Below, piece after piece: positions 1 through 53,934 of a stretch of 53,934 nucleotides of DNA. Positions within the stretch are counted from its first letter, which is position 1, and each line of letters opens with the position of its first letter. The stretch is from Acidobacteriota bacterium. GTDB lineage: Bacteria; Acidobacteriota; Aminicenantia; Aminicenantales; Aminicenantaceae. Both the position numbers and the translations under genes were made by a program. Where the stretch lies: the NCBI GenBank assembly GCA_030669585.1, contig DAOVDI010000004.1:1-53934 (forward strand). Reading direction: 5' to 3'. The notes under the pieces are model-generated. The model saw only the letters and a program-made list of their open reading frames with translations, did not search any database and was not told the DNA's origin.

Positions 1-1
1 G

Positions 2-502
2 TATCTGGATAGGCCTGTAGAGAAAGAAAAAATATTAACCTGCCTGGAGGCGGCGCGGCTGGCTCCATCCGCAGACAATGTCCAGCCCTGGCGTTTTTTG
101 GTGATAGACGATCCTGAAGTCAGGGACGCATTCAGCCGGGAGGTTTTTTCCGGTATATATTCGTATACTAAGTTCGCTAAAAAGGCGCCTGTACTTATCC
201 TAATCCTTGGTAGGTTGGATGTGCTGGCCAACAGGATAGGCAAACAGATACAGAATATCAGTTACTTCCTGATCGATACAGGGATCGCAGGAGAGCATAT
301 CGTACTTCAGGCGCAGGAGCTGGGGATCGGGACGTGCTGGATCGGATGGTTTAATACACGTAAAGCGCGTAAATTCTTCAAGATTCCCAAAAAATACAAG
401 ATCGTCTCTTTAATGGCATTAGGATACTATGAACAAGAACCTACAAGGGAAAAGAAACGGAAACTGCTTGAAGAGATAGTCTGGTTCAATACAATCAATT
501 AA
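2..502 (+). CDS. Nitroreductase family protein, 5'-truncated by the window edge
   Basis: Frame is open from base 2 (YLDRPVEKEKILTCLEAARLAPSADNVQPWRFLVIDD...). The 'ARLAPSADNVQPWRF' motif and C-terminal 'GIGTCWIGWF...LMALGYY' are typical of nitroreductases. The 98..502 ORF is only the part after an internal Met/GTG. Confidence 0.85.
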   Translation, partial: YLDRPVEKEKILTCLEAARLAPSADNVQPWRFLVIDDPEVRDAFSREVFSGIYSYTKFAKKAPVLILILGRLDVLANRIGKQIQNISYFLIDTGIAGEHIVLQAQELGIGTCWIGWFNTRKARKFFKIPKKYKIVSLMALGYYEQEPTREKKRKLLEEIVWFNTIN

Positions 503-766
503 AAATAGGATTCAAGGGCCAAAGGCCAAAAGTCTATAGAAGTCTATTGAGGTCCATAGAAGTCTATCGAAGTCGTAGAAGTCCATAGAAGTCTGTTGAA
601 GTCAAGAAGAGTTTATTGCGCTTATTGGGTTCGTTGTGTTCTTTGGGTTATTTTAATAAATTTAACTCAACAAACTCAATGAGCTCAAAGAACCCAATAA
701 GCTCTTATCTCTTTTCACTTGAACCCTTTTTTTCAATGTGTCGTCGAATTTTATGAATAGTCCAGG
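503..766 (+). repeat. Composite intergenic repeat, copy G1 (10-bp AAGTC array, 13-bp inverted repeat, right terminus TTTTATGAATAGTCCAGG)
   Basis: AAGTC array at 530-603; GCTTATTGGGTTC 620-632 pairs with GAACCCAATAAGC 690-702; right-end motif at 749-766 matches 988-1005. Confidence 0.7.
530..603 (+). repeat. 10-bp-period degenerate tandem array, consensus AAGTCYATHG
   Basis: Units AAGTCTATAG AAGTCTATTG AGGTCCATAG AAGTCTATCG AAGTCGTAG AAGTCCATAG AAGTCTGTTG AAGTC. Confidence 0.9.
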
Positions 767-797
767 TTTCCTGGGTTATTCACAAGTTGATATGCAC

Positions 798-862
798 GGC
801 GGGGCGCATGAAGCCGTATTAATATACTGCGAATGCGCTGCAACAAAGCAGATCGGCCCGCC
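798..862 (+). other. Structured hairpin with conserved 23-nt loop, copy 1
   Basis: Inner stem GCGCAT (804-809)/ATGCGC (833-838) around loop GAAGCCGTATTAATATACTGCGA; outer stem GGCGGG (798-803)/CCCGCC (857-862). The loop is 22/23 identical to copy 2 at 38720-38742. Confidence 0.7.
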
Positions 863-870
863 CGGAGGGG

Positions 871-991
871 AAAAGCGTCCAATATAAAATAGAAAGTGAA
901 ATAGAATTCACAGGGCAATCTCATCCCCTCACCTAATATCAAAAATACTGTCAATAGAAATAAAAAATGATAGAAAGTATTGGACGCTTTT
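871..991. repeat. 14-bp perfect inverted repeat nested in the G2 element
   Basis: AAAAGCGTCCAATA (871-884) is the exact reverse complement of TATTGGACGCTTTT (978-991). Confidence 0.85.
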
Positions 992-1005
992 ATGAATAGT
1001 CCAGG

Positions 1006-1836
1006 TTAGATTTCAACGCCGAAGAGCCCCTTAAAAGCAAACCCAAATATAACAGACAAGGCAAAGTAAACTATGATCCAGTGTATATGCCAGCCGAACA
1101 GGTTCATGCTTTCATTGGGATAGGTCAATTCAATGGATTTGATAGGGGAATCTTTCAGCAGAGGGGCCTCACCAGGATTAAACAGTTGATCGAGGGTATT
1201 TTTCCGGACTTTGATAGTAGATATTTTCCTGAGGTGTGAGGTTGTGGCATCGACTGTTTTTGTGATCGTCCAGCCGCCGATCTTCAGATCAAAATGGTGA
1301 ACTCCATTTTCTTTAACTGAAAAGCGCCAGTCGATCTCTTTTTCCTCCTCGATGCGAAGAGGCAGGGTTTCGACAATAATCGCGGAGGATGAGGGAATAA
1401 GAATAATATCTGTTTCAACTGGGTTGTAATTATCTTTGAGCTTAACTTTCAGGATGGCGGTTTGATCGGGAGAAAATGATTTATACCCGAACCACAGGTT
1501 CATCTGAATGAGGATCAGGATCAGGGGGATGATCATGATAAGCATGGGTTTCATGGTGCAGCTGATATATTTAAGGTTGCACTTGAGTATCTTTCCCTGA
1601 GAACTGAGCGATATTTTGAGATTGTCCTGGAACAACCTCAATTCCAGGATATGGGCCTTGATCTTGTTTTTTATGCTTTTGATCCCTTTCTGATTGGATG
1701 TCAGGCGAAAGACAAGAAGCATAAAGATCCCTGTAACCAGGGAAAGAACGATCATTCCGACCCAGGGACTCATCCCTCGAAAAGGAAAAAGTATCCATTC
1801 GACAAGTTTTCCGAAAAAGATATTGATTATGGACAT
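1006..1836 (-). CDS. Three-TM membrane protein with TM1-charged/coiled segment-TM2-extracytoplasmic domain-TM3 layout; possible Oxa1/EMC3/DUF106-like
   Basis: 276 aa: N-terminal TM (VGMIVLSLVTGIFMLLVF), Lys-rich helical stretch, 'MKPMLIMIIPLILILIQMNLWFGY', beta-rich domain, C-terminal TM. Last gene of the tight minus-strand operon. Confidence 0.75.
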   Translation of the reverse strand: MSIINIFFGKLVEWILFPFRGMSPWVGMIVLSLVTGIFMLLVFRLTSNQKGIKSIKNKIKAHILELRLFQDNLKISLSSQGKILKCNLKYISCTMKPMLIMIIPLILILIQMNLWFGYKSFSPDQTAILKVKLKDNYNPVETDIILIPSSSAIIVETLPLRIEEEKEIDWRFSVKENGVHHFDLKIGGWTITKTVDATTSHLRKISTIKVRKNTLDQLFNPGEAPLLKDSPIKSIELTYPNESMNLFGWHIHWIIVYFALSVIFGFAFKGLFGVEI

Positions 1837-1854
1837 GTTAGACCTGGTGTAAAA

Positions 1855-2046
1855 TCAGGAAATATATCCCAGCCCTTTTAACTTCTTTTTCATTTCTTCT
1901 TCTGAGTCGGCTTCTTCAAGGGAGGATATCTCTTTTTCGAGACAGTGAGCGATAAATTCCTCAGGGGAGGAATAGCCGGATAATTCGGCAAACTTTTTCA
2001 CTTTTTCAAAAAGGCCCTTATCCAGTTTAACTTTTACTTTTGCCAT
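1855..2046 (-). CDS. Small conserved-type hypothetical protein (63 aa), RHH-like or regulatory
   Basis: MAKVKVKLDKGLFEKVKKFAELSGYSSPEEFIAHCLEKEISSLEEADSEEEMKKKLKGLGYIS. Sits 20 bp from its operon neighbour. Confidence 0.7.
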   Translation of the reverse strand: MAKVKVKLDKGLFEKVKKFAELSGYSSPEEFIAHCLEKEISSLEEADSEEEMKKKLKGLGYIS

Positions 2047-2066
2047 GATTCATTAGCTCCTTCGTG

Positions 2067-4052
2067 CTATATAATAGATTTTCCTATCATGCTTGATGGT
2101 GGTTTTATATTAAAAACCTTCAGTATGGTTGGAGTAAGGTCGTACAGTGCAGGAGACATATTGTTGATCTTCTGGTTCATAAGCAAAATTCCTGGGACAA
2201 CTTCTGGAGAAGCCATGTGATCACCGCTCCATTTTTCCTCATTGTCTTCCATGATATTTTTAGAGATGCTTCCCATGGGAGATGACCAGGAGACCCGGTA
2301 GCCTCGATTGTACCCAAGTACAATATCTGGAGCTTGATCCACAAGAGGTCCCTGATAAGCCTCTTGAGCGGTATAGGCCTTAAGGATGGGATGCTCACCT
2401 GTTTTCGGATCTTTGTAGGCTTCCAGTTTCCGGGCGATCTCTCTGGTGAGAGATTCCTTTTCATTGGGATGAACAAGGCCCTCTCCTTCTCTTCCTTTCA
2501 GGTTGATAAACAGGCTGTTCAGGCCATAAGCATAGGCCTTGGTCCTGGACCAATCCGTGTTCATAAAGAGGCCGTCTTCTCCCTGTTTCCAATCATTGAT
2601 CAATTTATGGTAACCTGCTTCTTTTAACCACGTATTGACATTAAAAGAACGCCTAAATGAAGCAAAACCGTGATCGGAGAGGACCATAATCACAGTGTCC
2701 TTGTCTGCCTTCTGTATAGCCTGATCCAAGAGAAAATCGACCCGGGAGTAAATGTTTTCAATAGTGCTTCCGAATTCACGGGCAAGTTTTTCATCATATT
2801 TAGGGTGTGACTTATCCAAAAGCCGCCAGAACATGTGCTGTCTCTGATCTGTGCTGGATACATAATAGAATAAGACCCCGGATTCAAACCTGGCCAACTC
2901 ATACTCAAACATATCCTGACGTTCCTGGAAAATCATGTTTTCCTGTTCAAGGAAAGATTCATCGTCCAACGCTGCATTATCCAGGGCGTGTGTATCGGCC
3001 GGAAGCCCTTTAGTAAAGAATGGGCCAAACCGTTTTGCCAGTTCTTTGGAATAATTGGGTGGAGTGGATATAGGAATGGCGGGATCAGCCGGATCAACAT
3101 TGATAGGGGATACATAAAGCTCGAATTCAGGGCGGACCTGTTTCAGGTAGAACATGCAGATCCCTTTTATACTCTGAGTTGGGATCAGATTGAAATGGAT
3201 TTTCTTCCAACCACTCCATTCTTTTTCGTTGAGAATGAACTCTTGGTCCTGGATAACGATCTTTGCCACTGGATTGACCGGATCTAAAAAGACTTTGAAG
3301 TCGATAGTCGCTTTTGGAGCGCCTTTTTTAAAAGCATTATCAGGGCCGGGCAGCTTGGCATCAACACGGTTGCCGATAACATAAACCTCATGGTGGTTGC
3401 CTCCGGCATAGGAGCTATTCTGAAGATCTGCGTAATCTGTAGTGTAGTAATTATATATACCATAGCTTCCTGTGACATCCGGTGTGTTCATACCGGATAT
3501 GGTCCTCTGATCTGTTTCCTCTGGAGGATAGTTGCCGGGCATCTTAAAAACTGTTGCCGGGATGTCATGGTCTTCAAGGATCTGCCAGAATGCTTTGCCG
3601 GATCTTTGTTGTACGGCTTTTTCACTGCTGAGGGGCAGGACAAGGTTTCCAATGGTAATGGATTTTCCAGCACCTGTTATTGCAGCTGAAGAGAAATCAG
3701 GAGAGTAATCTTCTGGATTACGGGACATAAAATCAAAAATACCGTGGCCGCCTGGGTTCATACCTGTGATAAAATTGGACCATGCGACCGGGCTCTGGGG
3801 GGGGAGGCTTGTTCGAAGCTTGGTGAATGTCCCCTGGTTTTGAAGTTTTTGAAAAGCCGGAAGTTTTCCCGCCTTCATCCACATATTGAGGAGGTGAGGA
3901 TCGACTCCGTCAAAACCAAGGATTATCATCTTTTTCGGGGTGTCGGTTTTTCCGAAAACTCTGGTGATCATGTCCGAAGAGCTGCCAGCAGCCATCATGG
4001 AACCGGCTGCAAGCCCCATCTTTAGAAATTCTCTCCTTTTTATTTTTGACAT
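2067..4052 (-). CDS. Alkaline phosphatase superfamily protein with Tat-type signal (COG3379-like phosphohydrolase/phosphomutase)
   Basis: 661 aa; N-term KRREFLKMGLAAGSMMAAG (twin Arg); MIILGFDGVDPHLL; SPVAWSNFITG; VMVLSDHGF; SGDHMAS. Confidence 0.88.
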   Translation of the reverse strand: MSKIKRREFLKMGLAAGSMMAAGSSSDMITRVFGKTDTPKKMIILGFDGVDPHLLNMWMKAGKLPAFQKLQNQGTFTKLRTSLPPQSPVAWSNFITGMNPGGHGIFDFMSRNPEDYSPDFSSAAITGAGKSITIGNLVLPLSSEKAVQQRSGKAFWQILEDHDIPATVFKMPGNYPPEETDQRTISGMNTPDVTGSYGIYNYYTTDYADLQNSSYAGGNHHEVYVIGNRVDAKLPGPDNAFKKGAPKATIDFKVFLDPVNPVAKIVIQDQEFILNEKEWSGWKKIHFNLIPTQSIKGICMFYLKQVRPEFELYVSPINVDPADPAIPISTPPNYSKELAKRFGPFFTKGLPADTHALDNAALDDESFLEQENMIFQERQDMFEYELARFESGVLFYYVSSTDQRQHMFWRLLDKSHPKYDEKLAREFGSTIENIYSRVDFLLDQAIQKADKDTVIMVLSDHGFASFRRSFNVNTWLKEAGYHKLINDWKQGEDGLFMNTDWSRTKAYAYGLNSLFINLKGREGEGLVHPNEKESLTREIARKLEAYKDPKTGEHPILKAYTAQEAYQGPLVDQAPDIVLGYNRGYRVSWSSPMGSISKNIMEDNEEKWSGDHMASPEVVPGILLMNQKINNMSPALYDLTPTILKVFNIKPPSSMIGKSII

Positions 4053-4054
4053 TG

Positions 4055-6193
4055 TTATTGTCCTATATGTTTTGTGTTTTTATCGCTCGTTAGAGCAGAC
4101 ATGTCTATTATAGCACGGCCGTCTATATGGCCGGGGATATCGATTCCAAAAAGATCCAGAGCTGTAGGCGCAATATCCACAATAGATGGTGTTTTGGTGT
4201 TGATTTTTTTACTGCTGAACAGGACTCCGGGAACAATACTGGGATCGATACAGTGGTCTCCGCTCCAGGCTTTGGTGTTGTCCTCGAATACAGTCGTATT
4301 GACTTTGCCGGTGACCGAGTCCCAGGAAACTCGGTAATCGATATTATATCCCACGATAAAGTCAGGGCAGTTACTTTTATAGGGGCCGGGAGGGATCTCA
4401 TCGCGGTCATAAAGCTTGTTGATTGCGACTTTCCCCATCTTGTCGTCCCTTAATCCGGACAGCTTAGCGTTGAGTTCCTGTTTTAATGTTTTTAATTCTT
4501 CTCCGGGAGAGACGAGGCCTTGAGCTTCGCGTCCTTTGAGATTGATGTATATTCCTCCGAGGCCCAGGCCGTAGGCCTTGGTTTTGCTCCAGTCCACATC
4601 CTTGAACCACTCATCGCTTTCCTTTTTCCCGTCTTTCAGGTGAAGATATCCGTTCAGATAGAGCCAGGAATTCAGGTTGAATCCGCGGGAGAAGTTTTTG
4701 AATCCATGGTCAGACATAACGACCAGGAGGGAGTTCTTATTCATTTGTTTCATGACTCGTCCTACAAGGTCATCCATGTCGGTATAAAGTTTTTCTATAA
4801 CCTGTACGCTTTTTTCAGTCTGCCCGGTTTTTAGGGCGGGATGGTTTTTGTCCAGGTAGCGGAAAAACATATGCTGGATGCTGTCTGTTATCTGAAACCA
4901 GCAAGCGACCACTCCTTTTTTGGTTTTATCCATAGCGTTGAACAGCATGTCCTCAGATTCCTTATGGTTGTCATAGCATAGTTTGATAAAGGAGTCCTCG
5001 CTGAGAATCTCTTCATTTAAAGCCCAGGTATCGTCCGCTTCTCCCAGTGTAGTGTAGCTGCCGATCAATTTTCCGAGGTAAACGGAGTAAATATAAGGAT
5101 GGGAGATGGGAAGTGCTGGCTTTTCAGGATCGATATTCAGAGGTGTCAAGTACATTTCAAAGTGGGGATCGGTCTGGGAAACATAAAACCGGCAGATAGC
5201 TCTGATCTTCATTCCGAGACCTGGCCTGAACTTGATCCGTATCCAATCAGAGAAGGTGCCGGGCTTGAGATCGATCTTTTCTCCTGAGACCTCGATCCGG
5301 ATGTTGTTTTTGTCTTTGTCCACAAAGATCGTCATAGGAAGGCGCAGTTCTTTTTCTTTCTTGAGAAGAGAATTGACAGGGCCGGAGATGTAGGTTTCTA
5401 TGGTATTGCTACTCCTTTTAACGGGGATGATCATGCCGCCTTCATGTTTTTGTGTTTTGGCCGAGTCGGTAGTGTAAAAAGAAAATGTTCCCTGGCTGCC
5501 TTTGAGATCAGGAGCGCACATTCCTGAGATCAGGTGCCCTTTAAATTTTTCAGGCGGGAATGTGATAGGAATCCTCAGTATGGTGCTGAATATACCTTCA
5601 TCACCAAGGATATTCCAGAAGGGAATGCTCTTTCGAAGACCCTTGATCTCCGGTTTGGAAAGAGGGATCTTGTATTTTCCCAGGGGAAGAAATCGTTTAG
5701 GAGTTCCAATCTTAGCGGAGGAAAGGTCGGGCAGATAGTTTTTTACGTTTCGGCTCAGAAAATCAAAGATATTATGCTTGTTGGGATGACAGCCTGTCAT
5801 AAAGGATGACCAGGCCACAGGTGATATGGCCGGGGTGGTTGTGTCCAAACGGGCATAGGAACCCTGATCCTTGAGTTTGGACATGTTGGGCAGTTTGCCT
5901 TCAGCCATATATTTTTCGATCAGAGTAGGCTCTATTCCGTCCAGTCCGACTATGACCATCCGGTCTATACGGCTTTTTTTATAAGCCTTTTGCCCTTTAA
6001 GAACCTTTATAAGAAACCGGAAGGGCCATGCGATGAAAGTAAAGAGAGCCAGAAAAAAGGTAATAAAAAGCACAAGAAAAGAAGATATAAAGGCAAACCC
6101 TGCTCCTGGTCCAACGTAGGCGTGAAGGGGAAAAGCACAAAAGAAAATTACCAGGAGAATAAGGTATATTTTGATGTTGATTTTGTTATTCAT
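4055..6193 (-). CDS. Alkaline phosphatase superfamily protein with N-terminal membrane region
   Basis: 712 aa; N-term signal/TM with 'AYVGPGAGFAF'; MVIVGLDGIEPTLI; SPVAWSSFMTG; VVMSDHGF; SGDHCID. Confidence 0.88.
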   Translation of the reverse strand: MNNKINIKIYLILLVIFFCAFPLHAYVGPGAGFAFISSFLVLFITFFLALFTFIAWPFRFLIKVLKGQKAYKKSRIDRMVIVGLDGIEPTLIEKYMAEGKLPNMSKLKDQGSYARLDTTTPAISPVAWSSFMTGCHPNKHNIFDFLSRNVKNYLPDLSSAKIGTPKRFLPLGKYKIPLSKPEIKGLRKSIPFWNILGDEGIFSTILRIPITFPPEKFKGHLISGMCAPDLKGSQGTFSFYTTDSAKTQKHEGGMIIPVKRSSNTIETYISGPVNSLLKKEKELRLPMTIFVDKDKNNIRIEVSGEKIDLKPGTFSDWIRIKFRPGLGMKIRAICRFYVSQTDPHFEMYLTPLNIDPEKPALPISHPYIYSVYLGKLIGSYTTLGEADDTWALNEEILSEDSFIKLCYDNHKESEDMLFNAMDKTKKGVVACWFQITDSIQHMFFRYLDKNHPALKTGQTEKSVQVIEKLYTDMDDLVGRVMKQMNKNSLLVVMSDHGFKNFSRGFNLNSWLYLNGYLHLKDGKKESDEWFKDVDWSKTKAYGLGLGGIYINLKGREAQGLVSPGEELKTLKQELNAKLSGLRDDKMGKVAINKLYDRDEIPPGPYKSNCPDFIVGYNIDYRVSWDSVTGKVNTTVFEDNTKAWSGDHCIDPSIVPGVLFSSKKINTKTPSIVDIAPTALDLFGIDIPGHIDGRAIIDMSALTSDKNTKHIGQ

Positions 6194-7485
6194 TCAAAGT
6201 GTCCAAGGATGATTTTTGCAAGATCGGATATGGCAAGATCAGAGCCGTGGTCTTTGAGAGACCAGAAGAATGCGTTGTCCCATGTGTGCATTCCCTGCAG
6301 GTTGGTCCGGCCGAAGATATCTTTTTTTTTGATCGAACCCTTTATATCATATCCGTGCTCGGAGATGATGATGAGATCAGGTCCTTTTTCCGTAAGAGGG
6401 CCGGAATAAACTTCATCGGTGTCGAACACTTTCTTAACGACTTTTTTCCCGTTGTACTCGAGTCTTTGCAGTTTTTCCTGGAGTTCTTTTTTTAATGCAG
6501 GTTTTTCAGACGGGTCAACAGCCCCTTTTGGGTATCTGTCTCTTGTGTGAAGATAGATCCTATTGGGATCCATAGTGAACGCTGCGGCCTTTTCCGAGAT
6601 TTCTCCGAGACTTTTTGGCTCCTGGGTTTCAAAACTTAGATAATTTTCTTTTTCAAGCCACGCGTTGAGGTAAACTTCCTGCTTGATCCCTGTAAAGCCA
6701 TGGTCAGAGAGAAGGTAGAGACCTTCATAACCGCCAGTGTTTTTTTCGTATGCAGTTGCGATCTCCCGGACAAGTTCATCGATCTTTGAGTAATAATCCA
6801 GGAAATTCTGGTGGTAGATGTGGCCCGTATCTTCATAAGCGTTCCAGAGAAAATGCTGCAGGCGGTCTGTCCCGGTGATGATAAATTCAAAATAATCCCA
6901 GTCTTCTTCCCACAGCAGTTGGAAGGCTTTCTTTCGTCCTGAAAGTGTGCTGTAAAGTTCTTTCCATAGAAGTTCGTGGTTTTCCCGTGATTTAAATGTA
7001 TCGATATCTATCTCGTACCCTATCTGTTCGAGGGTTTTTTTGTATGTGATGGGAAATACCGCTTTTCCCAACTCGATAGCCACAAATCCGGATATCAGCA
7101 CGCCATTTATTTTTCTGGCAGGGTAGGTGGACGGCTGGTTGATGATAATGCTTTTTTTCTTTTTATGGCCGAGTCGATCCCACAGTGTCTCTGCTTTGAT
7201 ATCGTTAAAATTTGGGAACCGCATATCATAGGAATTTTCTTTCAGATCTGTAAACCCGAAAATTCCATGACTGCCGGAGTTGGCGCCGGTCATAAAATCC
7301 GTCCAGCTGACCGATGAGATCTCGGGCAGGCTGGCTTTCATACTATGCAGGGAGCCGGAATCGATCAGGGATTTGAAGAATGGCATTACACCTTGATCTG
7401 CCAGATTCCTGAGTAGGGTATTGGGAACTCCGTCCAGTCCAATGACACAGACTCTGTTTTTATTTATTTTTTTAAATAGACCCAT
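6190..7485 (-). CDS. Alkaline phosphatase superfamily protein, soluble short form
   Basis: 431 aa; VCVIGLDGVPNTLL; SSVSWTDFMTG; LLSDHGFTG; overlaps the downstream gene by 4 nt. Confidence 0.87.
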   Translation of the reverse strand: MGLFKKINKNRVCVIGLDGVPNTLLRNLADQGVMPFFKSLIDSGSLHSMKASLPEISSVSWTDFMTGANSGSHGIFGFTDLKENSYDMRFPNFNDIKAETLWDRLGHKKKKSIIINQPSTYPARKINGVLISGFVAIELGKAVFPITYKKTLEQIGYEIDIDTFKSRENHELLWKELYSTLSGRKKAFQLLWEEDWDYFEFIITGTDRLQHFLWNAYEDTGHIYHQNFLDYYSKIDELVREIATAYEKNTGGYEGLYLLSDHGFTGIKQEVYLNAWLEKENYLSFETQEPKSLGEISEKAAAFTMDPNRIYLHTRDRYPKGAVDPSEKPALKKELQEKLQRLEYNGKKVVKKVFDTDEVYSGPLTEKGPDLIIISEHGYDIKGSIKKKDIFGRTNLQGMHTWDNAFFWSLKDHGSDLAISDLAKIILGHFE

Positions 7486-7545
7486 TTAACGTCCTTTGGC
7501 AGGTTCAAAGATAAGCAATATATTATAGTGATGTTTATATTTCTG

Positions 7546-9699
7546 TCAATCTCTCAGAATGATCCGGGCGTCCACAATGGTACAGCCCTTTCCTTTTTCG
7601 TAAACGATCAGGGGATTGATATCCAGCTCCTTTATCTCGTCAAAATCCACAGCAAGTTGGGAAAGGCGCTTTATGCAGTCTTCAACGGCTTTCAAGTCGT
7701 AAACCGGCCCACCTCTGTATCCATCCAGTATTTTGTATGTTTTTGTTGTTGTGATCATTCGGCTGGCAGTCAACTCGTTAACCGGCGCAAGGCGGAATGA
7801 CACATCCTCCAGGGCCTCGACATAGATTCCTCCAAGTCCGAACATCAGGATAGGGCCGAACTGCGGATCATGATTGACTCCCAGAATGATCTCCTTACCG
7901 TCCTTTGCCATTTCTTCGACCAGAATACCTTTGATCCTGGCCTTTGGGTTTTTTTCGAGGACATTTTTACGGATAGTGTTGTAGGCTTTTTTTACTTCTG
8001 CCGGAGTACGTATATTGAGGAAGACCCCACCAAAGTCGAATTTGTGGATCACATCAGGTGAAGCGATCTTCATAACAACAGGATAACCGATCTCCTCAGA
8101 GGCTTCTTGGGCTGCTTTGATACTGTCTGTGAGCTTGGATTTGATGACCGGAAACCCATAGACCTTGAGGATCTCATAAGCTTCCTGTTCAAGAAGAAAT
8201 GTTCGACCCTCCCTCTGTGCCTGTTTAATGATGTTCTCAGCTGCAGGCTTGTCGACCTTATATTTTTTAATTCCAGTCCGTGGGCGTTTCAGCCACCACG
8301 AGAAATGGGTCATCTCAGCGAGGACACGGGCCGCGGATTCCGGGAACCTGTATGTCGGGATATTGTTATCTTCCAGGATATCGATTCCTCGGGAGACATC
8401 GTAAACGCCGAGGAAACAGCAGAGCACAGGTTTTTCATGTTTTTTCCATGAAGCCACAATGGCACGGGCGATATCTTCTACATGTGTAAAAGCGGTAGGT
8501 GTCAGAATGACTATAGCGGAGTGGATATCATCATCTCCCAGTATTTCATCCAGACTGGCTTCGTACTGCTCTTCCTGGGCTTCGGCGATCAGATCAAGAG
8601 GATTGTTAAGGCTGAGTGATGGAGGGAGATGTGTCCTTAATTTTTTCTTAACATTTTTCGAGAACGGCACGACGCTCAGTCCGTTGTTAATACAGGTGTC
8701 TGTGGCCAGGATACCTGGGCCTCCGGAATTTGTGATGATGGCGACATTGCTGCCGGAAGGAAAAGGCTGGCAGGAAAAGGCCTTGACGTAATCAAACAAC
8801 TCTTCAAGTGTATTTCCCCTGATGACTCCACTCTGCTGAAAGATCGCATCATAGACGCTGTCAGTGCCGGCAAGAGAGCCGGTATGGGAGGAAGCGGCTT
8901 TTGCTCCGGTCAGAGTACGGCCTGCCTTGAGGGCGAGTATGGGTTTGGGCCGCATTGGATGGTTTGTAATCTCCTGGGCGATGGACATGAATTCCCGGCC
9001 GTTGACCAGGTCTTCCAGATACATCAGGATAACGTCAGTCTTTGGGTCGTCTTTGAGATAACGAAGCAGTTCATTCTCATTCACGCCGGCTTTATTGCCC
9101 ATGCTGATAAATTTGGAAAAACCGATATTGGATTCTTTGGCGTAGTCCAGAACGGCAACGCAGAGCGCTCCGCTCTGGGACAGAAAAGCGATATTCCCCT
9201 CCAGAGGCATCTGTGTTCCGAATGTAGCGTTCATAGACGAATCAGGAGAGGTATTGATCAAACCAAGACAGTTGGGGCCGACTAAGGAGAGATCATATTT
9301 TTGGATGATATCTTTGATATTCTGTTCCAATTCAACACCCTTTCCACCGATCTCTTTAAATCCTGCGGATATAATGATCGCTCCTTTGATGTTCTTTTTT
9401 CCGCACTCTTCAAGTACAGAAGCAACATGTCTGGCCGGAACCATGACAACAGCCAGGTCGATCTCGTCGGGTATGGCCAAGACATTGGGATAACATTTAA
9501 TACCCAGTATGCCGTCAGCTTTAGGGTTGACAGGATAGGCGATACCCTGATACCGGCTGTCGATGATATTGGCGAGAAGCGAATGTCCCACACTTCCTTC
9601 CTGACGTGATGCGCCAATAATGGCAATGGTCCGGGGATGAAAGATACTGTCGAGTTTTTTTTGTTGAGTTCCTTCGTATGACATATTCTGTTTGCTCAA
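7546..9699 (-). CDS. Acetate-CoA ligase (ADP-forming), fused alpha-beta; NDP-forming acyl-CoA synthetase family
   Basis: 717 aa; CoA-binding N-term 'IAIIGASRQEGSVGHSLLANI', phospho-His region 'SSHTGSLAGTDSVYDA', C-terminal ATP-grasp 'YPVVMKIASPDVIHKFDFGGV...ILVEEMAKDGKEIILGVNHDPQFGPILMFGLGG'. Confidence 0.92.
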   Translation of the reverse strand: MSKQNMSYEGTQQKKLDSIFHPRTIAIIGASRQEGSVGHSLLANIIDSRYQGIAYPVNPKADGILGIKCYPNVLAIPDEIDLAVVMVPARHVASVLEECGKKNIKGAIIISAGFKEIGGKGVELEQNIKDIIQKYDLSLVGPNCLGLINTSPDSSMNATFGTQMPLEGNIAFLSQSGALCVAVLDYAKESNIGFSKFISMGNKAGVNENELLRYLKDDPKTDVILMYLEDLVNGREFMSIAQEITNHPMRPKPILALKAGRTLTGAKAASSHTGSLAGTDSVYDAIFQQSGVIRGNTLEELFDYVKAFSCQPFPSGSNVAIITNSGGPGILATDTCINNGLSVVPFSKNVKKKLRTHLPPSLSLNNPLDLIAEAQEEQYEASLDEILGDDDIHSAIVILTPTAFTHVEDIARAIVASWKKHEKPVLCCFLGVYDVSRGIDILEDNNIPTYRFPESAARVLAEMTHFSWWLKRPRTGIKKYKVDKPAAENIIKQAQREGRTFLLEQEAYEILKVYGFPVIKSKLTDSIKAAQEASEEIGYPVVMKIASPDVIHKFDFGGVFLNIRTPAEVKKAYNTIRKNVLEKNPKARIKGILVEEMAKDGKEIILGVNHDPQFGPILMFGLGGIYVEALEDVSFRLAPVNELTASRMITTTKTYKILDGYRGGPVYDLKAVEDCIKRLSQLAVDFDEIKELDINPLIVYEKGKGCTIVDARIILRD

Positions 9700-9848
9700 G
9701 TCGCATCTCCTTTATTCAGCCTGGTCCCATTTTAAATTGAGGTCCATTAAAATGCAAACCAGGTGAAAGGGTTCCTTATCTTGCCAGCTTCCTTGTTCCG
9801 TGCTATATTAAATAATTCAAATTATTATTGACGCCTTGAGGAGGAATC

Positions 9849-12800
9849 ATGTTTAAGAAAAACTTATTCATCTCATTTTTTGTCTTAATGATATTTTCTG
9901 TAAGTTCGGCTTTTGCCATTCAGGAAACTCGTGTGCTGCGCACACCTGCTATTCACGGCGATCAGATCATATTTACTTATGCCGGCGATCTTTATTCAGT
10001 GACATCCGAGGGAGGAGTAGCACGCAGACTGACAAGTCATGAGGGATTTGAGATTTTCCCCCGTTATTCTTATGATGGAAAATATATTGCCTTTACAGGC
10101 GAGTACGACGGCAGCCGGGAAGTCTTTATAATTCCCCGAGAGGGTGGAGTTCCTAAACGTTTGACCTATACTGCCGCCCTTAGCAGAGATGATGTTTCAG
10201 ACAGAATGGGGCCAAACAACATTGTTATGGGATGGAAGCATGACAACAGCTCCATTGTATTTCGTTCCAGAATGAGAGAATGGAACAGTTTTAACGGTCA
10301 GCTTTATTTAACTACGGTCAAAGGCGACTATCCTGTGCAGATCCCGCTGCCAAGAGGTGGTTTTTGCTCCTTTTCTCCTGATGATAAAAAGCTGGCTTAT
10401 AACAGGATTTTCCGCGAGTTCCGGACCTGGAAACGCTATCGGGGCGGAATGGCGGATGATATTTGGGTCTATGATTTTGACTCGAAGAAGGTAACAAATA
10501 TCACCAATAATTCCGCCCAGGACATCATTCCCATGTGGGAGAACCAGAGTATCTATTTTCTATCCGATCGAGACGAGAACAAAAAGATGAACCTTTTTGT
10601 TTATGATACTCAGACAAAAAATACCTTAAAACTGACCGATTTCAAAGACTATGATATTAAGTTTCCCTCTCTGGGGGACAAAGCCATTGTTTTTGAAAAT
10701 GGTGGATTTATCTATAAATTCGATCTGGCCAAAAAAGAGACTACTAAAGTTCCGATAAGGATCGCTAATGATATGAATTCCGGCCGGACTAAATTGGTCA
10801 AGGTGGGAAGCCTCGTGAGCAATTATGAGATTTCTCCAGACGGGAAAAGGGCTTTATTCGGGGCAAGAGGAGATTTTTTTACGGTCCCGGCCAAACATGG
10901 AAATACCCGCAATCTGACCAACACATCCGGCATCCATGAAAGAAATTCCAAATGGTCTCCGGATGGTCAGTGGATCGCATATATTTCAGATGCCAGCGGC
11001 GAGGACGAGATCTATATCACTGCGCAGGATGGAGCAGGCAAACCGGTCCAGATCACCTCAGGAGGAGACACCTATAAGTACCAGATATATTGGTCTCCGG
11101 ATTCCAAAAAACTCCTGTGGGGAGATAAAAAGCTGCGCCTCAACTATATTGATATAAAATCCAAAAAGATAGTTGTAGTGGATAAAGCAGAAGCCTGGGA
11201 GATCACAGATTACTCCTGGTCTCCAGATTCCAACTGGATTACTTATTCCAGACAGGAAAAAGATGCTATGCAGAAGATCTATCTTTACGGCCTGAAAACA
11301 AAGAAAAACCATGCGGTGACTGATGGGTGGTATTCCTCCTATTCTCCTGTTTTTCATTCGGAAGGTAAGTATCTGTTTTTTATCTCGGACAGGGATTTTA
11401 ATCCGATTTACAGCCGAACTGAATGGAATCATGCTTATGGTTCCATGGCGCGGATCTATTTTGTGACGTTGAATAAAGAAGTAGAATCTCCGTTCAAACC
11501 CAAGAGCGATGAAGTAGCGGTTAAAAAAGAGAAAGCAGAAAAAGCCGGTCCAAAAACAGATAAAAAAGCGGAAGACAAGGCTAAAGACAAGGAAAATGCA
11601 AAAGCGTCAAAGAAAACGCTCCGCATCGATCCAGACGGGATTAAAGGCCGGATCCTGCGTCTTCCTGTTGAAGTCGCCAGATATGGAAACCTGACTTCGG
11701 TTAAAGACACGTTGTATTACATGAAGAGGGGGGACAGAGATCGCAAGTCTTTATTTAAAATGTATGATCTGAAAGCGCAGAAAGAAACAGATCTTGGAAC
11801 GATCAACGGTTATGAAATCTCTTTTGACCAGAAAAAAATGCTTATCAGCCAGAGCAAGTCCTATGCCATTATCAATCTTCCAAAAGGACCGGTCAAACTA
11901 TCCGAAAAACTGGATCTTTCCAGGATGGAAGTTCAGGTTAATCTCAAGAAAGAGTGGAACCAGATCTTTAATGAAAGCTGGAGACAGATGAAATACTTCT
12001 TCTATGCGCCCAATATGCATGGTGTAGACTGGGATCTGATGAAAAAAAGATACCAGCCTCTAGCCCGAGCGGTGAATCACCGGGCAGACTTGACCTATGT
12101 GATCGGAGAGATGATCAGTGAACTGAGCGTCGGTCACACCTATGTCGGGGGAGGGGATATGCCCCGTGTGCAGAGAATTCCTGTAGGTCTTCTGGGGGCG
12201 ATATTAAAGCGGTGTGAAAAATCCGGATATTACAAGATCAAAAAACTCTACAAAGGCGAGAATTGGAATCCTGGCCTGAAATCTCCTCTGACTGAAGTCG
12301 GAGTGAACGCACAGGAAGGAGATTTTCTGATCGCTATCAATGGAGCTCCGACCAATACTATGAATAATCCTTTTAAAGCTTTGCTCAACACTGTTGGCAA
12401 GCAGGTCAGCCTGAAGATCAATTCAAAGCCGGAGGAAAAGGGAAGCAGGGAAGTGGTCGTTATTCCCATCCGGGATGAGGGGCCTCTGGCCTATTACACC
12501 TGGGTACAGGAGAATATTGAGAAAGTTAATAAGGCGACCAAAGGAAAGGCCGGTTATATACATGTGCCGGATATGGGGGTCCGTGGTCTCAACGAATTTG
12601 TTAAGCTTTTCTATCCACAGCTGCGGAAAAAGGCATTGATCATCGATGTCCGGGGGAATGGAGGAGGAAACGTCTCTCCTATGCTAATCGAACGACTGAG
12701 AAGGGAGATCGCCATGATCGATATGTCCAGGAACACAGTTCCATGGCCGGATCCCGGGCAGATGCTGATGGGACCAAAAGTCTGTCTGCTTGATGAGTTT

Positions 12801-13151
12801 TCTGCTTCAGACGGGGATCTTTTTCCATACCGCTTTAAAAAATACAAAATGGGAAAACTGATCGGCAAGCGGTCTTGGGGGGGAGTTGTCGGTATTCGCG
12901 GCACTTTGCCATTTATAGATGGAGGAAACATGACAAAACCGGAGTTTGCTCCCTATAGTACAGATGGCAAGAATTGGATCATCGAAGGACATGGCGTAGA
13001 GCCGGATATTTTTGTGGAAAATGATCCTGCCAAGGAATTTGCCGGTATTGATGAACAGTTGAACAAAGCCATAGAAGTCATTATGGAAGAGTTGAAAACC
13101 AAAGAAAAGACCCTGCCGCCTATTCCTCCCTATCCGATCAAGAAGAAATAA
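9849..13151 (+). CDS. Tricorn protease-type S41 peptidase with N-terminal beta-propeller
   Basis: 1100 aa; signal peptide; propeller repeats (SPDGK..., WSPDGQWIAYISD); PDZ; 'LIIDVRGNGGGN' and 'DEFSASDGDLFPYRFKK' S41 motifs. Confidence 0.93.
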   Translation: MFKKNLFISFFVLMIFSVSSAFAIQETRVLRTPAIHGDQIIFTYAGDLYSVTSEGGVARRLTSHEGFEIFPRYSYDGKYIAFTGEYDGSREVFIIPREGGVPKRLTYTAALSRDDVSDRMGPNNIVMGWKHDNSSIVFRSRMREWNSFNGQLYLTTVKGDYPVQIPLPRGGFCSFSPDDKKLAYNRIFREFRTWKRYRGGMADDIWVYDFDSKKVTNITNNSAQDIIPMWENQSIYFLSDRDENKKMNLFVYDTQTKNTLKLTDFKDYDIKFPSLGDKAIVFENGGFIYKFDLAKKETTKVPIRIANDMNSGRTKLVKVGSLVSNYEISPDGKRALFGARGDFFTVPAKHGNTRNLTNTSGIHERNSKWSPDGQWIAYISDASGEDEIYITAQDGAGKPVQITSGGDTYKYQIYWSPDSKKLLWGDKKLRLNYIDIKSKKIVVVDKAEAWEITDYSWSPDSNWITYSRQEKDAMQKIYLYGLKTKKNHAVTDGWYSSYSPVFHSEGKYLFFISDRDFNPIYSRTEWNHAYGSMARIYFVTLNKEVESPFKPKSDEVAVKKEKAEKAGPKTDKKAEDKAKDKENAKASKKTLRIDPDGIKGRILRLPVEVARYGNLTSVKDTLYYMKRGDRDRKSLFKMYDLKAQKETDLGTINGYEISFDQKKMLISQSKSYAIINLPKGPVKLSEKLDLSRMEVQVNLKKEWNQIFNESWRQMKYFFYAPNMHGVDWDLMKKRYQPLARAVNHRADLTYVIGEMISELSVGHTYVGGGDMPRVQRIPVGLLGAILKRCEKSGYYKIKKLYKGENWNPGLKSPLTEVGVNAQEGDFLIAINGAPTNTMNNPFKALLNTVGKQVSLKINSKPEEKGSREVVVIPIRDEGPLAYYTWVQENIEKVNKATKGKAGYIHVPDMGVRGLNEFVKLFYPQLRKKALIIDVRGNGGGNVSPMLIERLRREIAMIDMSRNTVPWPDPGQMLMGPKVCLLDEFSASDGDLFPYRFKKYKMGKLIGKRSWGGVVGIRGTLPFIDGGNMTKPEFAPYSTDGKNWIIEGHGVEPDIFVENDPAKEFAGIDEQLNKAIEVIMEELKTKEKTLPPIPPYPIKKK

Positions 13152-13152
13152 T

Positions 13153-13405
13153 AAAAGTCTATCGAAGTCTGTAGAAGTCGTCGAAGTCGAAATAAAAAAT
13201 GAGGCGAAAGGCCAAAGGTGAAAGGCAAACGTCATTCCCGTTCCCCGATCGGAGAGCGGGAAACCAGGATAAGATATGAAAATAAAGATAACAGACTGGA
13301 TTCCCGTTTCCACGGGAATGACGAACCCAACAAACTCTTATTCTTACTTTGGCCTTTCACCTTTGGCCTCTTCTTGAACCCTTTGCATCAATTACAGGAT
13401 AGATA
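13153..13405 (+). repeat. Composite intergenic repeat, copy E
   Basis: AAGTC array 13155-13191; GGCCAAAGGTGAAAGGC (13210-13226) inverted as GCCTTTCACCTTTGGCC (13352-13368); ATTCCCGTTTCCACGGGAAT (13300-13319); tail CTTTGCATCAATTACAGGATAG. Confidence 0.8.
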
Positions 13406-13419
13406 GAATGGAGTTTTAG

Positions 13420-13995
13420 ATGAAAGTATTTGATCTAATCTTATCTAGAAGAACAATAAGACAGTTTAAACCTGAACCGGTTCCAAGAAGCATTTTGAAG
13501 AAAATCGTCGATGCTGCCCGGCTTGCGCCCTCTGCGGCCAACCGTCAGCCTCTTGAGTTCCTTGTTGTTGATGATAAAGAAGTTGTGGGCAGGATCTTCC
13601 CATGTTTAAAGTGGGCCGGATACATCGTACCTGAGGGGAACCCACGGCCCGGCCGTGAACCCACCTCATATATTATAACCCTGATAAACAGCAAGGTCAG
13701 AAAGAGTGGTTTTGAATGGGATGCTGGAGCAGCTATTGAGAATATGATTTTATCGGCTCTTGAAAAAGGGATCGGCAGCTGCTGGCTTGCTTCTGTGGAC
13801 CGGGAAAAGGTCCGCGATATTGTTGGCCTTCCTGAAGACTATACTATTGACTCAATCCTGGCTCTGGGTTATCCAGATGAATCACCTGTTGTTGAGGAAT
13901 TGGTTGATTCCGTTGAGTATTGGAAGGATGAGCATGGACGACTTCATGTTCCAAAACGGAAACTTGATTCCATTTTGCATTACAATAAATTTTAA
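13420..13995 (+). CDS. Nitroreductase family protein
   Basis: 191 aa; MKVFDLILSRRTIRQFKPEPVPRSILKKIVDAARLAPSAANRQPLEFLVV... GIGSCWLASVDREKVR... Confidence 0.92.
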   Translation: MKVFDLILSRRTIRQFKPEPVPRSILKKIVDAARLAPSAANRQPLEFLVVDDKEVVGRIFPCLKWAGYIVPEGNPRPGREPTSYIITLINSKVRKSGFEWDAGAAIENMILSALEKGIGSCWLASVDREKVRDIVGLPEDYTIDSILALGYPDESPVVEELVDSVEYWKDEHGRLHVPKRKLDSILHYNKF

Positions 13996-14032
13996 ACTTA
14001 AATATTAGTAAGGATCTAACCTGATTCGCAGG

Positions 14033-15385
14033 CTAATTTGACTCACCGGCTATGGTCATTTCTCCAACTTTAACTGTCGGCCCACAGACCGAACTCCGGA
14101 ATTCCAGGTCATTCCCGACCATTTCGATGTTATTGAGGATGCTGCCGAGATTTCCTGATATAGCGATCTCGCTGACCGGATAAATCACCTGGCCGTCTTC
14201 CACCCAGAGGCCGAAAGCTCCGCGGGAGATATCCCCGTTGACCGGATTCAGCCCATGGCCGATGATCCGAGTCAGAATAAGGCCCTTTTCCATGGATGCG
14301 ATTATGTTATTTGGAGGGGAGGTCCCATTCTGGAGATAAAAATTTGTCGGCCCGATCCCGCCGCTGTCTGCGTTTCCAGTCGACTCCAGTTTTAACTTCT
14401 TTGCAGCATATGTGTTGCAGAGATAATTTTTCAGGATCCCTTTTTCCATCACAACCGTTCTCTGAGATGGTATACCTTCCGCATCAAAAGGGGTGGTTCC
14501 CAGTCTTCCAGGCATGGTTCCATCATCCATGACTGTAATAAAAGGGTTGCCGATCCGTTCTCCTAATCTACCTGCGAGGAATGAGGTTTTTTGGTAGATC
14601 GCAGCGCCAGATACACAGGAGAAAAGAAATCCCATTAACCATGATGTCATCCGGGGCTCGAAGATGACCGGCACATTCTGGGTTTTGATTTTTCTGGGAT
14701 TAAGCTGGCGGATTGTTCTAAATACAGCCTTTTTGGCGACGGTTTCTGGCGATTCTATTTCATGAAGAAATCTTTTTGTACAGCTCCATGAATCTTCAAC
14801 GATGTGGTCAGTATCACCTGCCTGAAGCCCGGCGCCCAGGCTGCAGAAGGTTTCTTTATACTGTTGAAGGAAACCGTTGGAATTAGCCATGGTTGTGTGG
14901 ACTTCCCGTGTTTCAAAACCAGCTCCGTGGGAATTGGTGATCCGATTATCCAGAAGGGCGATCTTCTCTGTTTTAATAGCAAGATCGATCTTTTTTTTGG
15001 AATCCATCTCATTGATACAAGGGTCGAACAATAGAAGTGATTCTGCATCAAGCGGTGGTTTAATTCGTTCGGGAAGTCCTGCATATAGGTCCCTGCTGGC
15101 AATCTGGGCGCGCTCAAGGGCATTAAGTACAAGTTGTTTAAGAATATCCTTCTCCAGATCAGAAGATGAAGCAGAGGCTGTTTTCTGGTCTTTTCTCAAA
15201 CGAAAACCAATGTGTCTGGAGCCAGCCTCAACAAGGTTTTCAATGTTTCCGTTTCGGACATCCACGCTGAACTCATTCCCGCTTATCACAGCAACCTCGA
15301 TTTCGTCTGCACCGCTGGAACGGGCAAATGAAACCATCCATTCCGCCAGATCTTTGTATTTTTCATAAGAGGATCCATCTGTCAT
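14033..15385 (-). CDS. tldE: TldD/PmbA family protein (TldE-like subunit)
   Basis: Start reset to internal MTDGSSYEKYKDLAEWM (15385), giving a 4-nt ATGA overlap with tldD. The ORF-track start (15469) lies inside tldD. Confidence 0.88.
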   Translation of the reverse strand: MTDGSSYEKYKDLAEWMVSFARSSGADEIEVAVISGNEFSVDVRNGNIENLVEAGSRHIGFRLRKDQKTASASSSDLEKDILKQLVLNALERAQIASRDLYAGLPERIKPPLDAESLLLFDPCINEMDSKKKIDLAIKTEKIALLDNRITNSHGAGFETREVHTTMANSNGFLQQYKETFCSLGAGLQAGDTDHIVEDSWSCTKRFLHEIESPETVAKKAVFRTIRQLNPRKIKTQNVPVIFEPRMTSWLMGFLFSCVSGAAIYQKTSFLAGRLGERIGNPFITVMDDGTMPGRLGTTPFDAEGIPSQRTVVMEKGILKNYLCNTYAAKKLKLESTGNADSGGIGPTNFYLQNGTSPPNNIIASMEKGLILTRIIGHGLNPVNGDISRGAFGLWVEDGQVIYPVSEIAISGNLGSILNNIEMVGNDLEFRSSVCGPTVKVGEMTIAGESN

Positions 15386-16812
15386 TTTATTCCTCCCACT
15401 GTCATCGAAGAAATTTTTAATGTCGGGCATCCGTCTGTGACCGGTGTTTCCTGTCCGCCTTTCCCGCATGTTCCTGTCTGCAGGCTGAATTCAAGGTCAG
15501 AGCCGATCATTTCGATCTTATTCAATATATCAAGGTTAGATCCGATGAGTGTTGCCTGTTTGACAGGAGTTGTAAGTTTTCCTCCTTCGATCAGAAAGCC
15601 GGAACTGACTGAAAATGTGAATTTCCCTGAATCTTCGACCTGTCCTCCCTGGAATCTGTGTGCATAAAAGCCGCGGTTCACCGACTTGATGATTTCATCC
15701 CTGTCATGATCCCCCTTATCAATATATGTGTTACTCATTCGGGGAATGGGGATACAGGAATAATCCTGGCGGCGGCCATGTCCTGTCAGAGGAAGGTCCA
15801 TCAACCCTGCTGATAATCTGTCTTGCAAAAAGCCGACAAGTTTACCGTCTTTAATTAATGTTGTTTTGTGAGGTAGGGTGCCTTCATCATCAACATTGTA
15901 AGAGCCGCGAAAAAAAGGAATAGTCGGATCATCGAGGATGGTAACCTTTTCATGGGCAACTTTTTTTCCCTGTTTGTTCCAAAAAACAGACGTTTTTTTC
16001 CGGATAAAATCCGCTTCAAGGAGGTGACCGACTGCTTCATGAATGAACACACCACTATGACCAGGAGATAGGACGACAGGCATCTCACCTGCCGGGGGTG
16101 GTTTTGCCTCAAGGAGCTGCAGCGCTTCTGTGGCAGCTTCATGTCCGATCTCTTCTGGAGTGAGGCTGTGCTGAAAATATTCTATTCCGACCCGGCCCCC
16201 ACCGCCTGAGAATCCCGCCTCCAGATCAGGAGGTTTTTCCGCAATCGCAAGACAAACCATTTTTATCATAGGCCGGATATCGCTGATTTTTAATCCATCG
16301 GAATTAATGAGACCGACATGTTGAGTCAGATCGGAAAAAGACACTTTAACCTTTTGGATACTTGGGTCAAAATCAATCGCTGCCGAATATGCTTTTTTCA
16401 CCAGATCAATCTTATCGTCCAGGGATGTATCTCTTCCATGCCGGATAACGGGATAGAGATTTTTTTCCGGATAAGCAGGATTGATGCTCAAAGCTTTTTG
16501 AGTGATCTTTCCTGAGGAGATACTGGCTGCTGTTAAGGCGGTTTTCCGGATTTTTTCAAGGGACAGGTCGTTGGTGTATCCGTATCCGGTTTTGTCTCCG
16601 GAAATAACTCTGATCCCCATACCAAGACTGATACTCTCAGAGGTCTCTTTAATGATGTCTTCTTCCATAATAATGGAGTTGTGCATCCTGTACTCAAGAT
16701 ATATTTCTGAAAAATCTCCACCAAGGGAGAGGGCGGTATTCAAGATCTTTTTAAACTCGTTATCAGAGATATTAAAGTGGTTTTCAAATATGGAGCTTTT
16801 AATCCTTATCAT
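15382..16812 (-). CDS. tldD: TldD metalloprotease
   Basis: 476 aa; HExxxH motif in 'SGVFIHEAVGHLLEADF'; C-terminal 'GCPTLKISSMTVGG'. Confidence 0.9.
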   Translation of the reverse strand: MIRIKSSIFENHFNISDNEFKKILNTALSLGGDFSEIYLEYRMHNSIIMEEDIIKETSESISLGMGIRVISGDKTGYGYTNDLSLEKIRKTALTAASISSGKITQKALSINPAYPEKNLYPVIRHGRDTSLDDKIDLVKKAYSAAIDFDPSIQKVKVSFSDLTQHVGLINSDGLKISDIRPMIKMVCLAIAEKPPDLEAGFSGGGGRVGIEYFQHSLTPEEIGHEAATEALQLLEAKPPPAGEMPVVLSPGHSGVFIHEAVGHLLEADFIRKKTSVFWNKQGKKVAHEKVTILDDPTIPFFRGSYNVDDEGTLPHKTTLIKDGKLVGFLQDRLSAGLMDLPLTGHGRRQDYSCIPIPRMSNTYIDKGDHDRDEIIKSVNRGFYAHRFQGGQVEDSGKFTFSVSSGFLIEGGKLTTPVKQATLIGSNLDILNKIEMIGSDLEFSLQTGTCGKGGQETPVTDGCPTLKISSMTVGGIK

Positions 16813-17837
16813 AGGTCTTTTTCCTTTCTGTTGTGCCGTATTAGGGGATAAACCAGAATGAGTATAGCTGCCAGGCCTAGAACATACTCGAATAAATTAG
16901 TGATAAGATGGACGCTGATTCCGGAAATAACTGCCAGTTCAGGATCAAAATTCATAAGCTTGAATGTAAATGCCCAGGCGGATTCCCATGTACCGAAACC
17001 GCCTATTCCCTTGATCGGAAGGGCGGATGTCATTTCTGCGCCAGTGATCCCGAGTATTGTTTTCCAGAAACTGATGTGCTGGAGCCAGAAACCATGGCTT
17101 CGAAGGAGGGCGGCAAGGAGAAAGTAAAGAGCTGCGTATTTTGCCAAGCGGATTCCCAGAGACAGCCCGAATAAAGGCCAGTAAATACCTCTTGTTCTGA
17201 TGCGGGCCAGTTCATCCAGTGTTTGTTTCCACTTGTTTTCCAGGATAAGAGCCCAGCGTCGTTCTTTTAGATGAAAAATCCTCAAGAAGGTTTTAAGCCA
17301 TTGAAGAAGAATTGTTCCGATGGTGTTTAACTTCAGGAAAAAGAGAAGGATGAGTAAAAAAAAGGCTGCGGATACAAGAAGCATGGCAGTGATGGAAACT
17401 TCAGTTATTCCCGTGCCAACAGCGAATATAGCCAGAACTAGGAACGGACTCAGTGTCAGAAAATCAAATACAAAGGCCACAACAAAAGAAGAAGTTGCCG
17501 TTTCAAAAGAAAAGTTGAGCCGCCTGTTCAAAATATAGATATAAGAAAGAGAACCCACTCTGGCCGGAAGCAGATCGACGAAAATATTGCGGATCATGGT
17601 GACCAGAAAAATGTCTCCGAAACCGATGTGAACAGGACTGAGCAGCCACTTATATCGCAAAGCGCGCAGACCGGAATTGGCAAGCGAGAGCAGGAAAAAA
17701 ATAAAAAGAAAAGGAAGGTGGATGTTGCGGATCGTCTGAACAAGTTCTTCTACTTTGATCTGGGATCCCAGGAGCCAGAGAAGGAGTACGGACACGGCAA
17801 GAGACAGGAGGATATAACCAAGCTTGTTTTTTTTCAT
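16809..17837 (-). CDS. Flippase-like membrane protein (lysylphosphatidylglycerol synthase TM region / UPF0104 family)
   Basis: Multi-TM; 'LRALRYKWLL', 'LPARVGSLSYIYILNRRLNFSFETATSSFVVAFVFDFLTLSPFLV', 'ALPIKGIGGFGTWESAWAF'. Start proposed at MKKNKLGYI (17837). Confidence 0.82.
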   Translation of the reverse strand: MKKNKLGYILLSLAVSVLLLWLLGSQIKVEELVQTIRNIHLPFLFIFFLLSLANSGLRALRYKWLLSPVHIGFGDIFLVTMIRNIFVDLLPARVGSLSYIYILNRRLNFSFETATSSFVVAFVFDFLTLSPFLVLAIFAVGTGITEVSITAMLLVSAAFFLLILLFFLKLNTIGTILLQWLKTFLRIFHLKERRWALILENKWKQTLDELARIRTRGIYWPLFGLSLGIRLAKYAALYFLLAALLRSHGFWLQHISFWKTILGITGAEMTSALPIKGIGGFGTWESAWAFTFKLMNFDPELAVISGISVHLITNLFEYVLGLAAILILVYPLIRHNRKEKDL

Positions 17838-17900
17838 TTGTATATTAAAAGCGGTTTTCTGTTTGATGTCAAACCTTAATAGATTTATAATCAAGACCTC

Positions 17901-18731
17901 ATGGAGAATCAAGAGATAGATCCTATCATCGACAGAGCATTAGAAGAGGATATGCCCGGTGGTGACATTACTTCGGAAAATGTCATTCCTCCGGACTCTA
18001 ATTCAACTGCCGTTTTTCTTGCAAAGGGAGATGGTGTGCTTGCAGGGATGCCGGTCGTTAGGCGGGTATTTCAAAAGATCGATGCATCAATCCGATTTAC
18101 TGAATGGAAACATGATGGTGCGTTTATTAAAAATGGCACAAAGCTCGCTAAACTGGAAGGGAATTCTATTGCCCTATTAAAAGGAGAGAGAACAGCTCTG
18201 AACTTTTTGCAGAGGATGTCGGGGATTGCCTCGGAGACCCGAAAATATGTTAAGGTTCTTGCAGGGACCGGGACAAAGATCCTGGATACACGCAAAACAA
18301 CACCAGGGCTCAGGATTCTTGAAAAATACGCCGTCAAGATAGGAGGAGGAGAAAATCACCGGTTTTCCCTTTCGGATATGGTCATGCTGAAAGATAATCA
18401 CCTCACTATTGTGGGCAGCATTTACAGGGCGGTAAAGAAAGCAAGAGAAGCGGTTCAGGACCACATCAAGATCGAGGTTGAGACTGCTTCCCTTGAGGAA
18501 GTCAAAGAAGCGCTTGAAAGCGGAGCAGATATGATCATGCTGGATAATATGACAATGGAACTGATGGAGGAAGTTGTCAAGTGGGTAAACGGCCGTGTTT
18601 TACTGGAAGCCTCCGGTAATGTAAACTTAAAGAAGCTGAAAACCCTGGCTGATCTGGGTGTAGATTATATCTCAGTCGGCGGTTTGACCCATTCTTTTAA
18701 ATCGCTGGATATAAGCATGGATTTTTTATAA
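17901..18731 (+). CDS. nadC: Nicotinate-nucleotide pyrophosphorylase (carboxylating)
   Basis: GERTALNFLQRMSGIAS...ILDTRKTTPGLRILEKYAVKIGGGENHRFSLSDMVMLKDNH... Confidence 0.96.
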   Translation: MENQEIDPIIDRALEEDMPGGDITSENVIPPDSNSTAVFLAKGDGVLAGMPVVRRVFQKIDASIRFTEWKHDGAFIKNGTKLAKLEGNSIALLKGERTALNFLQRMSGIASETRKYVKVLAGTGTKILDTRKTTPGLRILEKYAVKIGGGENHRFSLSDMVMLKDNHLTIVGSIYRAVKKAREAVQDHIKIEVETASLEEVKEALESGADMIMLDNMTMELMEEVVKWVNGRVLLEASGNVNLKKLKTLADLGVDYISVGGLTHSFKSLDISMDFL

Positions 18732-20302
18732 TGAAAAAAGATCAAAAAAAGACCGATGTACTGATCATAGGCTGCGGAATCGCCGGAGCAAGCGCTGCGA
18801 TCGAGGCGGCCAAGAATGGATTAAATGTGGTCGTTATCACGAAAAATTCCGATCTTGTGGAGTCCAACACTTTTTATGCACAGGGAGGAATCGTTTCTCT
18901 CGGAGCGGATGATTACCCGGAACTGTTGAAAGAAGATATCATTAAGACAGGAGATGGGATCAATAATCCGGAAGCAGTGAATATCCTTGTAACTGAGGGA
19001 AAGGCTGCTGTGGAAAGAATACTGATCAATGAATTAAATATCCCTTTCTCCCGCAGTTCTGCGAAAACTCTGGATTATGCGCAGGAAGGCGGCCATTCAA
19101 GACGCCGTATTCTTCACATTGAGGACACAACAGGAAGAACCATTGAAGAAAAATTCATCGATATGTTAAAATCTTATTCCAATGTTACTCTTTTATCCGA
19201 CAGAACAGCTGTTGACATCTTGACTATTCCACATCACTCCAAAAACCCCAGATCGTTTTATAATGAAGCGCACTGCATCGGGGCCTATGTGCTGGATAAC
19301 CGGACAAAAAAAGTAAGTGCCATATTTGCGGAAAAGACCGTCTTGGCGACTGGCGGCTGCGGGGCTGTGTTTCTGTACACATCCAATCCCAGGTGGGCTA
19401 TCGGTGATGGATATGCCATGGCATATCAGGCAGGCGCCAGGATCGTTAATATGGAATATATTCAGTTTCATCCCACGTCACTGTTCCATAGGGATGCCGA
19501 TGGTTTCCTTGTTTCTGAATCTGTCAGAGGTGAGGGAGCACGGTTGAAAAGTAAAGATGGCAAGACTTTTATGGAGAAGTACAACGATAAAAAGGACCTT
19601 GGTCCCAGGGATGAAGTCACGCGTGCCATCTATGCGGAGATGATCAACATAAACAGTAATTATGTCCTTCTAGACCTGGCTTCCTATGTTAAAGTGGACA
19701 TTAAAAAAAGATTTCCAAATATATATAAAACCTGTTTACAGTACGGGATCGATATAACCAAAGATTCTATTCCGGTTGTTCCGGCCGCTCATTATACTCT
19801 GGGAGGGATTCTGGTGAACGAGTGGGGTCAGACATCGCTGAAAGGCCTTTATGCTGTGGGGGAAGTTGCCTGTACCGGCGTTCACGGCGCTAACCGGCTG
19901 GCATCCACATCTCTTCTGGAGGGATTGGTCTGGGGGACAAGGGCTGCTCAGCACATCACATCCCATTTCGGGCCCAGGTTTGCCGTAGACTATTCCGATA
20001 TCCATGAATGGTATTATCCTGAAAAAGAAGAAGAGATCGATCCTGCATTGATCAATCAGGACTGGCTGTCCATCCGCTCCACACTCTGGAATTATACAGG
20101 GATCATACGGACGCAAAAAAGACTGCAGAGAGCCCGGGCAGACCTGGAATATCTCAGGCACCGGATCGAGAAATTTTACAAGGAGGCCCGTATGGATGCC
20201 AAGATTGTCGGCTTGAAACACGGCATCCAGGTTGCACTCCTGATCACTTACGCGGCATTGAATAATCCGGTTAGCAGGGGTGCCCACTTCCTCCAGGAAT
20301 GA
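18731..20302 (+). CDS. nadB: L-aspartate oxidase
   Basis: 523 aa; GCGIAGASAAIEAAKNG; YAQGGIV; HSRRRILHIEDTTGRTIE; YTLGGILVNEWGQTSLKGLYAVGEVACTGVHGANRLASTSLLEGLVWG. Overlaps nadC by 1 nt (TAATG). Confidence 0.95.
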   Translation: MKKDQKKTDVLIIGCGIAGASAAIEAAKNGLNVVVITKNSDLVESNTFYAQGGIVSLGADDYPELLKEDIIKTGDGINNPEAVNILVTEGKAAVERILINELNIPFSRSSAKTLDYAQEGGHSRRRILHIEDTTGRTIEEKFIDMLKSYSNVTLLSDRTAVDILTIPHHSKNPRSFYNEAHCIGAYVLDNRTKKVSAIFAEKTVLATGGCGAVFLYTSNPRWAIGDGYAMAYQAGARIVNMEYIQFHPTSLFHRDADGFLVSESVRGEGARLKSKDGKTFMEKYNDKKDLGPRDEVTRAIYAEMININSNYVLLDLASYVKVDIKKRFPNIYKTCLQYGIDITKDSIPVVPAAHYTLGGILVNEWGQTSLKGLYAVGEVACTGVHGANRLASTSLLEGLVWGTRAAQHITSHFGPRFAVDYSDIHEWYYPEKEEEIDPALINQDWLSIRSTLWNYTGIIRTQKRLQRARADLEYLRHRIEKFYKEARMDAKIVGLKHGIQVALLITYAALNNPVSRGAHFLQE

Positions 20303-20386
20303 CCTGAATAATTCAAATCAATTTGTTGTGGTGAATTGAGAGTACTTAGTCTATAATAAATCGATAAAAAATGGACGGAGATAGTT

Positions 20387-23164
20387 ATGTTTGACAGCAC
20401 AAAGATCAAGGAGACATTGAACCTGCCGCAAACGTCCTTCTCTATGAAGGCGAAGCTTGCTAAGAAAGAGCCTGAAATCATTAAAAAGTGGGAAAATATC
20501 AACCTATACAGCAAGATCCAGGATAGACGTGAAGGAAACAAGTCCTTTGTCCTGCATGATGGACCTCCCTATGCCAATGGAAATATCCATCTGGGAACTG
20601 CTCTCAACAAGATCTTGAAAGATTTTATTATCAAAAGCAAATCAATGGCAGGCTATAAGGCTCCCTATATTCCCGGTTGGGACTGTCACGGTCTGCCTAT
20701 TGAGATTAAAGTGGATAAAAGCCTGAAGGAGAAGAAAAAAGATCTCTCCGCATTGGACATCCGTGAAGAATGTAAAAAATACGCGCTGAAATTTGTGAAT
20801 ATCCAGAGAGAACAGTTCAAGCGGTTGGGTGTAACAGGTCAATGGGAAAAACCGTATTTGACCATCGATCCCGAGTATGAAGCAGAGATCCTTCGCCATC
20901 TTGCTTCTTATTTCAGGTCCGGCAGTATTTACAAGGGGAAAAAGCCTGTATTCTGGTGCTCTGATTGTGGAACAGCCCTGGCTGAAGCCGAAATCGAATA
21001 CAAGGACCGGAATTCTCCATCCGTCTATGTGAAATTTCCCGTGATCTCTGATATGTCAAAAAAATATCCGGAACTTAAGGGGAAAAAAGTATCTGTTGTG
21101 ATCTGGACAACAACACCTTGGACTTTGCCGGCAAATCTGGCAGTTGCCTTCCACCCTGATTTTGAATATGCGGCCTTTGAAACGGACGGTGATGTTTATG
21201 TCATGGCCAAACGGTTAATCCCGGTGATTGCTGAAGAACTGGGATTTAAAAAATACAGGGTTCTGGTCACGTTCCCGGGAAAGGATATGGAAGACTTTAA
21301 GGCCCGTCACCCGTTCATAGACAGGGAATCATTTTTTGTGATGGCTGATTACGTAACCCTGGATCAGGGAACCGGAGCCGTGCATACCGCTCCCGGCCAT
21401 GGTCAGGATGATTACCTGACCGGATTAAAGTACAAACTGGACATTTATACTCCTGTAGACGATAAAGGCCGGTTCACTTCCGATGTTGACAAATATGCCG
21501 GTATGAATGTGTTCGAATCAAATGAGGTCATTATACGGGATATGGACAAGGAGAAAGTGCTGCTCAAAAGAAGCGACATCCTTCATTCATACCCACACTG
21601 CTGGCGGTGCAAAAAGCCGGTGATCTTCAGAGCCACGGCGCAGTGGTTCATTTCCATGGATAAGAACGGTCTCAGAGAAAAAGCTTTGGATAAGATCAAA
21701 AAGGTCAACTGGATTCCTTCCTGGGGCGAGGAACGGATCGCCAACATGATAGAAGGGCGGCCGGATTGGTGTATTTCGAGGCAGAGATCATGGGGCGTTC
21801 CTATCCCGGCGTTTGTATGCAAGGATTGCGGTTTTATTCTTGCAAATGAAAAGATAACGCTTCATGTTGCGGATATTTTTGCTCAAGAGGGATCAAATGC
21901 TTGGTATATAAAGAGCGGCGTGGAACTGCTTCCCAAGGAAACCATATGTCCGGATTGCGGCTCGGGCCGCTTTGATAAGGAATACAACATCCTGGATGTT
22001 TGGTTCGAATCAGGAGCAAGCCAAAATATTCTGGGAAAAAGAGACGACCTTCCCTGGCCAGCAGATGTTTATATCGAAGGCCACGACCAGTACAGGGGAT
22101 GGTTCAACAGTTCTCTTCTTGTGGGTATTGCGGCCAAAGGGGGGTCTCCATACAAAACATGCATTTCCCATGGTCATGTTTTGGATGAACAGGGGCGGGG
22201 CATGTCAAAGTCTTTGGGTAATTTCATTGAACCGGGTGAGATCATTGAAAAAAACGGTGCAGAGATCCTGAGGCTGTGGATTGCGATGCTCAATTATAAG
22301 GAGGATGCCCGCTGGGGAGAAGACACTCTGCAAAGGTTAGTCGAAGCATATAGAAAAATCCGGAATACCTGGCGTTTTCTCATGGGAAATATTTATGATT
22401 TTGTGCCGGATTCAGAAGTGATGGACCCAGAATACATGCATCCATTTGACAGGTGGATACTTGAAAAGTTCAACCGGATCGGGCAAAAAATACTGAAGGC
22501 ATACGAATCCTATGAATATCATATTGTTTTCCATGCAATCTATAGTTTTTTTACAGTCGAATTGAGTTCTTACTATCTGGATGTCTTGAAAGACAGGCTC
22601 TACTGCTCGGGAAAAAATGATAAAATCCGAAAATCCGCCCAGACAGCCTTGTTTCATCTTTTAAAAAATACGCTGATCCTGATGGCGCCCATCCTTCCCT
22701 TTACTACCGAGGAGGCATGGGAGGCCATGCCGGGTTTCAAAGATAAGAATGAGTCCATTCATCTGGGGCTTTTCCCTGATTTTGAAGAGAAATGGCTTGA
22801 TGAGGACATTTTTCAGGAATGGGAAAGACTTAGTGAAACAAGAGAAAAGGTTTTAAAGGAGCTGGAAAGGAAAAGGGAAGACAAAACAATCGGAAATTCT
22901 CTGGAAGCCGGTATATTTTTTATGGTACCAGATTCGCTGGAGTCGTTGTTTCATAAATATGAAAAAGACCTCCCCGCCTTGTTTATTGTATCCTCTGTTA
23001 AACTTAGTATAAACAAAGGGCAGGAACTTGTTATTGATATTTCAAAAGCCTATGGTACAAAGTGTGTCCGCTGCTGGAATTATTCTCCCTATGTCGGGAC
23101 CAGCGTCGATTTCCCCGAATTCTGTAAACGATGCGAGGATGTTGTCAAGGAGGCCGTAGAGTGA
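20387..23164 (+). CDS. ileS: Isoleucyl-tRNA synthetase
   Basis: 925 aa; DGPPYANGNIHLGTALNKILKD; GMSKSLGN (KMSKS-type); C-terminal zinc cysteines CVRCWNYS...CKRCEDVV. Confidence 0.97.
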   Translation: MFDSTKIKETLNLPQTSFSMKAKLAKKEPEIIKKWENINLYSKIQDRREGNKSFVLHDGPPYANGNIHLGTALNKILKDFIIKSKSMAGYKAPYIPGWDCHGLPIEIKVDKSLKEKKKDLSALDIREECKKYALKFVNIQREQFKRLGVTGQWEKPYLTIDPEYEAEILRHLASYFRSGSIYKGKKPVFWCSDCGTALAEAEIEYKDRNSPSVYVKFPVISDMSKKYPELKGKKVSVVIWTTTPWTLPANLAVAFHPDFEYAAFETDGDVYVMAKRLIPVIAEELGFKKYRVLVTFPGKDMEDFKARHPFIDRESFFVMADYVTLDQGTGAVHTAPGHGQDDYLTGLKYKLDIYTPVDDKGRFTSDVDKYAGMNVFESNEVIIRDMDKEKVLLKRSDILHSYPHCWRCKKPVIFRATAQWFISMDKNGLREKALDKIKKVNWIPSWGEERIANMIEGRPDWCISRQRSWGVPIPAFVCKDCGFILANEKITLHVADIFAQEGSNAWYIKSGVELLPKETICPDCGSGRFDKEYNILDVWFESGASQNILGKRDDLPWPADVYIEGHDQYRGWFNSSLLVGIAAKGGSPYKTCISHGHVLDEQGRGMSKSLGNFIEPGEIIEKNGAEILRLWIAMLNYKEDARWGEDTLQRLVEAYRKIRNTWRFLMGNIYDFVPDSEVMDPEYMHPFDRWILEKFNRIGQKILKAYESYEYHIVFHAIYSFFTVELSSYYLDVLKDRLYCSGKNDKIRKSAQTALFHLLKNTLILMAPILPFTTEEAWEAMPGFKDKNESIHLGLFPDFEEKWLDEDIFQEWERLSETREKVLKELERKREDKTIGNSLEAGIFFMVPDSLESLFHKYEKDLPALFIVSSVKLSINKGQELVIDISKAYGTKCVRCWNYSPYVGTSVDFPEFCKRCEDVVKEAVE

Positions 23165-23634
23165 AAAAGAGCTGGCCGTATCTTTTATTTGTTGTATCCA
23201 TGTTGATATTGGATCAGCTGACAAAGATCATTATTGCCCGGAATATTCCCTTGTATTCCCATATTCGCATAATACCCGGTTTTTTCGATCTGACGCATAT
23301 CCGCAACCGTGGCGCGATATTCGGATTTTTCTCACAGTCGGGCAGTCGGGCAATTCATCTTTTCCTTCTGGCGGCCTCATTAGTGGCCCTGGTCCTGATT
23401 ATTTATTATTTTCTCAAGATTTCCCCGGATAAAAAACTGATCAAAATATCCTTGTCCTTGATATTAGCCGGGGCATTGGGGAATCTTTTTGACAGGTGTA
23501 TCCAGGGGTACGTGGTCGACTTTCTTGATTTTTATGTTAGAAACTGGCACTGGCCTACATTTAATGTGGCGGATTCCTGTATCTCTATTGGCGCTTTTCT
23601 TTTAGTAATTATTTTCTTTTTCAAAAGGGGGTAA
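23161..23634 (+). CDS. lspA: Lipoprotein signal peptidase
   Basis: GTG start at 23161 overlapping the ileS stop; 'LDQLTKIIIARNI', 'ALGNLFDRCIQGYVVDFLDFY', 'FNVADSCISIGAFLL'. Confidence 0.93.
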   Translation: MKKSWPYLLFVVSMLILDQLTKIIIARNIPLYSHIRIIPGFFDLTHIRNRGAIFGFFSQSGSRAIHLFLLAASLVALVLIIYYFLKISPDKKLIKISLSLILAGALGNLFDRCIQGYVVDFLDFYVRNWHWPTFNVADSCISIGAFLLVIIFFFKRG

Positions 23635-23636
23635 TC

Positions 23637-24434
23637 ATGTTTCCAATTCTTGTGAAGATCGGTCCTTTGACCGTTCATACTTATGGTTTTATGCTGGCCC
23701 TGGGTATGGGTTTTGGGATTTGGTTCGTGTATGTCCAGGCAAAAAAACGGGGCATGGAAGCGAACCGGATTTTGGACCTGGCTTTTTACACCATTATAAT
23801 ATCACTGATCGGAGCAAAGGCTGTTTTGTTTGTGGGAAATATTTCCTTTTACACACGTTATCCCTCTGAACTTTTAAGTCTTGCCAGAAGTGGAGGTGTA
23901 TTTCAGGGCGGTCTGGCCTTTGGGATTGTTTTTGCCATCCTCTACATGAGAAAACATCGTATTCCTATCTGGAAGGTTGCTGATATCGTTGGGCCTGCTG
24001 TTGCTTTGGGCCATGGATTTGGCCGCGTCGGATGTTTCAGTGCGAGCTGCTGTTACGGAAGGGGATGTTCTGTTCCCTGGGGTGTAACTTTTCATAATGA
24101 GTATGCGCACAGCATTACCGGTATCCCTTTAGGGCAGGTCGTGCATCCTGTCCAGTTGTATGAATCAGCGCTGAATTTTATCAACTTTTTAATACTCTTT
24201 TTTGTGCTGCGCCGAAAAAAATTCGACGGCCAGGTTTTTTTTCTGTATATCATAAATTATTCTCTTATCAGATATTTTACCGAGTTTTACCGCGGCGACC
24301 ATGTTCTAAAAACCTATATTTTCAAAGGTTCGTCTCCATATCTCAGTATGTCCTATCCCCAGCTTTTCTGTCTTATCGGACTTGTTGTGGGACTCCTATT
24401 ATTTTTCTTGATAAAGAAAAGAAAAAGTGCCTAA
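23637..24434 (+). CDS. lgt: Prolipoprotein diacylglyceryl transferase
   Basis: 'GPLTVHTYGFMLALGMGFGIW', 'GHGFGRVGCFSASCCYG', 'VHPVQLYESALNF', 'RYFTEFYRGD'. Confidence 0.95.
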   Translation: MFPILVKIGPLTVHTYGFMLALGMGFGIWFVYVQAKKRGMEANRILDLAFYTIIISLIGAKAVLFVGNISFYTRYPSELLSLARSGGVFQGGLAFGIVFAILYMRKHRIPIWKVADIVGPAVALGHGFGRVGCFSASCCYGRGCSVPWGVTFHNEYAHSITGIPLGQVVHPVQLYESALNFINFLILFFVLRRKKFDGQVFFLYIINYSLIRYFTEFYRGDHVLKTYIFKGSSPYLSMSYPQLFCLIGLVVGLLLFFLIKKRKSA

Positions 24435-25335
24435 ACAGGAATTTTGTGTCACTCAACCAGAGCATGAAGAGCAGAGAGCAGATGTTTTTCTTGCTGACCG
24501 TCTTCCTGATTTAAGCCGCTCACAGATACAGAAGTTCATTGTGCAGGACAGGGTCAAGGTCAATGGTGCGCTGATAAAACCCAGTTACCGCCTGCAGGAT
24601 GGAGATACTATTACGATCGAATATGAGATTTCCGTCCAGGAAGGGATCCTGCCTGAAAATATTCCCCTGGATATCATCTATAAAGACGACCATATCGTTG
24701 TGATCAACAAATCCTCGGGTATGGTCGTCCATCCAGGTTCCGGAGTTAGCAGCCACACATTGGTCCATGCCTTACTGTATCATTTCCCAAAGATCGACAA
24801 GGTTGGAGAGCAGGAAAGACCGGGTCTTGTACATAGGTTGGATAAAGACACTTCCGGAGTTTTAGTGGCTGCATTGACCGAGGATGCTTTTTATGATCTT
24901 GGGAAACAGTTTAAAGCACGAAACGTGGAAAAATCGTATTACGGACTGGTTTGGGGTAAGCCGAGGGAGGAGGAAGGTATCATCGCCCGGCCGATCGGGC
25001 GGCATGTGAAACACGGAAGCAGGATTTCCGTAAAAACACGTAAACCTCGTGATGCAAAAACGCTGTATAGTGTTGAAAAAAACTTTTCCGGGAACACATT
25101 GCTTGTCCTGAAACCTGTGACCGGAAGAACACACCAGATTCGTGTTCACCTCACATCAATTGGACATCCCATTGTCGGAGATCCCCTGTATGGGAGAAGA
25201 AAAACTCAATGCCCACGTTTATTCCTCCATGCTTTTTCACTGAAATTCACCCATCCCGACTCTGGAGAGAGAGTCCAATTCAAAGCACCGCTTCCTTCAG
25301 ACCTGCAAGCATTTTTGGATGGACTTGATGAATAA
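24427..25335 (+). CDS. RluA/RluD-family 23S rRNA pseudouridine synthase
   Basis: S4 domain plus 'GLVHRLDKDTSGVLVAALTEDA', 'KPVTGRTHQIRVHLTSIGHPIVGDPLYG'; GTG start. Confidence 0.93.
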   Translation: MPKQEFCVTQPEHEEQRADVFLADRLPDLSRSQIQKFIVQDRVKVNGALIKPSYRLQDGDTITIEYEISVQEGILPENIPLDIIYKDDHIVVINKSSGMVVHPGSGVSSHTLVHALLYHFPKIDKVGEQERPGLVHRLDKDTSGVLVAALTEDAFYDLGKQFKARNVEKSYYGLVWGKPREEEGIIARPIGRHVKHGSRISVKTRKPRDAKTLYSVEKNFSGNTLLVLKPVTGRTHQIRVHLTSIGHPIVGDPLYGRRKTQCPRLFLHAFSLKFTHPDSGERVQFKAPLPSDLQAFLDGLDE

Positions 25336-25360
25336 TACCTGATTTAACTTTAATTTTTTG

Positions 25361-25390
25361 TTGAGAATAAAGAACTATTTATTGTAATAT
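25361..25390 (+). promoter_or_regulatory. Putative sigma70-like promoter (TTGAGA-N18-TAATAT)
   Basis: TTGAGA 25361-25366, TAATAT 25385-25390, upstream of the EF-G-like gene; TATCAA-N6-TTGATA dyad at 25421-25438 lies downstream. Confidence 0.4.
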
Positions 25391-25461
25391 AACCTTTACA
25401 CTTTTTTGCAGAATCTTCAATATCAATCAATGTTGATACGAATTCACATGGAGGCAACAGA

Positions 25462-27543
25462 ATGAAAGATTATGCTGCTGATAAGATAAGAAATATTGCG
25501 CTAATCGGCCATGGATCATCAGGAAAAACATCTCTTGCCGCTGCATTTCTTTTTAATGCGAGGGCTACCACACGCTTAACTAAGGTGGATGCAGGAAATA
25601 CCATAACAGATTATGACCAGGACGAGATCGAAAGAAAGATCTCCATCAATTCAGCGCTATGTCATCTGGAATGGAAGGATCACAAGATCAATCTGATCGA
25701 TTGTCCGGGATATACAAACTTTCTCTGGGATACCCGAGCCAGCCTGCGGGCCGTGGATGCCGGCGCTGTTGTTGTATGCAGTGTAGCCGGCATTGAGGTG
25801 GGAACGGAAAAAGGTTGGGCCATGCTGGAAGATCTGGAACTGCCGCGCATTATTATCATCAATAAAATGGACAGGGAAAATTCCGATTTCAGGCGTACGG
25901 TTGAGGCCGTTCAACAAGCTTTCGGACGAAAAGCTGTCCCGATCCAGTTCCCGATTGGGAAGGAAAAGGATTTCAAAGGGGTTGTCGACCTCATTACGAA
26001 AAAAGCCTATCTTTTTGAGGATGGGAACAGTGGAAAAATGAAAGAAGTTGAAGTTCCAGCGGACATAAAAGATGTTGTGGATAAGAAGATCGAAGAATTG
26101 ACCGAAATGGTGGCTGAAAACGATGAACAGCTTATGGAGAAGTATTTCGAAAACGGTAAATTATCATCAGAGGAATTGGTCAGCGGGCTTAACAAGAGCA
26201 TTCTTGACCGTGATTTTTATCCCATCTTTATGGCCTCAGCTCTGTCCAATATTGCAACACAGCCTGTCCTGGAGGGAATGATCAACTGTCTTCCTTCTCC
26301 TCTGCAGAGAAAAGAGATCAAAGGAGAGCAAGGAGCGGTCACGCCGGATGATAAGGGGCCATTTACCGCGCTTGTTTACAAGACGATCTCCGATCCCTAT
26401 ACCGGCCGGATCTCTATTATGCGGATATTTTCCGGAACCGTGAAAGCGGATGCCACGGTCTACAATGCCAATAAACAAACGAATGAGAAATTGGGCGGAT
26501 TGTTTTTTCTGCAGGGGAAAGAACAGATTCAGACGACTTTAGCCAGGGCCGGAGATATAGTTGCCACGGCCAAACTAAAAGCTACATCAACCGGAGATAC
26601 TCTTTCCGATAAAGGAGCCGGAGTTCAATTTGCTTCCATCAAGTTTCCTGAACCGTCTATCTCTTTTGCGATTGAACCTAAAACGAGGGCTGATGAAGAC
26701 AGAATATCGCAGGCTATCCATCGCATTACAGACGAGGATCCCACGGCAAGGATTGAGCGTGATCCTGAAACAGCGCAGCTTATTATTTCAGGAAATGGAC
26801 AGCTCCATGTTGAGATCATCACAGATAGATTGAGAAATAAATACAATGTTAATGTCGATCTTAAACCGCCCAAGATCCCGTACAGGGAAACCATCAAAGG
26901 CAAAGCTGATGTTCAGGGGAAATACAAAAAACAGACCGGTGGTCGAGGGCAGTACGGAGATGTCAAGATCAAAATAGAACCCATGGCGCGGGGAACAGAC
27001 TTTGAATTTGAAAACAAGATCTTTGGTGGCGCCATCCCGAAAAACTACATTCCTTCTGTCGAAAAGGGGGTTCAGGAAGCCCGCAAAAAAGGCGTTCTTG
27101 CCGGTTATCCCACGGTCGATTTTAAGGTCATTCTGTATGATGGTTCTTATCATGAGGTCGATTCTTCGGATATCGCTTTTAAGGTTGCCGCTTCCATGGC
27201 TTTTAAAAAGGCAGTCAAGGAAGCCAGGCCAACGATCCTTGAACCGATCATGAATGTAGAGGTCTATACACCTGAAACATATATGGGAGATATTATGGGA
27301 AGCCTCAACGGACGGCGAGGAAAAGTGCAGGGAATGGAGCAGAAGGGAAGTATGCGCCAGATCATAGCCCAGGTTCCAATGGCAGAGATGCTGGATTTTG
27401 AGCCGTCTTTAACCTCTATTACAGGGGGGAGAGGTTCTTTTTTAATGGAATTTTCCCATTTTGAGGAAGTTCCCGGACAGCTCCAGCAGAAGATCATTCA
27501 GGAATCCGTTAAAGAAGGACGCATCAGACAAGAAGAAAAGTAA
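25462..27543 (+). CDS. Elongation factor G-like translational GTPase (secondary EF-G paralogue)
   Basis: 693 aa; G1 'GHGSSGKTS', 'DCPGYTNF', 'NKMDRENSDF'; domain IV/V 'TGGRGQYGDVKIKIEP...GSLNGRRGKVQGMEQKGSMRQIIAQVPMAEML'. No rpsL/rpsG/tuf context. Confidence 0.9.
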   Translation: MKDYAADKIRNIALIGHGSSGKTSLAAAFLFNARATTRLTKVDAGNTITDYDQDEIERKISINSALCHLEWKDHKINLIDCPGYTNFLWDTRASLRAVDAGAVVVCSVAGIEVGTEKGWAMLEDLELPRIIIINKMDRENSDFRRTVEAVQQAFGRKAVPIQFPIGKEKDFKGVVDLITKKAYLFEDGNSGKMKEVEVPADIKDVVDKKIEELTEMVAENDEQLMEKYFENGKLSSEELVSGLNKSILDRDFYPIFMASALSNIATQPVLEGMINCLPSPLQRKEIKGEQGAVTPDDKGPFTALVYKTISDPYTGRISIMRIFSGTVKADATVYNANKQTNEKLGGLFFLQGKEQIQTTLARAGDIVATAKLKATSTGDTLSDKGAGVQFASIKFPEPSISFAIEPKTRADEDRISQAIHRITDEDPTARIERDPETAQLIISGNGQLHVEIITDRLRNKYNVNVDLKPPKIPYRETIKGKADVQGKYKKQTGGRGQYGDVKIKIEPMARGTDFEFENKIFGGAIPKNYIPSVEKGVQEARKKGVLAGYPTVDFKVILYDGSYHEVDSSDIAFKVAASMAFKKAVKEARPTILEPIMNVEVYTPETYMGDIMGSLNGRRGKVQGMEQKGSMRQIIAQVPMAEMLDFEPSLTSITGGRGSFLMEFSHFEEVPGQLQQKIIQESVKEGRIRQEEK

Positions 27544-27551
27544 TCAATCAT

Positions 27552-28076
27552 TCAGGAAATTTTCTGATAGGCTTCAGAGATCAGTAGATCAAGTTCTGAT
27601 TTTATGGCATTGGTGTCATTGACATAAATATTGATCTCTTCTCTATATTCTTCCTGAGAGAGGAGTGGGAATTTGACAATAAATGCATGGAACTGCTTGT
27701 ACATGTCATAGAGTTCTTCAAGCCTGGCTTGGACTTTGTCCATCTCTTTCGGTGGTCTTTTTGCCAGTCTCATCAATCCGGCGATCCGTACCCGGTTAAC
27801 GTCCATTTCCAGAATCAGGCTACCGGGGCGGGTCCCCATTATCTCGTCATAGGCGGATTTGAAATCCATCTCTGTTACCCTGGCGTATTCCCAGACTGAA
27901 TCATACATCTTACTGAGGCTGATGAAGGAGGATGACTGTATGGCAATAATGTTCCCCAGGCCTTTAGCCTTTTCAAGATACAATAAAGCATCTTTTGTGG
28001 TCCTGGAGCAGCCGGAAAAAAGGAAACCAAGACTCAAAGATAATAAAACTATGTTTTGAAACATATGTTTTTTCAT
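27552..28076 (-). CDS. Putative lipoprotein of unknown function
   Basis: 174 aa; lipobox-like 'LSLGFLFSGCSRTTK'; helical remainder. Convergent with the EF-G-like gene, 8-bp gap. Confidence 0.75.
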   Translation of the reverse strand: MKKHMFQNIVLLSLSLGFLFSGCSRTTKDALLYLEKAKGLGNIIAIQSSSFISLSKMYDSVWEYARVTEMDFKSAYDEIMGTRPGSLILEMDVNRVRIAGLMRLAKRPPKEMDKVQARLEELYDMYKQFHAFIVKFPLLSQEEYREEINIYVNDTNAIKSELDLLISEAYQKIS

Positions 28077-28218
28077 GGAATTTTACTCAAATCCAATATA
28101 GGATATTTTCCCTTGGGTTGCAAATGAGAGGAAAAAGGGCCGGAGGTTCTTGTCTTATACTGTGTTCTAGTGATATCATTCTTTTTTGTTTTTTCCTGAA
28201 AATTCCAAAATATGATAG

Positions 28219-28550
28219 CCTGGATTATTCACGGGTCGAGGAGAGGCCAAGGAAAAACAGTCTATAGAAGTCCATAGGAGTCATCGAAGTCGAAGAAGGC
28301 CAAGGGTGAAAGGCCAAGGGCCAATGCAAAAGAGGCCCAAAGCCCAAAGCAGCTTCGCCCAAAGTCATTTAATTTACGTCATTCCCGTGGAAACGGGAAT
28401 CCAGTATAAATTGTATTCTGGATTCCCACTTTCGTGGGAATGACGAGACAAACGAGAGTAACGAGACAAACAGAGACTCTTTGCATCAACTACTGGATTA
28501 TATATAAGAAGTTATGTTAGGTTATCGGCAGTTTTTATGAATAAAGCAGG
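28219..28550 (+). repeat. Composite MITE-like element, copy A, with both termini
   Basis: CCTGGATTATTCACGGGTCGAG ... TTTTTATGAATAAAGCAGG; AAGTC array 28258-28295; ATTCCCGTGGAAACGGGAAT 28381-28400; ATTCCCACTTTCGTGGGAAT 28422-28441; long dyad between them. Confidence 0.85.
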
Positions 28551-28565
28551 ATAGGAGGATGAATA

Positions 28566-29774
28566 ATGTTGCGAACTAAAATAGCATTGGGTTTTCTGGT
28601 GTTTCTTTTAGCTGGAACACTTGTCGCTGTTGAAGAAAAGGATAATATTCTAAGACTTAAGATCGGTGATTCTCAACTCAAGGACAAGACAATGGCAATA
28701 ACTCCGGGCCAAATATATTCGGCTGAAAAGGGGAGCGCCATATCCTTCGAAAAAATGATCGAAGAGATGAAGACCGCAAGGATCGTGTATGTGGGAGAGT
28801 CCCACAACAGCCTTCCTATGCATGATGTCCAGCATAAGATCGCACAGGCTCTGTATGCCATAGATAAAGATCTAGCAATAGGGCTGGAAATGTATGATAT
28901 CAGGTGGCAGGAGCCCCTGAACAAATGGAGCCTGGGTCTTTTAACCGAGGATGAGTTTATCGACCAGGCCCAGTGGTATGTGAATTGGAATTTCAATTTT
29001 AAGTATTATAAAAAGATCTTTGGTTTGGCAAAAGAAAACAAGATCCCGATACATGCTTTGAACGCACCCAGAAATATCATTCGTAAGATCAGGATGCGGG
29101 GATGGGACGCTTTAAGTAATGAGGAAAAACAGATAGTCCCAAAACCTGATCTCACAAATAAGGACCACATTGCATTGATGCGGGCTATATTTGGAGATAT
29201 ACAGATGCCGGCAGCAATGAAGGGACATGGATCAGGGGATATGATGTTTAAAATGCTTTACCGGGCCCAGTCCTCCTGGGATGAAGTCATGGCTAAAAAT
29301 ACTCTCCGTACCGTGGATATAGAGGGCAAGAGAGTCATTGCGTTTGTAGGTTCCGGCCACCTTATCTACAATCTTGGGATAAACCGCCGTGCCTATGAGA
29401 GGCAGTCTTTACCTTACAAGACAGTGATCTGCGTTATTATTCCTGAAGGTAAAGACAGTGTTATTATTTCGAGAAGCCTTGGTCATTATATCTGGGGCCT
29501 GCCTGAAGAAGCACGGCCTGAGTATCCTTCTATAGGTATTGCTCTAACGAAATTCGACGGGTTGGACAATCTTGTCATTGCAAGGGATCCCATGTCGGGC
29601 GTGGCCAAAGGTAAAAATTTCAAGAAAGGAGATATTATCCTCGCCGTAGATGGCCAGCATTTTACATGTATCAATTGCCTCCGAAAATATCTTTCGAAAT
29701 TTACCTGGGGAGATGAGGTCGCTTTCAAGCTGCTGCGTGAAGCAAAAAAACTCGAGATCAAAATGAAGTTTTAG
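28566..29774 (+). CDS. ChaN-like (DUF399) protein with signal peptide and C-terminal PDZ-like domain
   Basis: 402 aa; 'RIVYVGESHNSLPMHDVQHKIAQAL', 'IGLEMYDIRWQEPLNKW', 'VIAFVGSGHLIYNLGI'; PDZ-like 'VAKGKNFKKGDIILAVDGQHF'. Confidence 0.85.
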   Translation: MLRTKIALGFLVFLLAGTLVAVEEKDNILRLKIGDSQLKDKTMAITPGQIYSAEKGSAISFEKMIEEMKTARIVYVGESHNSLPMHDVQHKIAQALYAIDKDLAIGLEMYDIRWQEPLNKWSLGLLTEDEFIDQAQWYVNWNFNFKYYKKIFGLAKENKIPIHALNAPRNIIRKIRMRGWDALSNEEKQIVPKPDLTNKDHIALMRAIFGDIQMPAAMKGHGSGDMMFKMLYRAQSSWDEVMAKNTLRTVDIEGKRVIAFVGSGHLIYNLGINRRAYERQSLPYKTVICVIIPEGKDSVIISRSLGHYIWGLPEEARPEYPSIGIALTKFDGLDNLVIARDPMSGVAKGKNFKKGDIILAVDGQHFTCINCLRKYLSKFTWGDEVAFKLLREAKKLEIKMKF

Positions 29775-30030
29775 CCTGGATTATTCACAGGTCGAGGAAA
29801 GGCCAAGGAAAAATAGTCTATAGAAGTCCTTAGAAGTCCATAGGAGTCGTCGAAGTCGAAGAAGGCCAAAGGTGAAAGGTGAAAGGCAGACATCATTCCC
29901 GTGGAAACGGGAATCCAGACAAACGAGAGTAACGAGACAAACGAGAAAAACGGAGACTCTTTGCATCAACTACTGGATGATACATAAGAAGTTATGTTAG
30001 GTTATCGGCAGTTTTTATGAATAAAGCAGG
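29775..30030 (+). repeat. Composite MITE-like element, copy B, with both termini
   Basis: CCTGGATTATTCACAGGTCGAGG ... TTTTTATGAATAAAGCAGG; AAGTC array 29814-29861; ATTCCCGTGGAAACGGGAAT 29895-29914. Right ~100 bp nearly identical to copy A. Confidence 0.85.
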
Positions 30031-30042
30031 ATAGATGATTCG

Positions 30043-30933
30043 ATGAGTATTCGGCAGTGGGTTTATTTTCTTTTTTTGACTGTGATCTGGGGATCTTCTT
30101 TTATGTGGATAAAGATCGCAGTTCAGGAGATCGGGCCGTTTAAAGTAGTATCTATCCGAATGATGCTTGCTGTTTTGATCTTGTTTGTCATTTTAAAAGC
30201 ACGCAAGATCGCAGCTCCTAAAACCTGGAAGATGAGAGGAATTCTCCTGCTTCAAGGGATGATAAGCGCAACGGTCCCTTGGGTCCTCATTACCTGGGCA
30301 GAGCAGTATATCGATTCAGCAGTGGCGACAATTTATAATGGGACTGTTCCGATGTTCACCATGATCTTTGCTCATCTTTTTGTCCGTGATGACCGTATGA
30401 CAATCCGCAAGGTTTCAGGGCTTTTACTGGGTTTTGCCGGAGTGATCGTCCTTGCCCAGAACAGCCTTTTCCACGGGAATGTAAACGGGAGTGCTTCACA
30501 CATGATTTTACTGGGACAGGGAGCTATGCTGCTGGCTGCCATATTCTATGGGATATCCAATGTGTATGCCCGGATCAAGCTGCACTCCGTACCTCCTGTT
30601 TTTCAGGCGTTTTATACGATACTTTTTGCGGGTATGATATTGTGGGTTGTTACACCCGTTATTGAATTTCCCATGGTGCTGCCGGTCAAGCCTGTTACCT
30701 GGATGGCCATCGCCTGGCTGGGGATTCTGGGTGCAGGCCTCAGTTATATTATGTTTTACCGGCTTCTTCACGAGATCGGCCCGACGCGCGTCTCGCTTGT
30801 GACCTACAGCATCCCAGTTGTAGGTGTCGGTTTGGGAGTCATATTTCTAAAGGAACAATTGAGCTGGTACCTGATCGTTGGAGCGCTTCTGATCGTATCA
30901 GGCATATGGGGAGTTAACAAGCGCCAGGAATAA
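30043..30933 (+). CDS. EamA/DMT-superfamily transporter
   Basis: 296 aa, about 10 TM; 'TVIWGSSFMWIKIAVQEIGPF', 'YNGTVPMFTMIFAHLFVRDDRMTIRKVSGLLLGFAGVIVL'. Confidence 0.9.
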   Translation: MSIRQWVYFLFLTVIWGSSFMWIKIAVQEIGPFKVVSIRMMLAVLILFVILKARKIAAPKTWKMRGILLLQGMISATVPWVLITWAEQYIDSAVATIYNGTVPMFTMIFAHLFVRDDRMTIRKVSGLLLGFAGVIVLAQNSLFHGNVNGSASHMILLGQGAMLLAAIFYGISNVYARIKLHSVPPVFQAFYTILFAGMILWVVTPVIEFPMVLPVKPVTWMAIAWLGILGAGLSYIMFYRLLHEIGPTRVSLVTYSIPVVGVGLGVIFLKEQLSWYLIVGALLIVSGIWGVNKRQE

Positions 30934-30953
30934 ACCCTGTAATAAAGAGCAGA

Positions 30954-31823
30954 TTAGCCTAAAGATTCCTTGATTTTAGTTCCCATCTCCGCAGGGTTTT
31001 TGGCGACGTAAACGCCTGCATCCTCAAGGGCTTCCATCTTTTCTTTGGCTGTTCCTTTGCCTCCGGCGATAATAGCGCCTGCATGTCCCATTCGCCTGCC
31101 TGGAGGAGCGGTCTGGCCTGCAATAAAGCTGACCACCGGTTTATTGAACTCAGCCTTGATGTAGGCGGCAGCCTCTTCTTCAGCGGTTCCACCGATCTCT
31201 CCGATAAGGACAACTGCCTCGGTTTCATTGTCCTTTTTGAACATTTCCAGCAGCTCGATGTATTTCAATCCGACAATGGGATCCCCTCCGATACCGATAG
31301 CAGTGGATTGCCCGTATCCCTGTTCAGATACTTGGGCCACAGCTTCGTAAGTCAGAGTTCCGGATCTAGAGATAATGCCGATGGACCCTTGTGTGTGGAT
31401 ATGTCCCGGCATGATGCCGATTTTGCATTTCCCTGGGGAAATGACGCCAGGTGTATTTGGCCCGATCAACTGGCAGTTATTTGCTTTGAGATACAGTTTG
31501 GCTTTGATCATATCAAATGTTGGAATACCTTCGGAAATGCAAACGACAAGGTTTACCCCGCTGTCTGCAGCTTCCATTATTGCATCAGCAGCAAAGTAGG
31601 GAGGAACGAAAATGGCAGCCGCATTGGCCTCCTCTTTTTCTACTGCTTCTGCGACTGTGTTATATACAGGAACGCCGAGATGGGTCAAACCGCCCTTGCC
31701 GGGTGTGACTCCAGCCACAACCTTGGTTCCGTATTCCAGCATCCTTTCCGTATGAAAGGTTCCTTCTCCTCCAGTGATACCCTGGACAACAACTCTGGTT
31801 TTTTCATCTATTAGAATACTCAT
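30954..31823 (-). CDS. sucD: Succinyl-CoA synthetase alpha subunit
   Basis: '[18 protein letters not shown]', '[22 protein letters not shown]', '[16 protein letters not shown]', '[15 protein letters not shown]' (active His). Confidence 0.96.
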
Positions 31824-31836
31824 GTTTCACTCCTCT

Positions 31837-32997
31837 TCATTGCCCGGTCAGGGGAACGACTTTCTCAGCAGCTTCTTCCATTCCGCCTGCAGAATAGAAT
31901 TCCAGTCCTGATTCCTCAAGAATCTTTTTGCCCTCTTCTACGTTTGTTCCTTCCAGCCTTATCACCATTGGGATCTTTACTCCTAATTCTTTAGAAGCTT
32001 TGACGATCCCGCTGGCAACAAGGTCACACCTGACAATGCCTCCGAAGATGTTCACCAATGCGGCCTTGACATCCGGATCGGAGACAAGGATCCTGAAAGC
32101 ATTTTTAATAGCTTCTTCAGAGACTCCTCCGCCGACATCCAGGAAATTGGCCGGCATGGCGCCTTTGAGCATGATGATATCCATGGTAGCCATAGCAAGC
32201 CCTGCGCCATTGACCATACAGCCAACGCTTCCATCCAGTTTGATGTAATTAAGATCGAATTTTCCAGCTTCGACCTCGAGCGGATCTTCCTCATCCAGAT
32301 CTCTCATTTCCGCAATATCAGGATGGCGTTTCAGTGCGTTATCGTCAAAATTCATTTTGGCATCCAGGGCAAAAACATCTCCCTGTTTTGTGATGAGCAT
32401 GGGGTTGATTTCTGCGAGCGATGCATCAGATGCTTCAAAAGCCTTATAGAGGGCTATAATAAACTTGATGGTCTGTTTAAGGGTGTTTCCTTCCAGTCCA
32501 AGCTTAAAGGCCAATTTACGTGCCTGAAAGCCTTGGAAACCCGTGGCTGGATCTATATATTCTTTATATATAAGATCAGGTGTTTCAGCTGCGACCTTCT
32601 CGATCTCCATTCCGCCTTCAGAGGAAGCCATGATGACAGGGGCTTCTTTTGCACGGTCGATGACGATTCCGATATACAATTCCTTATCGATATCCAGAGC
32701 TTCTTCGACCATGATCTTTTTGACAAGTTTTCCCTCTGGTCCAGTTTGGTGTGTGATCAGGGTCATGCCGATCATGTCATGGGCCAGTTTTTCCGCTTCA
32801 GAGGGGTCCTGGGCTAATTTGATGCCGCCGCCTTTGCCTCGTCCTCCTGCATGGACCTGTGCTTTGAGAACCACACGTGGACCGATCTTTTCTGCAATTT
32901 CCCGGGCTTTAGCAGGGGAGTCTGTTACTTCTCCTTTAGGGATATTCACATTGAAACGGCTGAGGATCTGTTTAGCTTGATATTCGTGTATTTTCAT
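31837..32997 (-). CDS. sucC: Succinyl-CoA synthetase beta subunit
   Basis: MKIHEYQAKQILSRFNVNIPKGEV...; 'VHAGGRGKGGGIKLA'; 'INIFGGIVRCDLVASGIV'-type motif. Confidence 0.96.
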   Translation of the reverse strand: MKIHEYQAKQILSRFNVNIPKGEVTDSPAKAREIAEKIGPRVVLKAQVHAGGRGKGGGIKLAQDPSEAEKLAHDMIGMTLITHQTGPEGKLVKKIMVEEALDIDKELYIGIVIDRAKEAPVIMASSEGGMEIEKVAAETPDLIYKEYIDPATGFQGFQARKLAFKLGLEGNTLKQTIKFIIALYKAFEASDASLAEINPMLITKQGDVFALDAKMNFDDNALKRHPDIAEMRDLDEEDPLEVEAGKFDLNYIKLDGSVGCMVNGAGLAMATMDIIMLKGAMPANFLDVGGGVSEEAIKNAFRILVSDPDVKAALVNIFGGIVRCDLVASGIVKASKELGVKIPMVIRLEGTNVEEGKKILEESGLEFYSAGGMEEAAEKVVPLTGQ

Positions 32998-33029
32998 ATG
33001 ATTAGTCCTTTGTAAGGATAGAATTTAGA

Positions 33030-33061
33030 GGAAAAGCCTTCCCAGAAGGGCAGGCTTTTCC
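33030..33061. other. Strong intercistronic stem-loop in the TCA operon
   Basis: GGAAAAGCCT (33030-33039) / AGGCTTTTCC (33052-33061), with inner CCC/GGG; no clear T-tract on the minus-strand 3' side. Confidence 0.6.
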
Positions 33062-33086
33062 TTGTGATGCTCAAATAAAGTGGTTC

Positions 33087-33641
33087 TTATTCTTTTCTAA
33101 ATTGTTTTTTTCCTTCTTCGTAGAGATCCCCACCATACATATCATTGATGATAATACACGGGAAATCTTTGACCTTGATCCGTCTTATAGCTTCAGGTCC
33201 CAATTCAGGGTAAGCGATGATTTCTGCCTCTTCGATGCTTTTTGAGATAAGAGCGCCCGCGCCTCCTACTGAGGCTACATATACGCCTTTGTATTTTTTC
33301 AACGCATCCTTGACTTCTTCGTTTCGGGCTCCTTTGCCGATCGAGCCTTTTAAACCGAGTTCGTAAAGAGTTGGAGCATAAGAATCCATCCTGTAACTGG
33401 TAGTAGGGCCGGCAGAGCCGATTGGTTTTCCGGGCCGGGCAGGTGTTGGGCCAACGTAATAAATAAACTGTCCCTTGACATCTATGGGTAGTTCCTTCCC
33501 TTCTGTGATGAGGTCAATAAGTTTTTTGTGGGCGGAATCCCTTCCTGTATAAAGGTAACCGGTAATAAAAATGCTGTCGCCTGATTTGAGTTTGGCTATA
33601 ACTTCGTCCGAAACTGGAGTAGTAATTCTGTGTTCAGCCAT
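33087..33641 (-). CDS. Fe-S class I fumarase/tartrate dehydratase beta (C-terminal) subunit
   Basis: 184 aa; 'GDSIFITGYLYTGRDSAHKKL', 'YYVGPTPARPGKPIGSAGPTTSYRMD', 'GKGARNEEVKDALKKYKGVYVASVGGAGAL'. Confidence 0.92.
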   Translation of the reverse strand: MAEHRITTPVSDEVIAKLKSGDSIFITGYLYTGRDSAHKKLIDLITEGKELPIDVKGQFIYYVGPTPARPGKPIGSAGPTTSYRMDSYAPTLYELGLKGSIGKGARNEEVKDALKKYKGVYVASVGGAGALISKSIEEAEIIAYPELGPEAIRRIKVKDFPCIIINDMYGGDLYEEGKKQFRKE

Positions 33642-33649
33642 TTCTGGTC

Positions 33650-34582
33650 TCAGATATTACACTCTGCGACGGTTTGTTTAACCTTCTCCATGGTGGTCTG
33701 GAGCATGGCCTTCTCATCGTCATTAAGGCTGATCTCTAGTATCTTTTCTACTCCCTTGGCGCTGATAAGGACAGGGACACCGATAAAATAGCCGTTGATC
33801 CCGTACTCTCCCTCACAGAGAGCAGCCCCCGAGAGAACCCGCCGTTTGTCCTTGAGGTAAGATTCTGCGATCACGATAGCGCTCCAGGCCGGGCTGAAGA
33901 ACGCAGACCCTTTACCGAACAGCTTGACGATCTCTGTTCCCGCATTACGCGTTCTGTCAACCACGCGGTCAATCAATGCCTGGTCAGCAATATCGGCCAA
34001 AGGAACGCCGCCGACCGTGGTTAGACGTGGGAGAGGAACCATGGTGGGACCGTGGCCGCCAAGGACTGTCCCAGCGATATCTACAACGGACACACCAAGT
34101 TCCATGGCGAGGAAGGAACGAAAGCGTGCCGTGTCCAATGTTCCAGCCATACCCAGAACCTGGTTCTTGGGGAATCCTGTAACCTTATGGAACACATAGA
34201 CCATAGCATCCAGAGGGTTTGTCAGAACAAGGCAGAAAGCGTTGGGAGCGTGGTTTTTAACTCCGTTAGCGACGTCGGTGATTATCTTGATGTTGATATC
34301 CAGTAAGTCTTCCCGGGTCATTCCTGCCTCTCTTGGTTTTCCAGCTGTGATGATGACGATATCAGAGCCCTCTATGTCTTTGTAATCTGATGTGCCGCTG
34401 ATATTTGCATCATAATTGACGTGAGGGGCCATTTCCATCAGATCAAGAGCTTTGCCCTTGGCGGGATTCTCGTAATCAGGGATGTCCAGTATTACGATGT
34501 CTCCCATTTCTTTCTGTGCGGCAATCATGGCCAGGATCTGGCCGATCTGGCCGCCGCCAATAAGTGCTATTTTTTTTCTCAT
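33650..34582 (-). CDS. mdh: Malate dehydrogenase
   Basis: 310 aa; 'RKKIALIGGGQIGQILAMIAAQKEMGDIVILDI', 'VFHKVTGFPKNQVLGMAGTLDTARFRSFLAMEL', 'GGHGPTMVPL'. Confidence 0.95.
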   Translation of the reverse strand: MRKKIALIGGGQIGQILAMIAAQKEMGDIVILDIPDYENPAKGKALDLMEMAPHVNYDANISGTSDYKDIEGSDIVIITAGKPREAGMTREDLLDINIKIITDVANGVKNHAPNAFCLVLTNPLDAMVYVFHKVTGFPKNQVLGMAGTLDTARFRSFLAMELGVSVVDIAGTVLGGHGPTMVPLPRLTTVGGVPLADIADQALIDRVVDRTRNAGTEIVKLFGKGSAFFSPAWSAIVIAESYLKDKRRVLSGAALCEGEYGINGYFIGVPVLISAKGVEKILEISLNDDEKAMLQTTMEKVKQTVAECNI

Positions 34583-34605
34583 AAAAACCTCCTATGTATT
34601 ATTGC

Positions 34606-34623
34606 AGGGGCTTTAGCGCCCCT
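34606..34623. other. Short GC stem-loop between icd and mdh
   Basis: AGGGGC TTTAGC GCCCCT. Confidence 0.4.
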
Positions 34624-34630
34624 TATTTCC

Positions 34631-35830
34631 TTATCCTTTGACAAATCTTTCCCAGCGTTCTTTCAGATTGGGGTCCTGCATAGTGTCCATCAGATACTGG
34701 GCGTATTCTGCTCCAGTTGCTCCGGTGTCACGGCCGGTCATGACATATTTCTTCTCATAGTTTGCACAGATATCTATGGCCATTTCCAGTTTATTATGAT
34801 GTTCTTTGTATCCAAGATGGTCTATCAGCATAGATGCGGCTTTGATCATGCTGCCTGGGTCGGCGTACTGAGCGCGGCCTTCTTTGACCATACGTGGGGC
34901 AGACCCGTGAATAGCCTCGAACATGGCATACTGTTTGCCGATATTGGCGCTTCCAGCCGTGCCAACGCCGCCCTGAAATTCTGCAGCTTCATCTGTCAGG
35001 ATATCACCGTAGAGATTTGGTAACACCATAACCTTGAACTGGGTTCTGCGCTTCGGATCGATCAGCTTGGCTGTCATGATATCGATGTACCAGTCATCGC
35101 ATTCGATCTCGGGATATTCCTGTGCGATCCTGTACCCGGTATCGAGAAATAATCCGTCCGAGGTTTTAATAACATTTGCCTTGGTGACGATCGTGACTTT
35201 TTTGATGTTGTTCTTTTTGGCATATTCAAAAGCCATGCGGATGATCCTTTCTGCGCCCTGTTTTGTGATGACTTTAAAGTCAACTGCCAGGTCATCCGTA
35301 ACCTGAATACCACGGCTTCCCATAACGTATGCTCCTTCAGTATTTTCCCGGAAGAACATCCAGTCAATACCTTCACTCGGAACCTTGACAGGCCGGACAT
35401 TGGCAAAAAGATCGAGGTATCGCCTCAATGCGACGTTGCAGCTCTCAATATTGGGCCATGGATCTCCCTTTCGAGGGGTTGTAGTCGGGCCCTTCAGTGT
35501 TATATGACATTTTTTGATCTCTTCCAGGACATCATCAGGAACGGATTTGTTGTGTTTGGCGCGGTTTTCAATAGTTAGACCTTCAATATTGCGAATTTCG
35601 ATTTTTCCGCTTTTTATCTCATCTTGAAGCAGAAATTCCATGATCTTCCTGGATTCTGCAGCGATGAACGGACCTATGCCGTCTCCACCAAGGATACCGA
35701 TGATGATAGGTTTTACCTGGCTATAATTAACCCAATCCTGAGCATTTTTCATTCCCTCGATGCGCTTCAACTGCTCTTCGACGATTCTGCCAAAATGGTC
35801 TTTAGCTCTTTGGATTGTTTCATTGTTCAT
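34631..35830 (-). CDS. icd: Isocitrate dehydrogenase (isocitrate/isopropylmalate dehydrogenase family)
   Basis: 399 aa; 'GILGGDGIGPFIA', 'WMFFRENTEGAYVMGSRGIQ', 'MVLPNLYGDILTDEAAEFQGGVGTAGSANIG', 'EAIHGSAPRM'. Confidence 0.92.
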   Translation of the reverse strand: MNNETIQRAKDHFGRIVEEQLKRIEGMKNAQDWVNYSQVKPIIIGILGGDGIGPFIAAESRKIMEFLLQDEIKSGKIEIRNIEGLTIENRAKHNKSVPDDVLEEIKKCHITLKGPTTTPRKGDPWPNIESCNVALRRYLDLFANVRPVKVPSEGIDWMFFRENTEGAYVMGSRGIQVTDDLAVDFKVITKQGAERIIRMAFEYAKKNNIKKVTIVTKANVIKTSDGLFLDTGYRIAQEYPEIECDDWYIDIMTAKLIDPKRRTQFKVMVLPNLYGDILTDEAAEFQGGVGTAGSANIGKQYAMFEAIHGSAPRMVKEGRAQYADPGSMIKAASMLIDHLGYKEHHNKLEMAIDICANYEKKYVMTGRDTGATGAEYAQYLMDTMQDPNLKERWERFVKG

Positions 35831-35975
35831 TTGTAATCTCTCCCTTACTAATATGAAAAAAAATAGTATAATTATTTCTATATTAAAGCAATAAATATTT
35901 TTACCTGCTTAATTCATAAAAAAGGAAGGTTTTAACGAGTCCGTTGAAGTTTTGTATTGTCTATTATATCATCAT

Positions 35976-36006
35976 AACGAGAAAAACGAGAGTAACGAGA
36001 GAAGGA
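35976..36006 (+). repeat. ACGAG-module (shared with the composite elements) supplying the acnB leader
   Basis: AACGAGAAAAACGAGAGTAACGAGAGAAGGAG just upstream of acnB; same 'AACGAGAGTAACGAGA' string in copies A, B and D. Confidence 0.6.
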
Positions 36007-36014
36007 GTGATTAA

Positions 36015-38552
36015 ATGTTGGATGCCTACATAAAGCATGAATCTGTGCGGAAAACCATGGGAATTCCTCCCAGGCCGCTGGCCCCGGATGAGACCCTGGA
36101 GGTTTGCCGTGTTTTGGAGAATCCTCCTGATGAAAAACAGGAATATTTATTGGACCTACTGACCAACCGGGTCTCTCCTGGTGTCGATACAGCTGCCAAG
36201 GTCAAAGCCGCATGGCTTAGCGACATAGCAACAGGAAAGATATCATCACCCGTGCTTACAAATAAGAAAGCAGTCTATTGGCTCGGAACAATGCTCGGAG
36301 GCTATAATGTTGAACCGCTTCTCAAGTTCCTGGAACATGACAACCTTGCACAGGAAGCTGTTGAAGCGTTAAAAAAGACCATACTTGTTTATGGGGCTTT
36401 TGACAGTATTGTCTCCCTATCTAAAACCAATTCTTTTGCTGAAGCTGTATTAAAGTCCTGGGCGGCCGGGGAATGGTTTTTAAACGGCCCGGAATTTCCT
36501 GATAGTATGATCTTAAAGGTTTTCAAGGTCGATGGGGAGATCAATACGGATGATCTCTCACCGGCGAAATATGCTTGGAGCAGGCCGGATATCCCGCTTC
36601 ATGCTCTATCAATAGGAGAAACACGATTCCCCGGAGGCATCGAAAAGATTGCGAAATTCCGGGAACAGGGCCATCAGGTTGTGTTTGTAGGAGATGTTGT
36701 AGGGACTGGGTCTTCCCGAAAATCCGCAACCAATTCCATGCTGTGGTATATCGGTCAGGACATTCCTTTTGTTCCAAATAAAAGAAGGGGAGGGGTTGTG
36801 ATCGGAGGCTTAATTGCTCCAATTTTCTTTAACACTGTGGAGGATTCCGGAGGTCTGCCCATTATGTGTGATGTTTCCGGTATAAAGACTGGAGATATGA
36901 TCACACTCGATTTTACAGAAGGAAAAATCAGCGATAAGAGCGGCAATGTCTTATCAGAGTTCCAATTAAAAACTCCTGCCCTTAAGGATGAGTTTAGGGC
37001 AGGTGGAAGGTTGTTTCTCATCATAGGCCGTTCTTTGACAGAGAAGGCGCGTGATGTTTTGAGGCTCCCTAAAACAGATATTTTTGTGGTTCAGGAGAAT
37101 CCTGAGCCCAAACCAGGTCAGAGCTACAGCCTTGCACAGAAGATCGTGGGAAAAGCCTGTGGGACAGATGGGATCTTGCCTGATACAGACTGCGAGCCGA
37201 AGATGACTACTGTGGGATCTCAGGATACGACCGGTCCCATGACAGCAGATGAACTAAAAGAGCTTGCCTGTCTGGAGTTTCATTGCGACCTCTTCATGCA
37301 GTCATTCTGTCATACGGCAGCATACCCTAAAACGGCTGATGTAAAAATGCATCAAACACTGCAGAAGTTTGTAGTCGAGCGTAAAGGCATCTCTCTCCGC
37401 CCGGGTGATGGGGTCATCCACACATGGCTGAACAGGCTTTTACTCCCTGATACTATGGGCACAGGAGGGGATTCGCACACGCGTTTTCCCATTGGACTCA
37501 GTTTTCCTGCCGGGTCCGGACTCGTGGCTTTTGCCGGAGCTTTGGGATTTATGCCTTTAGATATGCCGGACTCCGTGCTTGTGAAGTTCAAAGGCCAGTT
37601 CAATCCGGGTATCACCCTCAGGGATGTTGTGAATGCTATCCCTTATTTTGCAATAAAAGAAGGTCTTTTATCTGTTGCCAAGGAAGGAAAGAAAAATATT
37701 TTTAACGGCCGGATCATTGAAATGGAAGGACTGCCAGATCTTACTGTTGAGCAGGCGTTTGAATTGACTGATGCAACAGCGGAACGCTCCGCAGCAGGGG
37801 GAACCATTGAGCTCAGCGAGAAAAGCGTGGCAGATTACCTCAAAAGTAATATTGCCCTTATGGAGGCATTGATCAAAGACGGGTATCAGGATGCTGATTC
37901 GTTGAAACGCCGTATCGAAGCCTGTCAAACCTGGCTGGAGAAGCCTACACTGATAAGACGGGATGAACGGGCAGAATACGCTGAGGTTTTGGAGATCGAT
38001 CTTTCAGAGATTAAAGAACCGATCCTGGCATGTCCAAATGATCCTGATGATGTGAAACTCCTGTCTGATGTGGCCGGGGTAAAGATCGACGAGGTTTTTA
38101 TTGGTTCCTGTATGACAAATATTGGGCATTTCCGTGCCTCTGCAAGAATTTTTGAAGGGGCTGGATATCTTAAAACCCGTGTATGGATAACTCCTCCAAC
38201 AAAGATGGACAGGACCCAATTGATTAAAGAAGGTCTTTATTCGATATTTTCCTCCATCGGAGCGCGGACAGAAATTCCAGGCTGTTCGCTGTGTATGGGA
38301 AATCAGGCCCGGGTTACACCAAAAGCAACAGTATATTCCACATCCACTCGAAACTTCGATAACAGGATGGGAGACGGTGCCCTTGTATATCTCGGTGGAG
38401 CAGAGCTGGCAGCAGTGACAGCATTAGCTGGTGAGCTGCCTGCGCCGGAAGTATATTTCTCTGCATACGATCAAAAGATCAGACCGGATATGGATAAGAT
38501 CTACAACTATCTGCAATTTGATAAAATGGCAGATCTTAAACTGGAATACTAA
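36015..38552 (+). CDS. acnB: Aconitate hydratase B (bifunctional aconitase/2-methylisocitrate dehydratase type)
   Basis: 845 aa; 'DGEINTDDLSPAKYAWSRPDIPLHAL', 'VGDVVGTGSSRKSATNSMLWYIG', 'MGTGGDSHTRFPIGLSFPAGSGLVAFAGALG', 'FIGSCMTNIGHFR', 'EIPGCSLCMGNQARV'. Confidence 0.96.
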   Translation: MLDAYIKHESVRKTMGIPPRPLAPDETLEVCRVLENPPDEKQEYLLDLLTNRVSPGVDTAAKVKAAWLSDIATGKISSPVLTNKKAVYWLGTMLGGYNVEPLLKFLEHDNLAQEAVEALKKTILVYGAFDSIVSLSKTNSFAEAVLKSWAAGEWFLNGPEFPDSMILKVFKVDGEINTDDLSPAKYAWSRPDIPLHALSIGETRFPGGIEKIAKFREQGHQVVFVGDVVGTGSSRKSATNSMLWYIGQDIPFVPNKRRGGVVIGGLIAPIFFNTVEDSGGLPIMCDVSGIKTGDMITLDFTEGKISDKSGNVLSEFQLKTPALKDEFRAGGRLFLIIGRSLTEKARDVLRLPKTDIFVVQENPEPKPGQSYSLAQKIVGKACGTDGILPDTDCEPKMTTVGSQDTTGPMTADELKELACLEFHCDLFMQSFCHTAAYPKTADVKMHQTLQKFVVERKGISLRPGDGVIHTWLNRLLLPDTMGTGGDSHTRFPIGLSFPAGSGLVAFAGALGFMPLDMPDSVLVKFKGQFNPGITLRDVVNAIPYFAIKEGLLSVAKEGKKNIFNGRIIEMEGLPDLTVEQAFELTDATAERSAAGGTIELSEKSVADYLKSNIALMEALIKDGYQDADSLKRRIEACQTWLEKPTLIRRDERAEYAEVLEIDLSEIKEPILACPNDPDDVKLLSDVAGVKIDEVFIGSCMTNIGHFRASARIFEGAGYLKTRVWITPPTKMDRTQLIKEGLYSIFSSIGARTEIPGCSLCMGNQARVTPKATVYSTSTRNFDNRMGDGALVYLGGAELAAVTALAGELPAPEVYFSAYDQKIRPDMDKIYNYLQFDKMADLKLEY

Positions 38553-38557
38553 TCTAA

Positions 38558-38820
38558 CCTGGATTATTCACGGATCGAGATTGGTTATAAGGATTCAAGG
38601 ATTCGAGTGAAAAGAAATAATATAAAGAGAGGATTCGAGTTTTTTTGTTGTGTCCCGTTGAATTGAATGCCTGGACTATTTACGAGTCGAGGTTGATGCA
38701 TCTGCAAGAGGTTGTTCGTGAAGCCGTATTTATATACTGCGAACGAACGGCATCGCAGCAGATGGGATAAGATCGGCTTGTAAATTGTTCAGGCTGCCCT
38801 GGATTATTCACGGGTTGCGA
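38558..38820 (+). repeat. Three direct copies of the element left terminus in the acnB-fabG gap, the middle one carrying the hairpin
   Basis: CCTGGATTATTCACGGATCGAG at 38558; CCTGGACTATTTACGAGTCGAGG at 38670; CCTGGATTATTCACGGGTTGCG at 38798. Confidence 0.8.
38699..38764 (+). other. Structured hairpin with conserved 23-nt loop, copy 2
   Basis: Inner stem GTTCGT (38714-38719)/ACGAAC (38743-38748) around loop GAAGCCGTATTTATATACTGCGA; outer stem CATCTGC (38699-38705)/GCAGATG (38758-38764). Confidence 0.7.
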
Positions 38821-38833
38821 AAAGGAAAGAAAG

Positions 38834-39592
38834 ATGATCGATCTAACAGGAAAGAAGGTATTAGTAACCGGCGGATCACGTGGAATTGGATGTGCTACAT
38901 CTCTTTTGTTTGCTGAAGCGGGATGTGATGTTGCGATCAATTATGCGCACAAGGACGGACCTGCCAAGTCGGTTAAAGCACAGATCGAGCAGTTAGGCCG
39001 GAATTGCTTGATCCTGAAGGCCGATGTTTCCAAAATAAATGATGTTGAGCGAATGGTCCGACAGATTTTTGAGAAATGGGACGGAATTGATATCGTTGTG
39101 AACAATGCCGGGATATGGACATATGGTGAAATTGGGGACATGGATGAGAGCACATGGAAAGAGACCATGGGCATCAATCTGGATGGTGTTTTTTATGTTT
39201 GCAACGCAATTGTCCCTGAAATGAAAGCCGGAAAGAGCGGAGTGATTATTATTGTATCCTCAACAGCAGGGATCAGAGGGGAGGCTTTCCATTCCCACTA
39301 TGCTGCCAGCAAAGGAGCCTTGATTTCTTTCACGAAATCTCTGGCACAGGAACTGGCGCCTTATGGGATCAGGGTAAATTGTGTGACACCAGGCTGGGTG
39401 GATACTGATATGTGTGCAGATATATTAAGCGACCCTGCATTTCGGAAAGGTGTTGAAGAAAGTATTCCCTTAAAGAGAATTTCTAATCCAGTCGATATTG
39501 CCGGTCCCATCCTTTTTTTGGCTTCTGATCTGGCCCGCCATATTACAGGCGAGATATTAAATGTTAATGGTGGTTCTGTCCTTTGCGGATGA
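38834..39592 (+). CDS. SDR-family oxidoreductase (FabG-like 3-oxoacyl-ACP reductase)
   Basis: 252 aa; 'KKVLVTGGSRGIGCATSLLFAEAGCDVAINYAHK', 'VNNAGIW', 'HSHYAASKGALISFTKSLAQEL'. Confidence 0.93.
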   Translation: MIDLTGKKVLVTGGSRGIGCATSLLFAEAGCDVAINYAHKDGPAKSVKAQIEQLGRNCLILKADVSKINDVERMVRQIFEKWDGIDIVVNNAGIWTYGEIGDMDESTWKETMGINLDGVFYVCNAIVPEMKAGKSGVIIIVSSTAGIRGEAFHSHYAASKGALISFTKSLAQELAPYGIRVNCVTPGWVDTDMCADILSDPAFRKGVEESIPLKRISNPVDIAGPILFLASDLARHITGEILNVNGGSVLCG

Positions 39593-39673
39593 ACAGTTCC
39601 TTGTCCCTGTTGTTATTCCTGCTTGCGAAAACCCTCTGAATTTGCTAATTTCAAATAGAAACAAGGAGGAAAG

Positions 39674-39934
39674 ATGGAGGAAGAAATTGGCCGGATTATT
39701 CATTATTTTTCTAAGATCAATGTGGCTGTTCTCGAAATGGTAGAAGGAAAATTAAAAACAGGAAATACCATCCATATCAAAGGTCATACAACAGAACTCT
39801 ATCAGAAAGTCGGCTCCATGCAGGTGGATTATAAGCCTGTTGATGTTGCAGAAAAGGGAATGCAAGTTGGTTTAAAAGTAGAAAGCCATGTTCGTCCGAA
39901 CGATAGAGTCTATAAGATCAGTGATGATATATAA
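39674..39934 (+). CDS. Stand-alone translation-factor domain-II-like beta-barrel protein (86 aa)
   Basis: 'EIGRIIHYFSKINVAVLEMVEGKLKTGNTIHIKGHTTELYQKVGSMQVDYKPVDVAEKGMQVGLKVESHVRPNDRVYKI'. Confidence 0.8.
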   Translation: MEEEIGRIIHYFSKINVAVLEMVEGKLKTGNTIHIKGHTTELYQKVGSMQVDYKPVDVAEKGMQVGLKVESHVRPNDRVYKISDDI

Positions 39935-39951
39935 GAAGTTGCGATAATAAA

Positions 39952-40061
39952 AATAGGGTTCAAGGATTCAAGGGGTCGAGGATTCGAGTGAAAAAAATTG
40001 ACTCCTATAGACCTCAAAAGACTTCTAAAGACTTCGACAGACTTTTCTCGCCGACGAGATA
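39952..40061 (-). repeat. Composite intergenic repeat, copy F, inverted (AAGTC array on minus strand plus GGATTCRA units)
   Basis: ACTCCTATAG ACCTCAAAAG ACTTCTAAAG ACTTCGACAG ACTTTTCTCG at 40001-40050; GGTTCAA GGATTCAA GGGGTCGA GGATTCGA upstream. Confidence 0.75.
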
Positions 40062-40076
40062 AAAGGAGTTTGGCTT

Positions 40077-41753
40077 GTGAATGGAAAATATCTGAAAAAG
40101 GACATAATGAAAAAATCCTTATTGCAATGGAAACAAAAAAGCTATCATGAGACTCTCAAAGCGAGCTCTCTGGAAAAAAAGCACACAACCATCAGTGGTA
40201 AAAAGATCAACCCTCTTTATACACCTTTGGACCTGGACGATTTTGATTATTCAACACAGTTAGGATTCCCGGGAGAATATCCTTATACACGGGGGATTCA
40301 CAGTTCCATGTATCACGGGCGTCCCTGGACCATGCGCCAGTTTTCAGGATTCGGAACAGCCGAGGCTACTAACAGTAGATACAGATATTTGCTTTCCCAT
40401 GGGCAGACAGGATTAAGCGTGGCCTTTCACCTTCCGACCCTGATGGGCATGGACTCTGACCATCCGCTGGCTCTGGGAGAAGTGGGGAAGTGCGGCGTGG
40501 CCATCGATTCACTGGCAGATATGGAGATCCTGTTCGACCGGATCCCCCTTGACAAGATAACGACATCAATGACAATCAATGCTCCTGCTGCAGTTTTATG
40601 GGCTATGTATATTGCGGTTGCAGAAAAACAGGGCGTGCCTCCCCGAAAGATATCCGGCACCATACAAAACGATATTTTGAAAGAATACATTGCCCAAAAG
40701 ACATTCATATTTCCTCCCAACCCATCCATGAAATTGATCGTGGATACTTTTGAGTACGGTGCGCAGGAGGTTCCTCGCTGGAATACTATTTCCATTTCAG
40801 GTTATCATATCCGGGAGGCGGGAGCTACAGCGGTCCAGGAATTGGCCTTCACGCTTAGAGACGGCATCGAATATGTAGAGTGGGCCCTTGAGAGAGGATT
40901 GGATGTGGATGTTTTTGCTCCCAGACTCTCTTATTTTTTCAATTCTCATAACGATTTTTTCGAGGAGATCGCCAAGTTCAGAGCAGCCAGAAAAATTTGG
41001 GCTGATGTGATGCGCAACCGATTCAAGGCTAACAATCCAAGGTCTTGGCTGCTGAGGTTCCACACACAGACATCCGGAGTCTCATTGATGGCACAGCAGC
41101 CCTACAACAATGTTGTAAGGGTGGCTCTGCAGGGCCTTGCGGCTGTACTTGGAGGAACCCAGTCTCTTCACACCAATTCTTTGGACGAAACATATGCCTT
41201 GCCTTCAGAAGACGCAGTAACTATCGCCCTCCGCACACAGCAAATAATTGCTCATGAGAGCGGTGTAACCAACACGATCGACCCTCTGGGCGGGTCCTAT
41301 TTTGTAGAAAAATTGACTCTGGAAATGGAAGAGGAAGCATGTGAATATATAAAAAGGATCGATGATATGGGTGGAATGGTCAAGGCCATAGAAATGGGGT
41401 TCCCTCAAAAAGAGATTTTAGACAGCGCCTATTATTATCAGCAGGCTGTGGAGAAGAAAGAGAAAATCATTGTTGGAGTGAATGATTTTATCATGGAGCA
41501 GGAAAGGATCCCGACTCTGGAGATCGATGATTCCACGGCTGAACAGCATCTTACCCGTTTGAAAGAAGTCCGAAAAGGGAGAAATAAAACTCGGGTAAAA
41601 GGGTATCTTGCTGATTTAAAAAAAGCGGCTGAAGATCAAGTAAACCTGATGCCCTTACTTTTGAGCTGCGTGAAAAGTTATGCAACTCTTGGTGAAATTA
41701 TTGATACTTTAAAAATCGTCTATGGAGAATATGATGAGCCGATCACCTATTGA
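40077..41753 (+). CDS. Acyl-CoA mutase large subunit (methylmalonyl-CoA mutase family)
   Basis: 558 aa; '[50 protein letters not shown]', '[24 protein letters not shown]', '[11 protein letters not shown]', '[18 protein letters not shown]', '[11 protein letters not shown]'. Start may be internal (Met at residue 11). Confidence 0.93.
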
Positions 41754-41766
41754 TGATGGAAGGACA

Positions 41767-42168
41767 ATGGGAGAAAATAAATTAAGAGTTCTTGTGGCCA
41801 AACCTGGGCTGGATGGACATGACAGAGGAGCCAAGGTCATATGCCGCGCGTTGAGAGACGCAGGGTACGAGGTGGTTTATACAGGCCTTAGAAGAACCCC
41901 GGAGGAAATCGTCAGTGCGGCCATTCAGGAGGATGTGGATGTGATAGGTTTGAGTATTCTTTCAGGAGCCCACAATGTGCTTTTCCCAAAGATCCTGGAC
42001 CTTCTCAAGGACCAGGATGCAGGAGATATCACTGTTATTGCTGGGGGGATCATACCGGAAAAGGATATTCCCGGCCTGAAAGAAGCAGGGATCGGCGAGA
42101 TATTTCTGCCCGGCACCTCTACCAAGGACATTGTAGAATGGATCGAAGCAAATGTACGGAATATTTGA
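41767..42168 (+). CDS. Acyl-CoA mutase cobalamin-binding small subunit
   Basis: '[43 protein letters not shown]' with DxHxxG; '[11 protein letters not shown]', '[11 protein letters not shown]'. The ORF track opens at 41722; the Met at 41767 is the likelier start. Confidence 0.92.
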
Positions 42169-42170
42169 AT

Positions 42171-42484
42171 CTGCTTTATTTATAAAAATTTGCTATATGT
42201 TAAAAAAAAGGGTTCGAGGATTCAAGGATTCAAGAAGAGGCCAAAGGTGAAAGGCCAAAGGCTAAAGTAAGACGTCGTTCCCGCGGAAGCGGGAAACCAG
42301 GCGTCGTTCCCGTGCAAACGGGAAACCAGTATAAATTGTATTCTGGATCCCCGCATGCGCGAGGATGACGATAGGGAAGGAACGGGAATGACGGAAATTA
42401 AATGACTTTGGGCTAAGCAGCTTTTTGCCTCTTTTGCATTGGCCTTTGGCCCTTGGCCTTTCTTCGACCCGTGAATAAAGCAAG
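42171..42484 (-). repeat. Composite MITE-like element, copy C, inverted, with both termini
   Basis: CTGCTTTATTTATAAAAATT ... CGACCCGTGAATAAAGCAAG. The reverse complement shares CCAATGCAAAAGAGGC...GCCCAAAGTCATTTAATTT[A/C]CGTCATTCCCGT with copy A. Confidence 0.85.
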
Positions 42485-42505
42485 TTAATTGATAAGAGAA
42501 AATTC

Positions 42506-42533
42506 TTGACATTAATCTGCGCAATTATAATAA
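42506..42533 (+). promoter_or_regulatory. Putative sigma70-like promoter (TTGACA-N16-TAATAA) upstream of the M23 peptidase
   Basis: TTGACA 42506-42511; TAATAA 42528-42533; ATG at 42548, so any leader would be very short. Confidence 0.5.
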
Positions 42534-42547
42534 TCTAGGGATATTAA

Positions 42548-43447
42548 ATGAAAAATAAGCTTTTTTCTATTATGATCCTTCCTCATCATGGGGGAAAGTT
42601 GCACACTATTTCTCTGTCAAAACAAAAGATCAAGATTTTTGCAGGAATAGGACTTGCAATTATTCTTATATTGTCCGTTTTCATGATTGATTATTTTACC
42701 ATGGATGTTACACGTAAAAAGTATCGGAACCTGAAGGCGGAGAACAGAATACAACAGGAATCACTGTCGGAATACAAACAGCGTCTTGATAGATTGAGCA
42801 CTGACATGGCCAGTATAGAGCAGTATGTTAAAAAGCTCAATGTTATGGCCGGGCTGAAAGCGAGCGAACCCTTACGAGAGGTCGGAGGAGCGGGAAGCGG
42901 ACCTGGAAATACTCAATCAGTTCTTCCTGCTGTAACAGCTCAGGATTTAACTGCTGTCAAATTTGAAAGTATAGAAAGCAAGGCTGAGCAGATGGGACAA
43001 AATCTAAAAACCCTGCTTGTCCATTACGAAGTAGAAACAAACAAACTGGCTTCCACGCCATCCATCTGGCCGACCAGGGGATATATGTCTTCATCTTATG
43101 GTTACAGGGATGATCCGATCACTGGAAAAAGAGCTATGCACTGGGGTATTGACATCGTAACGAATGTCGGCAACCCGATCTGGACCACTGCCGATGGAAG
43201 AGTGATATCCTGCAAATATGACAAGATCGGCGGTAAGACTATTAAGGTGGCGCATCTTCCCGGTGTTATAACAATATATTGCCACTTAAGTCAGTTCGAG
43301 GTCAAGGCAGGGCAGAAAGTCAAACGGGGACAGGTTATCGGTTTGGTCGGTAAGACCGGAAAAACTACCGGTCCTCATCTCCACTATGAGGTCCGGGTAA
43401 ACGGTGTGAGAAAGAACCCGTACTATTGGATACTGGAAGAAGACTGA
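42548..43447 (+). CDS. M23-family peptidase with N-terminal TM and coiled coil
   Basis: 299 aa; 'SSYGYRDDPITGKRAMHWGIDIVTNVGNPIWTTADGRV', 'GLVGKTGKTTGPHLHYEVRVNG'. Confidence 0.93.
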   Translation: MKNKLFSIMILPHHGGKLHTISLSKQKIKIFAGIGLAIILILSVFMIDYFTMDVTRKKYRNLKAENRIQQESLSEYKQRLDRLSTDMASIEQYVKKLNVMAGLKASEPLREVGGAGSGPGNTQSVLPAVTAQDLTAVKFESIESKAEQMGQNLKTLLVHYEVETNKLASTPSIWPTRGYMSSSYGYRDDPITGKRAMHWGIDIVTNVGNPIWTTADGRVISCKYDKIGGKTIKVAHLPGVITIYCHLSQFEVKAGQKVKRGQVIGLVGKTGKTTGPHLHYEVRVNGVRKNPYYWILEED

Positions 43448-43463
43448 CGCCGTTTCTCTTTGA

Positions 43464-44396
43464 TCAGGAGAAAATATCCCCTTCTTTTATCCGGACTCCC
43501 AGAGAAAATGCATACGCGCTCATGGATTTTTTATTTTCGGGCTGAAGTAATTCAATATAGAAAAGGCTGCCGTTCCCGCAGCAAATATTTATCCCCTGAT
43601 TTTTAATAACCAGAATCTCTCCCGGTTTGCCCTTGTGGCCGGAGGATGAGACCATTTGGCCTTTAATGATTTTTATCCGCTTATTATCATAATAACAAAA
43701 AGATGACGGCCATGGGGTAAAAGCCCTTATCTGATTTTCAATTTTTTCTGCACTCCATTTCCAATCGATCCGTCCATCCTCCTTTTTTATCAAAGGTGCA
43801 TATGTGGCCAGGGAATGGTCCTGTTTCTGTGGGGAAATACGGTCGATCTTCTTGATCGTATCTAGGAGAAGCTCGGTACCGATATCTGTCAGCCGGCTTT
43901 CCAGTTCAGCCGCTGTTTCGCCAGGGAAAATATCAGATTCTTTTTGTGCAAGAATGAGGCCTTCATCTATTTTGGCATTGAGTTCAAAAATAGTGACTCC
44001 GGTACTTTTTTCGCCGTTCAGGATGGCCCATTGGACCGGAGAAGCCCCGCGGTATTTAGGAAGCAGGGAATAATGGATATTGAGAGAATAATACCTGGGA
44101 AAATAAATGATCGAATCTGGCAAAAACTGACCGTACGCAACTACGATATTCAGATCAGGAGCAGCAGCCTGTAATTTTTCAATAGCCAAAGGATCTTTAC
44201 GGATACGATTTGGTTGGAATACAGGAATATTGTGCTTCAATGCAAACTTTTTTACCGGGGAGAGTGTGAGTCTTTTTCCCCGGCCGGAAGGCCTGTCTGG
44301 TTGAGTAACGACAAGTGTGATCATGTGGCTGGCATCCTTTAATGCCTTTAATGGGACAATAGCTGTAGCAGGGCTTCCGAAAAAAACTATATTCAT
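43464..44396 (-). CDS. fmt: Methionyl-tRNA formyltransferase
   Basis: MNIVFFGSPATAIVPLKAL...; 'YSLNIHYSLLPKYRGASPVQWAILNGEKSTGVTIFELNAKIDEG'. Confidence 0.95.
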   Translation of the reverse strand: MNIVFFGSPATAIVPLKALKDASHMITLVVTQPDRPSGRGKRLTLSPVKKFALKHNIPVFQPNRIRKDPLAIEKLQAAAPDLNIVVAYGQFLPDSIIYFPRYYSLNIHYSLLPKYRGASPVQWAILNGEKSTGVTIFELNAKIDEGLILAQKESDIFPGETAAELESRLTDIGTELLLDTIKKIDRISPQKQDHSLATYAPLIKKEDGRIDWKWSAEKIENQIRAFTPWPSSFCYYDNKRIKIIKGQMVSSSGHKGKPGEILVIKNQGINICCGNGSLFYIELLQPENKKSMSAYAFSLGVRIKEGDIFS

Positions 44397-44908
44397 TAAA
44401 ACAGGCCTTTTTCCCTTTGTTTCCTCAATTTTTTTCTGATGAGTTTCTTTTTCAAAGGAGAAAGGTAGTCGATGATAAGAACTCCGTTAAGATGGTCGAT
44501 CTCATGACAAAAAACCCTGGCCAGAAGTTCATTGGCATCTATGGTTTTTACGATTCCGTCCAGATCGCTTCCTTTAACAAGGACTCTGGAAGGCCTGGGA
44601 ACTTTTTCATAGACATCCGGGAGGGAGAGACAGCCTTCTTCTGAAATGATCTCCCCTTCCTTTTTAATGATCTCGGGATTGATGAGCACAAAAAGGTCCT
44701 TTTTATTCTCTCCAACAGACAGGTCAACAGTTATCAACCGGACGCTTTCACCGACCTGTGGAGCTGAGAGCCCAAGCCCGGGTGCAATGTGCATTGTTTC
44801 CACCATGGATGCGGCGAGGTTTTTAATATCCTCAGTAATTTCTTTTATTTTTTCTGACTTCTGCAGAAGAATGTCATCTCCGTACTTTTTAATTTCTATG
44901 ATCGGCAT
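44396..44908 (-). CDS. def: Peptide deformylase
   Basis: 'GLSAPQVGES', 'EEGCLSLPDVYEKVPRP', 'VFCHEIDHLNGVLIIDYL' (HExxH). Confidence 0.95.
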   Translation of the reverse strand: MPIIEIKKYGDDILLQKSEKIKEITEDIKNLAASMVETMHIAPGLGLSAPQVGESVRLITVDLSVGENKKDLFVLINPEIIKKEGEIISEEGCLSLPDVYEKVPRPSRVLVKGSDLDGIVKTIDANELLARVFCHEIDHLNGVLIIDYLSPLKKKLIRKKLRKQREKGLF

Positions 44909-45042
44909 TATGATCTTTTCCTAAACAACTTTAAAAACTCATTCTAATGCATATGAATTGTTTCTTCAATACGCCAACAGACGCCGGCAAAAAAACTTGA
45001 GTCGACAAATATCATAAATCACCCAAGAGTGTTGATTTTTAT

Positions 45043-45071
45043 TTGCTTGTAACCGTTATTTGTGATAAAAA
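45043..45071 (+). promoter_or_regulatory. Putative promoter of the mre-mrd operon (TTGCTT-N17-TAAAAA)
   Basis: Hexamers at 45043-45048 and 45066-45071, 17 bp before the mreB ATG. Confidence 0.3.
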
Positions 45072-45087
45072 TCTTTATTGAGGAAAA

Positions 45088-46119
45088 ATGAGTTTTTTGA
45101 GTTGGATTAAAGAAAAGATCTTTTACGATCTGGCCATTGATTTGGGGACGGCCAATACACTCGTTTTTTTAAAGGGAAAGGGGATTATTGTACAGGAACC
45201 ATCTATTGTTGTTATCAATAATAAAACCGGAAAAGTAGAAGCTGTTGGAAAAAGGGCCAAAGAAATGCTGGGCAAGACACCGGTTAATGTCGTTTCTATT
45301 AAACCGATGAGAGACGGTGTGATCGCGGATTTTGAAATTACCGAGAAAATGATCGATTATTTCATAAAAGAAGCGATAAACAACCGGAGTTTTATTTTCC
45401 GGCCCAGGATCGTTATAGGTATCCCGACCGGGATAACCCAGGTTGAACGCCGGGCGGTCAAAGATGTGGCCATGAGAGCCAAAGCCTCGGAAGTTTTTCT
45501 TATTGAACAGCCTGTGGCAGCAGCAGTAGGAGCGGAACTTCCTATTTCAGAACCAACTGGAAACATGATCGTTGACATCGGAGGGGGAACCACCGATGTC
45601 GCGGTGATCTCATTGGATGGTATTGTTCTTAACCACTCCATCCGCATTGCCGGAAACGAAATGGATGAAGCCATTATTCAATACATCAAAAAAAAATATA
45701 ATCTTTTGCTCGGAGAAAAAAGTGCTGAGTACATCAAGATGCAAATCGGATCTGCATATCCTCTTGATGAACCTATGACCATTGGGATAAAGGGGAAAGA
45801 TTTACGGGAAGGAATTCCCAAAACAATTGTTGTAGATGACCAGGAGATCAGGGAGGCGCTGGAAGATGTTGTATCTGTCATACTCAATGCTATTAAGATC
45901 GCTTTAGAAAGAACTCCACCTGAACTATCCGCAGATATTATCGATCGAGGTATTGTGATCACAGGAGGTGGTTCTCTTCTGAAAAACCTGGACAAGCGTA
46001 TTAGAGTAGAGACTCAACTTCCTGTATTCATCACAGAGGACCCCCTTACTTCGGTTGTTATCGGGGCGGGAAAGATGCTGGAAGATATTGATCTCTTGAG
46101 AAAATTATCATTGATCTAA
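45088..46119 (+). CDS. mreB: Rod shape-determining protein MreB
   Basis: 'DLAIDLGTANTLVFLKGKGIIVQEPSIVV', 'MIVDIGGGTTDVAVISL', 'DRGIVITGGGSLL'. Confidence 0.97.
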   Translation: MSFLSWIKEKIFYDLAIDLGTANTLVFLKGKGIIVQEPSIVVINNKTGKVEAVGKRAKEMLGKTPVNVVSIKPMRDGVIADFEITEKMIDYFIKEAINNRSFIFRPRIVIGIPTGITQVERRAVKDVAMRAKASEVFLIEQPVAAAVGAELPISEPTGNMIVDIGGGTTDVAVISLDGIVLNHSIRIAGNEMDEAIIQYIKKKYNLLLGEKSAEYIKMQIGSAYPLDEPMTIGIKGKDLREGIPKTIVVDDQEIREALEDVVSVILNAIKIALERTPPELSADIIDRGIVITGGGSLLKNLDKRIRVETQLPVFITEDPLTSVVIGAGKMLEDIDLLRKLSLI

Positions 46120-46129
46120 ACTTTTAAAA

Positions 46130-46969
46130 TTGAATGTGTTTTTTTGGAAAAAAAACAAACCGTGTGCCATCCTTCTTATACTGATCCTGTCCCAATTAAT
46201 TCTCATTTCTATCCAGGTTCCTCTTGGTGATGAGTCCAGTTTTTTTAAAAAGATTTTAATAGGAATTTTTTCGCCTGTTAAACACGGTATCGTTTTTATC
46301 TATAATGGCATAGGAAAATTCTGGGACAACTATTTTTTTGTAAAGGACAGCAGCAGAGAAAACGCACGTCTGGAAACAGAAGTCCTTTATCTGCGTCAGG
46401 AAAATCTCTTCTTAAAAAACACCATTAGAAAATATATAGATGAGAAAGCAATCATAGATAAAGTGCGGGATTTTTACACAGATTTTTTAGTAGCAGGTGT
46501 TATTGGGATCGATTTAAACAATTATTATAAAACAATAATTATTGACCGTGGGACTTTGGACGGGATAAAAAAAAATATGGTGGTTCTTGACAGAAACGGG
46601 TATCTGGTTGGAAGGATACTAAAGCCTCTTTCTTTCAAGGAATCCAGGGTCCAGCTTATAACGGACAATGATATCGGGTTTGGAGTTTATACAGAGACAG
46701 GGACTCCTTTTGGAATATTGACTGGAGATGGGGAAGGCCGGTGTCTCCTGAAATATATCTTAAAAACCAACAATAATGTACAGATTGGACAGGATGTGTT
46801 AACGTCCGGTCAAGACGATGTTTTTCCCAGAAATCTTCAGGTTGGCCGGATCATTAGCGTCGAGGAAATCGAATCTTTATTCAAGATTGTTAGAGTCAGG
46901 CCATTTTTTCAGTTTAAGGATCTAGACCGCTTGGTTGTCCTTCTCCGTAATATGAAAGAGGAATATTAG
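46130..46969 (+). CDS. mreC: Rod shape-determining protein MreC
   Basis: Position in operon; N-terminal TM, coiled coil and beta domain 'IIDRGTLDGIKKNMVVLDRNGYLVGRI...RVQLITDNDIGFGVY'. TTG start. Confidence 0.9.
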   Translation: MNVFFWKKNKPCAILLILILSQLILISIQVPLGDESSFFKKILIGIFSPVKHGIVFIYNGIGKFWDNYFFVKDSSRENARLETEVLYLRQENLFLKNTIRKYIDEKAIIDKVRDFYTDFLVAGVIGIDLNNYYKTIIIDRGTLDGIKKNMVVLDRNGYLVGRILKPLSFKESRVQLITDNDIGFGVYTETGTPFGILTGDGEGRCLLKYILKTNNNVQIGQDVLTSGQDDVFPRNLQVGRIISVEEIESLFKIVRVRPFFQFKDLDRLVVLLRNMKEEY

Positions 46970-46984
46970 CCTGGTTAGATAAAC

Positions 46985-47482
46985 ATGCGAGACATAACTA
47001 GGATCTCCATTGGACTTATTCTTGCGGTGATAATGTATACTCTGCTGGAAAGCATATCTTTTTCAACGGTTTTAATATTTAATATTTTCAACCTTGTTGT
47101 CATATATTTTGCCATGGAAAAAGGGGAAACATCAGGTGCGATACTGGGTATGGTCTGTGGAATGATACAGGATTCGTTTTCTGCGGGAGTTTTTGGAGTG
47201 GCGGGAATTTCAAAAACCATCACAGGCTTTCTTGCAGGGTTTGTTGCTAAAAGAATAGACATTGTGCTTTTCAGCAGAAATTTTATATTTATTTTTTTTC
47301 TTAGCGGAATGGAACTGATCATCTGGGCCTTTTTTTATGTTTTTATTTTCTCCGAGCGGATTAACACAGGACAGGGGTTGATCTTTCTTCAACCCATGGG
47401 AACAGCGCTTCTTGGAAGTATTTCTTTTAAATTGATCAGATATCTGCATGAATTGAAAAATTCAAAGAGTCATGAAAAATAA
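46985..47482 (+). CDS. mreD: Rod shape-determining protein MreD
   Basis: 165 aa multi-TM; 'KGETSGAILGMVCGMIQDSFSAGVFGVAGISKTITGFLAG'. Confidence 0.88.
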   Translation: MRDITRISIGLILAVIMYTLLESISFSTVLIFNIFNLVVIYFAMEKGETSGAILGMVCGMIQDSFSAGVFGVAGISKTITGFLAGFVAKRIDIVLFSRNFIFIFFLSGMELIIWAFFYVFIFSERINTGQGLIFLQPMGTALLGSISFKLIRYLHELKNSKSHEK

Positions 47483-49265
47483 TAGTTTTTATGAAGACCT
47501 TTCTGTTGTCTTCAAACGAACAAAAGTGACCTTGATCTTTGTCCAATTGTTGTTTGTATTTCTAGCTGTATTTTTTTGGAAGATGCAGATACTGGATTAT
47601 CATAAATACTGGCAGAGATCCGAAGCTAACCGCATAAGGGAGATAATCCTTCCTCCTCAAAGAGGGCTCATAAAGGACAGGTTTGGGAATCTGCTTGCAA
47701 AGAATATAGCATCGTTTAAGGTTTCTTTAATCAGGGAAAATTGCCGGGATCTGGAGGTATTTATTGAAGAGATATCTCCCCTTATTGATATAACGCCTGA
47801 GATCCTGCAGGAACGGATCAATAAATACAAATCACTGCCGAAATTCCGTCCCATTGTGATCAAAGAGAACTTGACAGAGGAAGAAATAGCGAGGTGTGAA
47901 ACGCATATAACGGAATATCCGGAATTGATCATCCAGGCGGAAGCGAAGAGATATTATCCAAGAGCAAACTTTGCATCTCATGTTCTTGGGTATCTTCAGG
48001 AGGTGTCTGCAGAAGAACTCAGGAGCAAAGCTTATCCTGGACGCCATCTTGGAGATATGGTGGGGAAAACAGGTATTGAAAAAGAATATGAGACACAATT
48101 GGCAGGGACCGACGGTCAGCTTCTTGAAATTGTCAACAGCGTGGGAAGAAAACAAGGAGAGCTCAAACGACAACCTTCTGTACCAGGAGAAGATCTTATT
48201 CTATCCCTGGATTCTGAACTTCAGGAAAAAGCAGAAGAGATAATAAATGGAAAAGAGGGTGCTGTGGTGATCTTAGATCCCCGGAACGGTGAGATTCTAG
48301 CCATGGCCAGTTATCCCGGTTTTGATCCCAACAAATTTATCAATCGATTTACCCATGATGAATGGAAACATATTGCCGAAAATCCGGGTTTTCCTCTGCA
48401 GAATAGGGCCATCCGCGGTTTATATTCTCCAGGTTCCATCTTCAAGCCGGCCATGTCTATAGCAGGGTTAGAATTGGGGTTGATCAATGAATGGACAACG
48501 GTCACATGTCATGGTGAAACTATCATATACGGGCATCCTTTTGCGTGCTGGTATAAGCCCGGGCATGGCCCTGTCAATCTGTTAAGCGCTATCAGGCAGT
48601 CATGCAACATTTATTATTATCATCTGGGAAAGCGCTTGGGGATTGAAAATATTGCCCGATATGCCCGCGTTTTGGGATTAGGGCGCAAGACAGGAATTGA
48701 TCTGCCCGGAGAAAAGGAAGGCCTTGTGCCCGATCCGGAATGGAAAGCAAGAGTCCATAAAGCTCCCTGGTATCCTGGAGAAACGATATCTGTTTCCATT
48801 GGTCAGGGGCCGATTAATGTTACTCCGGTCCAGGTGGCTTTCCATACGGCGATAATCGCAAACAGAGGCGAGAAAATGGTTGTTCCGCATCTTGTACGTG
48901 GAAAAACAGATAAGGAAGATGTCTCGCTCACAATAAAAAAGAAAAACATTGAGAGAGTGATCAAAGGAATGTGGCAATCTGCCAATATGGAAGGTACGGC
49001 CAGGGCTGCAAAGGTCGATGGATTTGATGTCTGTGGTAAAACTGGTTCAACACAGCTAGTTGGCCGTGAAACAGCGGAAAAATTAGCTGACCGGAAGATC
49101 AAGATCAAGACTCATTCCTGGTTCACTGGATTCGCTCCCAGAGATAATCCCAGAATTGTCGTAACGGTTATTGTGGAATATGGAGGGATGGGAGGTGTAT
49201 CAGCAGCTCCAATTGCAGGAGAATTATTCAATCTTTATAAAAAGAAAAAAGCGCAATATGATTGA
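47472..49265 (+). CDS. mrdA: Penicillin-binding protein 2
   Basis: 597 aa; 'RGLIKDRFGNLLAKN', 'RGLYSPGSIFKPAMSIAGLE' (SxxK), 'RQSCNIYYY' (SxN), 'CGKTGSTQ' (KTG). Confidence 0.95.
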   Translation: MKNNSFYEDLSVVFKRTKVTLIFVQLLFVFLAVFFWKMQILDYHKYWQRSEANRIREIILPPQRGLIKDRFGNLLAKNIASFKVSLIRENCRDLEVFIEEISPLIDITPEILQERINKYKSLPKFRPIVIKENLTEEEIARCETHITEYPELIIQAEAKRYYPRANFASHVLGYLQEVSAEELRSKAYPGRHLGDMVGKTGIEKEYETQLAGTDGQLLEIVNSVGRKQGELKRQPSVPGEDLILSLDSELQEKAEEIINGKEGAVVILDPRNGEILAMASYPGFDPNKFINRFTHDEWKHIAENPGFPLQNRAIRGLYSPGSIFKPAMSIAGLELGLINEWTTVTCHGETIIYGHPFACWYKPGHGPVNLLSAIRQSCNIYYYHLGKRLGIENIARYARVLGLGRKTGIDLPGEKEGLVPDPEWKARVHKAPWYPGETISVSIGQGPINVTPVQVAFHTAIIANRGEKMVVPHLVRGKTDKEDVSLTIKKKNIERVIKGMWQSANMEGTARAAKVDGFDVCGKTGSTQLVGRETAEKLADRKIKIKTHSWFTGFAPRDNPRIVVTVIVEYGGMGGVSAAPIAGELFNLYKKKKAQYD

Positions 49266-50349
49266 ACGGCAGAAAATACAAAATATTGACTGGATACTTA
49301 TTGGTCTAATCATAATCAATTCTCTTATAGGCGTTGTTGTCATTTACAGCTCTTCTCATTATCTGGCAGGACATTTTTTTCTGCGTCAGCTTATATGGAT
49401 GATAATCAGTCTTGGAGTGCTTTTTATACTCCTCACAGTGGATTACCGATTCCTTGTTGATCTTTCCCCATATATATATATCCTGTTTTTACTCCTTTTA
49501 GGAGGAAATCTTATATTCGGAGAATTGACAGCCGGCACAAAAAGTTGGATAAGGCTGCCTTTTTTTCAGATACAACTGTCGGAATTCATGAAACTTCTTG
49601 TTATACTGATGATGGCCAGATTATTTTACAAAAGCAGAAATGTGTTTATCAATTTCAGAAAAGGGATGGCTGCTATTTTGATCGCAGCGGTTCCTTTCTG
49701 TTTGGTCGCTCTGCAGCCTGATCCGGGGACAGCATTGTCTTATCTCATTATTCTTTTAGGCGCATTTATTCTTGCGGGAATGAATAAAAAGATGATAATT
49801 TTCCTTCTTGTTGCCTCTGTGTGTTTTGGTTTATTAGCTTGGAATTTCTGTCTCAAGGATTACCAGAAAGATAGGTTAACTGCTTTTGTATTTCCTGGAA
49901 ATGATCCCCTGGGATCGGGTTACCAGATCATCCAATCAAAGATCGCCATAGGGTCAGGCGGATTTTTAGGAAAAGGATTCAAAAAGGGGACGCAAAGCCA
50001 ACTTAGGTTTCTGCCCGCTCGTCATACGGATTTCATTTTTGCCGTTATTGGCGAGGAATTTGGATTTCTGGGCATTTTATTTACACTTATGAGCTATGTG
50101 CTTTTAATCACAAGGATATTAAAGTCTATTAAAGAAACTATAGATAGAGCCGGAGCCTACATTATATTTTTGGTTGCAGTTTTGATTTCCGTTCAGTTCT
50201 TTATTAATGTTTTTATGACCGTTGGGCTTTTACCATTAACAGGAATACCTCTTCCTTTCTTAAGTTATGGAGGGTCTTCACTGCTTGCAAACACCATGGC
50301 AGTAGCACTTGTCCTCAATGTGAAAATGAGACGGTTTGTGAATGTTTAG
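49258..50349 (+). CDS. rodA: Rod shape-determining protein RodA (SEDS)
   Basis: Start reset to 49258 (MIERQKIQNIDWIL), overlapping mrdA by 8 nt; 'FLPARHTDFIFAVIGEEFGFLGI', 'GIPLPFLSYGGSSLLANTMAVALVLNV'. Confidence 0.94.
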   Translation: MIERQKIQNIDWILIGLIIINSLIGVVVIYSSSHYLAGHFFLRQLIWMIISLGVLFILLTVDYRFLVDLSPYIYILFLLLLGGNLIFGELTAGTKSWIRLPFFQIQLSEFMKLLVILMMARLFYKSRNVFINFRKGMAAILIAAVPFCLVALQPDPGTALSYLIILLGAFILAGMNKKMIIFLLVASVCFGLLAWNFCLKDYQKDRLTAFVFPGNDPLGSGYQIIQSKIAIGSGGFLGKGFKKGTQSQLRFLPARHTDFIFAVIGEEFGFLGILFTLMSYVLLITRILKSIKETIDRAGAYIIFLVAVLISVQFFINVFMTVGLLPLTGIPLPFLSYGGSSLLANTMAVALVLNVKMRRFVNV

Positions 50350-50357
50350 TGTTTAAA

Positions 50358-50647
50358 CTGGATTATTCACGGGTCGAGGAGAGGCCAAGGAAAAACAGTC
50401 TATAGAAGTCCATATGAGTTGTCGAAGTCGAAGAAGGCCAAGGGTGAAAGGCAGACGTCGTTCCCGCGAAGCTTGTTCCCCAATCAAGTTGAGGACAGGC
50501 TCCCGACTCCGATCGGGGAGCGGGAATCCAGACGTCGTTCCCGTGGAAACGGGAATCCAGTATAAATTGTATTCTGGATTCCCACTTTCGTGGGAATGAC
50601 GAGACAAACGAGAGTAACGAGACAAACGGAGACTCTTTGCATCAACG
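50358..50647 (+). repeat. Composite element, copy D, lacking a recognisable right terminus
   Basis: CTGGATTATTCACGGGTCGAGGAGAGGCCAAGGAAAAACAGTCTATAG as in copy A; AAGTC array 50396-50433; GTTCCCGTGGAAACGGGAAT 50537-50556; ATTCCCACTTTCGTGGGAAT 50578-50597; ...GAGACTCTTTGCATCAAC then diverges. Confidence 0.8.
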
Positions 50648-50661
50648 ATTGTATTAATGCA

Positions 50662-53196
50662 ATGGACAGAATAAAGGAATCTGAGTTGGAAAAGCTGCTG
50701 TATAACATTCAAAAACCCGGGCAATACCTGGGTGGAGAATGGAACGAGATCAAAAAAGATCCGGATTCAGTTAGCACAAAAGTGGCATTGGTTTTTCCGG
50801 ATCTATATGAGATTGGAATGTCTTATCTGGGACAAAGGATCCTGTATCATGTATTGAATAAGGACCCTGAAGTTTTGGCGGAACGTGTTTTTGCGCCTTG
50901 GATGGATTTTGAAACCAAACTTCGGGATAATAATATCCCTCTTTATTCCCTGGAAAACAAAATCCCCCTTTATTCATTTGATATTGTAGGATTTTCTCTT
51001 TTATACGAACTAAACTATTCGAATATACTGACCATACTGGATCTTGGACGGATCCCTTTTCTTGCCGATAAAAGGGATGAATCCCATCCTCTGATTTTGG
51101 CCGGAGGGCCTGCTGCATTCAATCCTGAGCCTTTGGCTGACTTTATTGATTTTTTTGTTCTTGGTGATGGAGAAGAGGTATTTCCCGAGATTATTTCTCT
51201 GTATAAGCATCTTCGCAGCTATGGGGGGAAAAAATGGGAGCTTTTAAAAGAATTTTCCAAACTTGAGGGAATTTATGTGCCATCCTTATATAAAGTATAT
51301 CAGCCGTCAGGATCCAGACTGCAAGCAGTAAGACCCAAGGGAGAGACCCTGCCGAAAATCCGGAAGAGAGTGATGTATCCTTTTAAGCATACTCCTTTTC
51401 CAGAGGAAATGATCGTGCCGAATGTCGGAATCGTGTTTGACCGGGCCGTGATCGAGGTTGAACGTGGTTGTCCGCAGAGGTGCCGATTCTGCCAGGCCAC
51501 AAGTATATATTTTCCTCCGAGAATAAAAGACGTGAATCATCTGGTTGCAGCAGCCAAAAATAGTGTGCGAAAAACAGGATATGAAGATGTTTCCCTCACT
51601 GCCCTTTCCATCAGCGATTATCCTTACCTTTCCCAGGCGATCAAAAGCCTTATGGATGATTTTTCGGAGCAGAAAGTTTCTTTGTCTTTATCTGCTTTAA
51701 GGCCGAAGGGTCTGACTAATGAGATCATAGAGAATATTCTTAAGGTTAGAAAGACTGGATTTACCCTGGTCCCGGAAGCGGGAACGGATCGATTGCGACG
51801 TGTCATTAATAAGGATCTGTCCGGCGAGGAGATTAGAGAAGCGGTCAGCAATGCCTTTTCTCATGGCTGGCAGCTTCTAAAGCTGTATTTTATGGTCGGC
51901 CTGCCTACGGAAAGGGAAGAAGATCTACAGGGGATCGTGGACACCGTCAAAGAAATCATTCATATCGGTTATGAGAAGTTGAATAAAGCACCCAAGATAA
52001 ATCTCAGCATTTCTTCCTTTATCCCAAAACCCCACACACCGTTCCAATGGGAAAAAATGGATGGGATGGATTTTCTGAAGTATAAGCACAGGTTTATTCT
52101 TTCGCAGTTGAAAAAATACCGTTTTGTACGGTTCAAGAAGCATCCGCTGAATACCTCTCTTATGGAAGCGGTTTTTTCAAGAGGAGATCGCCGGTTGGGC
52201 CGGGTGCTTTTAGATGCCTGGAAAAGGGGGGCACGTTTTGACAGTTGGAATAACAGATTTGATCTTGTTTTGTGGGAAGAGGCGTTTAATGCCTGCGGCC
52301 TGGATATGAATATATATGTATCTGAAGCGGATAAAAATACTCCTTTTCCATGGGACCATATAGACACAGGCATAAAAAAAGAGCATTTGCTTAAAGAGTT
52401 GGACAGGGCATTCAGGGCTGAATCATCTCCATCCTGCCTGGAACTAAAATGTTCTTCGTGTCAGGGATGCTCTCTTCTTGACGTATACGATAAGAAATAT
52501 CCTCCTATTAAACCTGAATTGAGCAGAAAATACTTTTCTCCGAAAGATGAAACAGGTGAGAAGAATCGATATCGTGTCAAGTTCGCAAAAAAAGGAAAAG
52601 TGCGATTTCTATCTCACAGGGATATGATCAATATTATCCAGAGGGGGTTGCGCAGGGCAGGAATTCCAGTTCTGTATTCAGAAGGATTCCATCCGAAAAT
52701 GTTGGTCTCTCATCTTCCTGCTCTTCCTCTGGGAATGGAAGGGCGTGAGGAGTTATTTGAATTTAAAACACGATGTGTGCTGGATAGACAGGATTTTTTA
52801 TCGTGCATGAACCGCTCTCTTCCAGATGGATTCAACATTCTGGATCTAATCCTTCTTGAATCAGGCCACCCGTCCCTAAATGAAGATATTGACAGGATAG
52901 TTTATTCGCTCGATTTGAGCGCAGATCTTGCAAAAAATGCGATTGCACATATGGAGGGATCACGCGGTGTAGATAAGATCTTAAAAGGGGAGTTAGAAGA
53001 CTTGTTCAAGATCCGACTAAAAGAAGATCCATTGATCCAAAAAATCTCAGTGGACCCTGATACAAATAAACTGATGATGATTTTTTCCCATACAGAACAA
53101 AAAGCTCCACGGCCTCAGGACATAATCAAAGCTCTTCTTCAGATAGAGAACCCTGTTTATATCATGGTGCGTGAAAAGATCATACTGAAAACATGA
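50662..53196 (+). CDS. Radical SAM protein (TIGR03960-like) fused to a C-terminal DUF2344/TIGR03936-like domain
   Basis: 'IEVERGCPQRCRFCQATSIYFPPR' (CxxxCxxC), 'LVPEAGTDRLRRVINKDL'; C-term 'YRVKFAKKGKVRFLSHRDMINIIQRGLRRAGIPVLYSEGFHPKMLVSHLPALPLGMEGREE'. ORF-track start 50590 lies in the repeat; MDRIKESELEKLL at 50662 is more credible. Confidence 0.92.
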   Translation: MDRIKESELEKLLYNIQKPGQYLGGEWNEIKKDPDSVSTKVALVFPDLYEIGMSYLGQRILYHVLNKDPEVLAERVFAPWMDFETKLRDNNIPLYSLENKIPLYSFDIVGFSLLYELNYSNILTILDLGRIPFLADKRDESHPLILAGGPAAFNPEPLADFIDFFVLGDGEEVFPEIISLYKHLRSYGGKKWELLKEFSKLEGIYVPSLYKVYQPSGSRLQAVRPKGETLPKIRKRVMYPFKHTPFPEEMIVPNVGIVFDRAVIEVERGCPQRCRFCQATSIYFPPRIKDVNHLVAAAKNSVRKTGYEDVSLTALSISDYPYLSQAIKSLMDDFSEQKVSLSLSALRPKGLTNEIIENILKVRKTGFTLVPEAGTDRLRRVINKDLSGEEIREAVSNAFSHGWQLLKLYFMVGLPTEREEDLQGIVDTVKEIIHIGYEKLNKAPKINLSISSFIPKPHTPFQWEKMDGMDFLKYKHRFILSQLKKYRFVRFKKHPLNTSLMEAVFSRGDRRLGRVLLDAWKRGARFDSWNNRFDLVLWEEAFNACGLDMNIYVSEADKNTPFPWDHIDTGIKKEHLLKELDRAFRAESSPSCLELKCSSCQGCSLLDVYDKKYPPIKPELSRKYFSPKDETGEKNRYRVKFAKKGKVRFLSHRDMINIIQRGLRRAGIPVLYSEGFHPKMLVSHLPALPLGMEGREELFEFKTRCVLDRQDFLSCMNRSLPDGFNILDLILLESGHPSLNEDIDRIVYSLDLSADLAKNAIAHMEGSRGVDKILKGELEDLFKIRLKEDPLIQKISVDPDTNKLMMIFSHTEQKAPRPQDIIKALLQIENPVYIMVREKIILKT

Positions 53197-53234
53197 TGCA
53201 TTAAGAATTTTTATGAATAATTCAAGGTATTTGC

Positions 53235-53263
53235 TTGACCAAATTTTTCACAAATAATATTAT
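53235..53263 (+). promoter_or_regulatory. Putative sigma70-like promoter (TTGACC-N17-TATTAT) upstream of the acyl-CoA dehydrogenase
   Basis: TTGACC 53235-53240; TATTAT 53258-53263. Confidence 0.5.
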
Positions 53264-53295
53264 GCATATCACAATGCTCAAATTAGGAGGACACA

Positions 53296-53934
53296 GTGAT
53301 AGATTTCAATTTAACTGAAGAACAAAAAGCACTGCAGGAAATGGCTCAACAATTTGCCAAAAAAGAAATAAAGCCTAATGCTGCTAAATATGACAAGGGG
53401 GATGAATGGCCTGAAGATATCATGAAAGCGGCGTTCAAGGCCGGATTTATAAGCTGTGAAATTCCTGAAGAGTATGGCGGCATAAGCCTGGGGCATCTGG
53501 ATACAGCCATTATATCTGAAGAGCTTTCATGGGGATGTGCCGGAATGTTTACAACGATCATGGCTAGTTCCCTGGCGTTTACTCCCATAATTCTTTTTGG
53601 TACGGATGAGCAAAAAAGAAAATATCTGACCCCATTCACCAAGAAGCTTGCTTATGCCGCATTCTGCCTGACAGAAAGGGAAGCTGGGTCGGATGCAGGG
53701 GCTTTGAAAACCAAAGCGAAAAAAAAAGGGGATGAATATATCATCAATGGTTCCAAATGCTTTATTACCAATGGCGGCATAGCTGATCTTTATGTGGTAT
53801 TCGCATTGACCAAGCCTGAGAAGGGTACCCGTGGGATGAGTGCCTTTATAGTTCCCAGGGATATCCCAGGTATCTCTATAGGGAAGGAAGAAGATAAAAT
53901 GGGTCATAGAGCTTCAAATACTGCAGAGGTTTTT
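53296..53934 (+). CDS. Acyl-CoA dehydrogenase, truncated by the right window edge
   Basis: GTG start after AGGAGG; VIDFNLTEEQKALQEMAQQFAKKEIKPNAAKYDKGDEWPEDIMKAAFKAGFISCEIPEEYGGISLGHLDTAIISEELSWGCAG...AFCLTEREAGSDAGALKTKAKKKGDEYIINGSKCFITNGGIADLYVVFAL...MGHRASNTAEVF. Absent from the ORF track because it has no stop in the window. Confidence 0.95.
   Translation, partial: MIDFNLTEEQKALQEMAQQFAKKEIKPNAAKYDKGDEWPEDIMKAAFKAGFISCEIPEEYGGISLGHLDTAIISEELSWGCAGMFTTIMASSLAFTPIILFGTDEQKRKYLTPFTKKLAYAAFCLTEREAGSDAGALKTKAKKKGDEYIINGSKCFITNGGIADLYVVFALTKPEKGTRGMSAFIVPRDIPGISIGKEEDKMGHRASNTAEVF

Follow-up and report, generated by a model that had tools for sequence, protein, structure and literature searches.

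The window, by which we mean the whole stretch of 53,934 nucleotides that was analysed, contains two copies of a short repeat element, the parts of which are listed in Table 1. Each copy holds an almost identical 23-nucleotide core enclosed by a 6-bp stem that differs between the two; the earlier note had pointed out both 23-mers and both stems, and they proved correct to the base. No third match to the 23-mer with up to three mismatches occurs in the window (chance expectation 0.00), and a scan of the window with a covariance model returned only its two copies, at 778-871 (E=1.5e-17) and 38678-38791 (E=1.1e-20; both E-values are rough). The CCTGG..TATTYAC termini noticed earlier just outside both copies are the terminal inverted repeats of the element. 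The right end of copy 1 adjoins the stop codon of a minus-strand ORF at 1006-1836. Directly upstream of copy 1, positions 500-766 are occupied by a core-less composite repeat with tandem GAAGTC-type units, which ends on the right in TGAATAGTCCAGG and includes a long hairpin formed by GAGTTTATTG.../...CCCAATAAGCTC, and the nested units of which recur upstream of many element copies. A dispersed repeat, CTGGATTCCCGTTTACACGGGAATGACG, is likewise nested in repeat clusters beside many copies in the same genome (e.g. L042, L058, L101).

Table 1. Features of the two element copies and of neighbouring element ends in the window.
Feature	Position	Strand	Remark
Right end TGAATAGTCCAGG of core-less neighbour element, directly upstream of copy 1	754..766	+	no covariance-model match
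Element copy 1, subfamily B, 236 bp	770..1005	+	inverted ends, full fold
Copy 1 left terminal inverted repeat (P1 5' side), CCTGGGTTATTCA	770..782	+	pairs with 993-1005
Copy 1 P2 5' strand, CAAGTTGA	783..790	+	homologous to model helix 1; imperfect here
Copy 1 variable stem beside core, 5' strand GCGCAT	804..809	+	model helix 3
Copy 1 conserved core hairpin, GAAGCCGTATTAATATACTGCGA	810..832	+	103 genome copies
Copy 1 variable stem, 3' strand ATGCGC	833..838	+	model helix 3
Copy 1 P2 3' strand, TCGGCCCG	853..860	+	homologous to model helix 1; imperfect here
Copy 1 small hairpin, CCC-GGA-GGG	861..869	+	model helix 5
Copy 1 distal arm 5' strand, AAAAGCGTCCAATA	871..884	+	pairs with 978-991
Copy 1 distal arm 3' strand, TATTGGACGCTTTT	978..991	+	pairs with 871-884
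Copy 1 right terminal inverted repeat (P1 3' side), TGAATAGTCCAGG	993..1005	+	pairs with 770-782
Truncated left end CCTGGATTATTCACGGATCGAGATTGG upstream of copy 2	38558..38584	+	
Element copy 2, subfamily A, 124 bp	38670..38793	+	without small hairpin and distal arm
Copy 2 left terminal repeat, CCTGGACTATTTA	38670..38682	+	
Copy 2 P2 5' strand, CGAGTCGA	38683..38690	+	predicted fold; model helix 1
Copy 2 middle helix 5' strand CATCTGC	38699..38705	+	predicted fold
Copy 2 variable stem 5' strand GTTCGT	38714..38719	+	
Copy 2 conserved core hairpin, GAAGCCGTATTTATATACTGCGA	38720..38742	+	
Copy 2 variable stem 3' strand ACGAAC	38743..38748	+	
Copy 2 middle helix 3' strand GCAGATG	38758..38764	+	predicted fold
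Copy 2 P2 3' strand, TCGGCTTG	38773..38780	+	predicted fold; model helix 1
Copy 2 right terminal repeat, TAAATTGTTCAGG	38781..38793	+	
Truncated left end CCTGGATTATTCACGGGTTGC downstream of copy 2	38798..38818	+	

The organism's own draft genome (G000), an Aminicenantes-type assembly of 2.48 Mb in 191 contigs that is 88% complete, contains 103 copies of the 23-mer at up to three mismatches (53 forward, 50 reverse; reversed control 0), so that the earlier count of only two copies holds for the window but not for the genome. Of the 103 copies, 101 were compared by the sequence flanking the core; 91 of these belong to subfamilies A (26 copies, including the one with its core at 38720), B (34, including the one at 810) and C (31), which keep one core inside differing stems. 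Further copies with unpaired flanks had been named as an observation that would speak against a fold; further copies were found, and their flanks pair. In the other 10 copies, the left and right flanks were assigned to different subfamilies. One of these (L073) belongs to B and has lost a single base, which misled the ungapped comparison, and the remaining nine look chimeric (L039, L046, L058, L059, L068, L077, L088, L091, L104): they appear to switch subfamily at the 23-mer, so that the stem pairs poorly, by recombination or through assembly joins, several of them lying near contig ends. Elements are approximately 120-300 bp long and have no transposase gene inside; they start with CCTGG[A/G]TTATTCAC and finish with the inverted repeat ...TGAATAATCCAGG (CCTGGATTATTCA...TGAATAATCCAGG). 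The A type measures 124 bp, and the B and C types reach about 185-300 bp because a small CCCGNAGGG hairpin and a distal arm are added. At least nine versions of the distal arm exist in the genome, with strands that are complementary within each version (mean pairing score 25.7 versus 18.5, at most 20.0, after exchanging strands among copies).

Predicted RNA folds of both copies are unusually stable (-77.1 kcal/mol, z -5.9 for copy 1; -60.7 kcal/mol, z -8.5 for copy 2), and the helices pointed out earlier fared differently in them. The outer helix of copy 2, CATCTGC/GCAGATG, is part of the minimum-energy fold. The letters of the outer helix proposed for copy 1, GGCGGG/CCCGCC, are present, but this helix is absent from both the minimum-energy fold and the structure supported by covariation, in which CAAGTTGA pairs imperfectly with TCGGCCCG and CCC-GGA-GGG forms a separate small hairpin. 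The GTAT-N4-ATAC mini-hairpin within the core belongs to a longer conserved hairpin, GC-Y-GUAN-N4-NUAC-Y-GC. RNAalifold produced a consensus of 30 pairs from an alignment of 36 diverse sequences (A1), 24 of them with two-sided changes. With the small hairpin added, 95.1% of the cells of 33 pairs are paired, 27 of the 33 pairs show two-sided changes and the covariation score is 0.594; the variable stem beside the core (model helix 3) has two-sided changes at all 7 of its pairs. Shuffled controls reached 74.7% paired cells, 18.1 two-sided pairs and a score of 0.219+-0.011, and 0 of 500 matched the observed values, a count that is not a probability for related sequences; the slid-partner control preserves relatedness, yet gave far lower values (at most 43.4% paired, 14 two-sided pairs, score 0.134). 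The selection on a folded RNA or single-stranded DNA that had been suspected from the two window copies is thereby supported. Unpaired positions rank among the most conserved, in particular GAA/GA beside the core stem, the Y.Y mismatch within it and the internal loop RAGGC/AACRNA; an AGAU/AGAU loop, present in most members, is also among the most conserved columns across phyla. Across several bacterial phyla, the aligned copies thus describe a module in which the stems turn over while the loop stays fixed. On the plus strand of the 36-sequence alignment G-U pairs outnumber A-C oppositions by 143 to 22, indicating that folding is a property of the plus strand. Folded as DNA, the plus strand is also the more stable one (-26.6 versus -16.5 kcal/mol; z -5.8 versus -2.6). 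A conserved fold and its strand specificity are thus established at the level of sequence comparison. Rfam, the comparison with which had been proposed earlier, gave no match in the window at the gathering threshold, none for copy 1 at E<=10 and nothing credible in nine related loci, and no described family of Rfam 15 fits. Searching the literature by sequence string and topic retrieved no description, subscription papers being mostly outside its coverage, and BLAST against plasmids and phages found no match.

The search of relatives that the earlier note had recommended showed that the fold is much more widespread than the 23-mer, which itself occurs at up to three mismatches in 13 of 36 same-family relatives, with a covarying inner hairpin (GTAT/ATAC, GTAG/CTAC, GTAC/GTAC). 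The covariance model (R1) has matches in 32 of these 36, with at least 62 in several of them and in the own genome. Other families of the order have R1 matches in 2 of 23 genomes only, both from family f2 (1 and 14 matches). When GTDB genomes were scanned for the pattern TGAAGCYGTA-N6-TACYGCGAA, the same architecture with other stems emerged, among the matches listed, in MAGs labelled Ca. Aminicenantes, Desulfobacterales, Lentisphaerae, Kiritimatiellaeota, Verrucomicrobia, Glassbacteria, Nitrospirota and Clostridia and in MAG Bin_338; a few of the listed matches, for example L191 and L172, seem to be due to chance. Among the more distant genomes, R1 copies are most numerous in Bin_338 (at least 150), Lentisphaerae (at least 138), Nitrospirota (89) and Deltaproteobacteria bin85 (41), followed by Desulfobacteraceae (12), Kiritimatiellaeota (10), Clostridia (9 and 3), Desulfacyla (7), Glassbacteria (7) and Verrucomicrobia (4); one Clostridiales genome had zero R1 matches. 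Low per-genome counts may be due to MAG contamination. The Clostridia copies retain the core and the loop with GA, but their terminal stems are different and some copies stand in tandem, which suggests that the fold is a module travelling with different ends. Direct tandems of two folded cores, 107-121 bp apart, were seen in Clostridia (L287, L153) and Kiritimatiellaeota (L283), those of Clostridia without IS1380-type ends. Among Aminicenantes, the independent copies L113, L114 and L141 have a portion of their right arm substituted, at almost identical positions, by the palindrome AAAAAAAAGGGGACTGTCCCCTTTTTTTT, and GC-rich inserts around CCAACCTAACCC / GGGTTAGGTTGGGTCGG lie within fold arms of L120, L127, L131 and L132, as if a second small element targeted these arms. 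In Desulfobacterales (L180, L184, L185), the distal arm carries a further common hairpin (CAC-N5-GTGAATTCC) and the length is nearly constant at 256-260 bp, which may point to another structured domain.

Of 78 elements for which the partner end is clear, 24 (31%) show exact 4-bp target duplications at the predicted border; displacing the border by 1-2 bases gave at most 2, and shuffled flanks a mean of 2.9 with a maximum of 11 in 2000 shuffles. The duplicated tetranucleotides are YTAR-like (among them TTAG 6, CTAA 5, ATAG 3, TTAA 2, TAAA 2, CTAT 2). Neither window copy has a target duplication because both are flanked by other element ends. Judged by their borders, the elements are mobile and generate 4-bp duplications upon insertion. 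The suggestion that the motif might be the target of a transposase or recombinase was therefore right in so far as a mobile element with inverted-repeat ends and target duplications is concerned, but direct evidence for an enzyme acting on the loop itself was not obtained. PiggyBac duplicates TTAA and, less often, TTAG, TAAA and CTAA, and IS1380 transposases are the prokaryotic outgroup to piggyBac (PMC10813416). In Bin_338, an N-terminal fragment of an IS1380 transposase (PF13701, E=2e-37) is preceded by TCCGAATACTTCATGAGAG; the five other sites of this sequence in Bin_338 (up to three mismatches; reversed control 0) are all element ends, at loci with R1 matches, and the IS1380 end and the element ends are identical at up to 16 of 19 positions. 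In the relative G020, the right end of IS1380, TTTTTTTATGAATTATCCAGG, is nearly identical to that of the element, TTTTTATGAATAATCCAGG; in the relative G008 the likeness is weaker. The own genome contains PF13701 at a single site, where a stop codon breaks the gene and recognisable ends are absent. No autonomous copy combining a transposase gene with the folded core was found, partner ends up to 5 kb away being chance matches only, and none of the IS1380 genes examined adjoins a covariance-model match. Several element-rich MAGs have no PF13701 gene; MAGs often lose IS elements. The likeness of the ends makes the link to IS1380 well supported, and the other terminal stems of the Clostridia copies count against it, indicating that the fold is not everywhere tied to IS1380-type ends.

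Seventeen right ends in the own genome coincide precisely with the stop codon of an ORF on the minus strand that has at least 90 codons, compared with about one for each other distance. TAG makes up 9 of these 17 stop codons, versus 5 of 38 in the window, and gaps between genes of the window are short (medians of 8-29 bp for tandem and convergent pairs). Because TAG is enriched at these sites and the intergenic gaps are short, insertion at YTAR targets of a compact genome probably accounts for the accumulation better than a special mechanism would. A function as 3'-UTR or terminator device, which these positions had suggested, was rejected: the orientation of genes around the copies is mixed (22 convergent, 16 divergent, 25 tandem), and a terminator scan made no call at the distal arm.

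Taken together, we consider the repeat to be probably a non-autonomous mobile element of the IS1380 (piggyBac-like) type that carries a conserved folded module acting as RNA or, with lower probability, as single-stranded DNA. An IS1380-family transposase (piggyBac superfamily) acting in trans would recognise the CCTGGATTATTCAC-type terminal inverted repeats and insert the MITE-like element into YTAR/TTAA-like tetranucleotides, thereby duplicating 4 bp. In contrast to an ordinary MITE, the interior is a conserved folded module: the plus strand forms a junction at which the terminal stem meets a long arm, tipped by a GAAGCYGUA-N6-UACYGCGA hairpin, the small hairpin and the variable distal arm, the latter two absent in the short A type. 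Paired positions are free to change as long as pairing persists, and specific unpaired purine-rich positions are fixed. The working state is most likely an RNA transcribed from the plus strand and bound via the fixed loops by a protein of the host or the transposon. In the form described for piggyBac, DDE transposition requires no folded strand, indicating that the fold serves something else. A tentative extension of this reading is that the RNA works in trans, whether as a cofactor, as a ribozyme or by binding a protein, either for the spread of the element or for the host. Equally tentatively, such RNAs might constitute a previously unrecognised class of mobile non-coding RNA genes in multiple phyla, moved by IS1380-type ends and, in certain lineages, by others.

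It seems rather unlikely that the fold acts instead as single-stranded DNA, extruded during replication and recognised by the transposase or another DNA enzyme after the manner of attC sites or of IS200/IS605 and REP hairpins. The strand specificity would fit equally well, since DNA tolerates G-T pairs and the plus strand is the better folder as DNA too; moreover, the whole element including its ends belongs to the fold, and the mixed gene orientation gives no sign of a fixed part of an mRNA. However, target duplications and terminal repeats point, partly from what is known of the family, to a DDE transposase with double-stranded DNA as its substrate, no Y1/HUH transposase was found in the own MAG and no element lies beside the Y1 genes of relatives, and the purine-rich internal loops may resemble the tandem G-A motifs of RNA. 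Even less probable is an ordinary MITE with a functionless fold, in which template switching within imperfect palindromes copies changes from one arm to the other. The elements are indeed palindromic and highly repeated, and close copies differ by double-sided changes with few unpaired intermediates (TGAAAA/TTTTCA, TAAAAA/TTTTTA, TGATAA/TTATCA), but template switching would erase the mismatched internal loops, which are highly conserved across phyla, and predicts no strand preference, contrary to the excess of G-U over A-C. Template switching may thus add to the two-sided changes among young copies, but cannot maintain mismatched loops or a strand bias. That a known RNA or repeat class (riboswitch, ribozyme, REP/RAYT, integron attC or omega RNA) went unrecognised is very improbable, for although conserved loops in variable stems are typical of such classes, Rfam gave no credible match and size, ends and duplications are unlike those of REP or attC.

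High-copy palindromic repeats of bacteria are usually seen as inert transposon debris. The present repeat has a detailed one-strand fold in very distant hosts, a copy number that reaches 150 or more in a genome and no Rfam family, and the covariance model is ready for finding the class elsewhere. The repeat also opens to direct testing the question whether DDE-type MITEs can carry functional RNA. The hundreds of stems around fixed loops represent a large natural mutant set for finding what reads the loop.

Among known systems, IS1380/piggyBac MITEs are similarly short and devoid of a transposase gene, have inverted ends starting with CC that match an IS1380 gene of the same genome and are flanked by 4-bp YTAR/TTAA-like duplications. 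Typical MITEs are merely shortened transposons, unlike the present element with its conserved internal fold and compensatory stems across phyla. ERIC/IRU, RU-1/RU-2 and Correia/NEMIS are intergenic, MITE-like mobile repeats that can fold as RNA and, like the present element, measure about 100-250 bp; however, they are known from narrow host ranges and have conserved stem sequences, whereas here the stems turn over and the loop is fixed. For RU-1/RU-2, comparable sizes are given in PMC2759123. REP/REPIN sequences with their RAYT (TnpA-REP) are also high-copy, palindromic and intergenic, but REPs are described as 20-40 bp long with a GTAG or CGTC tag (PMC3733652), unlike the present elements, which measure 120-300 bp, end in terminal repeats and are associated with target duplications. 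An assignment to REP/RAYT was rejected, as no Y1 gene (PF01797) was found in the own MAG (88% complete) and no core near the 19 Y1 loci of relatives. Integron attC sites combine a conserved structure with a variable sequence, and one strand folds. The present element shares these properties, but it has target duplications and lacks attC boxes and cassette arrays; RYYYAAC/GTTRRRY boxes were not found, the ends being CCYGR...YCRGG with 4-bp duplications instead. Conservation here resides in the terminal loop, opposite to the situation in attC. As in a structured RNA family in the sense of Rfam, covariation within the element lies well above that of the controls.
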